DNA from: Desulfuromonadales bacterium
GTDB lineage: Bacteria > Desulfobacterota > Desulfuromonadia > Desulfuromonadales > Syntrophotaleaceae
Assembly: GCA_030154185.1 (NCBI GenBank)
Contig: JASKKK010000002.1
Location: 30,621 to 94,620 of the forward strand
Direction of reading: 5' to 3'
DNA: 64,000 bases
The position numbers and the translations under genes were made by a program. The notes beneath the pieces are model-generated. The model did no database searches and was not told the origin of the DNA. It saw nothing but the letters and a program-made list of their open reading frames with translations. Within the stretch, counting starts at the first letter, position 1. Every line of letters starts with the position of its first letter. Of this stretch, positions 1-64,000 are shown piece by piece.

Positions 1-39
1 CAAATACTGATCCTGAATGTTAAACGGCGTCTTGGACAT
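1..39 (-). CDS. hfq: RNA chaperone Hfq, N-terminal fragment (runs off window start)
   Basis: Minus-strand translation from the ATG at 39 gives MSKTPFNIQDQYL, the Hfq N-terminus; adjacent to miaA as in the conserved miaA-hfq arrangement. Not in the ORF track (too short). Confidence 0.85.
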   Translation of the reverse strand, partial: MSKTPFNIQDQYL

Positions 40-50
40 AGCCACTCCTT

Positions 51-998
51 TTATGCAGCATTAAAAAAACTGTCAATTAACTTCAATATCTTAGCAAACT
101 CTCCGAAGGAATCAAGCCAAATAATCGATTTAACTTTATTGAACCATGTGAGCTGGCGTTTGGCATAACGCCGCGTATCGCGTTGAATAAGTCTTACTGC
201 TTCCTCCAGGGACAGATTTCCATGGATAAACTGAATGATTTCCCTGTAGCCGATAGTCTGCAGAGCTTTGCAGGAGGGGGAATACCCTTTTCTTAAGAGG
301 CTTTCCACCTCCTGCACCAGCCCGGCCTCCAGCATTTGCCAGACACGTGCATCGATACGCCGGTACAACGCTTCGCGATCCATGTTCAACCCGAGAGTGA
401 TCACGCGATAGGGAGACCCCTGCCCGGCATGTTCCGCCTGAACATCCGACAGCCGCCGACCGGACAACTCGTAAACCTCGAGTCCCCGCACGATGCGAAC
501 CAGATCGCCGGGCGCCAGGCGGGCCGCCAAAATCGGGTCAACAGACTGCAAACGCCGGTGCAGCGCCCCCTCCCCCTTTTCCTGCTCCTCCTGCAGAAGG
601 AGGGAGCGCAGATCTGCATCCCCGGCGGGAACATCGACCAGTCCGTACAAAAGAGCCTGAATATAAAGCCCGGTACCACCGACAATGAGGGGAACACGCT
701 CTCTTTTCCGGATGTCGAAGAGAGCATCCCGACCGAGACGACAAAAGTCCCCGGCCGTAAAATTTTCGGCAGGGTCGACCACATCGATCAAATGGTGAGG
801 GACCGCGGAAAGTTCCTCAGGCGACGGTTTTGCCGTACCGATATCCATTTGGCGATATACCTGCCGCGAATCGGCGGATACGATTTCGACCGGAAGATGT
901 TTGGCCAACCGCACGGCAAGGGCCGTCTTCCCGGACGCCGTGGGGCCGCACAAAACAAGGACAGGCGGCCGCTTATGCTTATCGCCGCAACTCATCAA
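51..998 (-). CDS. miaA: tRNA dimethylallyltransferase
   Basis: VLCGPTASGKTALAVRLA, SADSRQVYRQMDIGTAKP and HHLIDVVDP motifs; between mutL and hfq. Confidence 0.96.
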   Translation of the reverse strand: MMSCGDKHKRPPVLVLCGPTASGKTALAVRLAKHLPVEIVSADSRQVYRQMDIGTAKPSPEELSAVPHHLIDVVDPAENFTAGDFCRLGRDALFDIRKRERVPLIVGGTGLYIQALLYGLVDVPAGDADLRSLLLQEEQEKGEGALHRRLQSVDPILAARLAPGDLVRIVRGLEVYELSGRRLSDVQAEHAGQGSPYRVITLGLNMDREALYRRIDARVWQMLEAGLVQEVESLLRKGYSPSCKALQTIGYREIIQFIHGNLSLEEAVRLIQRDTRRYAKRQLTWFNKVKSIIWLDSFGEFAKILKLIDSFFNAA

Positions 999-2881
999 GC
1001 CCTCTTGAACAACCGTTCCAGCTCCCCCAGAGTCCAGCGCAGATAGGTCGGCCTTCCATGGGGACAGTTGCTGCTGAAGGGTGTCTTGTCAAGCGTTTCG
1101 AGCAAAGCCTGCATTTCCTCGCGGGTCAGGCGTTGATTGGCTCGTACCATGCCGTGACATGCCATTTTCAGCAATATTCGCTCCAACTCGATTTCTACAG
1201 CTTTGCTGCGCCCGATGGCGGCCAGTTCATCGACGACATCGCGAACAAGGCGCTCGGCATCGGATTCCTTAAGCATGCGGGGCACTTCCTTGAGCGCAAA
1301 AGCGTTGCCGCCAAAGCTTTCCAGGGAAATACCCAGGCGAAAAAGAGCGTCTCCATGCTCCTCCACCAACCGTGCCTGACGGAAATCGAATTCCAATATG
1401 ACGGGAAAAAGCAACAATTGTCTTTCTACAGAACCGGCCCGATACTGTTGCTTAAGCTGTTCGAAACCGATGCGTTCGTGGGCGGCGTGCTGGTCGACAA
1501 GTACCAGGTCTTGTCCGGATTGACACACAACATAACTGTTCTGATACTGCCCGATAATGTGCAAACCGGCAAAGAATCCGCCGCTCGCATCCGGGCCCTG
1601 CAGATCCTCGCAGCCATCGGTATCGAACAACCCCTCACCGGAAGAACCGGTTTTGGCGACCAGTCCGTCGCCGTTCGCCGCAGGCGGCAGATAAGGCTCC
1701 TTGGGCTCCTGCACGCAGGTTGAATCCGATGTCGGACGGGCTGTCGAAACCGACGACTTGATTGCAGACGCATCGGATAGACCTTTATCCGGAGTCCCGG
1801 AGGAGGTACCCGTTTTGGGAAAAACGGCGGGTTGACGCACCGGCCGGGTAAAAGTATCTGCCGTCGAAACCTTTTGCAACGGGGGGGACGATTTCTTCAG
1901 GCGCGCTCGCAAAGCCTCAACGATAAAATCATGCACCTGAGCCTGCTGCCGGAATCGTACCTCGTGTTTGGTGGGGTGCACATTGACATCGACCTGAGAC
2001 GGGTCGACCTCCACAAACAGCACAAGGACGGGATAGCGTCCTTTGGCAAGAAGGTTGCGATAACCATCCGCCAGGGCATGCTGAACCACCTTGTCCCGAA
2101 TGAACCGGCCGTTGATGAAGGTATACATGCCGCCGAGCCCTGAACGATTCAGCCTGGGCGTAGAGACGAGGCCGTGCAGTCGCATGTCCCCCGGCCCGCT
2201 CTGTTCCAGAGGCATCATTTCACGGACCGCATCCCTGCCCAGAAGTTCGGCCACCCGTTCCACCAGCCGCTTCTGCCGATTGACCTCCCAGAGCATACGC
2301 CCGTTATGCGTAAACCGCAGGCAAACTTCGGGACAGGAAAGCGCCAGGCGTGTCAACGTCTCTCCCACGTGGCCGAGTTCCGTTTCATCACGTCTCAAAA
2401 ATTTGCGACGAGCCGGCGTATTGAAGAAAAGGTTGCGGATTTCCATGGTCGTCCCGGGCGGCACCCCCGCGGCGCAGGAGCGCTTTACGGTTCCCCCTTC
2501 GACGACAATCTCCCAGCCCTCCACGGACTCTGCCACCCTGGTACGCAGGCAAAAACGCGACACGGCGGCAATGGAAGGCAATGCCTCACCGCGAAAGCCG
2601 AGGGTGGTGAGCCGAAACAAATCCTGTTGTGCTCGCACCTTGCTCGTGGCATGCCGTTCCAGACACAGGAAGGCGTCTTCTCGCGACATGCCGCAACCGT
2701 TATCGGCAACTCTGATCAGCCGCTTTCCTCCGCTTTCGATGTCCACCTGGATACGAGTTGCTCCGGCATCCAGAGAATTCTCCACCAGTTCCTTTACCAC
2801 GGAGGCCGGTCTTTCCACCACTTCGCCGGCAGCAATCTGGTTACACAAGGATTCTGGAAGTATATGAATGGTCTGGGACAC
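995..2881 (-). CDS. mutL: DNA mismatch repair protein MutL
   Basis: IAAGEVVERPASVVKELVENSLDAGA; C-terminal DQHAAHERIGFE fits the DQHA(X)2E(X)4E endonuclease motif. Confidence 0.97.
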   Translation of the reverse strand: MSQTIHILPESLCNQIAAGEVVERPASVVKELVENSLDAGATRIQVDIESGGKRLIRVADNGCGMSREDAFLCLERHATSKVRAQQDLFRLTTLGFRGEALPSIAAVSRFCLRTRVAESVEGWEIVVEGGTVKRSCAAGVPPGTTMEIRNLFFNTPARRKFLRRDETELGHVGETLTRLALSCPEVCLRFTHNGRMLWEVNRQKRLVERVAELLGRDAVREMMPLEQSGPGDMRLHGLVSTPRLNRSGLGGMYTFINGRFIRDKVVQHALADGYRNLLAKGRYPVLVLFVEVDPSQVDVNVHPTKHEVRFRQQAQVHDFIVEALRARLKKSSPPLQKVSTADTFTRPVRQPAVFPKTGTSSGTPDKGLSDASAIKSSVSTARPTSDSTCVQEPKEPYLPPAANGDGLVAKTGSSGEGLFDTDGCEDLQGPDASGGFFAGLHIIGQYQNSYVVCQSGQDLVLVDQHAAHERIGFEQLKQQYRAGSVERQLLLFPVILEFDFRQARLVEEHGDALFRLGISLESFGGNAFALKEVPRMLKESDAERLVRDVVDELAAIGRSKAVEIELERILLKMACHGMVRANQRLTREEMQALLETLDKTPFSSNCPHGRPTYLRWTLGELERLFKRA

Positions 2882-2972
2882 CGATCCTCACTCTGCAATT
2901 CGATATACAGTGAAATGATGCGATGCGAAACATCCAGGGACTTTCCACGGATGCCGCCTCGGGAAGAGAGTT

Positions 2973-3893
2973 TTAGAATTTTCGCTCGAGAGAATCCAGC
3001 ATTTCGTCGATATCGTCGATATCTTCGGTATCGTCTGAATCTTCCTGCCTTGCCGTCGGACCGGCGTACCGGGAAGGCTGGCGAGACAGACCGAGATCAC
3101 CGGCCACGCTCTCCACGATGGTCGTGGTAACCTGATCGTATTTACGCAAAAAGGCCTCGAAAAGGCAATTGTCGCAGATGGTATTGATCAGGCGCGGCAC
3201 GCCACCGGCATAATTATGGATAACCGGAATGGTATCCGAATCCATGATCGTATTCCGGGCGCCGGCAACCTGCAGGCGATGAGTTATATAGGCCTCGGCC
3301 GTGGCATGCGTGTAGGAATGCAACCTGTATTTGACGGCCACCCGCTGTGCCAGCGGTTCATCCAGGCGCAGGCAATCCTCAACCTCGGGAAGGCCGAAAA
3401 ACAGGATGTTGAGAAGTTTTTTGGCTGGCAATTCAAGATTCAGCAGTCCACGGAACTCCTCCATGAGTTCCCGTGTCTGCAGCATCTGCGCCTCATCGAT
3501 GAGCACCACCGCTTTACGACCGGAAGCATCGATTTCAATCAAACGATCATAAAGTTGTCTGAGCAGTGTCATACGATCGAGAGCCGGGCTCTCGACGCCG
3601 AGTTGCAATGCTATCCGCGTCAGAATCCACTCGGGGGTCACTCCAGAATGCACCATGACCAACAGGGACGCCACATAATGTTCTTCGTCAAGGTAATCGA
3701 GCATCCTGCGCGCCAACGTCGTCTTGCCGGTGCCGACCCCGCCGATAACCACCGCCAGGCCTTTGTTGGAATCGATAACATGCATCAATCTCAACATGGC
3801 CTGCCGGTGTTGCTCACTGTTGTAATAAAATCGCGCATCCGGTGCATTGGAAAAGGGTTCCCGGTCCAGACCGAAATGCTCAAGATAACTCAT
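2973..3893 (-). CDS. ExeA/GspA-like AAA ATPase
   Basis: MSYLEHFGLDREPFSNAPDARFYY, Walker A GGVGTGKTTLARR, Walker B VVLIDEAQML. Confidence 0.85.
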   Translation of the reverse strand: MSYLEHFGLDREPFSNAPDARFYYNSEQHRQAMLRLMHVIDSNKGLAVVIGGVGTGKTTLARRMLDYLDEEHYVASLLVMVHSGVTPEWILTRIALQLGVESPALDRMTLLRQLYDRLIEIDASGRKAVVLIDEAQMLQTRELMEEFRGLLNLELPAKKLLNILFFGLPEVEDCLRLDEPLAQRVAVKYRLHSYTHATAEAYITHRLQVAGARNTIMDSDTIPVIHNYAGGVPRLINTICDNCLFEAFLRKYDQVTTTIVESVAGDLGLSRQPSRYAGPTARQEDSDDTEDIDDIDEMLDSLERKF

Positions 3894-4002
3894 TCGCCCA
3901 TCCTCAGTTGTGCTGACTGATGATTAAAAACCGGTTCAGATCCGGAAAATCCGGATAAAACCTTCATCGTACCGATTCGCGGGTTGCGTCGGGAACGCCA
4001 CA

Positions 4003-6474
4003 TTATAAATAAGATACGCGGTTGCTGCCGGAACCGCCACCCGGCCCCCCGGCATCCCCGTCATCGTCCAACCCCAATTCCTCGCGCAGTTTGCGAACCT
4101 GATCGCCGACATCGCGGTAGGACAAGTCGGCATCGGCTACCTGCTCAAAACTATCCAACGCTTCCAATGGCCTTCCCCATGAGACATATAACTGCCCCAA
4201 CTCAAAATGAAGGTTCAGTCGGTCTCCCTCGTCCAGGCCCTCCTGGCTCAGGCCTTTTTTGAACAATTCGGCGGCTCGATCTAAGGATCCTTTACTCGCA
4301 AGGCAGATGCCGGTCAACGTCAAAGCATCGATATAGCGGCTCGGATGTATCATCGCTTTGTCGAACTCTTCGATGGCTTCATCGAACAGGCCCATTTCCT
4401 TGTATGCGATTCCTAATTCGTAATGGGTTTCGCAATCATCTTGCGCCACCGCATCTTCTATTCCTTTTTTGAAGGCGGAAATATTGCCTTCCAGGCGGTT
4501 CTGATCCTTGCTTTCCGAGGGCTGTTCAGCGGTGTCAAAACGCGATCCGGCGAGTTGGTCCCCAACATCCTTGTCGGAATCCCGTTGCTGCAGGAGCATG
4601 CGTTCCTGCACCTGCTGAAGCAGGGCGGTGACTTCCCGATGGTCAGGGTGCTGCTCGAGCAGCGATTGACATTTCTTTAAAGCCTCATCGAGAAATTCCT
4701 GTTGCAGATAGAATTCGGCTTCCTCGAGATCACTGGTCAGGTCGGGCTCATCATCGTCATCCTCCAGATCGAAGGAATCCATTTCAAATACCTCGCCGAG
4801 TTCCTTTTGCATATTGGCGAGTTCGTCATCGACATCCGAAAAATCCGCATCTCCAGCCGCCTTAACAGCTGAAATCGACGCACCTTCGGCAGGTCCCCCG
4901 ATTGGCGATTCGGCAGCAGACGTATCCTCCGACGACGCAGTATCATCGACAATCTCGTCGCGACCCGATTCCCGGGTTTCCGCTCCGAGGATCGGCTCCT
5001 CATCATCCTCCAGAGGCTCGATTTCTTCAACCAGATCGGCCTCCGGCAATTCCTCAAGCGGTGTCTCCCCTTCACAGGCATCCAGATCGAGATCGAGTTC
5101 CAGCTCGATCTCGCCATCATCCTCATCTTCAGTCCGGTCCGGCGCAAAAGATGACGCTGCGACAGAATCGTTCTGTGAATCCTCCAGCAACCCTTCGAGG
5201 AGATCGTCATGCCCATCGCCGGCAAGATACTCGGTTTCTTCCGCAAACGGCTCTTTTTCTTCGAGAGGAGATGCGGAAACCAAAGCCGACGCATCTGCGT
5301 CTGCAGGATCCTGCGTTTCCTGCGCTGCGAACACATCACCCTCTCGGCTCTCGTTGGCACCATTCCCGAACCATGCACCCGAGCCATCCTCGTCTGCCGC
5401 AACGTTTTCACCCGGATGGCGCTTGCGGTCATCGCCGGAAAGGAGGTCGAACAATTTAGAGCCCTCGCCGGTATTTTCGTAAATTTGGTGCAAAGATTGC
5501 CGAACGCGCTCGTCGTCGCCCCGCATGACCTGAAGCTGTTCGTAAAGCTCCTTGAGAACGGCCGTGCGATCATTCCGCAAAAAGGAATCCTTCCAAACCT
5601 CCAGGCGCTCGAGCGCGTCCTGATCATCTCCGCTGTCGAGACAGGCTCGCGCATAAGATTCCTGATAATCGAGATCGTTCGGAGCCGCGGCGAGCAACAG
5701 TTCATAGAGCTGACGTTCGCTGGCGAAATCCTTCATCTGCCGATAAGCAAGAGCCAGAACCGGCAGTACCTGTTTCTGTTCGGAGGTCTGCTCCACGTCT
5801 CCTGCCAGCAGGGTCACAACCTCTTCGGGTTGGTTGCAAAGCAGCATAACCCGGGCAACACCGGCCTTGAGAGAAATATCATCTGGCACATGAGACAGGA
5901 TAAGATCCTTGAACCTGCCGGTAGCATCGGGGTCCTTGATTTTTTCAAGCAGGTCCAGGGTCTCCTGCAGCACCTCCCGGGTTTTGTCAGACATACCGTT
6001 TTGCAGATAATTCTGGCAGATACGCAACCGTAATCCGGTATTGTTCGGGTCGAGTTCCTGCATCTTCAGCAGGGTCTGCTTCAATTCCTCAACATTGCCA
6101 GATTTGTCCTGAAGCTCCGCAAGATGGCGGTATTCGCCAAGGGCATTGCCGACCAGCCCCTGTTTTTCATTCAGTTCGGCAAGCCGCTCATAGATCTTCA
6201 TTTCCGAAGGATCTATCTTCTGCATCTGCTTGTACACGGCTATGGCCTTGAGATAAAATCCGTTATCCGCATAATGCCTGGCCACGGCTTTATAGGCCTG
6301 CATCGATTCGGCGGACATGCCGGCCCGGCTGAACAGCTCAGCCATCCGCTGGCGGCTGCGCATGTCTTTGGGTTCGAGCTCCAGGACTTTCTGAAACTCT
6401 TTCGCCGCCTTCAGCCACTGACCTTTATTGATATTTTTTTGCGCCGCCTGCAGCAGCTTATCCTTTTTGGACAA
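4003..6474 (-). CDS. Large TPR-repeat protein with acidic central region
   Basis: Repeated TPR-like helices at both ends separated by a Glu/Asp-rich linker. Confidence 0.8.
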   Translation of the reverse strand: MSKKDKLLQAAQKNINKGQWLKAAKEFQKVLELEPKDMRSRQRMAELFSRAGMSAESMQAYKAVARHYADNGFYLKAIAVYKQMQKIDPSEMKIYERLAELNEKQGLVGNALGEYRHLAELQDKSGNVEELKQTLLKMQELDPNNTGLRLRICQNYLQNGMSDKTREVLQETLDLLEKIKDPDATGRFKDLILSHVPDDISLKAGVARVMLLCNQPEEVVTLLAGDVEQTSEQKQVLPVLALAYRQMKDFASERQLYELLLAAAPNDLDYQESYARACLDSGDDQDALERLEVWKDSFLRNDRTAVLKELYEQLQVMRGDDERVRQSLHQIYENTGEGSKLFDLLSGDDRKRHPGENVAADEDGSGAWFGNGANESREGDVFAAQETQDPADADASALVSASPLEEKEPFAEETEYLAGDGHDDLLEGLLEDSQNDSVAASSFAPDRTEDEDDGEIELELDLDLDACEGETPLEELPEADLVEEIEPLEDDEEPILGAETRESGRDEIVDDTASSEDTSAAESPIGGPAEGASISAVKAAGDADFSDVDDELANMQKELGEVFEMDSFDLEDDDDEPDLTSDLEEAEFYLQQEFLDEALKKCQSLLEQHPDHREVTALLQQVQERMLLQQRDSDKDVGDQLAGSRFDTAEQPSESKDQNRLEGNISAFKKGIEDAVAQDDCETHYELGIAYKEMGLFDEAIEEFDKAMIHPSRYIDALTLTGICLASKGSLDRAAELFKKGLSQEGLDEGDRLNLHFELGQLYVSWGRPLEALDSFEQVADADLSYRDVGDQVRKLREELGLDDDGDAGGPGGGSGSNRVSYL

Positions 6475-6655
6475 AGTCTTTTCACCCGTCGTTTTGATTA
6501 AAGAGTACAGTGGCTCAATTTAAACCAGTTTCATTCAACCTGTCAAGCTCCTCCGCCCTACGAAAAAAGCGTCAAAAACACTTGTTTTTCAAGACAAAAA
6601 ACATCAACAAACCGAGGCGGAAACAAACGCCTTTTCGACCGTGCAACCGAAATGT

Positions 6656-7366
6656 TTACAATTCCTTGAGACGAGCCACTTCATCCCTGCTCAATCGTCG
6701 GTGCTGGCCGGGACGCAGTCCTCCCAGATCGAGAAATGCGTAGCGGATGCGCTTCAGACGACTGACCGGGCACCCGACCGCTTCACACATGCGCCTGACC
6801 TGCCGGTTTCGCCCTTCATGGATACTCAACTCCAGCCAGCTGTGGCTGCCAGCCTGACGCACACGCGCCACTTTCGCCGGTGCCGTCAAACCGTCCTCGA
6901 GCTGCACGCCGTTTTCCAGCTGTTGTCGTGCTTGAGGGGGCAGGCTTCCTTGCAAGCGGACCAGATAGGTTTTGCTTACTTCGTGGCTGGGATGGCTGAG
7001 ATGCCAAGCCAGATCCCCATCATTGGTCAAAAGCAACAGCCCTTCGGTGTTCAGATCAAGTCGCCCGATGGGAAACAGGCGCTCCCGCACCTTTCCCAAC
7101 AGCTCCGTCACAACGGGGCGACCTTGAGGGTCGCGGCGGCTGGTTACGTAACCTACCGGCTTGTAAAGAAGCACACACACCGGCTCCTCGGCCGGCGGCA
7201 AGGGACGCCCGTCCACCAGGATCCGATCCCTTTCCGGGTCGGCCTGCACCCCAAGTTCGGCAACCTGTCCGTTAACCGTAACACGGCCGTCGGCAATCCA
7301 TCCCTCGGCCTTACGGCGGGATGCAAGCCCGGCTGCGGCGATCAATTTCTGCAGTCGTTGTTTCAT
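6656..7366 (-). CDS. rluB: Pseudouridine synthase, RsuA/RluB family
   Basis: MKQRLQKLIAAAGLASRRKAEGWI S4 domain; GRLDLNTEGLLLLTNDG catalytic motif; EGRNRQVRRMCEAVG. Confidence 0.92.
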   Translation of the reverse strand: MKQRLQKLIAAAGLASRRKAEGWIADGRVTVNGQVAELGVQADPERDRILVDGRPLPPAEEPVCVLLYKPVGYVTSRRDPQGRPVVTELLGKVRERLFPIGRLDLNTEGLLLLTNDGDLAWHLSHPSHEVSKTYLVRLQGSLPPQARQQLENGVQLEDGLTAPAKVARVRQAGSHSWLELSIHEGRNRQVRRMCEAVGCPVSRLKRIRYAFLDLGGLRPGQHRRLSRDEVARLKEL

Positions 7367-7583
7367 AGGTTCAAAAATGGGTACTCGTAGAAAAAATCCC
7401 GGTTCATTCCCGGTTCAATACATACGCAAACACGAGGCATCATCCCAAAAAGGTTCGATGCTCCGGGCCGATCTTTCCTGCAAAACCTTGCGAGGGGGCT
7501 TTGCTCCGGCAGCATCCAAAGAGGACTGACCGGCAAGGACCATGCAAACACAAGCTGTTCGCATCCCACATTCCTCATCCGCC

Positions 7584-7650
7584 CACTCAGCACTCAGCAC
7601 TCAGCACTCAGCACTCAGCACTCAGCACTCAGCACTCAGCACTCAGCACT
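7584..7650. repeat. 7-bp tandem repeat (CACTCAG)n, about 9.6 perfect copies
   Basis: Direct reading: cactcag repeated without mismatch from 7584 to 7650, ending 6 bp before the scpB stop codon. Confidence 0.97.
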
Positions 7651-7655
7651 TGAAT

Positions 7656-8300
7656 TCACCCCTCGCCGCTCTCTTCGGGCGCAGCCGGCGAAGGCTCTTC
7701 TTCAATCCCCGCTTCAAAGTCCAACAGCAGGCTTTCACTCTCCCGGGTCAATTCCGTAAATTCCTTGAGGGTCGGAAGATCCTTCAGGGTCCGCAAGCCG
7801 AAAAACTCAAGAAATTCACGACTGGTACCATACAGTAACGGTCTGCCTGGCGCATCCATTTTACCGACGATTCTCACCAGCCGCTTATCGAGCAGGCTTT
7901 TGACGACTCCGCCGGAATCGACACCGCGCAAATATTCGATATCGGCTCGCGTAACGGGTTGGCGATAGGCGACAATGGCCAGCGTCTCCAACGCCGCGCG
8001 GGAAATACGAACAGGACGGCTGCTGTGAAGACGTCGCACCCATTCGGCATGTTCCGGTCTGGTGCGAAGCTGATACCCGTCGGCCAGTTCGACCAGTACG
8101 AAGCCCCTTTGCATATGCCGGTACTCCTTTTCCAGTTCGTCCAGTTGGCGCTTGACGCGATCCGGTTCCGCTTCCACCGCAAGCGCCAGCTGTTCCAGAC
8201 GTACCGGTCCGGGAGCGGCGAACAACAAGGCTTCAATGACAGCTTTCAGCTCAGCAGTATCCAAAATTTTCATCCTGCAGCGGCAATTCACGTCCCGCAT
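7656..8300 (-). CDS. scpB: Segregation and condensation protein B
   Basis: ELKAVIEALLFAAPGPV start region; ALETLAIVAYRQPVTRADIEYLRGVDSGGVVKSLLDKRLV. Confidence 0.95.
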   Translation of the reverse strand: MRDVNCRCRMKILDTAELKAVIEALLFAAPGPVRLEQLALAVEAEPDRVKRQLDELEKEYRHMQRGFVLVELADGYQLRTRPEHAEWVRRLHSSRPVRISRAALETLAIVAYRQPVTRADIEYLRGVDSGGVVKSLLDKRLVRIVGKMDAPGRPLLYGTSREFLEFFGLRTLKDLPTLKEFTELTRESESLLLDFEAGIEEEPSPAAPEESGEG

Positions 8301-9015
8301 CGGTTTCCGTCGGGAATAACCATATCGAGCCGCATCGCTGATTCTGCATGATGCGAATCATGCGCAATTTCGCCAACTCCAGCAGGGCCAGAAAAGTCAC
8401 CACGAGTTCTTCGCGGTTCGGACGTCGGGATACCAATGCCTCGAAAGCCAGGCTTCGGCAATCGCCCAGAAGTTCCAACAACATGGAGACGCGCTCGGCT
8501 ACCGAAAGTTTTTCACGAACGACCTCGTGAACCGGTTCGGGCGGCGCTTCCCGAAGCAGGCCCTGCAGAGCTTCGACCAGTTCGAAAATCCCAACCGGTT
8601 GCAGTTCGGCATTGCCTTCAGATTCTTCCGTATCCTCGCAACAGGACCGGGCAAACACATCGCGGCCGAGGATATGATACTCGTCCAGAGTGACGGCGGC
8701 CTGCTTGTAGCGCTGGTATTCCAGCAAACGGTGAACGAGTTCGGCCCGGGGATCGGCTTCCTCCTCTTCGGAATCGGCTTCGGCTTCGACAGGCAGCAGC
8801 ATGCGCGATTTGATATGCACCAAAGTGGAAGCCATGACCAAAAACTCCCCGGCGATATCCAGGTTGAGGGATTTCATGGCATCGAGCGCCGCAAGGTATT
8901 GTGCAGTGATCTCGGCGATAGGTATATCGTAGATATCCATCTCATGCTTCTTGATGAGATGCAGCAAAAGATCGAGAGGACCTTTGAAAACTTCGAGATC
9001 GACTTCGTAGGACAT
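8251..9015 (-). CDS. scpA: Segregation and condensation protein A
   Basis: MSYEVDLEVFKGPLDLLLHLIKKHEMDIYDIPIAEIT; start trimmed to 9015 from the longer track ORF (8251..9435). Confidence 0.95.
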   Translation of the reverse strand: MSYEVDLEVFKGPLDLLLHLIKKHEMDIYDIPIAEITAQYLAALDAMKSLNLDIAGEFLVMASTLVHIKSRMLLPVEAEADSEEEEADPRAELVHRLLEYQRYKQAAVTLDEYHILGRDVFARSCCEDTEESEGNAELQPVGIFELVEALQGLLREAPPEPVHEVVREKLSVAERVSMLLELLGDCRSLAFEALVSRRPNREELVVTFLALLELAKLRMIRIMQNQRCGSIWLFPTETDAGRELPLQDENFGYC

Positions 9016-9017
9016 GG

Positions 9018-9692
9018 TCAGGTCCTGAAAAGCATGGTGAAAACCTTCTGCACAAGAAACCATTGCGGCCCCGCAAGGGCTGCCGTCAACGAAATCACGA
9101 CGGGCAAAAGCACCCGCTCCGACAGAGGCGAGAAAAAAAACAGGAATATGACGATAAAAAAACCGAAAGGTTCGATACGCGCCACGGTTACCGCCACCTT
9201 TTCGGGCAACAGACCGATCAATACCCGCCCCCCGTCCAGCGGCGGCACCGGCATAAGGTTGATAACCATCAGAACAGCATTGATATAAAGGCTGAAGGCC
9301 GCCATGAAAATCAATGGATCGACGATCATGGCCATAGTCCCTGCGCCGCCTTGCAGATACCCCAGCCCTCGCAGCGCCAGCGCCGACAACAGCGCCAGTC
9401 CCAGATTGGCCATGGGACCGCCAAGAGCCACCCACAGCATATTCCGTCGAGGATCCCGCAGATTGCCGGGATTAACCGGAACGGGCCTTGCCCAACCGAA
9501 CCCGATAAGAAACAGCAAGAGAGTACCTATCGGATCGAGATGTTTAAACGGGTTCAGAGTCAAGCGACCGAGCAGTCGGGCAGTCGGATCGCCGAACCGC
9601 TCGGCAACCCAGCCATGGGCAACCTCGTGCAGGGTGATGGCCAGCAAGCCCGGCACCAGAATAATCGAAAGTTTTTGTAAAAAAGGCTCCAT
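9018..9692 (-). CDS. Site-2 protease family (peptidase M50) membrane protein
   Basis: HEVAHGW zinc motif, LNPFKHLDPIGT, PPLDGGRVL. Confidence 0.92.
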   Translation of the reverse strand: MEPFLQKLSIILVPGLLAITLHEVAHGWVAERFGDPTARLLGRLTLNPFKHLDPIGTLLLFLIGFGWARPVPVNPGNLRDPRRNMLWVALGGPMANLGLALLSALALRGLGYLQGGAGTMAMIVDPLIFMAAFSLYINAVLMVINLMPVPPLDGGRVLIGLLPEKVAVTVARIEPFGFFIVIFLFFFSPLSERVLLPVVISLTAALAGPQWFLVQKVFTMLFRT

Positions 9693-9789
9693 GAATCATC
9701 CACGACCTGAATTTTATTTCAACAGTCCCTTGTAGCAAAGGAGCTGCGCCCCAGTCAATGAACTAGTGTCCCCCTCGGGGACAGGTATC

Positions 9790-12459
9790 TTACTCTCGTC
9801 TTTTTCGGATTTGCTTTGTCTTTGGGGAGAACCGCTGTTTTACGAACTGGAGTTCGTCTTCGCGCGTCGCCACCTTGCCCTCTAGGCGTGCGGTGATCAA
9901 CTCATCGAAAATTTCCCGATACACGGGACCTGGCACAAACCCAAGAGATTGGAGATCGCGTCCCCGCAAAAGGCAACGAACCTGCCGCAGGTGGGTGATG
10001 AAGTGGGAGATCAGACGGCGGGTTTCTTCATGCTCGGTGCGGGCCATACCGTACAGCAGAGTCTCCACCGGTAAGTCTTTCAGCATGAAATAGATCCGGC
10101 TGTCTTCCGGCGGTTTGTGCTGCAGAAGGCGCCATTCGAGCTCATCCATCACCTGATGCGCCGCGTTTCTCTCATTATCAAAAAATTCTTCGTCACGCGG
10201 TGGCATGCCTAGACGTTTCACGATCTGTCGAACTTCGGAGCCTTCAAGAGAGCTGAACAGGCACAGAAAAAACACCTTCCAGCGCTGGCAACGGTCGCCG
10301 GTATAAAGAAGCTCGTACCAGTCGATGGCGCGCTTGGCTTCGGCAAACATCCTGTTAAAGACGGAACCGAAGGATAATTGCGGATGAATAAACGCCAGAA
10401 GATCCAGTTCGTCCAGACGTCTCATGGCAGGAATGGGGTCGGGCTCCCGCAGAATGATTATCAGTTCGTTGAAAACACGCGGACCGCTGATCCTTTCCAG
10501 GAACCCCATGCGCACAGCACTTTTGAGAAGATGCTCGGTATGACCGCCCATCTGAAAACCGAGTCGCTGCTCGAACCGAATGGCGCGGAACATGCGTGTG
10601 GGATCTTCCACAAAACTGAGATTATGCAGAACCCGGACGGCCTTCTCCCTCAAATCGCTCTGCCCGCCGAAATAGTCGAGAAGTTCGCCGAAATGGGTTT
10701 TGTTCAAAGCGATAGCGAGGCTATTGATGGTAAAATCGCGACGATACAGGTCGAGCTTGATGGAAGCCGTCTCCACCGTCGGCAAAGCGCCCGGCTCCAG
10801 GTAATATTCGGTACGCGCCGAGGCCACATCGACTTTGAAATCATCTGGGAATATCAATACGGCCGTGGCGAATTTTTTATGCGCCCTTACCCGGCACTCA
10901 TGCCGACGGGCGAACTCCTCGGCAAAAGCGATGCCATCCCCCTCCACCACGATATCGACGTCGAAATTTTCCTGTCGCAACAGCAGATCGCGCACGAATC
11001 CACCAACTACATAGACGTTGGTTTCGAGTTCATCGGCTACCGCCCCGATACAGGCCAGAGTCTCCTGCAGAGGCTCGCGAAGCTGATTGCGCAACAGATG
11101 CGCAACGCCACGTTTTTTAAGGGTCAGCCCGTTGCCGGGCTCGCCGATTCCCTTTCTGCGTCGCGCCACGGCTCCGGAAAGGAGATGATGCAACAGATCG
11201 GTCCGGGTCAGGGCGCCGACCAGCTTCCCGTCTTCGACCACCGGCACGAAACGCTGATGCCGGTCGACGATCAGTTCCTGCAATTCCTGCAGCGCCGTAT
11301 CGGGAGCCACCGCGGAAAAATCGGAACTCATGTATTCGCTCACCGGGACCTCTTGCAGCAGATGATGCGCTGCCTTTTCGGCCACCTGCCGGGTGATGAT
11401 GCCGGCCACCCGCTCATTATCCAATACCGGCATGGCATTGATGTTGTAGCGCGTCAAAATCTCCCGCACTTGAGCAATGGTGTCCGTTTTCCGTACAGAC
11501 TTTACGGGAGAGAACATGATATGTCGCGCTTCCCAGTGGGGATTGACGTGGCGCCGGAGAACCGTCGGAAGCTTGTCCAGCACTTGCACCAGGGTCAGGT
11601 CCTTGACGGTGGCCGAGGAAGCGAAAGAGTGGCCGCCGCCGCCGAACTCCTCCAGGATGTCTCCGGCCGACACCTCCGGAAGCCGGGAACGTCCGACCAT
11701 GAAGACACGGTCCCCCATGCGCACCGCTACAAAAAGGGCGTTCAGGGCATGCATATCCTTGATTTTATGCGTCAGTACGGCCAGATCTCCGATAAAATCG
11801 TCGACCGAGGCATGAGCGATATGAACATCGATGCTGTTGATGTTGATGGCGGTCAGGGACTGCAGCAACTCATGAAGCAAGGCAACCTGGTCGGAGGTCA
11901 ATTCCTGAACCAGAAAATCGGATACGGTATTGAGATTGCCGCCGTGCTCCACCAGATATGCGGCAGCCTGGTAATCGGCCGTCGAGGTGGCATGAGAAAG
12001 CAGTTTGCTGGTGTCTTCATACAGTCCCAGCAGCATCATGGTGGCTTCATCCGAAGTGGGATGAATATCGCGTTCCATGAAAATATGGGTAAGAACCGTC
12101 ACGGTCGAACCGACGGAACGAATCTCTTCGACGGTCCCGCGCAGGGCATGGGGTTTGTTGGGGTGGTGATCGTAAATGTGCAACTCGACGTCAGGGCGCT
12201 TGGCAACCTCCCCGAAGGGACCGATGCGTTCGGCCTGACAGACGTCGACCAGGATCAGGCGGGTAATGGCATCCAGATCGATGTCTTTGATGCGCCTGAA
12301 CTCGTAGGCATAGAAGGCGCTCTGCATGAAAAACTCGCGCAGACTCCGTTCCTGAGCACCGGCGAAAACCATGACGGCGTCAGGATAGAGCTTCCTGACG
12401 GCAATCATCCCTCCCAGACAGTCAAAATCGGCATTGATATGCGTGGTTATGACATCCAT
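9790..12459 (-). CDS. DHH phosphoesterase - CBS pair - tRNA nucleotidyltransferase/poly(A) polymerase fusion
   Basis: N-terminal DHH features (THINADFDCLGGM, YDHHPN), central CBS repeats, C-terminal VYVVGGFVRDLLL...FDVDIVVEGDG nucleotidyltransferase. Confidence 0.93.
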   Translation of the reverse strand: MDVITTHINADFDCLGGMIAVRKLYPDAVMVFAGAQERSLREFFMQSAFYAYEFRRIKDIDLDAITRLILVDVCQAERIGPFGEVAKRPDVELHIYDHHPNKPHALRGTVEEIRSVGSTVTVLTHIFMERDIHPTSDEATMMLLGLYEDTSKLLSHATSTADYQAAAYLVEHGGNLNTVSDFLVQELTSDQVALLHELLQSLTAININSIDVHIAHASVDDFIGDLAVLTHKIKDMHALNALFVAVRMGDRVFMVGRSRLPEVSAGDILEEFGGGGHSFASSATVKDLTLVQVLDKLPTVLRRHVNPHWEARHIMFSPVKSVRKTDTIAQVREILTRYNINAMPVLDNERVAGIITRQVAEKAAHHLLQEVPVSEYMSSDFSAVAPDTALQELQELIVDRHQRFVPVVEDGKLVGALTRTDLLHHLLSGAVARRRKGIGEPGNGLTLKKRGVAHLLRNQLREPLQETLACIGAVADELETNVYVVGGFVRDLLLRQENFDVDIVVEGDGIAFAEEFARRHECRVRAHKKFATAVLIFPDDFKVDVASARTEYYLEPGALPTVETASIKLDLYRRDFTINSLAIALNKTHFGELLDYFGGQSDLREKAVRVLHNLSFVEDPTRMFRAIRFEQRLGFQMGGHTEHLLKSAVRMGFLERISGPRVFNELIIILREPDPIPAMRRLDELDLLAFIHPQLSFGSVFNRMFAEAKRAIDWYELLYTGDRCQRWKVFFLCLFSSLEGSEVRQIVKRLGMPPRDEEFFDNERNAAHQVMDELEWRLLQHKPPEDSRIYFMLKDLPVETLLYGMARTEHEETRRLISHFITHLRQVRCLLRGRDLQSLGFVPGPVYREIFDELITARLEGKVATREDELQFVKQRFSPKTKQIRKRRE

Positions 12460-12576
12460 GTACGATTACCGGTTGTTTTCACGATTCCTCGTTTCCCCTC
12501 CAGCACCCTGGCGACAAGAGCACACACGGATCCCGGGGGCATAGGTCCACCAGCGACAAGCCGTTACGCATATGGA

Positions 12577-13521
12577 TCAAGTCGATTGCAAAGATCCGAT
12601 GACCTCGTTGATATCGTCCATTCCCTGTTCACGGCAGAAGCGTTCGAGTCCTTCGACTATTTTAGGCATGGCGAGCGGATCGACAAAATTGGCCGTACCG
12701 ACCTGTACGGCACGCGCCCCCACGACAAGGAATTCGAGGGCATCTTCGGCCTTGGTGATCCCCCCGACTCCGATAACCGGCACCTTCACCGTCTGCACGA
12801 CCTGGTAAACCATCCGCACGGCCACGGGGCGGATGGCCGGCCCGGAAAGTCCACCGGTCCCGTTGGCCAACCGCAGTTTGCGACGATGCACATCGACCGC
12901 CATCCCGGTCAGGGTATTGATACAACAGATGGCATCCGCACCGGCCTCTTCCACCGCGCGGGCCATTACCGTAATATCGGTAACGTTGGGCGTCAGCTTG
13001 ACGATCAGGGGTTTGTCGAGATGTCGCCGCACCAGAGAGACGACTTCGGCGGCGGCCTGGGGATCGGTACCGAATACAATGCCGCCCTTTTTGACGTTGG
13101 GACAGGAAATGTTCAGTTCAGCCGCCGACACTTCGGGCAAATCGGACAGACGGCGGGCCATTTCGCCGTATTCTTCAAGCGTATTACCGAAAAAATTGGC
13201 GATCACCGGCGCACGAAACTGGCGAAGGAAGGCCATCTTATCCCGAATAAAATCCTCAACCCCGACATTCTGCAAACCTATGGCATTGAGCATACCGCTG
13301 GTCGTCTCCGCGATACGTGGCGTAGGATTGCCGGCTTTGGGGTGCAGAGAAAGACCCTTTGTTACAATAGCACCCAGTTCGTCAAGATCAAAAAACGGGG
13401 CATATTCCTGACCGTAGCCAAAAGTTCCGGAGGCCGGCATGACCGGATTTTTAAGCCGCAGTCCGGCAATCTCCACGCTCAGACTCGGCCGTTGTTTTTT
13501 TTGCTGGCTGGTGTTGTTCAT
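12577..13521 (-). CDS. pyrD: Dihydroorotate dehydrogenase B, catalytic subunit
   Basis: LKNPVMPASGTFGYG, ELNISCPNVKKGG, KLTPNVTDI; coupled to pyrK. Confidence 0.95.
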   Translation of the reverse strand: MNNTSQQKKQRPSLSVEIAGLRLKNPVMPASGTFGYGQEYAPFFDLDELGAIVTKGLSLHPKAGNPTPRIAETTSGMLNAIGLQNVGVEDFIRDKMAFLRQFRAPVIANFFGNTLEEYGEMARRLSDLPEVSAAELNISCPNVKKGGIVFGTDPQAAAEVVSLVRRHLDKPLIVKLTPNVTDITVMARAVEEAGADAICCINTLTGMAVDVHRRKLRLANGTGGLSGPAIRPVAVRMVYQVVQTVKVPVIGVGGITKAEDALEFLVVGARAVQVGTANFVDPLAMPKIVEGLERFCREQGMDDINEVIGSLQST

Positions 13522-14378
13522 GCCTCTTCCTCCGTACAACCGCAATCGTCGTGTCCTTTTTCCAGCAGATCCCATTCCAGCTGTTCAGCCCGGAATACCG
13601 GCCCTTCCTTGCAGGTGCAGAGGTAACGAGGGTCGGATTCGCTGTGCCCCGCCCCTTTCACCACGCATCCGAGGCAGGCTCCGACACCGCAGGCCATGAA
13701 GGCTTCCAGTGAAACCTGCAGCGGCACCTTGCGGGTTCTGCATAACTCATGAACGGCACGCAGCATCGGCATGGGTCCGCAGGCATAGACGTTCGCCCGC
13801 GGATACTTGGCAAGTTTGCGCTCCAGCACCTCGGTCACCAACCCTTCTTCACCCAGCGAACCGTCGTCGGTGGAAACGTAGGTAGCCACGCCCAGCCTTT
13901 CGAATTCGGTCACGGCCAGGATGTCATCCCGGCAACGCCCCCCCATCAACAGACGCACGTTACCGCCTTTGACCAACCGACGCGCCAGCATGTAAAGCGG
14001 GACCAAACCGATTCCACCACCTACCAGAATCTGTTCGGCAGCGGGCTGAATATCGAAACCGTTGCCCAGCGGCCCCAGCAACTCGACCCGATCGCCCCGA
14101 TGCAAATCCTGAAGGAGCGAGGTCCCGCTTCCCACCACCTTGTAGAGAATTTCCACATACTCCTTATCGGGGAGCCCCTCGCAGTCCGCCGGCATAAATC
14201 CGGTACGGAAAATGCCGAAAGGCCGCCGCAACAGCGGTTCGAGGCCGCCGCGGACCCGCACCATGACGAACTGACCGGGCCTGGCTGCGGACACATATCC
14301 CGGCGCAAGAATCCGCATGCGATAATAACCGGACGCCAGCTCCTGATTGGAAAGGACGGTCGAATTATAATTCTGCAT
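13518..14378 (-). CDS. pyrK: Dihydroorotate dehydrogenase B, electron transfer subunit
   Basis: Ferredoxin-reductase-like fold; C-terminal CGVGACLGCVVK....YLCTCKEGPVF 2Fe-2S cysteines. Confidence 0.95.
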   Translation of the reverse strand: MQNYNSTVLSNQELASGYYRMRILAPGYVSAARPGQFVMVRVRGGLEPLLRRPFGIFRTGFMPADCEGLPDKEYVEILYKVVGSGTSLLQDLHRGDRVELLGPLGNGFDIQPAAEQILVGGGIGLVPLYMLARRLVKGGNVRLLMGGRCRDDILAVTEFERLGVATYVSTDDGSLGEEGLVTEVLERKLAKYPRANVYACGPMPMLRAVHELCRTRKVPLQVSLEAFMACGVGACLGCVVKGAGHSESDPRYLCTCKEGPVFRAEQLEWDLLEKGHDDCGCTEEEA

Positions 14379-14471
14379 ATAATTTTATCCCATGTTTAAT
14401 AGATATTTGATAAAATTCGCAAAGAGGCGGCAGGCAAACAAAGTGCGGATAGCGCTCATGCGGCCTGCAGC

Positions 14472-14936
14472 TCAGCCGTTTGTCAAGCTTCGCTCCATGA
14501 CCAGCGCATCTTCACCGTCCGGGTAATACCCTTTGCGGCGCCCGACGGTCTCAAAACCGAAAGAACTGTAAAGCGCTATGGCACCCGTATTACCGGTGCG
14601 CACTTCAAGAAAAACCCGCCTGCACCCCGCGGCGCAAGCACGCTGCAGAACGTGATCAAGCAGCATGCGCCCGAGACCGCGGCGACGAAAAGCGTGCTCA
14701 ACGGTAACCTTGAGGATATGGAGTTCATCGCAGATCTGCCGGCAACAGACATAACCGACTCGCCGATCCGCATGCCAAAGGAGGTCGATGGCGGCATGAT
14801 CGCAGATCAGCTCTTCCCTGAAAAGCCGGTCGGACCAGGGAGTTGCATGGCAACGTCGCTCCATTTCGGCAACTGCGGCAAGATCGTCCGCCTGCATGGC
14901 ACGAAGGAAAAAAGGCTCCGATGTGAAGCTTGTCAT
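14472..14936 (-). CDS. rimI: Ribosomal protein S18-alanine N-acetyltransferase family (GNAT)
   Basis: LHILKVTVEHAFRRRGLGRMLLDHVL, FLEVRTGNTGAIALYSSFGFETVGRRKGYY; start chosen at MTSFTSEPF. Confidence 0.9.
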   Translation of the reverse strand: MTSFTSEPFFLRAMQADDLAAVAEMERRCHATPWSDRLFREELICDHAAIDLLWHADRRVGYVCCRQICDELHILKVTVEHAFRRRGLGRMLLDHVLQRACAAGCRRVFLEVRTGNTGAIALYSSFGFETVGRRKGYYPDGEDALVMERSLTNG

Positions 14937-15157
14937 TGACAAGTCCTTGTATTGCGGCAGAAACAAAACCGCGACCCCCGATCTCGGCTGTACCACTCCG
15001 ACAGCCTGGAGCACGTACCGCGAATGATAAAGCACCGACAGAAGTCTGTAAAGTGCCAAGAGCTTATGGGGTGCATGGGAGTTTGCCGTTGACAACCCAA
15101 AATGGTTGATTTAAAAATGTGGGTCACACTTTTTGCCCAGAATGAAGAGAGGTTCCC

Positions 15158-16210
15158 TTGAGCGACCAGAAAAAAATGACCTATAAAGATGCCGGTGTCG
15201 ACATCGATGCCGGCAACCGTTTCGTGCAACTGATCAAACCGCTGGTTAAGGCCACGTCGCGTCCTGAAGTTCTGACCGACATCGGAGGCTTCGGCGGTCT
15301 TTTTTCCCTGCATGCCGACAAATACCAGAAACCGACTTTGGTCGCATCCACAGACGGTGTCGGCACCAAGCTGAAGCTTGCCTTCATGATGGACAAGCAC
15401 GATACCGTCGGCATCGACCTGGTTGCCATGTGTGTCAACGACATCGTGGTGCAGGGAGCCGAGCCTCTGTTCTTTCTCGATTACATGGCCACCGGCAAAC
15501 TGGCGCCGGAGAAAGCCCAGGATGTAGTCAAGGGGATCTCCGATGGCTGCATTCAGGCCGGTTGCGCCCTGATCGGCGGCGAAACGGCGGAAATGCCCGG
15601 TTTTTACGGCGAGGGGGAATACGATCTCGCCGGCTTTACCGTCGGCATCGTCGACAATGCCAGTATTATCGACGGGTCCACCATCACCGTCGGCGACCGC
15701 CTTATCGGCCTGGCTTCCAGCGGCCTGCACTCCAACGGCTACTCGCTGGCCCGTAAAGTCCTTTTCGACAATCTCGGCCTGAGCGCCGACTCCCAGGTTG
15801 AAGAACTCGACAAAACCATCGGCGAGGAGCTCCTGACCCCCACCCGCATTTACGTCAAGACCATCCTCAATCTGCTGCGCGATTTCCAGATCAAGGGCAT
15901 GGCGCACATTACCGGCGGTGGCCTCGTCGAAAACGTTCCTCGCATGATGCCGAAAAACTGCCAGGCCATAATCCGCAAGGACAGTTGGCCCAAACCTCCC
16001 ATCTTCGAACTGTTGCGCAAAGCCGGCAATATCGACGAAGAGGAGATGTACCGCACCCTCAATTACGGCATCGGCATGGTGCTGGTGGCGCCCGAAGCGG
16101 AAGCCGAAGAAATCATGATGCGACTTTCCGGCCTCAAAGAGGAAGCCTTCATCATCGGAGAAATCGCAAAAAGCGCAGAAGAAGGCGAACCGACCGTCAC
16201 TCTCGTTTAG
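15158..16210 (+). CDS. purM: Phosphoribosylformylglycinamidine cyclo-ligase
   Basis: MTYKDAGVDIDAGN, STDGVGTKLKLAF, HITGGGLVENVPR; TTG start; TAG stop. Confidence 0.97.
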   Translation: MSDQKKMTYKDAGVDIDAGNRFVQLIKPLVKATSRPEVLTDIGGFGGLFSLHADKYQKPTLVASTDGVGTKLKLAFMMDKHDTVGIDLVAMCVNDIVVQGAEPLFFLDYMATGKLAPEKAQDVVKGISDGCIQAGCALIGGETAEMPGFYGEGEYDLAGFTVGIVDNASIIDGSTITVGDRLIGLASSGLHSNGYSLARKVLFDNLGLSADSQVEELDKTIGEELLTPTRIYVKTILNLLRDFQIKGMAHITGGGLVENVPRMMPKNCQAIIRKDSWPKPPIFELLRKAGNIDEEEMYRTLNYGIGMVLVAPEAEAEEIMMRLSGLKEEAFIIGEIAKSAEEGEPTVTLV

Positions 16211-16251
16211 ACTTTATCGGCAACCGAAACTTCGTCAGAGGGGAAGAAGAA

Positions 16252-16911
16252 TTGAGTAAAAAACTACGCCTCGGGGTACTGGCATCCGGTAACGGCAGCA
16301 ACCTGCAGGCAATTATCGACCGGTGCCGGGAGGGTGAGCTGCCCGCCGAGGTTGTTCTGGTTCTAAGCAACAAATCGCAGGCCGGCGCATTGACGCGTGC
16401 CCGCAAGGCAGGCATTGCCACCCTGGTCATTGACCACCGGGATCATCCCGAGCGGGCGGCGTTCGATCAGGCTATGGTAGCCGCGCTGCGGAATGCCGAA
16501 GTCGATCTTGTCGTACTGGCGGGATTCATGCGCATCCTGACTCCCGTTTTTCTGGAGGCATTTCCGCAGCGCATCATGAATATCCATCCGGCCCTGCTGC
16601 CGGCTTTTCCCGGCATCAAGGCCCAGCGCAAGGCTCTCGAGTACGGGGTCAAAATCGCAGGCTGCACGGTACACTTCGTCGATCCGGGGGTGGACAGCGG
16701 CCCCATCATCATCCAGGCCGCCGTTCCGGTGCTCGATGACGATGATGAAACGACTCTGTCCAGACGCATTCTCGAACAGGAGCATCGCATCTACCCAGAA
16801 GCCATTCAGTTGTATGCGGAGGGCCGCCTGCACATCGAGGGACGTCATGTACGCATCTCCCCTCCTCAGAAACCACCCCTGCTGGCCCTGTTGAACCCAC
16901 CGACCGTCTGA
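16252..16911 (+). CDS. purN: Phosphoribosylglycinamide formyltransferase
   Basis: LRLGVLASGNGSNLQAIIDR, NIHPALLPAFPG, GCTVHFVDPGVDSGPII; TTG start at 16252 inside longer track ORF. Confidence 0.96.
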   Translation: MSKKLRLGVLASGNGSNLQAIIDRCREGELPAEVVLVLSNKSQAGALTRARKAGIATLVIDHRDHPERAAFDQAMVAALRNAEVDLVVLAGFMRILTPVFLEAFPQRIMNIHPALLPAFPGIKAQRKALEYGVKIAGCTVHFVDPGVDSGPIIIQAAVPVLDDDDETTLSRRILEQEHRIYPEAIQLYAEGRLHIEGRHVRISPPQKPPLLALLNPPTV

Positions 16912-16932
16912 GTGTACCGCCATCCCTTTCGA

Positions 16933-16958
16933 AGCCGGGTATCCGCGGGTACCCGGCT
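16933..16958 (+). terminator. Hairpin after purN
   Basis: agccgggt...acccggct inverted repeat between purN and the DUF523 gene; weak T-tract, so assignment is tentative. Confidence 0.45.
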
Positions 16959-16987
16959 GCTTTGCAACAGCCATCGAGGACACCGCC

Positions 16988-17437
16988 ATGTCGCAAACCC
17001 TACTGGTCAGTGCTTGTCTGCTTGGGCTGTTGACCCGCTATGACGGCCAGAGCAAGACCAACCCGAAGGTACTCGATTACCTGCAGCGCCACGACCTGAC
17101 CCCGATACCCGTCTGCCCCGAACAGTTGGCGGGGCTGTCGACACCGCGCCCGTTGACCTTTTTTGCGGCCGGCAGCGGACCCGAGGTTTTGGACGGCTCC
17201 GGTAAGATTGTGAACACGGACCGAGCCGATATGAACAACGTTTTCATCAAAGGTGCGGAGCAAACCTTGCAAATAGCCCGCCTGGTCGGATGCAAGGACG
17301 CCCTGCTCAAGGACGGTAGCCCTTCCTGCGGCGTTCATCGGATTTGCCGCAACGGAACCAGGACGGCCGGCCAGGGAATTACTACGGCTCTGTTGCAACG
17401 CAGCGGCCTGCACACTTTCAGCGAAGAGGACCTTTAA
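16988..17437 (+). CDS. DUF523 family protein
   Basis: LLVSACLLGLLTRYDG, PVCPEQLAGLSTPR, KDGSPSCGV. Confidence 0.88.
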   Translation: MSQTLLVSACLLGLLTRYDGQSKTNPKVLDYLQRHDLTPIPVCPEQLAGLSTPRPLTFFAAGSGPEVLDGSGKIVNTDRADMNNVFIKGAEQTLQIARLVGCKDALLKDGSPSCGVHRICRNGTRTAGQGITTALLQRSGLHTFSEEDL

Positions 17438-17475
17438 ACGGCTCGCATCAAACACCTTGGCTCTTTGTAAAAGAA

Positions 17476-18750
17476 ATGGTACGGGTGAAATTGCAACACT
17501 TTGACATCATAATTTTCGGCAGCGGACTGGCTGCACGAATCGCCGCATTTCTTACGGCACGACGCGGACGTCGGATTATGATCCTCGCGGAGGATGCCGC
17601 CCCCATACTGCCGCCTGAATTTCACTGCGACGTTCAACTGAACAAACTTCTGACGATTCTTGGAATCGACCGGCAGCAACAAAACAAAGCCGGAACCCTG
17701 CAACTTATCGGCGATCATCACCGACTTAATCTTACAGGACATGCCCTGGAAGCAGAATGGCTCCGGGAACTGAAAACCGACAGCCCGGCCCGACTGCTGC
17801 AAAACCTTGCCGCAGAAGGTGCAAAACTCGCCCGATCCCTTGCCGACAACAGCCCTTCACCGCTGTTCAACATGCGCAAGCAGCTGCGAATCGCCGCAAC
17901 CGCATGGAAACCCGGTGCCGGCAGCATGCCTTTATCCACGCCGTTGGCAAAACATCTTCAACGCCGGGCAAACCGGGAAACCCTACCCCTTTTACAGGAC
18001 CTCTTCTGCGGACTGTCCGGCTGCCCCGCAAACACCCTCTCTACCGCCCAGGCTATGCTGCTATGGTACTGGGCCAGCCAGCCCAAAACTATCGGCAGCA
18101 AATCTTTTCTTGATGTGCTGAGCCGGCGTACCGCCCAATTTCACGTCGCGCAAATGCCATTGAACCAACTCGATATGCTGCAGTGGTCCGGCCGAAATCT
18201 CGACGGCATCCTGCTCAAAGACGGCTCCGCCTTCAAAGCCTCGCAATTTGTCCTGACCTGCCCCTCGGCGACGGCATTTTTCCCGCCCTCGAGGCAAACC
18301 GAGCAAGCGAAAACCTGCACCTGTCGACCGATCTGGCAAACCACCCCCATAGAGGGCAACATATCTCCCTTGCTGGGCGACCGCATCGTCCTTTCCGGTT
18401 CCACGCCCCTGCTGGCGATCCGGAACCAGGCCGGCAGCCAGACCCACTTTCTCATCGCAGGGAAAAACGACTCTCGAAAATACTCGGCCATTTCGGATGA
18501 CGTAACACGCCGATTGCAAACCCTGCTGCCGTTCACCGATTTCCGTCTCGAACCTGCTGCGCTCCCTTCGATCGGCAGCAACGCCCAAAGCAGACGATTT
18601 TTTCAGCCGTGCGGGCTGCCCTGCAGCCGCACCCGCCGCAACCTTCTTTTCGCCATACCCGGCTTGCTGTGCCCCGGGCTGGGTACCAATGGCGAGATCC
18701 TGCTCGGCTTCGCCCTGGCCGAACGACTGCTCGGTTCGCTGCATCGATGA
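17476..18750 (+). CDS. Uncharacterised FAD/NAD(P)-binding flavoprotein
   Basis: N-terminal dinucleotide-binding motif [30 protein letters not shown]-terminal [24 protein letters not shown] resembles the end of an FAD-binding fold. Confidence 0.65.
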
Positions 18751-18842
18751 TGGATGGACATCATTCGGAAAGCAAAAAGAGGTTGCAAAACGGGACCGTA
18801 CGTGGTACATATAGCCGCTCTAAAATTCCAGGAGGTAAGAAA

Positions 18843-19034
18843 ATGTCCAGAGTATGCGATATCTGTGGTAAGAAACCGACCACTGGCAATAACGTCAGCC
18901 ACGCACATAACAAAACCCGCAAGGTTTGGTACCCCAACCTTCAGAAAGTAAGGGCCTTGCACAAGGGCAAAGTGCAGTCCGTCAAGGTTTGCACCCGGTG
19001 CCTGCGTTCCGGCGCTGTGACCAAGGCCATCTGA
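18843..19034 (+). CDS. rpmB: 50S ribosomal protein L28
   Basis: [36 protein letters not shown]. Confidence 0.97.
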
Positions 19035-19054
19035 ACCGGGACCTGCCATAAAAA

Positions 19055-19092
19055 ACGCAACAGGGGAAGCCGGCCGGCTTCCCCTGTTGCGT
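19055..19092. terminator. Strong perfect palindrome between convergent rpmB and ridA
   Basis: acgcaacaggggaagccgg/ccggcttcccctgttgcgt, 19-bp arms with no spacer, between convergent gene ends. Confidence 0.85.
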
Positions 19093-19121
19093 ATCCCCTT
19101 CTGTTTTCCCTCCGGTGATTC

Positions 19122-19508
19122 TCAGCTTCCCGAATAGGCTATGCCTTCGATTTCGACCAGGGCGCCCTTCGGCAAAGCCGTCACTTGAACCGTAGCACGT
19201 GCCGGTTTTGCTTCTCCGAAATATTCCGCATACACTTTGTTGACCGCGGCAAAATCCTGCAGATCGGCGAGGTAGACCGTCGTTTTCAACACCCGGTCCG
19301 CGGCGAGACCTGCGGCTTCCAATACCGCCTCGATGTTTTTAAGCACCTGTCGCGTCTGTGTTTCCGCATCCTGTCCAACAATATTTCCGCTGACCGGATC
19401 GAGGGGAATCTGCCCGGAAAAAAACAGATAGTCGCCGGTCCTTACCGCCTGGGAGTAGGGTCCGATGGCGGCGGGCGCCTTTTGCGTGTTGATTTTTTCA
19501 ATCGGCAC
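19122..19508 (-). CDS. ridA: RidA family reactive intermediate deaminase
   Basis: [48 protein letters not shown]. Confidence 0.94.
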
Positions 19509-19629
19509 GGCATGTACTCCTTCCTGGTTTACCGAAATGCAAGGACATCGCTATTGGGCCCGGTTCCCGCCGCAGGATATATGATTTCACCAAAACTCCT
19601 GTTGAGCTCTATGGCTTCGGCAGGATGAT

Positions 19630-21786
19630 TCAGTGGCGCAGACGCTCCACCTGATAAACGCCCTTGACCTGGTGCAAAGCATTGAGGACGCGGTTGAGAT
19701 GCTCGACGTCGACCACTTCGACAGCAAAAACGATAAGACTTTTCTGGGTCTTGGTCCGCTGCACACTGGCGCTGGCAATATTTGCCTCACAGGCACTGAT
19801 AGCGTTGCTGACACTGGCCAGCACCCCTTTTCGGTCTTCGGTGGCAAGGCGGATCTTGGCCGTGTGGGGCGCTTTCTTCTTCACATCCCATTCAACTTCG
19901 ATTTGCCGATCCCTGTCACTCTCCAGCACACTGGGGCAGTCGGACTGATGGACGGTAATGCCGCGCCCCCGGGTGATAAAACCTACCACCGGATCCCCGG
20001 GCAGAGGATTGCAGCATTTGGCAAAACGCACCATGATATCCCCGATACCTTGGAGCTTGATGGCGCTCGATGGCTTTTTTCGAACCGGACCGGCCTGCGG
20101 TGCCGCTACCCCCTTATCTTCCGCTTCGGGACGAAGTTTATCCGCAGGAACGACCCGGCTTACAACCTGCCCGAGAGGAACTTTGCCGTAGCCGATGCCA
20201 GCCAGAAGATCGCTGGACCCATGATAACCGAGATCCTGCATGGCCTGGGAAAATTCCTTGGATGCCAACACTTTTTTAAGGCTGCAGCCATATTTACGCA
20301 GACGCTTTTCAAACAGCTCCTTACCGAGCTCGATGCTTTTTTCCCGTTGTTCGGTCTTGACCCAGTGGCGTATTTTGCTGGCCGCGCGGGAGGTAACGAC
20401 GAACTTGAGCCAATCCTTGCTTGGCGTCTGATTCGGTGAAGTGACAACCTCCACCACATCGCCGTTATTGAGAGGGGTCTTCAACGGTACCAGCTTGCCG
20501 TTGACCCGCGCACCCACGCAGCGATTACCGACTTCCGTGTGTACGCTGTAGGCAAAATCGATCGGTGTCGCTCCGCGAGGGAAAGCCTTCACCTCCCCCT
20601 TGGGGGTAAAAACATAAACCTCTTCGGAAAACAGATCGACCTTGACGGAACCGACGAATTCGTGGGAATCGGAAAATTCCTGCTGAGAATCGAGCATTTG
20701 CCGCAGCCAGCCGAATTGCCTTTCGTCCTTGGTGACGATACTGTCCCCGCCGCGACCTTCCTTATATTTCCAGTGGGCGGCAATCCCCTCCTCGGCAACC
20801 CGGTGCATCTCCTCGGTGCGGATCTGCACTTCCATGCGTTCACCGTAAGGACCGATCACCGTGGTGTGCAGCGACTGGTACATATTCGCCTTGGGCATGG
20901 CGATGTAGTCTTTGAAACGGCTGGCAATAGGTTTCCACGCCGCATGGATGACCCCCAGCATGGCGTAGCAGTCCCGCACATCCTTGACAATCACCCGAAA
21001 TGCGATGAGATCGTACACCTGCTCGAATTCGATTCCCTGACGCTGCATCTTTCGCCAGATGGAATACAAGTGCTTCTGGCGACCGTAGCACTCCCCTTCG
21101 ATGCCGTTTTGCCGCATCTTTTCACATAACTGCTTGCGAACATTCTCCACATATCCGGCCCGGTTTTTGCTCTGCTGCTCCATTTTGGTGCGCAGGTCGG
21201 CATAAACCTCGGGCAACACGTAACGCAGGGACAAATCTTCCAGTTCGCACTTCATCCAGCTGATACCGAGACGATTGGCCAACGGCGCGTAGATATCCAG
21301 GGTTTCCTGGGCGATGCGACGCTGCTCCGCTGCCTCACGGCTTTCGAGGGTGCGCATGTCGTGCAACCGCTCGGCCAGTTTGACCAGAATCACGCGGATG
21401 TCGCTGGCCATGGCCAACAGCATTTTGCGGAAATTTTCCGCCTGCTGTTCTTCGCTGGTGGTAAAAGTGATGCGCCCCAGCCTGGTCAGGCTCTGTACCA
21501 ACTCTCCGACATTCTCGCCGAAAAGAGCCTGCAATTCACCGACATCGGCCAGTTCCTGCTGCAGAATATCGTGCAGCAGGCCGGTCGTAATGGTGGGGAC
21601 ATCCATCTTGAGGCGAATGAGGATATTGGCGATTTCGAGACTGCTGTTGAGGTAGGGTTCGCCCGACAGACGCGATTGTCCGCGATGCACCTTGGCGCTG
21701 TAGACATAAGCCTTCCGCAATATGTCTACATCGGCCTTTGGATTGTAGGCTTGGATTTTTTCGATTATTTCATCTAAACGGAGCAT
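19630..21786 (-). CDS. RelA/SpoT homologue (RSH): (p)ppGpp synthetase with HD, TGS and ACT domains; hydrolase site appears degenerate
   Basis: Synthetase RFKDYIAMPKANMYQSLHTTVIG; TGS VFTPKGEVKAFPRGATPIDFAYSVHTEVG; C-terminal ACT; HD domain reads YLNSS, HDILQQ, LAERLHD. Confidence 0.93.
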   Translation of the reverse strand: MLRLDEIIEKIQAYNPKADVDILRKAYVYSAKVHRGQSRLSGEPYLNSSLEIANILIRLKMDVPTITTGLLHDILQQELADVGELQALFGENVGELVQSLTRLGRITFTTSEEQQAENFRKMLLAMASDIRVILVKLAERLHDMRTLESREAAEQRRIAQETLDIYAPLANRLGISWMKCELEDLSLRYVLPEVYADLRTKMEQQSKNRAGYVENVRKQLCEKMRQNGIEGECYGRQKHLYSIWRKMQRQGIEFEQVYDLIAFRVIVKDVRDCYAMLGVIHAAWKPIASRFKDYIAMPKANMYQSLHTTVIGPYGERMEVQIRTEEMHRVAEEGIAAHWKYKEGRGGDSIVTKDERQFGWLRQMLDSQQEFSDSHEFVGSVKVDLFSEEVYVFTPKGEVKAFPRGATPIDFAYSVHTEVGNRCVGARVNGKLVPLKTPLNNGDVVEVVTSPNQTPSKDWLKFVVTSRAASKIRHWVKTEQREKSIELGKELFEKRLRKYGCSLKKVLASKEFSQAMQDLGYHGSSDLLAGIGYGKVPLGQVVSRVVPADKLRPEAEDKGVAAPQAGPVRKKPSSAIKLQGIGDIMVRFAKCCNPLPGDPVVGFITRGRGITVHQSDCPSVLESDRDRQIEVEWDVKKKAPHTAKIRLATEDRKGVLASVSNAISACEANIASASVQRTKTQKSLIVFAVEVVDVEHLNRVLNALHQVKGVYQVERLRH

Positions 21787-21865
21787 GCTGATTCACCGGC
21801 CCTGTTGCCGATGCCATTAAAAAGCGGCCGCTTGAGGACGATCAGCCGGAATAATCCATCGGGCC

Positions 21866-21906
21866 GCAGAAAAGAAAACAAAACCGGGCCCTTTGGGTCC
21901 GGTTTT
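21866..21906 (-). terminator. Rho-independent-like hairpin downstream of rpoZ
   Basis: aaaaccgggccctttgggtccggtttt, followed on the minus strand by gttttcttttctg. Confidence 0.7.
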
Positions 21907-22023
21907 GATGCTTGTGCCCACATGCATGGTCCCGGAAGCCGGCTCGAAACTTTCCGCTGTCCCCTGAAAAAATCGGACGGTCGCCAGGACACCGGAACAC
22001 CGGCAGAATGAAGGCGGGGCAGG

Positions 22024-22230
22024 TCACCCTTTGCGGGTAGGAATCTCGTAATCGACCTTTCCGGCGGCGATTTCGCGCAGGCAATGGACGACCCGCTTGT
22101 TGTTGGATTTGTTTTCGATGAGCTGTTGAGCACCTTTGTAAAGCTGCTTGGTCCGTTTGGCGGCAACCATCACCAGCAAAAAGCGATTAGGAATCTGCTG
22201 AAGGCAATCTTCGACAGTGATTCTAGCCAT
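22024..22230 (-). CDS. rpoZ: RNA polymerase omega subunit
   Basis: [30 protein letters not shown]. Confidence 0.95.
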
Positions 22231-22302
22231 AAGCCTTTTTTCCTTCCCCTGTAAATTCGTTGTTAAATACCGCTTCGGAATACCTTGAACCGGTCCCCGA
22301 TA

Positions 22303-22938
22303 TCATGCGGTCGTCTCAAGATCCTGCATATCGATCCCGAACAGACGTATGGCTTCCTCCCTCGTGCGGGAAGACCGGCATCCTTCCGCCAGGATTATTC
22401 CTTTGAATTTTTCGACGGCTTGCGACAGATCGTCGTTGACGATGAGGTAATCATACCAGACCAGCTCCCGGATTTCACGCCGGGCATTGGCCAGGCGCCG
22501 GCCGATAACCTCTGGGCTGTCGGTATTGCGACCCCGCAACCGTCTCTCAAGCTCTTCCAAACTCGGTGGCAAAATGAATATGAAAACCCCATCGGGGCAA
22601 TGACGCTTGAGCTGTTGCGCTCCCTGACAATCGATATCGAGCAGCAAATCCTGTCCCTGATCGCGCGCTTCCTGCAGGGTGGCCAGAGCCGTACCGTAGC
22701 AGTTGCCATGCACCCTTGCCCATTCGGCAAACGCCCCTTCGGCGACCATGGTATCGAAAATTTCCTGAGAAACGAAATGATAATCGACACCGTCCGTTTC
22801 GCCGGACCGTCGCGGTCGGGTGGTAAAGGAGACAGAGTGACGCATATTGGGAAAAATGTCAATAATCTGCCGGCACAGTGAGGTTTTACCTGCTCCCGAA
22901 GGCGCGGATATGACAAACAGGATGCCGTTTCGTTTCAT
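22303..22938 (-). CDS. gmk: Guanylate kinase
   Basis: [44 protein letters not shown]; start at 22938. Confidence 0.96.
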   Translation of the reverse strand: MKRNGILFVISAPSGAGKTSLCRQIIDIFPNMRHSVSFTTRPRRSGETDGVDYHFVSQEIFDTMVAEGAFAEWARVHGNCYGTALATLQEARDQGQDLLLDIDCQGAQQLKRHCPDGVFIFILPPSLEELERRLRGRNTDSPEVIGRRLANARREIRELVWYDYLIVNDDLSQAVEKFKGIILAEGCRSSRTREEAIRLFGIDMQDLETTA

Positions 22939-22981
22939 GCATTCTCTCCCGGACATGGCAGCCGCAGTCGGCGGCCTTAGA

Positions 22982-23860
22982 TCATTCAATGTTCTGTACC
23001 TGTTCGCGAATCTTTTCCAGGTCGGCCTTCATGGCCACAACCAGACGCGTCAGTTCCAGGTCGTTGGACTTGGAGCCCATGGTGTTGGCTTCCCGATTCA
23101 TTTCCTGAAGGATGAAATCCATCTGCCGGCCGACAGCCTCCTCAACACTGAACAGCCCTCTGAACTGTTCGATATGGCTGTTGAAGCGGCTGAGCTCCTC
23201 GCTGATGTCGCAGCGATCGGCGAACACCGCTATTTCCTGGGCAATTCTCTGGGGATCGGCTTCGAAACCTTTCTCCAGCCGCGCCAATCGTTCGGTGAGT
23301 TTTTCTTTCCACTCCACGGGGACCTGAGGCGCGCGCTCACGCGCTGCAATCAACAGAGACTCGATATGTTCCAGATGTTCTTCCATATCGCGACGGGTGG
23401 CCGTTCCCTCGGCATTGCGCATCTGTTCCATGGCACCCAGTGCCTTTGTCAGAGCCTCCGCCAGACATCCGCTCACCGCCTCTTCATCAGGCTCGGCCTC
23501 GGCCAGAGCGATGACTTCCTTTTGTCCGGCCAACAGATCGACGGTCACCTCCCCTTCCAGGGCATATTCCGCACGCATCTGACGAAACAGAACCATGTAG
23601 GCAGCCGCAAGTTCCTTGTTGAGAACCGGCATTCGCCCTGCACAGGCATTGTTCTCGACATTGATGAATACGTCGATTTTGCCACGCTTCAGGCGTTCCC
23701 CTACCCGCTTTTTGATCTCTGCCTCATGGCCGAGGAGATAACGCGGCGCTTTTACGGATATATCGCCGTAGCGATGATTTACCGACTTGATCTCGACCGT
23801 AAGAGACATATCGCCGGCAATCGCCTGCCCCTTACCGTAACCTGTCATGCTTTTGATCAT
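22982..23860 (-). CDS. YicC family endoribonuclease
   Basis: MIKSMTGYGKGQA, EIKSVNHRYGDISVKAPR, C-terminal REANTMGSKSNDLELTRLVVAMKADLEKIREQVQNIE. Confidence 0.94.
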   Translation of the reverse strand: MIKSMTGYGKGQAIAGDMSLTVEIKSVNHRYGDISVKAPRYLLGHEAEIKKRVGERLKRGKIDVFINVENNACAGRMPVLNKELAAAYMVLFRQMRAEYALEGEVTVDLLAGQKEVIALAEAEPDEEAVSGCLAEALTKALGAMEQMRNAEGTATRRDMEEHLEHIESLLIAARERAPQVPVEWKEKLTERLARLEKGFEADPQRIAQEIAVFADRCDISEELSRFNSHIEQFRGLFSVEEAVGRQMDFILQEMNREANTMGSKSNDLELTRLVVAMKADLEKIREQVQNIE

Positions 23861-23878
23861 GAACAGTCCTTTCGATGT

Positions 23879-24481
23879 CTAAGCTTCGGACGACAGGATC
23901 GCATCCTGTCGTAAAATAAAATCGACAGCTTCCGTCAGGCTGACGAAACGGGGGATGGAAGCATCGAGATTCTGTGCCGTTTCGGCGCCATAACCGGTCA
24001 ATACCAACAACGGCGTACAGCCGGCCCGCATTCCGGCCTCGATATCGGCCTGCTTGTCGCCGACCATGAACGATTGGTCCAGATCGATGTGCAACTGTCG
24101 GGCGGCCTGCAAAAGCAGGCCGGGCTCCCCTTTGCGGCAATCGCACTTTCGCCGCCAGGCTCCCCTTCCGGCCTCCGGATGATGCGGACAGACGAAAAAA
24201 CCGTCGACATGCGCATCCTCGGCAGCCAGTCGATCGGCGACATGGTCGTGCAAACGCCGCACATCCGACAGTTCGAAGTATCCCCTTGCTACCCCCGACT
24301 GGTTGGTCACCACCACCACCAGATAACCGGCCCGATTGAGACGCCGGATAGCCTGCGGCACCCCCGGAATAAAGGCGAAATCCTCCGCCCGATGCAGATA
24401 GTTCTTTTCTTCGTTGATGGTTCCGTCGCGGTCCAGGAAAACGGCCCGGCGGATCGGCGCTTTCGATTTATCCCTGGTCAT
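23879..24481 (-). CDS. gmhB: D-glycero-beta-D-manno-heptose 1,7-bisphosphate 7-phosphatase
   Basis: [33 protein letters not shown], Zn-type CPHHPEAG...[11 protein letters not shown]. Confidence 0.93.
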
Positions 24482-25940
24482 AACGATCAAGGATCCGCTC
24501 GATAATATTCGTGGTGGAACGGCCGTCGACGAGATCGATGAGTTCGACGCGCCCCCCATACCTCTCGACCGCCTCCCTGCCGACCACCGTCTCCGGCGTA
24601 TAGTCTCCGCCCTTGACCAGAATATCGGGACGCAGCATGTCGATCAGTTCCAGAGGCGTATCTTCATCGAACAGCACGACGTAATCGATGCAGCTCAAAG
24701 CCGCCAGAATATGGGCTCGCTCGTGCTCGTTGATAAGCGGACGGTTGGCCCCCTTGAGCCGCCGGATGGAAGCATCGGAATTCAACCCCAGAACCAGAAT
24801 ATCCCCGAGACGCCTGGCCTGTTGCAGATACTTGACGTGACCGACATGCAGCAGATCGAAACAGCCGTTGGTAAACACGATAGTCTTGCCTCGTCGCCGC
24901 TCGATCTCCAGAAGATTGCGCAGCGATTCGCGTAACCTGATTTTGGAGTCGAACTCCAGGGCGTGATGGGCCAGGGCTTCATGAATCTCTTCGACGCCGA
25001 CCGTGGAGGTTCCGACCTTGCCGACGACGATGCCGGCGCCGATATTGGCCAGGACAGCCGCTTCGCTGACAGGCAGGCCGCCGGCCAGGCCGAGGCCGAC
25101 CAATGACAGCACCGTATCGCCGGCTCCTGTCACATCGTACACTTCCCGCGCCTGCGTCGGCAGATGGACCTCTTCGCCGCTGTGAAAAAAGATCGATATG
25201 CCTTCCTCGCTACGGGTCACCATCAGGGTTTCGAGATCGAGGCGCTGCATGAGAGTTCGGGCGGCAAGACGCAGACTCTCTTCATCGACGATCGATACCC
25301 CCGAAGCGACTTCGGTTTCTTTGCGATTGGGAGTCAGCAGAGTCGCACCGCGGTATTTGCCATAGTCGTTGCCCTTGGGATCGATAACCACGGGAATGCC
25401 CTTGTCCTTGCCGACGGCGATAACCGCTTGCAAAAGGCCTTCCGTGAGCACCCCCTTGAGATAATCGGAAACCAGGATGACATCGAAGCGGTCGGCGCAA
25501 TTGCGCACGAAATCGGCCAACTGCTTCTCTTGACTGGCATCGATGGGAGTGCGGCTTTCGCGGTCGAACCGCATCATCTGCTGCCCCGATGCAAGGATGC
25601 GGGTCTTGCGGCTGGTGGTCCGTTTGCCGTCGAAGAGCAGCCCCTCGATGCCGACCCGCTTTTCTTCCAGGCGTCGACGCAATAAAAGCCCGTCATGTCC
25701 TTCACCGAGGATACTGGCGACATGCACCTGACAACCGAGGGTGACAAGGTTGTTGATGACGTTGCCGGCTCCACCGAGACGCAGATCTTCGCGAACGATA
25801 TCGACCACCTGTACCGGGGCTTCGGGAGAGATCCTGTCCGTACGCCCCCACAGATATTCATCCAGCATCAAATCGCCGATCACCAGCGCCCTGAGGCCGC
25901 TCAAACGCCCCAAAAGGTTTTCTATATTTATTCGGTCCAT
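24468..25940 (-). CDS. hldE: Bifunctional heptose-7-phosphate kinase / heptose-1-phosphate adenylyltransferase
   Basis: PfkB-type kinase ([21 protein letters not shown]) plus C-terminal [21 protein letters not shown]; start trimmed to 25940. Confidence 0.95.
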
Positions 25941-25984
25941 GGAAATTCCGTAAAAGACTGTAAAAAAAAACGGCAAGAAAGAAA

Positions 25985-26003
25985 CCGGCCAAAGGGGCCG
26001 GCC
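25985..26003 (-). terminator. Hairpin downstream of the 26109..27059 gene
   Basis: ccggccaaaggggccggcc, followed on the minus strand by T-rich sequence (tttctttcttgccgttttttttt). Confidence 0.6.
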
Positions 26004-26108
26004 TCGTCAGCTCCGTGTGCGCATCAGCGCATACCATATCTCCCGGAAATATGCAAGATTTTCAAAACACGGATCGGCGTCGACAGAACAACCTTGCCTC
26101 TTCCCTGA

Positions 26109-27059
26109 TCAACCCAGCCTGTCGAGTACGGCATGGGCGAACAGCGGGATATTGATTTCATGATGGCCGGTAATGCTAAAGCCGCTCCCGTTGCCCATGG
26201 TCGGGCGTTTGACGACGTTGGTCAGGGGGCGATAGTGCTGAATCATGTCAAAATTGGCCGTCGTGAAACCGTCAACATGATATCCCAGGTTCTGCGCGAT
26301 GGACAAGGCCTTGAGAAAAACCTCCGGCAAAAGCACGGCCGATCCGACATTAAGCCAGACACCACCGTCACCGAGATCCGCGACCACCGATGTCAGAAGA
26401 CGGAAATCGCGATAGCTCATCTCACCGATAACCCCGCCATCGGCTTCGGGGTGTTGATGGATGATATCGGTGCCGATGGCGACATGCACGGTGACAGGAA
26501 TATCTTTACCGACACAGGCCGCCAACAGGCTGTAATCGCGATACGGATGTCGCTGATCGATGATCGCCCGACCTATGGTGCGACCGAAACCGCCATCATC
26601 GGTCATGCCCTGCTTGAGAATGGCGTTCATCCCCTGACCGGTTTCGAGGGAAAAGCCGAAATCACCGGCCGCCAGCACCGCCGCGACATCTTCGGATGTC
26701 GCACCGACCAGCGACACCTCGTAATCATGAATGGCAACCGAACCGTTGGTCGCCACCGCGGTAATCACATCGGCATCGATAAGAGCCTTCAGAACCGGCT
26801 GCAGGCCGCATTTGACGACATGCCCTCCCATGGCCAGCACCACCGGCTTTCCCTTTTCGCGGGCCGTTACGACCGCATCGACCACTCCTCGAAGATTGTC
26901 GGCACCGAGAAGGTGCGGAAGGCTATCGAAAAACTCCTTAAACGACCTGCCTGAGCGCGGAGTCCCAGCGAAATGCTCCCCGACCTTGACCTTATTGTCG
27001 CGCGTGGTTATGGAATAGCGTTTGACGCCGGAAAAATTCATGGGTCGATATCGCTTCAT
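26109..27059 (-). CDS. Conserved protein of unknown function linked to hldE
   Basis: Intact 316-aa ORF, glycine-rich segments VVLAMGGHVVKCGL and NGSVAIHDYEVSLVGATSEDV; no family recognised with confidence. Confidence 0.75.
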   Translation of the reverse strand: MKRYRPMNFSGVKRYSITTRDNKVKVGEHFAGTPRSGRSFKEFFDSLPHLLGADNLRGVVDAVVTAREKGKPVVLAMGGHVVKCGLQPVLKALIDADVITAVATNGSVAIHDYEVSLVGATSEDVAAVLAAGDFGFSLETGQGMNAILKQGMTDDGGFGRTIGRAIIDQRHPYRDYSLLAACVGKDIPVTVHVAIGTDIIHQHPEADGGVIGEMSYRDFRLLTSVVADLGDGGVWLNVGSAVLLPEVFLKALSIAQNLGYHVDGFTTANFDMIQHYRPLTNVVKRPTMGNGSGFSITGHHEINIPLFAHAVLDRLG

Positions 27060-27163
27060 GAATGCTTATCCTTTCTGAGACCGGAACACCCGGGAATCGT
27101 CAGCTTTCACAGAACCGCGTTGCCGGTGCACTAACTGCAACGTGGGGAAAAGCAAATATCGTA

Positions 27164-28306
27164 TCATTTTGAGGCAATCAATCCTCGATAAAACTCAGCG
27201 GTTTTCAAGGCAATATTTCGCCAGGTAAATTCTTCGGTACGCTTCTTTGCATTCACGCCCATGAGCTCCCGGTTATCCATTTCCCAGAAGTCCATGATTC
27301 CCCGAGCCAGATCCCCGGGATCCGCCGGCCGAACCAGAATCCCGGTTTCTTTTTCAATGACCGTCTCCGCTATCCCTCCGACTCGCGATCCGATCACTGG
27401 ACGACCAACGGTCATGGCCTCCAACATGGAAATACTTGTAGCTTCCATCAGGGAAGGAAGAACCAGGGAATCGCAAGCCGACAAATAAGGGCCAAGAAGA
27501 GTGTTCTTTATAAAACCATCAAGACGAATGTGCTTCTCAAGTTCGTTCTCGCGAATAAAATCCCGTATTTTTTCCGATTCCCGATCGCCATCCATGTTTC
27601 CACACATGACACAAACAAGATCGGGAATCTTTTCAGCCACAAGTTTTATCGCTTGCGCCAGATAATACACCCCTTTTATGGGTGCAAACCTTCCCGTGTA
27701 CAACAACAGAAAAGCGTCTTTTTCTACGCCTATGATATCTCTGGCCTTGTCCTTGGAAATCTTTGCAAATTTATCAGGATCAACACCATTGGGAATGAAA
27801 AGGCAATTGCCGGATGGGACTCCGAGTCCCAGTGATTTTTGCCGGCGTTCTTTACAGGTTGCCACCAGACCATCGATCCCCCGAAGGTAATACCTCATTT
27901 TAAATCGCCACATCAGCGAATCAATATTTCTGAGAAACCTGCTGGTATGATTGGTCCAGACAGCGGTAAAGAAAGGAAAGTTTTTTTTAAGGAAGGCAAG
28001 GGCCGGCATCAGTTGATCGAGAGTATGAACATGAATGACATCCGGTTTGAATTCGGAAAAAAAGCCGGTCGTTTTTTGCGCAATTTTTTTCGCATTTTCC
28101 AACTTTTCCTTGGATGCGTCCCTTTTTATCACCCTGACCGGAATATCTCCCAGATTGTCATTCGAAGAAACGGTGCCTTTCCTGTCCCACAGCCAAACCT
28201 CAACCTGATGTCCGTTTGCGATCAAGGCCTTTGAAAGCTCATAAATATGAGATGCGATTCCTCCGATACTGGGCAGATAATCGGAGGTAAGCATGACAAT
28301 TTTCAT
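27164..28306 (-). CDS. Glycosyltransferase family 4 (GT-B)
   Basis: MKIVMLTSDYLPSIGGIASHIYELSKAL; LLYTGRFAPIKGV; PSLMEATSISMLEAMTVGRPVIGSRVGGIAE. Confidence 0.92.
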   Translation of the reverse strand: MKIVMLTSDYLPSIGGIASHIYELSKALIANGHQVEVWLWDRKGTVSSNDNLGDIPVRVIKRDASKEKLENAKKIAQKTTGFFSEFKPDVIHVHTLDQLMPALAFLKKNFPFFTAVWTNHTSRFLRNIDSLMWRFKMRYYLRGIDGLVATCKERRQKSLGLGVPSGNCLFIPNGVDPDKFAKISKDKARDIIGVEKDAFLLLYTGRFAPIKGVYYLAQAIKLVAEKIPDLVCVMCGNMDGDRESEKIRDFIRENELEKHIRLDGFIKNTLLGPYLSACDSLVLPSLMEATSISMLEAMTVGRPVIGSRVGGIAETVIEKETGILVRPADPGDLARGIMDFWEMDNRELMGVNAKKRTEEFTWRNIALKTAEFYRGLIASK

Positions 28307-28356
28307 CTTCTCAACCTTTTATCTCAGGTGCGTTAACGACGGTCAAGCTAGGCACG

Positions 28357-29028
28357 TTATTCAAATTCATATCCAAATATTTCAAAGTCTTTTTCATAAA
28401 GATAATTGATCTTATCAAGAACTTCTCTCGAAAATAATGCCCTCTCCTTATCAGATGATTCATAGTCGGTTTTGTTTAATTTTGGTAAATCTTCCTTTAT
28501 ATTTAAATTTTTACATACGATAGAAAAATCGTCATGAAGGTTTTCAAATCGACCACAAAAATCAACCATCAAATCATACTTATAATTACAAACGAACGCA
28601 TACTGAGGTTTCAATAAAGACATTTGATGAATCAGGTCTTTGTCCAAAAATTCAAGAATAAATTCATCGAATGTTGAAAACCTGTCCACAATAATATTTT
28701 GCAATTCAAGATCGGCTTTCCCATTACCGCCGGTTTTAAGGTATTGATAAACAGATCTTAGCCTTGTATATGGGTTTCTCACGAAACAAAACTTATAATA
28801 GTATTTAAATTTTTTCCTGGAAGCCTGATAAAAAATATTATAGCTACAATGATCTCGATTGATCTTTTTTCCAGCCAAGACCTTGAGAACACTTGTTCCA
28901 GCCGCTTTGGGAATATGAATAAAAATGCATCGATGATGATCCATATAACTTCTATAGGGATAATCGTTGAATTTTTCACGCCATAATAAAAATCTTTCAA
29001 ACACACGATTTTTAAAGATATTTGTCAT
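28357..29028 (-). CDS. Sulfotransferase family protein
   Basis: CIFIHIPKAAGTSVLKVLAGKK (5'-phosphosulfate-binding motif) and FVRNPYTRLRSVYQYL (3'-phosphate-binding region). Confidence 0.87.
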   Translation of the reverse strand: MTNIFKNRVFERFLLWREKFNDYPYRSYMDHHRCIFIHIPKAAGTSVLKVLAGKKINRDHCSYNIFYQASRKKFKYYYKFCFVRNPYTRLRSVYQYLKTGGNGKADLELQNIIVDRFSTFDEFILEFLDKDLIHQMSLLKPQYAFVCNYKYDLMVDFCGRFENLHDDFSIVCKNLNIKEDLPKLNKTDYESSDKERALFSREVLDKINYLYEKDFEIFGYEFE

Positions 29029-29049
29029 GCAACCTCTTGGATCTCCGAG

Positions 29050-30219
29050 CTACCTTCCGAAAACATCGCCGGACAACGTATTTTCCCCAGATTTTTCCTT
29101 TGCCATTCTTTCAATAATATCTGCAGCAACCTGGGGGCGGTGGTAAAGATCGGTGGTGTCCGCATACCGCCATCCCCGTTGACCTAATTGTCCCCGCAAC
29201 TTCGAATCGTTGACGAGTCTGCGGAAAGCAAGATCAAAATGCGACTGGCACCAAGGGGTATCGGGAATAACCATACCTCCCCCGGCCTCGGCGACATGGT
29301 AGCTGAACCCGGCGCTTTGACTGACGATGACGGGAATACCGGCAACCAGCCCCTCCAGAATGGCATTGCCGGCTGTCTCACTTACTGCCGGATGAAGTAA
29401 AAAATCGGAGATGGCAAGCAACTCCGGCACGTCATCCCGGGCTCCCAGAAAACGTATCCGCTTTTCGACGTCCAATTTTCTGGCCAGTTTGATAAAAGGC
29501 TCCGGAACTCCCTGCCCGGCAATCCAGAGTTCAACCTTTTGTTGTTCTTCCGCAGGCAAGGCAGCCAGGGCGCGAATCGAGCGATCCACCCCCTTGCGGT
29601 AAAAGTCGGATCCAACCATCAACGCGACCAGGATATCGTCACTCACCCCCAGTCTTTTTCGCAAACGTCCTCGTTTCAGATTTGAACAGGCATTACGGAT
29701 ACTATTTTTGTCAATCCCCGGCGGCAGGGCATGAAAGCGAAAATCAGGCGTACCGTAATAATTCTGAAAAATGTTTTTTTCACGTTCGGAGATGTACATG
29801 ATATGGGTTGATGACGTTCTGGAAAAAACATCGTTTTCAAAAGAGGAGAGCACTCTATAACGCGGCATTAGTTTGATCAGCGGATTGTTTTTCGAGCTTA
29901 TCTCGTTCTTGTAGCAGACATCCCCGTTATAATAGAGATCCAGTCCTGGCATCCGCTTAAACCCCACCAGAAGATCGTGATTACGCGCTGAAATGCGCTG
30001 TTGGAGCTTGCCGGCAAATGAGGACATTCGCCTATGATTCGTCCAGCCCCTGGCAGGCAATACTTCAAGTTTGGCCCCCGGCAAAAGATCTCCCTTCCAG
30101 AAATAGCAATAGAGAGTGAGGTCGTGCCCCCGCCTTAAAACCTCTAACGCTATATTGCGCAAGCTTTTTTCCAATCCACCGAAAGGGTAGTAAAAAAATG
30201 TTGCAAAACCGATATCCAT
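29050..30219 (-). CDS. Glycosyltransferase family 4 (WaaG-like)
   Basis: MDIGFATFFYYPFGGLEKSLRNIALEVLRRGHDLTLYC; HPAVSETAGNAILEGLVAGIPVIVS; start trimmed to 30219. Confidence 0.88.
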   Translation of the reverse strand: MDIGFATFFYYPFGGLEKSLRNIALEVLRRGHDLTLYCYFWKGDLLPGAKLEVLPARGWTNHRRMSSFAGKLQQRISARNHDLLVGFKRMPGLDLYYNGDVCYKNEISSKNNPLIKLMPRYRVLSSFENDVFSRTSSTHIMYISEREKNIFQNYYGTPDFRFHALPPGIDKNSIRNACSNLKRGRLRKRLGVSDDILVALMVGSDFYRKGVDRSIRALAALPAEEQQKVELWIAGQGVPEPFIKLARKLDVEKRIRFLGARDDVPELLAISDFLLHPAVSETAGNAILEGLVAGIPVIVSQSAGFSYHVAEAGGGMVIPDTPWCQSHFDLAFRRLVNDSKLRGQLGQRGWRYADTTDLYHRPQVAADIIERMAKEKSGENTLSGDVFGR

Positions 30220-30428
30220 GTAAGACTTCCTGTAACTACCAATAAAATACGGCGCTTGATGATTGCAATTCCGTTTTTTTGTCAACCGGCCCTGCTCCCG
30301 TTCTGTGTCAGGCACGGACTCATACATTCCGCCTGCCGGAATGTCCCTGGCTCCTTGGTAGCAGGTCTAAAAAAACAACGCGCTACGGAACAAAACCGGC
30401 ATACCATCACCAAATACCCTTCCGGTTG

Positions 30429-31022
30429 TCAGGAAGGCGTGAACAGTTCCTTCTCCAACATATCGCACAGCAGATGCAAAACCGCACCATGAACAGTCTG
30501 AATAAAAGGCGTATGCTGCTCGGGTACGGTCAGTTCGATATCCACAACGGCCGCGATATTACCGCCGTCGCGTCCCAACAAGCCGATGGTTTTGCAACCT
30601 ATTTCGTTGGCTGTGGTCAGGGCATGAAAGACATTGTTCGACATGCCGCTGGTGGATATGCCGATAACGACATCTCCGGCGACGGCCAGGGCCTCGACCT
30701 GTCGTTTAAAGATTTCATCGAATCCGTAATCGTTGCCTACGGCAGTCAAAATCGATGTGTCGGTGGTCAGGGCGACGGCCGGCAGAGCCTTGCGTTCCAT
30801 CAGGAACCGCCCCACAAGTTCCGCCGCGAAATGCTGGGCATCGGCGGCAGAACCGCCGTTGCCCATGATCAGTACCTTGCCGCCGGTGTGCATAGCATCG
30901 GCCATAAGCTGAACACACTGGCGGATGGCGTCACAATGATCGTTCCCGAACCGATCCATGATTTCGCACAATTGCTTAAAAGATGTCTTGATAGCATGTA
31001 TCGTCACCAGAATCCTCCTCAA
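30429..31022 (-). CDS. gmhA: Phosphoheptose isomerase
   Basis: GGKVLIMGNGGSAADAQHFAAELVGRFLMERKALPAVALTTDTSILTAVGNDYGFDEIFKRQVEAL. Confidence 0.95.
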   Translation of the reverse strand: MRRILVTIHAIKTSFKQLCEIMDRFGNDHCDAIRQCVQLMADAMHTGGKVLIMGNGGSAADAQHFAAELVGRFLMERKALPAVALTTDTSILTAVGNDYGFDEIFKRQVEALAVAGDVVIGISTSGMSNNVFHALTTANEIGCKTIGLLGRDGGNIAAVVDIELTVPEQHTPFIQTVHGAVLHLLCDMLEKELFTPS

Positions 31023-31777
31023 TTCAAATTCAAGGTCCGCTGCCAGTGCCGGCGAAACAGCCTTGCGTATTCTTCATCAGCGCCGTTACGTTTCAGCTCT
31101 CGCAGAAAATGACCGATATCCCGTTCCGCACGAGCCGCGGTCAGACGCCGGTAGCGCCGAACGCCGTCCAGGTCGACAAACCAGAACCGCAGTTCTTCGG
31201 CCTGTTCTTTTCCGACCAGGATATTACGCCAGTTGCTATCCCCGTGAACAATGCCGGAGCGATGCAAGATCCCCATCAATCGGCCGAGCCGCTGCATATA
31301 GAGACGTTTGCGGTCCGCATCGAGGTCCGGCCACAGATCGAACAGAGAACGGCTTCCATCCAGAAACGGGCAGATCAGGTAACTACGGCCAAGCATGCGG
31401 CCATGCCGCTCTTCCAGGCAGATCAAAGGTTTGGGCGTGGGTACTCCCGAGTTCAGCAGCCAGCGACCTGCGCGCATGGCCCGCCTCCCCCGGGAAAGCC
31501 GAAACATATTCTTGATGCGATAAAGCCGTCCCTGGCAATTATAGCGTTTGAGAAAAAACCATTTCCCTTTCACCAGAACCTTGGCAAGGTCCCGTGGATT
31601 GCCGGAACGCCCGGAACTGACCGGTTCCCCCCGTTCGAAGAGATCGTCCGGATCCGGCTGCAGAAACTCCCTCACGATATCTTTTGATACCTCCGCGTCG
31701 TAATAGCAGCGAAAAGCGCCGCTGCGTTCGAAGACGACCGGTCCGGTTTCGAAGGATTGTGCCCGTCGGTTGTTCAC
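31019..31777 (-). CDS. LPS-core-type sugar kinase (InaA/WaaP/KdkA-like)
   Basis: KWFFLKRYN, GIVHGDSNWRNILV, FWFVDLDGVRR. GTG start at 31777 overlaps the upstream TGA (GTGA); the track ATG at 31846 would overlap by 73 bp. Confidence 0.82.
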   Translation of the reverse strand: MNNRRAQSFETGPVVFERSGAFRCYYDAEVSKDIVREFLQPDPDDLFERGEPVSSGRSGNPRDLAKVLVKGKWFFLKRYNCQGRLYRIKNMFRLSRGRRAMRAGRWLLNSGVPTPKPLICLEERHGRMLGRSYLICPFLDGSRSLFDLWPDLDADRKRLYMQRLGRLMGILHRSGIVHGDSNWRNILVGKEQAEELRFWFVDLDGVRRYRRLTAARAERDIGHFLRELKRNGADEEYARLFRRHWQRTLNLN

Positions 31778-33174
31778 CAGTAGTAGGCCCCCCTGCGCCA
31801 GCCCCGCATAAAACTCTCCAAATGTTTCCCCGACAATTGGGAACATTTGAAATCACGACAAAATCGCCGCAGGTCTTTGTTTATCCGACCGGTGCGCACC
31901 CTTCGACTGATGCGGCTGCCGTCGAAATCGACCAGCGAAATATGAAAAGGCTTCCGAGGATAAATCAGGATATTATCCCACTTCAAGTCTCCGTGCGAGA
32001 ACCCGGAAACGTGCATATTGCCGATCACTTCTCCGAAACGGGAAAGGCAAGACGCGATCTTGGCATCGGACATCGATTCAATATGCCACAACCGCTGCCG
32101 CTTTTCGAAAAAATCCATCAGAATGTAGGATCGCCGCACCATTCCAAAGACCTTTTCTTCCAGGCAGAGGATGGGTCTTGGGATGGGCAGATTCCTCAAC
32201 ACGCCTCCGCGACTAACCAGCCAGGTGCGCCTGGCGCGGGACAGCCGTCCCAGGCGCACAAGACCGTATCCCAGGCTGCGACGGTTATACCGCTTGAGAA
32301 AATACCGGCGCCCCGCCAGCACGACCTGACCGGCATGGGTTCGACTGCCGGGCTTGTAGATGACGGCACCTTCAAAGGCACGATCCGGATCGGGAAGCAG
32401 CTCATGCAGAGCCGTCTGTGCTTCCGCACTGCGAAGACGCAGCACAGAGAAGCCCTGGCGTTTTTCGCTGACGTAATCGGAATTGCTTTTGAGAGAGCGT
32501 CTGGCCAGCCGCCACCAGATACGCCGGCATTGTTTCAAACCCCGCGCCGCAAATCGCCGCATCCATCGGCGACGCTCCCCGACGTCTGAATCGCACAGAT
32601 ATGCAGTCAGGAAACGCCACCGCTGGGCTTTGCCGGTCAGCCCATGCACCATGGCATACAGACCGCTCAGGGAGACAAGCTGTTGTCGGGCGGACAGAGG
32701 GGCCTTTTTAACGGTAAAAGGATAACGACCGAAAAGGCCGAAAAAAAACTCGGATTCTTCGAAATTTACCAGAAGATCATCGTATAACCGGTGATCGGTG
32801 GCAATACCGGCGTCGTGCAATCGGCGTAAAAACCGCCCCAGGGAGACAGTAAAACGGCACTTCTGGGCCTGGGACAACTGCCGGTAGCCGCCATTTATAA
32901 AGGATTTGAAAGTTTTGGCAGAATCGATGCTGCGCGTTCGCATAACGATGCGAGAGCCAAGTCCCCCGGCGTTTTGAACGCCCACGGCTGCAACGCCCCA
33001 GGCAGGACATCCGCAGGTTTCGAGTCGTTGGAGCAATCGCCCCCTTCGCCGAGCGGAACGAGGGAAGAAACGTGCCAGCCGGGTTTGATCAATATACTCG
33101 CAGTCCCCCGCAACGGTGGCATCACTGCTCCGATAAAACCATGAAATTTCATATGTTTTTTTGGAAAAAAACAT
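31774..33174 (-). CDS. Tandem kinase-fold protein: N-terminal degenerate kinase-like half plus C-terminal LPS-type kinase
   Basis: C-terminal YFLKRYNRRS, GFSHGDLKWDNILI, ISLVDFDGSR; N-terminal half has LGRFLRRLHDAGIATDHRLYDDLLVNFEESEFFFGLFGRYPF where HGD and the D-containing metal loop should be. Confidence 0.78.
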   Translation of the reverse strand: MFFSKKTYEISWFYRSSDATVAGDCEYIDQTRLARFFPRSARRRGRLLQRLETCGCPAWGVAAVGVQNAGGLGSRIVMRTRSIDSAKTFKSFINGGYRQLSQAQKCRFTVSLGRFLRRLHDAGIATDHRLYDDLLVNFEESEFFFGLFGRYPFTVKKAPLSARQQLVSLSGLYAMVHGLTGKAQRWRFLTAYLCDSDVGERRRWMRRFAARGLKQCRRIWWRLARRSLKSNSDYVSEKRQGFSVLRLRSAEAQTALHELLPDPDRAFEGAVIYKPGSRTHAGQVVLAGRRYFLKRYNRRSLGYGLVRLGRLSRARRTWLVSRGGVLRNLPIPRPILCLEEKVFGMVRRSYILMDFFEKRQRLWHIESMSDAKIASCLSRFGEVIGNMHVSGFSHGDLKWDNILIYPRKPFHISLVDFDGSRISRRVRTGRINKDLRRFCRDFKCSQLSGKHLESFMRGWRRGAYYW

Positions 33175-33280
33175 GAAAGACTATAATTCCCTCTCGCCGA
33201 CACCATCCGGAACATAACGGCAGTTCGTCACAGGATGACATTGGCCCGCATCAACCATCTGTCGATCACTATCACCAACG

Positions 33281-34177
33281 TCACTTGCCGAGAGAACGTA
33301 AATATTTAATCAGATAGGACAGCTTGAAAAGATGCCCCGGGCAAGCCTTCAAAGCCCGCGCATAATAACTGCGAGCACGTGCATAATTGCCATGCAGGTA
33401 GTGGGCTCGACACAGTCGCAGGCAGCGGTTGGCCAGATAACCGGAACGAAGCTTCATCTGCTCGGCGGTCAGGCGCGTGCCATCGAACAGATAATCGACG
33501 GAACGCAGACCGGTTTCCTCGATGCGCGCCATATTCCCCCGCAGACTGGCGGGATGCCGGATCTTTTCCACCAGCACCCGACTGACCGCTACCGTTTCAC
33601 ACCGTGCAATCAGGTGCCCGAACAGGACTACATCCTCGTTGATATGAATGCCCTCGGGAAATCTGAGATTGCCCAGCGCGGTCTTTCGAACCGCCACGGC
33701 ACCGGTAGTCAGGGTTTTCAATTCCTTTTGCAGATACCGTTTGAAATTTTCTGTGCGATCCGCTCCCAGAAGGCCTGGAATCTTGTCGGTACCCGTGCCG
33801 TTTTGCGCAACCGACCGATATCCGCCGAAAAACAATTCCCCTTGTCTGTGTCGCTCGATGGCGCTTTGCATGTGGGCGAACGCGCCGGGAATCAGACGAT
33901 CATCGGAGTCGAGAAACCAGACGAACTCTCCCTTCGCCTCGTCAATACCGCGGTTGCGCGCTGCAGCCGGTCCCTGATTTTCCTGATACAGGTAACGCAG
34001 GCGTCCGGCAGGAAGCTGTTGAACAAACCTTTCGGCCACCGACCGCGTATCATCCGTGGACCCGTCGTCGACGAGAATGATTTCGTAGTCCTCCCCGTGC
34101 TGGCAAAGAATGGATTGCAGGCACTGTTCGATAAAGCGGCCGTAATTGTAGGTAGGTACGACAACGGACCATTGCAT
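33281..34177 (-). CDS. Glycosyltransferase family 2
   Basis: WSVVVPTYNYGRFIEQCLQSIL, YEIILVDDGSTDDT, FVWFLDSDDRLIPGA. Confidence 0.93.
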   Translation of the reverse strand: MQWSVVVPTYNYGRFIEQCLQSILCQHGEDYEIILVDDGSTDDTRSVAERFVQQLPAGRLRYLYQENQGPAAARNRGIDEAKGEFVWFLDSDDRLIPGAFAHMQSAIERHRQGELFFGGYRSVAQNGTGTDKIPGLLGADRTENFKRYLQKELKTLTTGAVAVRKTALGNLRFPEGIHINEDVVLFGHLIARCETVAVSRVLVEKIRHPASLRGNMARIEETGLRSVDYLFDGTRLTAEQMKLRSGYLANRCLRLCRAHYLHGNYARARSYYARALKACPGHLFKLSYLIKYLRSLGK

Positions 34178-34276
34178 GGCGGCATTCCTTTATCTGCTCG
34201 CGTCGCAAAAGCTCGCCAATGGCTGCGTTGTTGCAATTGACGGTTTTTGCGAAAGCATTTTTGTTTGGGACGGAGG

Positions 34277-35536
34277 CTAATGCGGCAGCAGCGCTTGTAC
34301 CAGAGACTGCTCGACGGCCGCGGCTCGTGCCCGGATGCGGCTTGAAACAGCCTGCCGATAAGAATCCTTCTGCAGTAAAGCAACCAGCTGCTCAAGCCGC
34401 TTACGGCGCCAGCTTCGGTCTGCAAGCTCTTCGATGTATACGTAGTATTCCATAGCGTCATGCATACCGTAGAAAACCTGACGCTTATCTCTCCAGGCAA
34501 AGGCATTGCCGCTGTTGATATTGTCGGGCTGCCGAACCAGCGCCTGGCCGAGGCACACGGCCGGCACCCCCAAACGCCAGGCATTCACGCAGACATGATA
34601 GGTGTCGGAAATCACGACCTCGCAATGACCGAGCATACGTTGCAGATCGCCAAGAGTTGGTGGGGTCGGATCCTCACGGATCTCCATCCCGGAGAATCGC
34701 CGTCCAACCTTTTTTTTCATACGGCCGAAACCTTTGCTGAGCCCCCAGGGAATCCAATGCCCCTTTATGCCGAGCCGGCGACAGAGATCGCGGGCAAAAC
34801 GTGCCATGATGGCGGGATTGCATTTGTTGCACCCGAAAAAGATTCCGGCATGCCCTTTTCCGCCCCCGACGTGATCATAGCAGCTGTTATAGGGAAGCTG
34901 CTCCAGATCCTCGGATGTCAGAAGCAGGGAACCGTCGCATCCAAGGTAGCTGAACTCATAATCGTTGCGCAATTCACTCACCCGCGCAGCCGAATAGACG
35001 TCCCTCATCCATACTTTTCCCACCTTTTGAAAGAACTGCTGCACCTGCGACGCATAACTGCCGTCGGCATAGTGACCCACCCGGTTGAACAGCAGATTGC
35101 CGCCGAAAGCCAAAACTTTGGGCCAGATTTCCGCCGGAGCGTTGCGCAGAAAATAGTGATCCCGCACCCGGTCGAGTGCTTCTTCGGAACTGCCGGCCAG
35201 ACCGATCTTTACCAGACGCCGGGCGGCGGCCTCATGATAATCGGCGGCATGAAGAAAATCGCCCCAGAACACGATGCGATCGCTGGCCAAAATATCCTCG
35301 AGACCGTGACGGAAATTCCGATATTCGAAAGGCAGGCTTTGTCTTGTTCGAATCTCCCTTTCCAGACCTGTCCGGGCACGGCTGTGCAGTTCGTCGTGGG
35401 TATACAGTTGGTAATAGGTTACCTGCTCGGCAAAACCGTACCGTCGGCTTAAGGCATAAAAAGCAAAATCGACGCTGGCCATGCCGGGATTCGGTTTGGG
35501 AGCGGGCGCACAGATAACGCTTATTTTACGGCTCAT
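34277..35536 (-). CDS. Polysaccharide pyruvyl transferase family protein
   Basis: ISVICAPAPKPNPGMASVDFAFYAL start; CEVVISDTYHVCVNAWRLGVPAVCLG late motif typical of the family. Confidence 0.75.
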   Translation of the reverse strand: MSRKISVICAPAPKPNPGMASVDFAFYALSRRYGFAEQVTYYQLYTHDELHSRARTGLEREIRTRQSLPFEYRNFRHGLEDILASDRIVFWGDFLHAADYHEAAARRLVKIGLAGSSEEALDRVRDHYFLRNAPAEIWPKVLAFGGNLLFNRVGHYADGSYASQVQQFFQKVGKVWMRDVYSAARVSELRNDYEFSYLGCDGSLLLTSEDLEQLPYNSCYDHVGGGKGHAGIFFGCNKCNPAIMARFARDLCRRLGIKGHWIPWGLSKGFGRMKKKVGRRFSGMEIREDPTPPTLGDLQRMLGHCEVVISDTYHVCVNAWRLGVPAVCLGQALVRQPDNINSGNAFAWRDKRQVFYGMHDAMEYYVYIEELADRSWRRKRLEQLVALLQKDSYRQAVSSRIRARAAAVEQSLVQALLPH

Positions 35537-35561
35537 GGCTCTTCCGGGAAAGTCATGGTCA

Positions 35562-36398
35562 TCAGGGTAGTTCACCACGTCGGCGCCTTCGCGCCAGCAA
35601 CTTGACGTCGTGACGGGCTATTCGGGCTGTTTTGGCCAGAACCGCCTTGACCAGACGCTTGTTGGCGGGAGTCAGGGAGGAATGGCCTAAATATGCGTGC
35701 AGAAATCGCAGACGGTCGGTTCGGCTCAGACAGGCAAGACGGCCGGCGGCATAGTTCAGTTGAGCGAGATCCTTGATGCGGAAATGGCCGGCACGCAAGG
35801 GACGATGCAGAACCCGCTGCAGATCGATAAGGTGAAGCACATCCTGCGGGTCGAGAAAAAAGTGACTTAAATAAAAATCCTGATGGAAAAGTCCCTGACC
35901 ATGCAAACACCCGGCAAGGTGCCCCAGTTGCCGGAGAATGCCTCGCTTGCGATCTCGTTTAAAATTCGACAAGGGGCCGGAAAAATCCCTGCGCAGCACC
36001 TGATCGAGCGGTTCGCACTGGTACAGTTCTTCCGTCATGCTGAAAGAACGGGTCTCGATACCCAGTAAAGGCCGTTCTCCAAAAGCGATGGGGGTCAGGG
36101 TCGGCACGCCGACGGACCGCACCCGTGCGATATTGTGCCACTCCCGCAGAGCTCCGCGAACGGGCGGACGCAGGCGCGAAAGCCCCTTGAAAAATTCGAC
36201 CCAATGAAACCGGTTGCGCTTGAGGTAAAATGCACGACTGCCGATGGTTAAGCGCACGGTAGATCGCCCCCGCTTATGGCAGATCCGCGTACCTTCGGCA
36301 TATGCCATAAAATCTGCGAAAGTGCGAAGTCCGGCTGCTTCGAGCAGAGGCTTGGCCTCTTCGACTATTTCCACTCTGCCAGCGCCCAAATTCATCAT
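35562..36398 (-). CDS. LPS core heptose kinase, WaaP/RfaP-like
   Basis: AFYLKRNRFHWVEFFKGLSRLRPPVRGALREWHNIARVRSVGVPT; LFHQDFYLSHFFLDPQDVLHLIDLQRV. Confidence 0.87.
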   Translation of the reverse strand: MMNLGAGRVEIVEEAKPLLEAAGLRTFADFMAYAEGTRICHKRGRSTVRLTIGSRAFYLKRNRFHWVEFFKGLSRLRPPVRGALREWHNIARVRSVGVPTLTPIAFGERPLLGIETRSFSMTEELYQCEPLDQVLRRDFSGPLSNFKRDRKRGILRQLGHLAGCLHGQGLFHQDFYLSHFFLDPQDVLHLIDLQRVLHRPLRAGHFRIKDLAQLNYAAGRLACLSRTDRLRFLHAYLGHSSLTPANKRLVKAVLAKTARIARHDVKLLARRRRRGELP

Positions 36399-37444
36399 CG
36401 CCTTTTTCCCATAAGTTGCGCCCTGGCGGCCTCCAATACCTGTTCTACGGTAATACTGTGACCGCACTCGGCATCTCTGGAACAGGATTTCTGCAGACAC
36501 GGAGAACAGTCCAGAGGACTCTGCAAGCGGATGTGCAACGCACCGCGAGGGCCATTGCGGGAGCCGTCGGTAACCCGGAAAATCGATACGGTGGGAGTCT
36601 CCAAGGCTGCCGCGATATGGATGGGACCGGTATCCCCGCCGATGACCAGATCGGCTCTTTCCAGCAACGCAGCCAGCTCCTGCAGCGTACCGCGCGGCCA
36701 GATTACGGCCTGTCCGCCGGTAGCCCGCGAGATTTCCTCGGCGGCGCGGCGTTCCGATTCATTGCCCCATATCAACACGGGACGCAGCCGATCTTCCCGA
36801 CAAAGCTTTCGAGCCAGGGCCTGCCACGAATCGAGCGGCCATAATTTGGTCTGCCAGGTCGTTCCGTATTGCAGAACCACCAGCGAACGTCCGTTAATGC
36901 CGAGCTCGTTCAGCTGCTTCTCGACAGCAGTGCGGGCCTTGGGTAAAACGTGCATCGGACCTGCCAGGGGCCGCTCGCTTCCCATGGGAAAAGCCTCGCG
37001 CGCCACGGCCAGAGAGCGCTCGCTGATGTGGTGATCCGCAGCGGTGAGTTGAACCTTGCGATTGGTAGCCAGCAGATTAGGCCATTCCCGTACCCCGCTG
37101 GAGGAAAAACCGTAGCGTAGCGGCGCACCGCACAAGCGGGTGAAAAGGCCGCTTTTGCAGTTTCCCTGAAGATCAAGAACCACGTCGTATCGCTCGTTGC
37201 GCAATTCCCTCAATACTTCTTTTACGCCGGCGAAAACAGCGCGCCAACCTTCCCGTCGCCAGCGTTTCAGCCCCAGGCGATGCACCCTGCGCAAACCCGG
37301 ATGGCCCTCGATCAACGGCGCAAATCCTTCTTCGACCAACCAGTCGATTTTGGCCTGGGGATGAGCGCTTTTTAGATAGGCCAGTGCGGGCAAGGCATGC
37401 ACCACATCGCCCAGCGCACTGATTTTAACGATCAGCACCCTCAT
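36395..37444 (-). CDS. waaC: Lipopolysaccharide heptosyltransferase I
   Basis: MRVLIVKISALGDVVHALPALAYLK; DLVIGGDTGPIHIAAALETPTVSIF; start trimmed to 37444. Confidence 0.92.
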   Translation of the reverse strand: MRVLIVKISALGDVVHALPALAYLKSAHPQAKIDWLVEEGFAPLIEGHPGLRRVHRLGLKRWRREGWRAVFAGVKEVLRELRNERYDVVLDLQGNCKSGLFTRLCGAPLRYGFSSSGVREWPNLLATNRKVQLTAADHHISERSLAVAREAFPMGSERPLAGPMHVLPKARTAVEKQLNELGINGRSLVVLQYGTTWQTKLWPLDSWQALARKLCREDRLRPVLIWGNESERRAAEEISRATGGQAVIWPRGTLQELAALLERADLVIGGDTGPIHIAAALETPTVSIFRVTDGSRNGPRGALHIRLQSPLDCSPCLQKSCSRDAECGHSITVEQVLEAARAQLMGKRR

Positions 37445-38478
37445 GCCGTATCCCCCAAAAGCCGGCGTGCGGCGCTCAGCACATCCTCGGGCATAATCGC
37501 CCGCATGCAGCGGTGATCGGTGGGGCATTGTCTGAGCAAACAGGGCGCGCAATCGGTCGGCTTGCGCACAATGCGACAGTTTCGGGACCATGGGGACGTC
37601 GTCGTGTGATCGGTCGGACCGAACACCGCCACGATAGGTACATCGAAGGCCGCCGCGACGTGCATGGGACCCGAGTCGTTGGTAATCATCAGCCGGCAGC
37701 CCGCCAGCACCGCCATCAACTGACGCACCGAGGTTTTTCCGATAAGGTTCAATGCCGGAACGCGCATGGCCGTCTCGATGTCCCGGCCGATTTCTCTCTC
37801 GCCGGGCCCGCCTGTCAATACCACCTGCAGACCGTACTCTTCGGCAAGACTGTCGCCTACCGAGGCAAACCGTTCAGGCAACCAGCGCTTGGCGGAACCG
37901 TAAGCGGCACCCGGATTGATAGCGACCCAGGAGCCATCCCCGAGAGTTGTCTGCGCCCAGCGTTTTTCGTCCTCACTGCAGGCCAGAAGCAGTCGCCCGC
38001 CCCCTTCACCCTGGCAGATATGGCGGAGCATGTGGCGGTAATACTCGGTATGATGCAGTCGTTTCTGTTCAGGACCGATTTTGACGCCATGGGTCAGAAG
38101 CGGGCCGCGGGCATCGGTCCGGTAACCGGCGCGCCGCGGTATACCGGCTGCAAAAGCCATGATGGCCGCCTCGATGGCATTCTGCATCAAAACAGCCAGA
38201 TCGAACCGTTCCCGACGCAGCTGTCTGGAAAACCGCCACAGTCCGGCTACCCCTTTATGCGCCCCTTTTTTTTCATAAATCAGCACCCGGTCACAGCACG
38301 GGTGAAAGGTAAACAGTTGCGCCACCAGAGGATTGGCCACCACTACGATTTCCGCATCGGGAAAGGCATCACGCAGATCGGCCATGGCCGGCGTGGTCAT
38401 GACTGCATCGCCAACCCAGTTGGTCGATCTCACCATGATACGCCGTATGGATTTCGGATCGATCGGTCTCAAAAACAC
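37441..38478 (-). CDS. waaF: Lipopolysaccharide heptosyltransferase II
   Basis: MVRSTNWVGDAVMTTPAMADLR; NPGAAYGSAKRWLPERFA; MITNDSGPMHVAAAFDVPIVAVFGPTDHTTTSP. Confidence 0.94.
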   Translation of the reverse strand: MFLRPIDPKSIRRIMVRSTNWVGDAVMTTPAMADLRDAFPDAEIVVVANPLVAQLFTFHPCCDRVLIYEKKGAHKGVAGLWRFSRQLRRERFDLAVLMQNAIEAAIMAFAAGIPRRAGYRTDARGPLLTHGVKIGPEQKRLHHTEYYRHMLRHICQGEGGGRLLLACSEDEKRWAQTTLGDGSWVAINPGAAYGSAKRWLPERFASVGDSLAEEYGLQVVLTGGPGEREIGRDIETAMRVPALNLIGKTSVRQLMAVLAGCRLMITNDSGPMHVAAAFDVPIVAVFGPTDHTTTSPWSRNCRIVRKPTDCAPCLLRQCPTDHRCMRAIMPEDVLSAARRLLGDTA

Positions 38479-38886
38479 ATTCTCCTTTATCCGGCTATGC
38501 TCATCGCATCTTCAGCAGGATGTTCTACGATAACCTGTTGATCGTTCGACAAGACAACTGCGTATGTTACCACGAAGGCCACGAAGATCACGAAGAAAAT
38601 CCGCTCCAAACTCTTTTCACGAATCATTTCAGAAAAAATCGATCTCACCAAAGGTGCAAAACTTCGCTTTCAGGTCGCAGCATTACGTGAGGGCTGTTTT
38701 AAGATACCTGCAAATGCAAAAACCCGTTACCGGACTTCAGAAAAGCGGCGAATACATAAACAAGAACACGAAATCCGTGAAGAGAGGGTACGGTTGAATG
38801 ACCATCCCTGAGCGTTCTTCATGGTTTCCGTGTTGAAAATAATCGGTAAAGCCGACAGTCCGAATCCGGTCTGTCACCCCTGGGGA

Positions 38887-39087
38887 CTATTTCTGCTTCT
38901 TTACGGTGCTGTCTGCTGCATCCAGAGGCACAGCCTCGTCGACGAGCATGACGGGGATATCATCTTCGACCGGGTACTGCAGACGGCATGCGTCACACAC
39001 CAAACCTTCGGGTTCGTTGACCGGGCGAACCGGCCCTTTGCAACGAGGACAGGCCAGGATATCGAGCAGTTCCTGAGCAATCGCCAT
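38887..39087 (-). CDS. Trm112 family protein
   Basis: LLDILACPRCKGPVRPVNEPEGLVCDACRLQYPVEDDIPVML. Confidence 0.92.
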   Translation of the reverse strand: MAIAQELLDILACPRCKGPVRPVNEPEGLVCDACRLQYPVEDDIPVMLVDEAVPLDAADSTVKKQK

Positions 39088-39091
39088 GGGA

Positions 39092-40180
39092 TCACCTCTC
39101 ATGATTGTTCGGATCTATAACAGCAGATAAGCGCCGTTCCAATGCACCGTTTTCCAGAAAAGCGAGTCGCAAAGGCACCTGAAAGCAGGGAAGCGGCAAA
39201 TCGGCATCCGCCAGCTTGACGGCATCTTTTTCGGTTGTAATGTAATAATCGGCGGCCCCGGCGGCTGCGGCCAACCTTGCCAAAACCTGCGCATCATATC
39301 CGGCATGGTCGGAAAAAGCCAAGGTTTGCGAAAGACTCAAACCATGGTTTTCCAGAGCACGGAAAAAGCTCCCCGGCTCGCCAACGCCGGCAAACGCGAC
39401 CCCCCGCAATGGGGCCAATTCCCTCATGCTGCGCTTCTCGCCGTCCAGGCTCAGGATACAATCATCCACCTCATGCCGGCAATGCAATACCGGGCCGGGA
39501 AGAACCGGATCCTTGCAGAACCTCTCGGGACAGCGGGTCAAGACAAAAAGGTGCGCACGGCGCAATGCGCATACAGGCTCACGCAGCAAGCCGGCCGGCA
39601 ACACTTTGCCATTGCCGAAAGGATGCAGGGCATCGAGCAACACCAGATCGAAATCCCTCTGTACAGCCAGATGTTGAAACCCGTCATCGAGGAGCACAAC
39701 CTGAGCACCGAGGGTATCGACGGCATGACGAACGCCTGCAGAGCGGCGCGGCGCGACGACGATAATGGCTTCGGGATTGCGGCGGGCCAAAAGCCAGGGT
39801 TCGTCACCGGCCGTTTTGACATCCAGCAACGGTCCGCGCCCTGCCGACACCACCCGCAAGGCTGCCCCTGCGCCGCTGGCATAGCCGCGGCTCACCACAG
39901 CCACGCGCTTGCCCCGAGACTGGCAGTAACGAATCAGGTAATCGACAACCGGCGTCTTTCCCGTTCCGCCCACACTCAGATTACCGACGGAAATAACCGG
40001 CACGGCAGCTCGGTATGAAGCCAGCCAGCCGAGCCGATACAGCCTGACGCGCAGGCTCATGACCAGAGCATAGAGCCAGCTCAACGGCAACAGCAGACCG
40101 TATACCAGCCGTTGCAGCAAGGAACGGGGACCGTAAACCGCCAGACGCCGATAGAATAAACCCAGGCCGGCCATGTTCAT
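39092..40180 (-). CDS. lpxK: Tetraacyldisaccharide 4'-kinase
   Basis: VPVISVGNLSVGGTGKTPVVDYLI, VVLLDDGFQHLAVQRDFDLVLLDA. Confidence 0.95.
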   Translation of the reverse strand: MNMAGLGLFYRRLAVYGPRSLLQRLVYGLLLPLSWLYALVMSLRVRLYRLGWLASYRAAVPVISVGNLSVGGTGKTPVVDYLIRYCQSRGKRVAVVSRGYASGAGAALRVVSAGRGPLLDVKTAGDEPWLLARRNPEAIIVVAPRRSAGVRHAVDTLGAQVVLLDDGFQHLAVQRDFDLVLLDALHPFGNGKVLPAGLLREPVCALRRAHLFVLTRCPERFCKDPVLPGPVLHCRHEVDDCILSLDGEKRSMRELAPLRGVAFAGVGEPGSFFRALENHGLSLSQTLAFSDHAGYDAQVLARLAAAAGAADYYITTEKDAVKLADADLPLPCFQVPLRLAFLENGALERRLSAVIDPNNHER

Positions 40181-41466
40181 GCGCCCAACTGCTGCCGGAT
40201 GACCTCGACCGTACGCTCCGTAGCTCCCGCATGCTGTTGCAAGAAACCGTATCCGGCCAGCCCCATGTCCGCTCTGGCTTCGGCATCGGTCAGTAAGGTG
40301 AGGAGTTCTTCAGACAGCTCGTTTTCTGAAACCGTTTTGCCGCCCCCGGCCTCTATCAACAGCCGGGCGATTTCGCGAAAATTAGCCATATGTGGTCCGA
40401 AAAGCACCGGCTTCTTCAACAACGAGGCTTCCAGAACATTGTGCCCTCCAACCGGCGCCAGGCTGCCGCCGACGAAAACCACGTCCGCAGCTGCATACAG
40501 TTTCAGCAGTTCGCCGACCGTATCGATCAGCAAAACGTCGCCGTGGCGCAAAATTCCACTCTTTTCCGACAGCGAGGTTCGTGCGACCCAGTTCAGCCCG
40601 CGGGCGGTCAGCATCTGTCCAACCTCCTGGGCCCGCCCCGGATGGCGCGGCGCCAGAACCAGACACAACCCGATGCCCCGGTCGCGCATTTTACAATAAG
40701 CATCCAGAATCGGTTCTTCCTCGCCGGAGTGTGTGCTGCCCGCCACCCAAACCAGAGAATCGGCTGGTAATTTATACATCGACCTCAAATCTGTCGGGTT
40801 CATGGCACTCACACCGTCGCAGGACATATCGAATTTCAGATTACCCGTAACCGCAACCCGCCCGGCGGATGCTCCAAGAGATAATATGCGCTCCTTATCC
40901 TGCTGAGTCTGCATGCACAAGGCAGCAAACCGATTCAGGACTGGACGCAGGAAAAAGCGCATTTTCCGATATCGGGGAAAGGAACGATCAGATAATCGAC
41001 CATTGACAAGCACCAGAGGAATGGAAGCCTGCTTTGCGCATCGCACCAGGTTGGGCCATATTTCGGTTTCTACAATGATTACCAAGTCGGGACTGAGCCG
41101 CTTTAATACCCGGCGCACGGCCCAGGAAAGATCGAAAGGAAAAAACAGGCTTAAATCGATCTCGTCGATATTTTCGGCGACGGCATGTCCGGTCTCGGTA
41201 ACATTGGTAAGCACCAGCGCATGGTCGGGATAGGTCCTTTTTAGTGCGCGTATCAAAGACACGGCGGCACGGGTCTCGCCGACCGATACGGCATGCAGCC
41301 AAAGAATCGGTCGCCCCTTCAACAGCGATAACCGACCTGGAGCATACCATCCGAAACGCTCCCTGAGTCCCTGCCGGTTTTTCCCTCCACAAAGCCTGCG
41401 AAGCAAGTACCACGGCACCAGGGCCGCGGCACCGACAAGCCAGATAAGATCGTACAGAAGGTACAC
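40177..41466 (-). CDS. waaA: 3-deoxy-D-manno-octulosonic acid transferase
   Basis: ILWLHAVSVGETRAAVSLIRALKRTYPDHALVLTNVTETG, VFVGGSLAPVGGHNVLEA. Confidence 0.95.
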   Translation of the reverse strand: MYLLYDLIWLVGAAALVPWYLLRRLCGGKNRQGLRERFGWYAPGRLSLLKGRPILWLHAVSVGETRAAVSLIRALKRTYPDHALVLTNVTETGHAVAENIDEIDLSLFFPFDLSWAVRRVLKRLSPDLVIIVETEIWPNLVRCAKQASIPLVLVNGRLSDRSFPRYRKMRFFLRPVLNRFAALCMQTQQDKERILSLGASAGRVAVTGNLKFDMSCDGVSAMNPTDLRSMYKLPADSLVWVAGSTHSGEEEPILDAYCKMRDRGIGLCLVLAPRHPGRAQEVGQMLTARGLNWVARTSLSEKSGILRHGDVLLIDTVGELLKLYAAADVVFVGGSLAPVGGHNVLEASLLKKPVLFGPHMANFREIARLLIEAGGGKTVSENELSEELLTLLTDAEARADMGLAGYGFLQQHAGATERTVEVIRQQLGA

Positions 41467-41488
41467 GCGAGCCTCCCCTTATCCCAGG

Positions 41489-43258
41489 TCAGTTCCGTTC
41501 GACGAATTGCATTTCATAAAGGCGACTGTAAAGGCCGCCTCCGGCCAGGAGTTGCTGATGATTGCCGGTTTCGCAAATACGCCCGTCCTCCAAAACAACG
41601 ATTTTATCCGCGTGCATGACGGTGGACAGCCGGTGCGCCACGACGATGGTCGTGCGGTTCTCCATGAGATTGACAAGCGCTTTCTGCACCATGGCCTCGC
41701 TTTCGGTATCGAGAGCGCTGGTCGCCTCATCGAGCAGCAGAATCGGCGCATCGCGCAGAATGGCCCTGGCGATACAGATACGCTGTCGCTGACCGCCTGA
41801 GAGTCTCACTCCGCGATCGCCTATAACCGTCTCGTATCCATCAGGCATGGACCGGACAAACGCGTCGGCATAGGCCAGCCTGGCGGCCTTTTCAACTTCG
41901 GCGTCGGCGGCTTCGAGACGGCCGTATCGGATATTGTTGCGCACGGTATCGTTGAACAGAAAGGTCTCCTGGTCCACCAGGGCGATATTCTGCTTGAGGC
42001 TTTCCTGGGTCAGATATTTGATATCCTGCCCATCGATGAGGATGTTTCCTTTTTGAGGATCGTAGAACCGATTGAGCAGTCCGATGATGGTGGACTTGCC
42101 GCCGCCGCTCGGTCCGACCAGGGCAACGATTTCTCCGGAACGGATGGAGAGGTTGAAATCTTGCAGAACGGGTTCCTCCCCATAGGAAAAATCGACCTGA
42201 CAAAAGTCGATATTCCCTGCCATCCTCGATGCCGGCAGGGCATCGGCGTGATCCGCGATATCGGCTTTCTCGTCCATCAGTTCGAACACCCGCTCGGCAG
42301 CTCCGAGTGAACGCTGAATCGTATTGCTGACCTTGGTAAGACGCTTCATGGGGGCGTACATCATCAATAAAGCCGCAACGAAGGAAGACAGATCCCCCTG
42401 GGTCATGGCCCCCTGGCTGACGCGATGAATACCGTACCACAGTACCGCCCCGACCCCCAGGGAAGACAGAATTTCAATTACCGGCGTCGCCGCTGAATCG
42501 TATTTGAGTACTTTGCGAATGAAATGATAAAAACGTTTATTTTCCGTTTTGAAGCGATCGGTTTCGCGGGCCTCGGTACCAAAAGCCTTGATCACCTTGA
42601 TGCCGGCAAGGGATTCTTGCAATACCCGCGTCAGGTTACCCATGGTGCGCTGCCCACGCCGCGTATTGTCCTTGATACGACGCCCGATAATACTTGCGGG
42701 AATTACCGCAACCGGCATGACCACAAATGCGATGGAGGCAAGTCGCCAATCGCTCTGAAACGCGACGATGGTCAATCCGATCAGGGTGAAACTCTCCCGC
42801 AAACCATCCACCAGCACATCGGCCGCCGAACGCGACAGCGCACCGACATCATTGAGAATACGGGACATCACATTGCCGGTCGAACTGCGGGAAAAGTATC
42901 CCATGGAAAGGGCCATGGAATGAGCATAAAGATCGTTGCGAATATCCTGCACGACCAGTTGCCCGGCAGTCTTGATGAAATATTCCTGAATATAGCGCCC
43001 CGCCCCTTTGCACAACGCCAGACCTATGACGATAATGGGAACGAGATTGACCAAGCCTTTCTCGGTAGCGATAAGCACATCGTCGACAAAAGGCTTGACC
43101 AGCTTGGCCGTTGCCACATCCGCCCCGGAAACCAGAATCGATGCCCCCATGGCCAGGAACACGCGAAAAAGATAGGGCCTGGAATAATAGTAAAGCCGAC
43201 GATAGAGTTGTCTGGGGTTATACCTCACAAAAATACTCTCCTTGCGATTCGCTTTCAC
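41489..43258 (-). CDS. msbA: Lipid A export ABC transporter ATP-binding/permease MsbA
   Basis: ABC exporter with LVGPSGGGKSTIIGLLNRFYDP and RLSGGQRQRICIARAILRDAPILLLDEATSALD; between lpxB and waaA. Confidence 0.9.
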   Translation of the reverse strand: MKANRKESIFVRYNPRQLYRRLYYYSRPYLFRVFLAMGASILVSGADVATAKLVKPFVDDVLIATEKGLVNLVPIIVIGLALCKGAGRYIQEYFIKTAGQLVVQDIRNDLYAHSMALSMGYFSRSSTGNVMSRILNDVGALSRSAADVLVDGLRESFTLIGLTIVAFQSDWRLASIAFVVMPVAVIPASIIGRRIKDNTRRGQRTMGNLTRVLQESLAGIKVIKAFGTEARETDRFKTENKRFYHFIRKVLKYDSAATPVIEILSSLGVGAVLWYGIHRVSQGAMTQGDLSSFVAALLMMYAPMKRLTKVSNTIQRSLGAAERVFELMDEKADIADHADALPASRMAGNIDFCQVDFSYGEEPVLQDFNLSIRSGEIVALVGPSGGGKSTIIGLLNRFYDPQKGNILIDGQDIKYLTQESLKQNIALVDQETFLFNDTVRNNIRYGRLEAADAEVEKAARLAYADAFVRSMPDGYETVIGDRGVRLSGGQRQRICIARAILRDAPILLLDEATSALDTESEAMVQKALVNLMENRTTIVVAHRLSTVMHADKIVVLEDGRICETGNHQQLLAGGGLYSRLYEMQFVERN

Positions 43259-44402
43259 GAATCATTTCGGAAACCATGCGCGCCACTCGCGCGGCACACC
43301 CTCCCTCGCCCAAACGCTGTCGGACGACGGCAAGGCCATCGCGCATGGCACGATTGTAACCGGTCTGCGACAAAATGGTGTCGATCTCCCCGGCAATACG
43401 TTTCGGCATGGCATCGTCCTGAATAAATTCTCTGACCACCTCGCGGCCCGCCACGATGTTGGCAAGACCGATATGAGGCACCCGGACCAGGCGGCGTCCA
43501 ACGGCATAACTCAGCGGAGCCATCTTGTAAACAATGGTCATGGGCGTACCGACCAGGGCGATCTGCAAGGTAACCGTCCCGGATACGCTGATGATCGCAT
43601 CGCAGGCATTGATGACGTTGTAGACATCTTCCGTAACCAGCGTTATCGGCAGGTCGTAGGGCGCGACCAGAGCTTCGAGATCCTGCCTGCGAAAACTCGA
43701 GGCGACGGGCAGCAGGAATTGAATATCGGAATGCTTTTCAAGCAATTCGGCCGCCGTTTGCATGATGGTATCGAAAATATATCTGAGTTCGTTCTTGCGG
43801 CTGCCGGGGAAAAGACCGACTACCGGCACGGCCGGATCGAGCCCGTGCTGGCGAAGAAAGCTATCGCGATCGAGGGTGATGCCGAATTCATCCAACAGCG
43901 GGTGGCCGACATACTTCACATCGATGTCCAGTCCCTCGTACAGTTCGGGCTCAAACGGAAAGATGGCGGCCAGTCGGTCAACCACCGATGCGATGCGACG
44001 GACCCGGCCACGCCGCCATGCCCAAACCTGCGGGCTGACATAGTAAAGAACAGGAACTCCCGCCTTTTTGGCCTGAGCCGCCAATAACAGATTGAACTCT
44101 GCGAAGTCGATCAGAACCAGGGCATCGGGCTTTTGCGGACCATTGAGAATTTTTTTCAGACGCCGGTAGGCACGCCAGACCGACGGCAGATGTCCGAGGA
44201 CCTCGACCAATCCCATGACCGCGAGTTTTTCGCCGGAAATCAATATCTCACAGCCGGCTTTGGCCATGCATGCACCACCGACCCCGAAAAATTTTAAATC
44301 CGGATCGACTTTGGCCGCCGCCTCGATCAGATTCGCCCCATGCATGTCCCCGGAAGCCTCACCGGTGACGATCATGACCCTGCGCTGTTTGACCTTTTGC
44401 AT
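43218..44402 (-). CDS. lpxB: Lipid-A-disaccharide synthase
   Basis: VMIVTGEASGDMHGANLI, YYVSPQVWAWRRGRVRRIA, GLFPGSRKNEL. Confidence 0.96.
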   Translation of the reverse strand: MQKVKQRRVMIVTGEASGDMHGANLIEAAAKVDPDLKFFGVGGACMAKAGCEILISGEKLAVMGLVEVLGHLPSVWRAYRRLKKILNGPQKPDALVLIDFAEFNLLLAAQAKKAGVPVLYYVSPQVWAWRRGRVRRIASVVDRLAAIFPFEPELYEGLDIDVKYVGHPLLDEFGITLDRDSFLRQHGLDPAVPVVGLFPGSRKNELRYIFDTIMQTAAELLEKHSDIQFLLPVASSFRRQDLEALVAPYDLPITLVTEDVYNVINACDAIISVSGTVTLQIALVGTPMTIVYKMAPLSYAVGRRLVRVPHIGLANIVAGREVVREFIQDDAMPKRIAGEIDTILSQTGYNRAMRDGLAVVRQRLGEGGCAARVARMVSEMIRESESQGEYFCEV

Positions 44403-44411
44403 CGGATGCTC

Positions 44412-45506
44412 CTAAAGGGCGGACATCAAAGCTTTGCAGATCTGATCGATCTGTTCTTCCTTCAGTTCGGGATACATGGGCAAGGAAAGGACCTCCTCTG
44501 CAGCCTGTTCCGTCACCGGCAGGGAGAGTCCGTCGCAAGCCCCGGCGAATACCTCCTGAAGATGGAGGGGAACCGGGTAGTAGATGGCCGATGCAATCCC
44601 TTGTTCGGCCAGCACCTGCTGAACGTTATGCCGATTCCGGACACGGATGGTGTACTGATGAAAAACGTGGGTACCAAGTCCATCTTCAACGGGTATGGTG
44701 ACCGAGGAGTCGCCCAGGCGAGCATTGTAAAGAGCGGCGTTTTGGCGACGCTGCCGATTGTAGGAATCGATATATTTGAGTTTTGTACGCAAAACAACCG
44801 CCTGCAGATCATCCAGGCGGCTGTTGTATCCGATAACGGCGTGGTAATAACGCTCTCGGCTGCCGTGATTACGCAGCATCCGAATGCGATCGGCCAGTTG
44901 CTCGTCATCGGTAACGATCATGCCGCCATCGCCGTAGCAGCCGAGATTCTTGCTGGGGAAAAACGAAAAACACCCCAGATCGCCCCAGGCACCGGTCATG
45001 CGCCCCTGATAATCGGCGCCAAAGGATTGCGCGCAATCTTCCACCATACGTAAATCGTGTTTCCTGCACAAAGCTTCAAGCGCCTGGAGCTCGGCCGGCT
45101 GTCCGAACAGATGAACGGGAATGACCGCGCGAGTACGTTCGCTTATGGCATTTTCGATCTTGGCCACATCGATATTGAAAGTAGCAGGATCGATATCGAC
45201 AAAAACGGGAGTGGCACCCACGTAGGCGATAGCCTCGGCAGTAGCGATAAAGGTAAAAGCGGTGGTTATCACCTCATCACCAGGTCCTACACCTGCTGCG
45301 CGCAAGGCAAGGTGCAGGGCATCCGTTCCTGAAGCGACTCCAAATGCATGACGGACACCGCAATAGGCGGCGATTTCCTGCTCCAGGGCTTCTCCCTGAG
45401 GACCGAGAACGAAGCGCGTGGACTCCAGCACATCGAGAAGTCCCCGATTAATTTCGTCCTTGATGCTGTCATACTGCCCCTTCAGATCAACCATGGGAAT
45501 AGACAT
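44412..45506 (-). CDS. DegT/DnrJ/EryC1/StrS aminotransferase, candidate GnnB (UDP-3-keto-GlcNAc aminotransferase)
   Basis: MSIPMVDLKGQYDSIKDEINRGLLDVL, ASGTDALHLALRAAGVGPGDEVIT, FSFFPSKNLGCYGDGGMIV; between the Gfo/Idh gene and lpxB. Confidence 0.9.
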   Translation of the reverse strand: MSIPMVDLKGQYDSIKDEINRGLLDVLESTRFVLGPQGEALEQEIAAYCGVRHAFGVASGTDALHLALRAAGVGPGDEVITTAFTFIATAEAIAYVGATPVFVDIDPATFNIDVAKIENAISERTRAVIPVHLFGQPAELQALEALCRKHDLRMVEDCAQSFGADYQGRMTGAWGDLGCFSFFPSKNLGCYGDGGMIVTDDEQLADRIRMLRNHGSRERYYHAVIGYNSRLDDLQAVVLRTKLKYIDSYNRQRRQNAALYNARLGDSSVTIPVEDGLGTHVFHQYTIRVRNRHNVQQVLAEQGIASAIYYPVPLHLQEVFAGACDGLSLPVTEQAAEEVLSLPMYPELKEEQIDQICKALMSAL

Positions 45507-45708
45507 GTCGTATCCTTTAAGAAACATAACTGTTTGCACATTTTATTCGCGCCCATGGAAGAAGAAGTTCCTGGGCGCCGGTCAAGCCCGAAAGCTTGAA
45601 TAATGGGGCTTGAAACTTTCCCCTGCTATCTGCTCTTTGAACTTTCCCGCATCCTTTGCGATTTCGACAACAAAAACCTCAAGGCGAAACAATCCGGCGA
45701 TTCAACGA

Positions 45709-45742
45709 CAAAAAGGCGAGGCCCGGCGTATCGGCCCCGCCT
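45709..45742 (-). terminator. Hairpin downstream of the Gfo/Idh gene
   Basis: aggcgaggcc...ggccccgcct, followed by ttttt on the minus strand. Confidence 0.6.
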
Positions 45743-45769
45743 GCAAAACAACAAGATAAAACGCAACCG

Positions 45770-46720
45770 TCAACCCGCCAGCATACCTCCCAAACGGCGA
45801 CTGATCTGCAATGCCACCTCAAGGGCGCGGCGACCGTCTTCACCGTCGACAATGGGCGACGTACCGTTTTTTACTGCGCAGAGAAAAGCTTCGATCTCCT
45901 TGAGCAGAGCGTCGCTCTCGGCAAAGTCTTTTTCCTGCATGGTTATCCCGGGCAGACCGGGCAGACTCATGCCTTTGCCGCCTTTGCGACAAACCGCTAT
46001 CCTGCGCTTTTGCTAATCGATGGAAAAATAACCATCAGCTTGAAAGACCCGTACCTTGCGCATCGCGTCCCGACTGACACGACTGGCAGTGACGTTGGCC
46101 ACACAGCCGCTGGCGAACTCGAGACGGGCATTTGCAATATCGACCTCTTCGGACAATACGGGCACACCGGAGGCATGTATCGACGTCAGCTCGGATTGAA
46201 CCATATTGAGTATGATATCGATATCGTGAATCATGAGGTCAAGTACCACATTCACGTCGGTTCCCCGGCCCCGAAAAGGTGTCAGGCGATGGGACTCAAT
46301 GAACATGGGGCGGCTCAGCTCTCCATTCAGCGCCACGATGGCCGGATTAAAACGCTCGAGATGCCCCACCTGCAGCAAGGCCCCGTTCTGACGAGCCAGA
46401 GAGATCAGTTCGTCCGCTTCGGCAACCGTTTCGGTAATCGGCTTTTCGACCAGAACGTGTCGGCCGGCAAGCAGAAAGTCCTTGGCAACTTCGAAATGCA
46501 GGCGCGTCGGTACGACGACCGACGCAACATCGACCTGTTCCAGCAGCTCCCGGTAGTCCGAAAAGGCAGCACAACCTACCTCTGCCGCCACCTTTTCAGC
46601 CGCCGCGCGGTCCACATCGACCACACCGACCAGTTCGACGCCGGGCAGTGCAGCGTATTTCTGGGCGTGGAAGCGCCCCAGATACCCTACACCGACAACG
46701 GCGGCGCGCAGGTCTTTCAT
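45770..46720 (-). pseudogene. Gfo/Idh/MocA oxidoreductase (candidate GnnA) with one in-frame TAG at 46015..46013
   Basis: Track ORFs 46013..46720 (235 aa) and 45770..45970 (66 aa) share a frame. The minus strand reads GATGGTTATTTTTCCATCGATTAGCAAAAGCGCAGG, so the protein continues as ...GYFSID*QKRRIAVCRKGGKGMSLPG... Confidence 0.85.
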
Positions 46721-47487
46721 CGGGCAACACCCCTTTCGCTGTCCCGGATGAAATCGACAAAAACCTGTATCTCGGGAGCGGCGGAAATCTCGGAAGTGAT
46801 CCGCGCAAGAGCTTCTTCCTGACGAAGATTGCTGCGGAACATCAGTTTATAGGCCTGCTTGATGTCTCTAAGGATCTCCTCGGAAAAACCGCGCCGTTTG
46901 AGACCGACCAGGTTGATGCCGGCGGCCTTGGCCCGGTCGCCCTGGGCTATGATATAAGGAGCGATATCCTGGGTTACCATGCTGCCACCGCTGAGCATGG
47001 CGTGGCAGCCGATACGGGTAAACTGGTGAACTGCGGACAGTCCTCCAAGTATGGCCCAGTCATCCACCCGCACATGTCCACCAAGGGTAGCACCATTAGC
47101 GAGGATGACGCGATTTCCGATAATGCAGTCATGCGCCACGTGGGTATAGGCCATAAACAGGTTATCGCTGCCGATCACCGTTTCTCCGCCACCGTCTTCC
47201 GTACCCCGATGCATGGTAACAAACTCGCGAATGGTATTGCGGTCTCCGATGCGCAGACGCGATTCTTCTCCCTTGAACTTAAGGTCCTGGGGTTCGGCAC
47301 CGATGGAGGCAAACTGAAAGATACGATTGTCCCTGCCGATTTCGGTCCACCCCTCGATGACCGCATGAGCGCCGATCCGGGTCCCACCCGCAATAGTGAC
47401 GTTGGGGCCGATAACCGCGTAGGGGCCGATTTCCACACTGGCATCGATGCAAGCACCATCATGAATAATTGCCGTAGCATGAATCAT
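46717..47487 (-). CDS. lpxA: UDP-N-acetylglucosamine (or UDP-GlcNAc3N) acyltransferase
   Basis: Hexapeptide repeats, MIHATAIIHDGACIDASVEIGPYAVIG, FVTMHRGT, AHDCIIGN, PYIIAQGDRAKAAGINLVGLKRRGF. Confidence 0.96.
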   Translation of the reverse strand: MIHATAIIHDGACIDASVEIGPYAVIGPNVTIAGGTRIGAHAVIEGWTEIGRDNRIFQFASIGAEPQDLKFKGEESRLRIGDRNTIREFVTMHRGTEDGGGETVIGSDNLFMAYTHVAHDCIIGNRVILANGATLGGHVRVDDWAILGGLSAVHQFTRIGCHAMLSGGSMVTQDIAPYIIAQGDRAKAAGINLVGLKRRGFSEEILRDIKQAYKLMFRSNLRQEEALARITSEISAAPEIQVFVDFIRDSERGVAR

Positions 47488-47491
47488 GGTA

Positions 47492-47935
47492 TCAATCCTG
47501 AGCCCGGGGTGCAAAGACCGCCTTCAGTTCGGCTTCGGCAACCAGATTGCCATCGACATAAGCCTTACCATCGAAAACATAAAGCCCTCTGCGGCTGTTA
47601 ACCAATTCCAAGTTAAGTTTCAAAACGTCACCGGGACCTACGGGACGCCGAAAACGAGCGTTGTTGATGCCGGTAAAATACGGTACCTGATCGCCCTTGT
47701 CTCCAGCGGTCAAAGCGGCGACAGCGCCACCGACCTGGGCCATGGCTTCGATAATCAGAACACCCGGCATGATAGGGTGTCCGGGATAATGTCCTTGGAA
47801 AAAGGGTTCGTTGATGGTAACGTTTTTGATACCCACGGCCCTTTTGCCGGGTTCCAGATCAACAATGCGATCCACCAGAAGAAAGGGATAACGGTGCGGC
47901 AGCAATTTCATGATATCAAAAATTTCGAGGGTCAT
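47492..47935 (-). CDS. fabZ: 3-hydroxyacyl-ACP dehydratase
   Basis: LPHRYPFLLVDRIV, FQGHYPGHPIMPGVLIIEAMAQVG. Confidence 0.97.
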   Translation of the reverse strand: MTLEIFDIMKLLPHRYPFLLVDRIVDLEPGKRAVGIKNVTINEPFFQGHYPGHPIMPGVLIIEAMAQVGGAVAALTAGDKGDQVPYFTGINNARFRRPVGPGDVLKLNLELVNSRRGLYVFDGKAYVDGNLVAEAELKAVFAPRAQD

Positions 47936-47939
47936 GCTG

Positions 47940-48971
47940 TTACCTTTCCTTGACAAGCTTTTCCAACTCTTCAATGCGCTTCTGCAGACTGTTGATGGTT
48001 TTACGCATTGCAGGCAGGTTTTTCACACCGGCGGAGGCTTTGAGCCATTCCCGGTGAGGCATGGTGGGTGTTCCGGAAAAGACCTGGCCGGGTGGCAAAT
48101 CACTGATGATGCCACTCTGCGCGGCGACCATGGTATTGTCTCCGATCTTGATATGCCCGGATACGCCGACCTGACCGCCCAGAGTACAGTGATTGCCGAC
48201 CTTGCTGCTGCCGGCGATACCGACCTGGGCAACCAGTATGGTGTCTTCGCCGACGGAAACGTTATGGGCAATCTGTACCAGATTATCGATCTTGGTGCCA
48301 CGCTTGACCAGGGTCACCCCCATGGCGGCACGATCGATACACACGTTGGCCCCGACTTCCACGTCGTCTTCAATGGAGACGATTCCGACCTGGGGGATCT
48401 TGTAGTAGGCCTTGCCGTCGGGAGCAAAACCGAACCCGTCGGAACCGATGACGGCGCCAGGCTGTATCACGACGCGGTTACCGATGCGACATTGTTCACG
48501 AATCGAAACCCCGGCATGAACCAGGCAGTCCTCACCGATCTCGACAGCGTCATAAACCACCACCCCCGGATAAAGAATCGTGCCCCGGCCGATGCGCGCT
48601 TTCTTTCCGATGACACAGCCGGGATGGATGGTTACGTCGGCACCGAGTTCAGCCGATGGGTCTACCCAGGCCCCATCCATGACTCCCTGCGCCTCGGGAC
48701 GCCGTACGTGCAGGGCTGTGAGCACTTTGGCAAAGGCCAGGTAGGGATTGTCACAGACCAACAAGGCGACGCCGGGGCATTCGATCCCGGGCTTGACAAT
48801 CACGGCCGAGGCCGTGGTCTCCTTGAGTTTGGCCAGATATTTGGGGTTTGCGACAAACGTGATATCACCCGGACCGGCCGCATCGATGGGCGCCATCCGG
48901 TTGATGGTCACGGAACCGTCGCCCACAACCTTGCCGCCGATTAATTCAGCCAATTCATTCAGGGTCGCCAT
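47940..48971 (-). CDS. lpxD: UDP-3-O-(3-hydroxyacyl)glucosamine N-acyltransferase
   Basis: Hexapeptide repeats, GSDGFGFAPDGKAYYKIPQVG, DNLVQIAHNVSVGEDT. Confidence 0.96.
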   Translation of the reverse strand: MATLNELAELIGGKVVGDGSVTINRMAPIDAAGPGDITFVANPKYLAKLKETTASAVIVKPGIECPGVALLVCDNPYLAFAKVLTALHVRRPEAQGVMDGAWVDPSAELGADVTIHPGCVIGKKARIGRGTILYPGVVVYDAVEIGEDCLVHAGVSIREQCRIGNRVVIQPGAVIGSDGFGFAPDGKAYYKIPQVGIVSIEDDVEVGANVCIDRAAMGVTLVKRGTKIDNLVQIAHNVSVGEDTILVAQVGIAGSSKVGNHCTLGGQVGVSGHIKIGDNTMVAAQSGIISDLPPGQVFSGTPTMPHREWLKASAGVKNLPAMRKTINSLQKRIEELEKLVKER

Positions 48972-48980
48972 GACGTCTCC

Positions 48981-49496
48981 TTATTTGCCCTTGTACTTCT
49001 TGTCGTAGGCCTTGACCACCTGATCAGTCAGATCGACACCGTCGGAGGTGTAAAGGGTCGTGCTTTTTTCAACGATAACGTCATATCCGTTCTTGGCGCC
49101 GAGATCTTTGACGACCTTTGCCACCTCGTCAAGGATACGGGAGGTCGCCTGACGATCCTCCTGCTGGAGCTCTTCCTTGGCATCATTACCGAAGCGTTGA
49201 AAATCCTTGACCTTCTGCTGCAGATCGCGCTCTTTTTCGGCGATGGCTTCCTTGGACAGCATCATTTTCTGTTTTTCGAATTCGGCATTGAGTTTCTGCA
49301 GATCTTCCTGGCGGCTCTGCATGGTTTTCTGGAAAGCCTGCGCCTTTTCCGCAATCGTTTTCTGGGCTGCCTGTCCGGCGGCAGAGGTACGCAGCACTTT
49401 CTGCAGGTCAATGACGCCAATTTTTCCATTCGCGGCTGCAACCGGTGCTGCTGCGATCAACATGACAGCAATCATGAATCCCAAGATCTTTTTCAT
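48981..49496 (-). CDS. skp: OmpH/Skp family periplasmic chaperone
   Basis: Signal peptide then IGVIDLQKVLRTSAAGQAAQK and long charged coiled coil; between bamA and lpxD. Confidence 0.9.
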   Translation of the reverse strand: MKKILGFMIAVMLIAAAPVAAANGKIGVIDLQKVLRTSAAGQAAQKTIAEKAQAFQKTMQSRQEDLQKLNAEFEKQKMMLSKEAIAEKERDLQQKVKDFQRFGNDAKEELQQEDRQATSRILDEVAKVVKDLGAKNGYDVIVEKSTTLYTSDGVDLTDQVVKAYDKKYKGK

Positions 49497-49616
49497 TTCA
49501 GGCTCCTTTTAAGGTTTAAATGGTATCGACCCAGCATTTATACGTACGATATTTTTAGGAAACCGCCGAAAGACGCCGCTGGCTTTGCAACACAGCCCGA
49601 CAGACTTGTCCGATGG

Positions 49617-51860
49617 CTAAAACATCTTGCCGACGGAAAAATCGAAGGCCGATGGTTCTTCCCACTCCTTGGGACTGAGATTGTAGCCCCAGGCGAAACG
49701 CAGCGGCCCCATGGGACTGTTCCAGCTGATCCCGGCGCCGACACTGTAACGCATTTCGGAAAACATGGTCTCGTCGGTATCCCAGGCGTTGCCGGTATCG
49801 AAAAAGACCAGGCCTTTCATCTTCATATCTTTAATAAGGGGGAAAGTAAGCTCGAAGTTGAACACGGCCTCTTTGTTACCACCGGTGAAATCACCGGTTG
49901 TGGAATCGCGCGGACCAACTTCGCGGGATTCGAAACCGCGCAAGGAATTCATCCCCCCCAGAAAAAACCGTTCATCCAGCGGTATCGACTTCCCACCCAT
50001 TTCCTGGATGTACCCGAGCTGCCCGTGAATGCTGAAGACTATCCCCCACGGCAACGGGTAAAAATACCGGTGATCCGCCGTATATTTGACGAACCGTTCC
50101 GTACCCCCAAGACCGGCATACTCGATGGCAAGTTCGGTAATATTGCCACGGCTCGGATCGGGACGGAAATCGGTAGTATTGCGAGTCAAGGAGGCGGTGA
50201 TGGATGACAGAGTATGTTTACCTTCCTGCTCCTGAATAATCCAACTGGCATCGTCGTCGACGTCGGTAATGTCTTTCTTTTCGAAGCGATATATGAAAAA
50301 GGATCGGATATCATCGGTTATCGGCAGACCGAGCTTGATATCGCCACCGGTCGTTTTGCGATCGAAATCGGTCCATTCACGTTCGGTGTCATAAACATCG
50401 AACCCAAGAGCCAGATCGCGGTCCAGGAAATAGGGATCGAGCAGTCCGATGCGATAAACCGTACGGCTGCCGCCCAGCGAGCCGGACAGGTCAAGACGCA
50501 GACCACGTCCGAGGAAGTTATCCTGGGAAACGGAACCCTGCACCATCAGGCCGTCGACCGACGAAAAACCTGCACCGATACTGAAACTTCCGGTAGCGCG
50601 TTCCTTGACATCGATATCGATATCCATCAACGACAGGTCGTCCCCCTTGCGGGTGGTCAGATTGACTTCGTCGAAATAGCCGAGATTATTGATTTTGCGA
50701 CGGCTGTTTTTGATGAGGGAAGCACTATAGACTTCCCCTTCCGCAACCTTAACCTGACGCCGGATGACCTTATCCCGCGTCCGGGTATTCCCCGAGATGT
50801 TGATGCGGCCGATGCGTGCCTTGATGCCTTGTTCGATATCGTATGTGATGTCGACCTGATGAGACTGTTCGTCAACTTCGGTTTCAGGAGTGACATTGAC
50901 ATAGGCGAAACCGCTGTCCGCATAAAGATCATTCAATTTGGACATGTCATCACGCATGACTTTGCGACTGAAAACATCGCCTTTATGCAAAGACATGATG
51001 TCCAGGATTTCCTGCTTGCCCTTGATCAGATCGCCGGAAACGTCGACTGTGTCGATGAAGAACTGAGGGCCTTCCTCTATTTCATACAGCAGTTCGATCG
51101 ATTTTTTATCAGGCTGAAGATCGGCGATGGGCCCTTTGACCCGAACCTGAATATACCCCTTATTGTAATACTGGTCGGCAATGATATCGCGATCGACCTT
51201 GGTCATTTCCTCATTGTATCCGCCACGACCCGTAATAAAGGAAAGAAACCATTTTTCCTTGGTCAGCATGGCCTTTTTGAGTTCCTTGGCCTTGAAAACC
51301 GTATTCCCCTCAAAACGGATTTCGGTAACGTAAACCTTATCGCCTTCGTCGATATCGAAGGTTATGGTGGCTTCCTGACGATCGTTGATATCAACCTGGG
51401 CATCGATCTCGGTCGCGTAATACCCCTCCTGAATATAAGCACGCTTGATGATTTCCGTCGCTTCCCGGATGACCTGCGGCCGGTAAAATTCTATTTTTTG
51501 GGCGTTGACCAACTCACCCAGCTTATCCGTCTTGATCTCGGAATTGCCCTTGAAAACGATCTTACGCAAAAGCGGCCGTTCACTGACCTTGAATATGAGA
51601 ACCTTTTTGCCGTCACGTTCGACCAGATCGGCGGAAACATCCTTGAAGCGTCCGGTTTTAAAAATCGCCTCGATATCCCGATCGACCTCCTGAACGGTTA
51701 TGAGCTCCCCGGCGGAGATCGTCAGAACTCCTTCGATAAAGGCGCGCTCAACACGTCGATTGCCTTCCACCAAAACCTGATCCACCTGAAAGGTGGAAGC
51801 CAACCCGGCAACCGGTATCAAAAGAAACGATATCAGCAAGACAATCCAGCGATTTTTCAT
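49617..51860 (-). CDS. bamA: Outer membrane protein assembly factor BamA
   Basis: Multiple POTRA domains, C-terminal beta-barrel (FFLGGMNSLRGFE), terminal FDFSVGKMF; start trimmed to 51860. Confidence 0.96.
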   Translation of the reverse strand: MKNRWIVLLISFLLIPVAGLASTFQVDQVLVEGNRRVERAFIEGVLTISAGELITVQEVDRDIEAIFKTGRFKDVSADLVERDGKKVLIFKVSERPLLRKIVFKGNSEIKTDKLGELVNAQKIEFYRPQVIREATEIIKRAYIQEGYYATEIDAQVDINDRQEATITFDIDEGDKVYVTEIRFEGNTVFKAKELKKAMLTKEKWFLSFITGRGGYNEEMTKVDRDIIADQYYNKGYIQVRVKGPIADLQPDKKSIELLYEIEEGPQFFIDTVDVSGDLIKGKQEILDIMSLHKGDVFSRKVMRDDMSKLNDLYADSGFAYVNVTPETEVDEQSHQVDITYDIEQGIKARIGRINISGNTRTRDKVIRRQVKVAEGEVYSASLIKNSRRKINNLGYFDEVNLTTRKGDDLSLMDIDIDVKERATGSFSIGAGFSSVDGLMVQGSVSQDNFLGRGLRLDLSGSLGGSRTVYRIGLLDPYFLDRDLALGFDVYDTEREWTDFDRKTTGGDIKLGLPITDDIRSFFIYRFEKKDITDVDDDASWIIQEQEGKHTLSSITASLTRNTTDFRPDPSRGNITELAIEYAGLGGTERFVKYTADHRYFYPLPWGIVFSIHGQLGYIQEMGGKSIPLDERFFLGGMNSLRGFESREVGPRDSTTGDFTGGNKEAVFNFELTFPLIKDMKMKGLVFFDTGNAWDTDETMFSEMRYSVGAGISWNSPMGPLRFAWGYNLSPKEWEEPSAFDFSVGKMF

Positions 51861-51934
51861 GCAATCAGTACTCCGAGCAGACAAATAAAAAGTGGGTCAT
51901 TATAGGTAAAGAACCAAGGGGTGTAAACCCTTAA

Positions 51935-52600
<666 letters not shown>

Positions 52601-52613
52601 GAAAACGCCCTCC

Positions 52614-53867
52614 CTACTCGTAACGCAAAGCTTCGCCCGGATCCATTCGGGAAGCCCGCCAGGCCGGATAGACGGTCGCCAGCAGGCAGATAACCAGAGC
52701 CATCATCGCCACCGCAACAACATCATCAACGTGAACCACCGAGGGAAAACGCTCCATCCCATAGACTGCCTGATCGAAAATCTTGACCTTTAATGTCCGC
52801 TCGAGACCCTTGATGATGGGATCGGCATTAGCGGCAAGCGTGACGCCTAAAGCCGTACCGAGAAAAGTCCCGAGAGTACCGATAATCAAACCCTGAAAAA
52901 CAAAAATCTGCATAATGCTTCTGGAAGTAGCCCCCATGGAACGCAGTATGGCGATATCCTTGTGCTTCTCCATGACCACCATAATCAAGGTCGTGGCAAT
53001 ATTGAAGGCGGCCACCAGCACAATGATGCCGAGCACGATAAAAAGACCGAGTTTTTCAAGTTTCAGGGCGGAGAGAAAGGAACCGAAGAGGTCTTCCCAG
53101 GAACTGATCATGTAGGGGAACGGCAGATCGCTACGCAGCCGCTGCGTTACCGGACGCGATTGTTCGAAAGAGGCCAACTCGATTTCCACGCCGCTGACCT
53201 GACCATCCGCATCGAGAAACTGCTGCGCCTGACGCAGGTCGACATATGCAAAATAGGCATCAAGAAAACCGCCGCGATGCTGAAAAATCCCCACCACCCG
53301 GAAAGGCTTCATTTTGGGGATCAAACCAAAGGGGGTTATGTTGAATTGGGGAGGAATGACATTGATGGCGTCGCCCACGGTTACGCCAAGCGTAGCGGCG
53401 GTGTCGAGGCCGAGCACGATGCCCGGAAGTCCCCCTCCGTCATCGAACAGCGCCTTCTGAACCTGTTCGTCGCTCTGCTTTAAAAAAGGTTGCGAGAAAA
53501 CCTTATTGCCCTGCTCAATGCCCTTGATGTTCACTGCCGCTACATTACGATGGGCAAGCAGCATGGCCTCCTTGCTGACAAAAGGATTGACCGAAACGGC
53601 TTCGGGCACCTCGTCCCGGACCTGTTCCACAAGCTGCCGGTAACCGTCGATGGCGCCGCCTTGCCGCTGGATCAATACATGGGGCACGTTGCCGAGGATC
53701 TGCTGCCGCACGCCGTCATGAAAACCGGTCATGACTGCCAGCACGACGATGAGAGCAGCCACTCCCAGAGTTACCCCGGCAATGGAAATAAAGGAAATCA
53801 CCGAGATAAATGTCTGTTTGCGTTTGGCCCGCAGGTACCGCAGGCTGACAAACCATTCGTAGCCCAT
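52614..53867 (-). CDS. Lipoprotein-releasing ABC transporter permease (LolC/E)
   Basis: [49 protein letters not shown]; next to lolD. Confidence 0.94.
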
Positions 53868-53935
53868 GAATCTCCCGTAGGGAAAATGCGGGCGAGCGCA
53901 GGGAAGGCATCGCCCGTCACAGCATCTGTTTGAGG

Positions 53936-55420
53936 TTATCGGGTTTCGGGTCGCAATTGGGGAAACAGGATAACCTCCCGAATCGAAGGGGCATCGGTCA
54001 ACAACATGACCAACCGGTCGATCCCGATACCTTCTCCCGCCGTAGGCGGCAACCCATACTCCAGTGCCCGGATGTAGTCTTCATCCATGGCATGCGCTTC
54101 TTCGTCGCCGGCTTCCTTTTCCAGCAACTGTTTGGCGAAGCGCTCTTTCTGATCGATGGGATCGTTAAGTTCGGAAAACGCGTTGGCCAGCTCACGACCG
54201 ACAACAAACAATTCGAAGCGATCGACGACTTCGGGATCACTATCGTTCTTGCGAGAAAGAGGAGACACTTCTGTCGGGTACTGGGTGATGAAGGTCGGAT
54301 TCCACAACTTCGGTTCCGCTACCTCGTCAAAAATTTCCGTCAGCAACTTGCCGTAACCGATATCATCATCCAAATCCAGTCCGATACTTTTTGCGAAAGC
54401 CAGGCATCTGCTCCTGTCTTCCAGCACATCGGCCTCGACATCACCGTATTTTACGATCGCCTCCTTGACGGTAAGACGATCCCACGGTGCCGTCAGGTCG
54501 ACTTCCCGGTCGCCGTAACTGAATTTAAGGGACCCGACCACTTTTTCCGCAACATGGCAGATAAGTTTCTCAGTGAAATCCATCAGGTCCTCGTAAGTGG
54601 CATAGGCCTGATAAAATTCCATCATGGTGAATTCGGGATTATGCTGGATGGAGATGCCCTCGTTTCGAAAATTCCGGTTGATCTCGAACACCCGTTCAAA
54701 ACCGCCCACCACCAGGCGTTTCAGATAAAGTTCGGGAGCGATGCGCAAAAACAGATCCATCTTCAGGGTGTTATGATGGGTTACGAACGGACGGGCGGTA
54801 GCTCCACCCGCCAACGGTTGCATCATGGGCGTTTCGACTTCGAGAAAATCGCTTTCCACCATGAAGTTGCGGATCAGACTTACGATCTGGCTGCGTTTCC
54901 TGAATACATCCTGCACCTCAGGGTTGACTATCAGATCGAGATAACGTTGCCGGTAGCGCATTTCCACATCGGTTAAACCATGCCATTTTTCCGGCAACGG
55001 CTGCAACGACTTGGTCAGCAGGCGAATGGAATCGGCCCGCAAAGACAACTCGTTGGTCTTGGTACGAAACGGCTTGCCCGTCACTCCGACGATATCGCCG
55101 ATATCGAGCTTGCGAAACAATTCGAAAGCCTCTTCCCCGACATTGTCGCGGCGCACGAACACCTGCAGTCGTCCATGACGATCCTGTACCTGGATAAAGG
55201 CGGCCTTGCCGAAATCCCTCCGGGCCATCATGCGACCCGCCAGAGCATAATGATGGTTGCAGTTCTCAAGTGCTGCAGCATCCTGTTCGCCGTGAGCGGC
55301 AACGACGTCCCCCGAAGTGGCAGTCACGGAAAAATCGTTGGCGTAGGGGTTGACCCCCTCGCCCCGCAACTCATCCAGCTTGGCGCGACGCTGCAGCAAC
55401 AGATCGTTTAGTTCTTCCAT
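53936..55420 (-). CDS. lysS: Lysyl-tRNA synthetase (class II)
   Basis: RYRQRYLDLIVNPEVQDVFRKRSQIV, FEINRNFRNEGISIQHNPEFTMMEFYQAYATYEDLM, GIGIDRLVMLLTD. Confidence 0.97.
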   Translation of the reverse strand: MEELNDLLLQRRAKLDELRGEGVNPYANDFSVTATSGDVVAAHGEQDAAALENCNHHYALAGRMMARRDFGKAAFIQVQDRHGRLQVFVRRDNVGEEAFELFRKLDIGDIVGVTGKPFRTKTNELSLRADSIRLLTKSLQPLPEKWHGLTDVEMRYRQRYLDLIVNPEVQDVFRKRSQIVSLIRNFMVESDFLEVETPMMQPLAGGATARPFVTHHNTLKMDLFLRIAPELYLKRLVVGGFERVFEINRNFRNEGISIQHNPEFTMMEFYQAYATYEDLMDFTEKLICHVAEKVVGSLKFSYGDREVDLTAPWDRLTVKEAIVKYGDVEADVLEDRSRCLAFAKSIGLDLDDDIGYGKLLTEIFDEVAEPKLWNPTFITQYPTEVSPLSRKNDSDPEVVDRFELFVVGRELANAFSELNDPIDQKERFAKQLLEKEAGDEEAHAMDEDYIRALEYGLPPTAGEGIGIDRLVMLLTDAPSIREVILFPQLRPETR

Positions 55421-55553
55421 CGATTACCTTCCTTTTCCTTGCGTTTTGTCAAACAAGGCACCTTAAACAATGGTCCCGGGCAAGTCAAGGAGAAAGCCTG
55501 TCTTTACCATAGGTTCAGAGGCACTTCCATGCCCCGTGGCACACCCCGAAGAA

Positions 55554-56649
55554 CTACTTTCCGGACAGCAGAAAAGCCTCTATGAAACCGTCAAGATCAC
55601 CATCCAGAACCGCGTCCGTGTTTCCGGTCTCGAAGTTGGTTCGGTGATCTTTCACCATCCGGTATGGATGCAGAACATAGGAACGTATTTGACTACCCCA
55701 GCCAATCTCCATTTTTTCGCCGGCAATGGCCGAAGCTTCTTCTTCCTTCTTGCGCAATTCCAGTTCATACAGACGGGCCTTGAGTTGCTTCATTGCCGTG
55801 GCCCTGTTTTTGTGCTGCGAGCGCTCGTTCTGACAGGCAACAACGATACCGGTCGGCATATGGGTGATGCGAATGGCCGAATCGGTCTTGTTGACGTGCT
55901 GGCCACCGGCACCGCTGGAGCGATAGGTGTCAACCTTGAGATCTTTCTCGTTGATCTCGACTTCGACGTCGTCCGGCAACTCGGGAAACACGAACACCGA
56001 GCAAAAGGACGTATGCCGCCGCGCATTGGAGTCAAACGGCGAAATACGCACCAGACGATGAATACCTATTTCGGCGCGCAGCCAACCGTAGGCGTAATCT
56101 CCTTCCACGGTAACAGTAGCCCCCTTGATGCCCGCTTCATCGCCTGGCTGATAATCGGTCAGCTCCGCCTTGAATCCTTTTTTCTCAAAATACCTCAAAT
56201 ACATCCGCAACAGCATATCGGCCCAGTCCTGAGCCTCCGTCCCGCCGGCACCGGCCGTGACGCTGAAAATGGCGTTGCAGGCATCGTGCTCACCGGAAAG
56301 CATGCGGGTGAATTCCATCTTTTCTACGCGGAGCTCAAGCTCCGGCAGTAGTTCGCGAATCTCTTCAAGAGTAGCTTCGTCCTCACTTTCAGCTCCCAGG
56401 TCTGCGAGCACCTTTATATCTTCGAGTTCCTGCCACGATTCTTCGAAAGCGGTCACCAGTTTTTCCAGACCGGTGCGTTCCTTCAGGACCTCCTGCGAAC
56501 GATCTCCGGAATCCCAGAAGCCTGGACGGGCCATTTCGGCCTCCAATTCGGCAATGCGTTCTTTTTTGACATCGAGGTCAAAGATACCTCCTCAGCTCTT
56601 CGAGCTTCTTTTTGAGGGATTCCACAACGTCGTTGACTTCACGATACAT
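55554..56649 (-). CDS. prfB: Peptide chain release factor 2, requires +1 programmed frameshift at about 56578..56583
   Basis: Short frame-0 ORF MYREVNDVVESLKKKLEELRRYL* then frame +1 ...MARPGFWDSGDRSQEV...GGQHVNKTDSAIRITHMPTG; junction AGGAGGTATCTTTGAC. Confidence 0.96.
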
Positions 56650-57131
56650 CGATTCGCTCTCCTTTATTCTGTCTATACTGAAGATCGACCGGGCACTAAA
56701 TTCCGAGCGATCGAACCGATCAAAGAACCAAAACGGCCTCGGGAAACCCGTTCCCACACAGCTTGGACCCGATCCATGAAACGGACGCGCGATTATATCG
56801 ACTTGCCGAGCCCAGAGCAAGGTGTTGTTGCGAACCTTGCAACTGTTCATAACCACAGTCAACCCCGGACCGCCCACCTGACAAAAGGCCGGAATGCCCC
56901 AAGGCCAGCCCCGACAAGGCAAGGTACCGTAAAAAACTTTGCTGCAGCAAATGAATAATCGCTTTTCCAAACCCTGTATACATACTTTTTGCCGAATTGA
57001 GAAAACTTCCGGGATAAAAACCTTTTTTCGGCGAAAATCAACCGATGTTTTTCCCTTATTTTTCACTTCTCTCTAGCTTGTTCCGATATACCCGAAATTT
57101 TCGATTTAAGGTATTTTTTCACCTTTTTGTC

Positions 57132-57160
57132 TTGACTTTAAAGCCGATTCTTCCTAGAAG
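57132..57160 (+). promoter_or_regulatory. Putative sigma70-type promoter of the aldehyde dehydrogenase gene
   Basis: TTGACT - 17 bp - TAGAAG in an AT-rich stretch; implies a roughly 250-nt 5' leader before the ATG at 57422. Confidence 0.4.
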
Positions 57161-57421
57161 GTTGCATCGGACAAAAGGAAAAATTCAGCATTATTTACTT
57201 TGTTTATTTGCCTTTTACCGCCGGAATCACATGACCACTGCGTATCTTCCGTGGCAGGAGGAATCGACGTCAAGTATCCGGCATAGCAATATAATCAAGT
57301 TGGTCGTATGGTCCGGTCTGCGCTTACCTGGAACGCCTACGAAGCATCCTGTCCGGTCTTTACGGCTGCAGTTAGTACCTGAAAACAGGTAAATCATTCC
57401 AACAAATCTAGGAGGAACACG

Positions 57422-58762
57422 ATGGACGCAAAACAAGTCATTGACCAGATGGTTGAAAAAGCCCAGGTCGCTCTGGAAGAGATGAAAAAACTCAACCAGG
57501 AACAGACCGACGCCATCTGCGAAGCCATTGCCAAAGTCATCGAAGCCAACAAGGAAGAGTTGGCCAAGGATGCCGTTGAAGAAACCCGCCTCGGCAAATA
57601 CGAAGACAAGGTCATCAAGAACCATTTCGGTTCCACCGTGATCTGGAACGACATGAAGGGCGTCAAAACCGTCGGTGTTGTCAAAGACGAAAACGACATC
57701 ATCGAAATCGCCGAGCCTTACGGCATCGTTGCTGGTGTTACTCCGACCACCAACCCCACTTCGACTGTTTCTTTCAAAATCCTTTCGGCCCTTAAAGGCC
57801 GTAACGTCATCATCCTCGGCTTCCACCCCCGCGCCCAGAAATGCTGCGCCAAGACCGCAGAAATGGCCCTCGAAGCCGCTATGGCCGCTGGCGCTCCTAA
57901 GGACTGCATCCAGTACATTGCTGAGCCTTCCATCGAAGCTACCAACGCTCTGATGACCAACCCCGGCGTAGCCGTTATCCTGGCTACCGGTGGCGGCGCC
58001 ATGGTTAAAGCTGCTTACAGCTCCGGCAATCCCGCTTTCGGCGTTGGCGCCGGCGGCTGCCCTGTCTATGTTGCCAGCGATGCCGACATCGACCAGGCTA
58101 TGGCCGATGTCCTGCTGTCCAAAAACTTCGACCACGGCGTGGTCTGCGCTTCCGAGCAGAACCTGATCTTTGACGACGCTGCCGTTGCCGAAAAAGCAAT
58201 CGCTAAACTGAAAGAACTCGGCGCTTACATCTGTAACGATGAAGAAAAAGCCAAGCTGGAAAAACTCTACTTCGGCGACTGCTACGTCGTTTCCGGCAAA
58301 GTCGTTGGCCAGCCCCCTTACAAAATTGCCGAAATGGCCGGTTTCTCCGTACCCGAGAACACTGAAGCTCTGATCGTTGGCCCCCTCAAGGGTACTCAGG
58401 ACGAAGAGCCCATGAGCCGCGAAAAACTCAGCCCCTCTCTCGGCTACATGATCGTCGACGGTAAAGACGCAGCCATCGATCGTTGCGCCGAACTGCTCAA
58501 AAAAGGCGGCAAAGGCCACACCGCCGGCATCCATTCCGCCGACGACGCTCTTTGCATCGAGTTCGCCAGCCGTGTTGACGCCAACCGCGTAACCTTCAAC
58601 TCGCCCACCAGCCATGGTGCCATCGGCGGTCTGTTCAACGTCATGATCCCGTCGCTGACCCTCGGTTGCGGCCCCCAGGGTAACAACATCACTTCGGACA
58701 ACGTCAGCTTCCGCAACCTGGTCAACATCAAGCGTGCTGCCCGCCGTGTTGTACAGGGCTAA
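57422..58762 (+). CDS. CoA-acylating (acetylating) aldehyde dehydrogenase, stand-alone AdhE N-terminal-like
   Basis: PYGIVAGVTPTTNPTSTVSFKIL, GVVCASEQNLIF catalytic Cys, SPTSHGAIGGLFN; strong AGGAGG RBS; no Fe-ADH domain attached. Confidence 0.92.
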   Translation: MDAKQVIDQMVEKAQVALEEMKKLNQEQTDAICEAIAKVIEANKEELAKDAVEETRLGKYEDKVIKNHFGSTVIWNDMKGVKTVGVVKDENDIIEIAEPYGIVAGVTPTTNPTSTVSFKILSALKGRNVIILGFHPRAQKCCAKTAEMALEAAMAAGAPKDCIQYIAEPSIEATNALMTNPGVAVILATGGGAMVKAAYSSGNPAFGVGAGGCPVYVASDADIDQAMADVLLSKNFDHGVVCASEQNLIFDDAAVAEKAIAKLKELGAYICNDEEKAKLEKLYFGDCYVVSGKVVGQPPYKIAEMAGFSVPENTEALIVGPLKGTQDEEPMSREKLSPSLGYMIVDGKDAAIDRCAELLKKGGKGHTAGIHSADDALCIEFASRVDANRVTFNSPTSHGAIGGLFNVMIPSLTLGCGPQGNNITSDNVSFRNLVNIKRAARRVVQG

Positions 58763-58820
58763 GTTGCACCGGAAACTTACCAGGGAATTAACCAACCATA
58801 CCTAATCCTCCGGTAAGCAA

Positions 58821-58848
58821 GCCCCCCGCCTCGGCGGGGGGCTTTTTT
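58821..58848 (+). terminator. Rho-independent terminator after aldehyde dehydrogenase
   Basis: gccccccgcc tc ggcggggggc followed by tttttt. Confidence 0.92.
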
Positions 58849-58880
58849 CATACGTGGAAAGCCACTTCAACATCGAGATT

Positions 58881-58984
58881 AACCGCAGAACACGCGAAGA
58901 ACGCAGGGAACCGCATCAAGAGTTAAACGTCCAGATGAATTTGTATCTCTTTAATTCTCGGCGGACTCTGGGTGCTCTGCGGTC
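58881..58984. repeat. Short intergenic element with imperfect terminal inverted repeats
   Basis: Left end aaccgcagaacacgcgaagaacgcag; right end ctcggcggactctgggtgctctgcggt is its approximate reverse complement. Confidence 0.5.
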
Positions 58985-59109
58985 ATTGATTGGGGTGAGT
59001 CTTGTCCATTTTCAGTTCCTCCGACCGCATCCGCGGATAATACCCCTTGCAGAATACGAAACAGTCATTCAAGATGACCGGATATCCCCATCATCGACGG
59101 AGACAGGAC

Positions 59110-60039
59110 TTGAACGATCATCCCCTTTCCAGCACCCCGCTTTTGGCCATCGTCGCCTGCCTCTTATGGTCTACGGCTTTTGTGGGCGTAAAAATCGGCT
59201 TGCAATACTGCGGCCCCCTTGCCTTTGCCGGGATACGGTTCATGCTTTCCGGTCTGCTGCTGGTTCCCCTGTGGTGGTCTCACCGTCCCCGGAAGGCAGC
59301 GGTGATCAACAATGCCGGCTTGATTCTCAAGCTCGGCTTTTTTCAGACCTTTACCCTTTATGGGCTTTTCTATTTCGGCATGACCCTGGTTCCCGGAGCA
59401 CTGGCTGCCATGGTCATCGGAGCTTCACCACTGGTAACGGCGGTACTGGCTCATTATTGCATTCCAGCGGACCGCATGACGTCGACCAAAGCCATCAGCC
59501 TCCTCCTGGGACTTTTCGGCGTCACCATATTGAGTTTCAGTCGTCTGCCGTGGGCATCCGCCACCGGGCTGCTGGAACTGGCAGGAATCGGCATTCTGCT
59601 GTTGGCCAATCTCGCAGGCGCCATGGGCAATATCATGGTCTCCCGACACAGGGCCGACCTGGAACCCGTTTTTTTGAACTCCGCACAAATCTTTGTCGGG
59701 GGACTGGGTCTATGGTTGCTTTCCCTGCCTCTTGAGGAACCCCTCTCGCCCTTTAAGCCCTGGCCATTCTGGGCTTCCCTTGCATGGCTGGCTTTCCTGT
59801 CGGCAGCTGCTTTTTCCATCTGGTTCAAGCTGCTTCGCCGTCCTCATGTAAAGGTATCGGAACTTAATTTGTGGAAATTTCTGATTCCCGTCTGTGGCGC
59901 ATTGCTTAGCTGGTTGATGCTTCCGGAAGAATCCCCGAGCTTTTGGCCCCTGGCGGGTATGGGATGTATCTCTCTTGGCATTATCATATTTAACATTCCC
60001 GCCTGGCGTAGCACCAACTCGGACCGCCCCGCTCATTGA
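59110..60039 (+). CDS. EamA/DMT family transporter
   Basis: Ten-TM-like hydrophobic profile, LLAIVACLLWSTAFVGVKIGLQYCGPLAFAGIRFMLSGLLL; TTG start tentative. Confidence 0.85.
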   Translation: MNDHPLSSTPLLAIVACLLWSTAFVGVKIGLQYCGPLAFAGIRFMLSGLLLVPLWWSHRPRKAAVINNAGLILKLGFFQTFTLYGLFYFGMTLVPGALAAMVIGASPLVTAVLAHYCIPADRMTSTKAISLLLGLFGVTILSFSRLPWASATGLLELAGIGILLLANLAGAMGNIMVSRHRADLEPVFLNSAQIFVGGLGLWLLSLPLEEPLSPFKPWPFWASLAWLAFLSAAAFSIWFKLLRRPHVKVSELNLWKFLIPVCGALLSWLMLPEESPSFWPLAGMGCISLGIIIFNIPAWRSTNSDRPAH

Positions 60040-60311
60040 TGCGCCAAAACCAAATCGGGTCGATATATTGTTAAATTTGCCATTGATCTTTGTCACCGGT
60101 TCCTATAGGTTTCGGTAAACCAAAAACTATTCAATGGTGAAAAACTGCATTTGTGAATTCCGCGATGAACGCCCCTGCCGGCTTCTGAAAGGTGGCGACC
60201 TTTATCTGACCATAGAAGCTCCACAGTCAAAGGGAGCGGATTTATCCCAGCCCGTGCTCATCCGAAACCTCAGGATGGCAATGGCGCACAGCTATTCATA
60301 TGGAGTGCGAA

Positions 60312-61532
60312 ATGAGCCGTATCTTAAAAGACATTCCCTTGCCGGACAGCAAAGGATATTTTGGCGAATATGGCGGCAGCTATATTCCCGAAGTGTTGCA
60401 GAAAGTGATGGACGAGATCACCGAAGCTTATCTCCGGATCAAGAACGATAAATCGTTTCAGGAGGAATTACAGTCCCTTTATAGCCACTATGTCGGTCGG
60501 CCCAGCGCTCTATTCCACGCCCGCAACCTCTCGAATAAGATCGGTGGTGCGCAGATTTATCTGAAACGCGAAGACCTCAACCATACCGGCGCCCATAAGA
60601 TCAATCATTGCCTGGGTGAGGCCCTGCTGGCCAAGCGCATGGGCAAGGAGATTCTCATCGCGGAAACCGGTGCCGGGCAGCACGGTGTGGCCCTGGCGAC
60701 GGCGGCGGCCCTGGTCGGTCTCGAATGCCATATTTACATGGGCGAAGTCGATATAGCCAAAGAACACCCCAACGTTACCCGTATGAAGATCCTCGGAGCC
60801 AAGGTGGTGCCAGTCACCCGCGGCACCCGGACTCTCAAGGATGCAGTCGATGCCGCTTTCGAGGCCTATCTTGAGGATCCCGTCCGTCAGATCTACGCCA
60901 TCGGCTCCGTGGTCGGTCCCCACCCTTTCCCGATGATGGTCCGGGATTTTCAGCAAATCGTCGGCATGGAAGCCCGCGAACAGTTCCTGGAAATGACCGG
61001 TCGCCTGCCGGACAATCTGGTTGCCTGCGTCGGTGGAGGCTCCAACGCCATCGGCCTGTTTACCGCATTTCTCAACGACGACAATGTAGCCATCTACGGT
61101 GTCGAACCTTCCGGGCGGGGAATGACCGACGGCGATCACGCGGCCACCTTGTCCCTCGGGAAGCCTGGCGTCATGCACGGTTTCCGTTCTTACATGCTGC
61201 AGGACGACCAAGGTGCGCCGCTGCCGGTCTATTCCGTGGCCAGCGGCCTCGACTATCCGGGCGTTGGGCCCCAGCACAGCCTGCTCAAGGATCTCAAGCG
61301 GGTTACTTACGTAACCGCCGGAGACAAGGACACCATCGACGCCTTTTTCGAACTGTCCCGCGTCGAGGGAATCATCCCGGCCCTGGAAAGCTGCCATGCC
61401 GTAGCCTATGCCATGAAGTTAGCCGCCACCCTTTCCTCCGAGCAAACCATTCTGGTCAATCTGTCCGGACGCGGCGACAAGGACATCGATTTTGTCATGG
61501 AAAACTACGGTCGGGAGTATTGCGGAGAATGA
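60312..61532 (+). CDS. trpB: Tryptophan synthase beta chain (orphan, no adjacent trpA)
   Basis: [92 protein letters not shown]. Confidence 0.95.
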
Positions 61533-61566
61533 TGTTTACCTCCATCCCAACTGTCTGACAAAAAAT

Positions 61567-61610
61567 GGGCCGTCCTTGCGTGCTATTTCCCTGTGCACAA
61601 AGGACGGCCC
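61567..61610 (+). terminator. Hairpin downstream of trpB
   Basis: gggccgtcctt...aaggacggccc inverted repeat; no strong T-tract. Confidence 0.55.
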
Positions 61611-61753
61611 GGCCGTTTCATCCGGCATAACATGTTTAATTTGTTCTTCCCTTTCCGGGTTTTTCCCCCTATCATAGCGATGTTTTATTCAGAAGCGTAA
61701 ATTCGACAAGTCCTGTTTAATGTCCACTCGGACGTCCCAGAAGGGAGCTGAGC

Positions 61754-62308
61754 ATGCAGCAGAAAATCCTGGAAATCGCTTCCCGCGTGCGTGAACTTCG
61801 AGAACTGTCTGAAATATCCGTCGAGCAGATGGCGGAAAGCCTCAACCTGCCGATCCTCACCTATCAACGCTACGAAAACGGCAGTGAGGACATCCCCGCC
61901 AGCATCCTGTATAAAATAGCCGCCGGCCTGAAGGTCGACATGGGCCTGCTTCTGACGGGCGATATGCCGCGCATGCATATTTTCACCGTGACCCGCAAGA
62001 ACAAAGGCGTCAAGGTCGAAAGGCGCAAGCAGTACAGCTACCAGAATCTGGCAGCCAACTTCATTCACAAAAAAGCCGAACCCTTTCTTGTCACCGTCGA
62101 ACCGAAACCGGCATCCGGCAGGCCGCAAACGAATTCACACCCCGGCCAGGAATTCAATTTCGTGCTTGAGGGTAGGCTGAAAATTCATATTCACGACAAT
62201 GAAATCGAGCTGGAAGCAGGCGACTCCATCTACTTCGATGCCAATTATGAACATGCCATGGAGGCGTTGGACGGCCAGCCGGCAAGGTTTCTGGCCATCA
62301 TCCTGTAA
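61754..62308 (+). CDS. XRE-family transcriptional regulator with C-terminal cupin sensor domain
   Basis: N-terminal [44 protein letters not shown]; cupin [44 protein letters not shown]. Confidence 0.9.
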
Positions 62309-62379
62309 TTACGACCCGAAAACCGTTGTTCTAAGTCTGCCCCGGCGCACCACTCGCCATGCTGTTATGAGGAGGGACC

Positions 62380-64000
62380 ATGTCTTGCCTTTTAAACCGG
62401 TTCGTCAACCGAACCGAGTTTGACTCCTACGAAGATTTTCAAACTAATCTGTCCATCAATATCCCGGAAAACTTCAACTTCGCCTACGACGTGGTCGATG
62501 TCTATGCCGCCGAGCAGCCGGACAAGCGCGCTCTGGTGTGGTGTGACGATCACGGCAACGACCGGAGCTTCACCTTTGGCGAGTTGAAGTATTACAGCGA
62601 CAAGGCCGCCAATCTGTTCCGCAGTTACGGCATCAGAAAGGGCGACCACGTCATGCTGATCCTCAAAGGTCGCTATGAATTCTGGTTCTGCCTGCTTGGA
62701 TTGCACAAGCTCGGTGCCATAGCCACCCCGGCCACCCACATGCTTACCTCCAAGGACATCAAATACCGGGTGGAAGTCGCTTCCATCCCCATGATCATCA
62801 GTGTGGCCGACGACGGGCTCGTCGAACACATCGAGGAGGGGCAGCGGCAGACGGGCGATAAGGTGCGTCACAAGCTGCTGCTGGGGGAACCCCGCGACGG
62901 CTGGGTCGATTTCAAGAGCGAGTTGGAAAAAGCCTCCGACGTTTTCCAGCGTCCCGAAGGAAGTGAAGCCACCTGCAACGACGACATCTGTTTGGCTTAC
63001 TTTTCTTCCGGCACCACCGGCTACCCCAAACTGATTCACCACGACATGGTTTATCCCCTCGGCCATATTCTGACCGCAAAATACTGGCAGAACAATATGG
63101 ACGACGGCCTGCATTACACGGTGGCGGACACCGGGTGGGCCAAGGTGGTGTGGGGCAAGATCTATGGACAGTGGTTGTGCGGCAGTGCGGTATTCGTTTA
63201 CGATTACGACAAGTTCAACGCCGCATCCATGGCCGCCATGGCCGCCCGCTACGGGGTTACGACCTTTTGCGCGCCGCCGACCATCTACCGTTTCCTCATC
63301 AAGGAGGATCTGTCGCAGTACGATTTTTCCGGTCTGAAATACTGCGTGGTCGCCGGCGAGCCCCTCAATCCCGAGGTGTATGAACGGTTCCTCAAATACA
63401 CAGGACTTAAGCTCATGGAGGCCTACGGCCAGACCGAACTGGTGGTCACCATAGCCACCTGGCCCTGGATGGACCCCAAGCCGGGTTCCATGGGCAAACC
63501 ATGTCCCCTTTACGACATTGCCTTGCTCAACGCTGACGGCCAGCCTTGCGACGTGGGCGAAGAAGGCGAAATCGTTATCAACACCAAAACCGGAAAACCC
63601 CTCGGTCTGTTCCCCGGTTACTACCGCGATGAAGCCAAAACCACAGAGGTATGGTACGACGGTTACTATCACACCGGCGACATGGCCTGGCAGGATGAGG
63701 ACGGTTACTACTGGTTCGTCGGGCGAGCCGACGACGTCATTAAAAGCAGCGGCTACCGCATCGGACCGTTCGAGGTCGAAAGCGCTCTGATGGAACATCC
63801 GGCAGTACTCGAATGCGCCATCACGGGAGTTCCGGACCCGGACCGCGGCCAGGTGGTCAAGGCAACCGTGGTACTGACCAAGAACTACACGGCCGGTGAC
63901 GCCTTGAAAGAAGAACTGCAGGACCACGTCAAAAACGTCACGGCGCCCTACAAATACCCGCGCATTATCGAGTTCGTGCCGGAATTGCCAAAAACCATCA
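62380..64000 (+). CDS. AMP-dependent acyl-CoA synthetase (runs off window end)
   Basis: [104 protein letters not shown]. Absent from the ORF track because it has no stop in the window. Confidence 0.94.

Follow-up and report, generated by a model that had tools for sequence, protein, structure and literature searches.

The window analysed here, a stretch of 64,000 nucleotides from a Desulfuromonadales contig, carries in the rpoZ locus a gene for a long RSH protein (Table 1), in which the synthetase motif of bifunctional Rel enzymes is found together with an altered hydrolase site. The question raised by this locus is whether such an enzyme may still hydrolyse (p)ppGpp and, if it does not, by which protein the alarmone would be removed.

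The 718-aa reading frame contains all the peptides quoted from it in an earlier, sequence-only reading (SGEPYLNSSLEIA, TTGLLHDILQQELADV, LVQSLTRLG, VKLAERLHDMRTL and RFKD), and the gene order gmk-rpoZ-RSH-ridA, given by the same reading, was confirmed by Pfam matches of the neighbouring genes. The architecture of the protein, as determined by Pfam, is HD, synthetase, TGS, AH/RIS (detected as RelA_AH_RIS) and ACT. Its AlphaFold model (pLDDT 75.5) finds its best matches among Rel, RelA and SpoT structures; for this model, as for that of the second RSH described below, a fold match does not test activity.

Table 1. Features of the long RSH locus and of the second RSH locus of the same genome. Positions refer to the window, unless another contig or locus is named.
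Feature	Position	Strand	Evidence or remark
Long RSH (Rel-derived), predicted synthetase-only Rel[hS]	19630..21786	-	718-aa ORF, ATG start; TIGR00691 750 bits
Pseudo-hydrolase domain HD_4, residues 26-175	21262..21711	-	Pfam HD_4 167.7 bits; catalytic residues changed
Ser48 in place of metal-ligand His (RelSeq H53)	21643..21645	-	YLNSS; YLxHP/YLNHS in relatives
Gln76-Gln77 in place of catalytic Glu81-Asp82 (HDxxED)	21556..21561	-	HDILQQ; common to all six genomes of the genus
Glu139 in place of metal-ligand Asp144 (LADR)	21370..21372	-	KLAER
Asp143 in place of Asn148 (LHNMRT)	21358..21360	-	LHDMRT
Synthetase domain RelA_SpoT, residues 235-344, intact	20755..21084	-	Pfam 153 bits
RFKD motif in the synthetase domain	20908-20919	-	
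TGS domain	20440..20619	-	Pfam TGS 89.7 bits
ACT (RRM-like) domain	19642..19869	-	Pfam ACT_4 66.4 bits
rpoZ (omega subunit), upstream of the long RSH	22024..22230	-	Pfam RNA_pol_Rpb6
gmk (guanylate kinase), upstream of the long RSH	22303..22989	-	Pfam Guanylate_kin
ridA-type gene, downstream of the long RSH	19122..19508	-	Pfam Ribonuc_L-PSP
Short RSH, 467 aa from the likely start	G000:C10:23407-24807 (L002:1099-2502)	-	Genome-wide search; outside the window
DksA/TraR gene beside the short RSH	L002:2712-3185	+	Also at L121, L129, L132, L133, L137, L141
UPF0047 (YjbQ-type) gene	L002:661-1080	-	Downstream of the short RSH

Catalytic positions are given in the numbering of the RelSeq structure. 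At the HD positions H53, H77, D78, E81, D82, D144 and N148, canonically HHDEDDN, the window protein reads S-H-D-Q-Q-E-D. The degenerate hydrolase site, as previously described, was therefore confirmed, but the list of changes was incomplete, the replacement of the metal-ligand H53 by Ser having been missed. E81Q, D82Q, D144E and N148D are also present in all five other genomes read from the genus, while H53S was found in the window genome alone and the other five keep the His. A sequencing error as the cause of the HD changes was ruled out, since they recur across the genus. In the synthetase, all 14 catalytic or substrate positions checked are canonical, RFKD included, and the description of this half as of the bifunctional type (RXKD, not EXDD) holds.

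The protein was compared with the two RSH classes that it resembles. It has the architecture (HD-SYNTH-TGS-helical/CC-ACT) and the RXKD motif of Rel[HS], without the canonical hydrolase residues; like RelA[hS] it combines, as judged by residues, an inactive HD with an intact synthetase, but carries RFKD where RelA has EXDD. The GTP diphosphokinase model PRK10872 scores 560 bits on it, below the cut-off of 728. Its best matches are Rel proteins of the same order and, in a tree of long RSHs rooted on the sister order, it groups among these, together with relatives whose hydrolase site is intact.

The gene order had been described as matching that of the usual sole bifunctional Rel. The long RSH is not the only one, however: the window genome holds a second, truncated RSH on contig C10, found by the genome-wide search that the sequence-only reading had proposed. 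The short protein shows an HD_4 domain (113.6 bits), a TGS and a weak RelA_SpoT match (35.8 bits, compared with 153 for the window protein), and ends soon after the TGS; an ACT domain, looked for with Pfam, is absent. Its HD motifs are canonical (SGEPFFIHP, HDVVED, NGLTK, KFWDRMDN). In the synthetase region, SALYTLE stands in place of YDxxAxR, without the catalytic Asp, and RVQITT in place of EVQIRT, without the Glu. Searching the whole genome revealed no HD_4 protein above the Pfam cut-off besides the long and the short RSH. The AlphaFold model of the latter (pLDDT 84.5) likewise has Rel, RelA and SpoT structures as its best matches; against Rel catalytic fragments, TM over the target reaches 0.86-0.89.

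By their residues, the two proteins are putative complementary halves, [hS] and [Hs]. The prediction that (p)ppGpp removal depends on another protein is thus supported by a good candidate, with an intact hydrolase site and a synthetase that is presumably dead. Because pseudo-domains are retained in each protein, domain presence alone would label both as bifunctional, and annotation established on this basis would misname them.

The short RSH was compared with two hydrolase classes. The intact HD and, by residues, the dead synthetase of SpoT[Hs] are found in all of the 44 short RSHs read, without the full C-terminal regulatory half; an assignment to SpoT was rejected on architecture, as the protein has no ACT and ends after the TGS. 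An assignment to the small alarmone hydrolases (SAH/MESH1), which consist of the HD alone, was also rejected, since both the pseudo-SYNTH and the TGS are kept. In a tree in which they were compared with Rel proteins, the short RSHs form one clade on a very long stem, which makes the tree compatible with duplication as well as with transfer as their origin.

The distribution of the short RSH was analyzed in 136 genomes of the order, very probably Desulfuromonadales, many of them draft MAGs, to which a stricter completeness filter was then applied. Of the 88 genomes of the order with a completeness of 90% or more, 86 have the short RSH, and its identity within the order ranges from 60 to 92%. 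None was found in 112 genomes of the sister order, nearly all of which have one long Rel. A search of 396 sampled phylum genomes gave no ortholog outside the order, and the hits that follow are Rel proteins of the usual kind, 711-750 aa long and 34-38% identical. One genome rated 100% complete (G008, L199) is without a short RSH; its Rel is canonical.

In 73 of the 75 genomes with a decayed Rel, a complete or partial short RSH is present, the two exceptions being drafts of 87-88% completeness. Ten genomes with a decayed Rel that are finished or nearly so were examined; in nine of them the HD_4 proteins above the cut-off number exactly two, namely the long decayed RSH and the short RSH. This distribution fits the idea that the short RSH makes Rel decay tolerable, as a correlation on a single origin: since the short RSH was gained once, its gain and the licence for decay are confounded, and the causal claim rests on one event.

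The decay was described from seven HD and fourteen synthetase residues, which were read in three sets of proteins: the long RSHs of the order (115), short RSHs (44) and sister-order Rel (70). The HD residues are HHDEDDN in 70/70 sister-order Rel and in 44/44 short RSHs. In the long RSHs of the order they are canonical in 40 of 115 and changed in 75, with about 50 different residue combinations, which include losses of metal ligands (HN, HE or QN for HD; LAVR for LADR) in addition to changes of E81/D82. The changes of the window protein exceed chance drift, because all 70 sister-order Rel are fully canonical. The sequence-only reading had named, as an observation that would overturn its interpretation, a natural variation of these residues among proven hydrolases of the clade; neither reference set shows it. 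The synthetase is canonical in all 115 readable long RSHs, with the motif RHSKDRKDYQHEQR, and in none of the 44 short ones, as judged on aligned motifs; in the latter, D264 is mostly replaced by T, A or S, and E323 mostly by R.

With the HD domain excluded, a tree of 124 rows was computed from residues 200-716 of the long RSHs, the sister order serving as the root. At least 11 changes between intact and decayed states are required on it; assuming irreversible loss, 13 separate decayed clades are counted, and stricter definitions of decay (loss of a metal ligand, or of E81 together with D82) give a minimum of 11-12 changes. The tree was built by a quick method and leaves some forks open, so the exact number of losses is soft. 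In some of the clades that show only one mild change (HDxxEN), the hydrolase may still be functional. One row, L195 (G073, f9/g27), shows a canonical HD though the rest of f9 read is decayed; it is a long branch, and may be either misplaced or a first-splitting member. The residues support the suggestion of the sequence-only reading that a Rel-type enzyme, with RXKD and in the rpoZ locus, has independently lost its hydrolase. What had appeared as a single odd enzyme is instead one instance of an order-wide trend.

Substitution rates were compared within genera, and frameshifted rows were left out of the final table. In decayed genera the ratio dN(HD)/dN(SYNTH) is 2.04, with values exceeding 1 in 11 of 12; genera with an intact Rel give 0.73, the sister order 0.63 and the short RSHs 0.72. 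The omega of the decayed HD is about 0.10, still indicating purifying selection, and no long RSH whose full length was read has lost the domain. Purifying selection and retention imply that some function remains; the decayed HD is a constrained pseudo-domain rather than debris.

The same constraint could mean that (p)ppGpp hydrolysis persists in the long enzyme, at a low level or with a different use of metal, the short RSH being auxiliary or differently regulated. H77-D78 are kept in the window protein and in most decayed enzymes, Glu is able to substitute Asp as a ligand (D144E), and conservative or single changes, such as HDxxEN, are found elsewhere. In the window protein, however, residual hydrolysis would have to cope with QQ at E81/D82, Ser at H53 and Asp at N148, and across the order with some 50 combinations lacking a common replacement motif and with an HD rate doubled relative to that of the synthetase. 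We consider this reading unlikely. Remodelling of the site for a new substrate or chemistry, also raised by the sequence-only reading, would agree with the conservation of the HDILQQ/LAER/LHD set across the genus and of H53 in five of its six genomes. The replacements in other families are unrelated to these and their rates relaxed, with no new conserved constellation order-wide. The variety of combinations and the relaxed HD rate disfavour a different chemistry, and make it very improbable.

The short RSH itself shows an omega of 0.03 for the HD domain and of about 0.05 for the pseudo-synthetase, so that the latter, too, is under constraint. It might nevertheless be a pseudogene or serve another role, (p)ppGpp being cleared by a Nudix enzyme or by GppA/Ppx plus others: other bacteria have Nudix enzymes capable of degrading ppGpp, and one Ppx/GppA is encoded in the window genome. 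A pseudogene is difficult to reconcile with the low HD omega, the identity of 60-92% maintained throughout the order, the uniformly canonical HD residues and a model that matches Rel catalytic fragments, so that this is the least probable of the explanations considered.

In families f1, f13, f16, f18 and f21 a divergent DksA/TraR zinc-finger gene lies beside the short RSH; in the window genome it is one of only two genes of the DksA family. Since RNA polymerase of E. coli is a joint target of ppGpp and DksA, the adjacency supports a role of the short RSH in alarmone signalling. The UPF0047 gene is found downstream of the short RSH in most f1 genomes read, and farther away in genus g4. In G118, a single-contig genome with a decayed Rel, the short RSH (L245, G118:C1:1263297-1265251) has an apparent frameshift near residue 385, within the TGS, with HD and pseudo-synthetase intact.

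The explanation in which we have high confidence, as far as residues can tell, is that the long RSH is a synthetase-only enzyme with a pseudo-HD, that (p)ppGpp would be removed by the short RSH of the same genome, and that an ancestral short hydrolase would have relaxed selection on Rel. A truncated, hydrolase-only RSH would have been fixed once in the ancestor of the order. The Rel hydrolase would thereby have become dispensable and selection on its HD site would have been relaxed; Rel would then have lost hydrolysis repeatedly, the N-terminal HD becoming a non-catalytic, probably regulatory, pseudo-domain. The complementary residue losses, the distribution of the short RSH, the repeated HD decay and the rates are read directly from the sequences. 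From these we infer the activities assigned to the two enzymes, hydrolysis being predicted for the short and not for the long one, the causal direction and the essentiality of the short RSH. It is also likely, with somewhat lower confidence, that the short RSH acted as a one-way ratchet, the Rel hydrolase having been lost at least 11 times independently, with intact forms persisting in sister lineages.

The separation of alarmone synthesis and hydrolysis is textbook knowledge for E. coli RelA and SpoT, where it arose long ago. Here one order shows it at many stages, repeatedly and with the putative enabling partner identified, and offers a replicated test of subfunctionalisation and of the role of pseudo-hydrolases; if true, it would be a replicated natural experiment in the origin of RelA/SpoT-like systems. 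The short RSH is predicted to be essential in every member with a decayed Rel, and dispensable in those that keep an intact one.

A representative of the short RSH has very probably been named before, since we take RshD of Pelobacter carbinolicus to be this protein. In the parts of Atkinson et al. 2011 (PMC3153485) that we consulted, RshD[HS] is a second long-type RSH of P. carbinolicus, with both domains recorded, placed with RshC of Bacillus, a TGS-truncated protein to which it is possibly related, in a group of 76% support; delta-proteobacterial Rel is listed as bifunctional, and these parts make no mention of reciprocal losses or of an order-wide presence of RshD. In the open-access literature searched, the name RshD together with ppGpp and RSH occurs in that paper and in no later one, and no publication was found that describes a divided RSH system for this order.

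Among known systems, RelA[hS]/SpoT of Beta- and Gammaproteobacteria (PMC3153485, PMC8012599) similarly divides synthetase and hydrolase over two RSHs and keeps an inactive pseudo-HD, which in E. coli RelA regulates the synthetase (PMC8012599). Unlike RelA, with its EXDD, the synthetase described here has RXKD and the rpoZ locus; the hydrolase is truncated after the TGS, with a dead synthetase, in a different phylum; and HD decay is repeated, intact and decayed Rel both being found in one order. The hydrolase-only SpoT[Hs] of Moraxellaceae (A. baumannii, PDB 7QPR, PMC9974481) resembles the short RSH in its intact HD, its pseudo-SYNTH, which is regulatory (PMC9974481), and its synthetase-only partner. 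A. baumannii SpoT has, however, a full C-terminal half (HEL, ZFD, RRM), whereas the short RSH stops soon after the TGS and is only 27% identical to it by structural alignment. The small alarmone hydrolases (MESH1, RelH) are dedicated hydrolases, as predicted for the short RSH, which additionally keeps a pseudo-synthetase and a TGS. The split in this order, with its truncated hydrolase and repeated HD decay, appears to be of separate origin from both RelA/SpoT and the Moraxellaceae SpoT.
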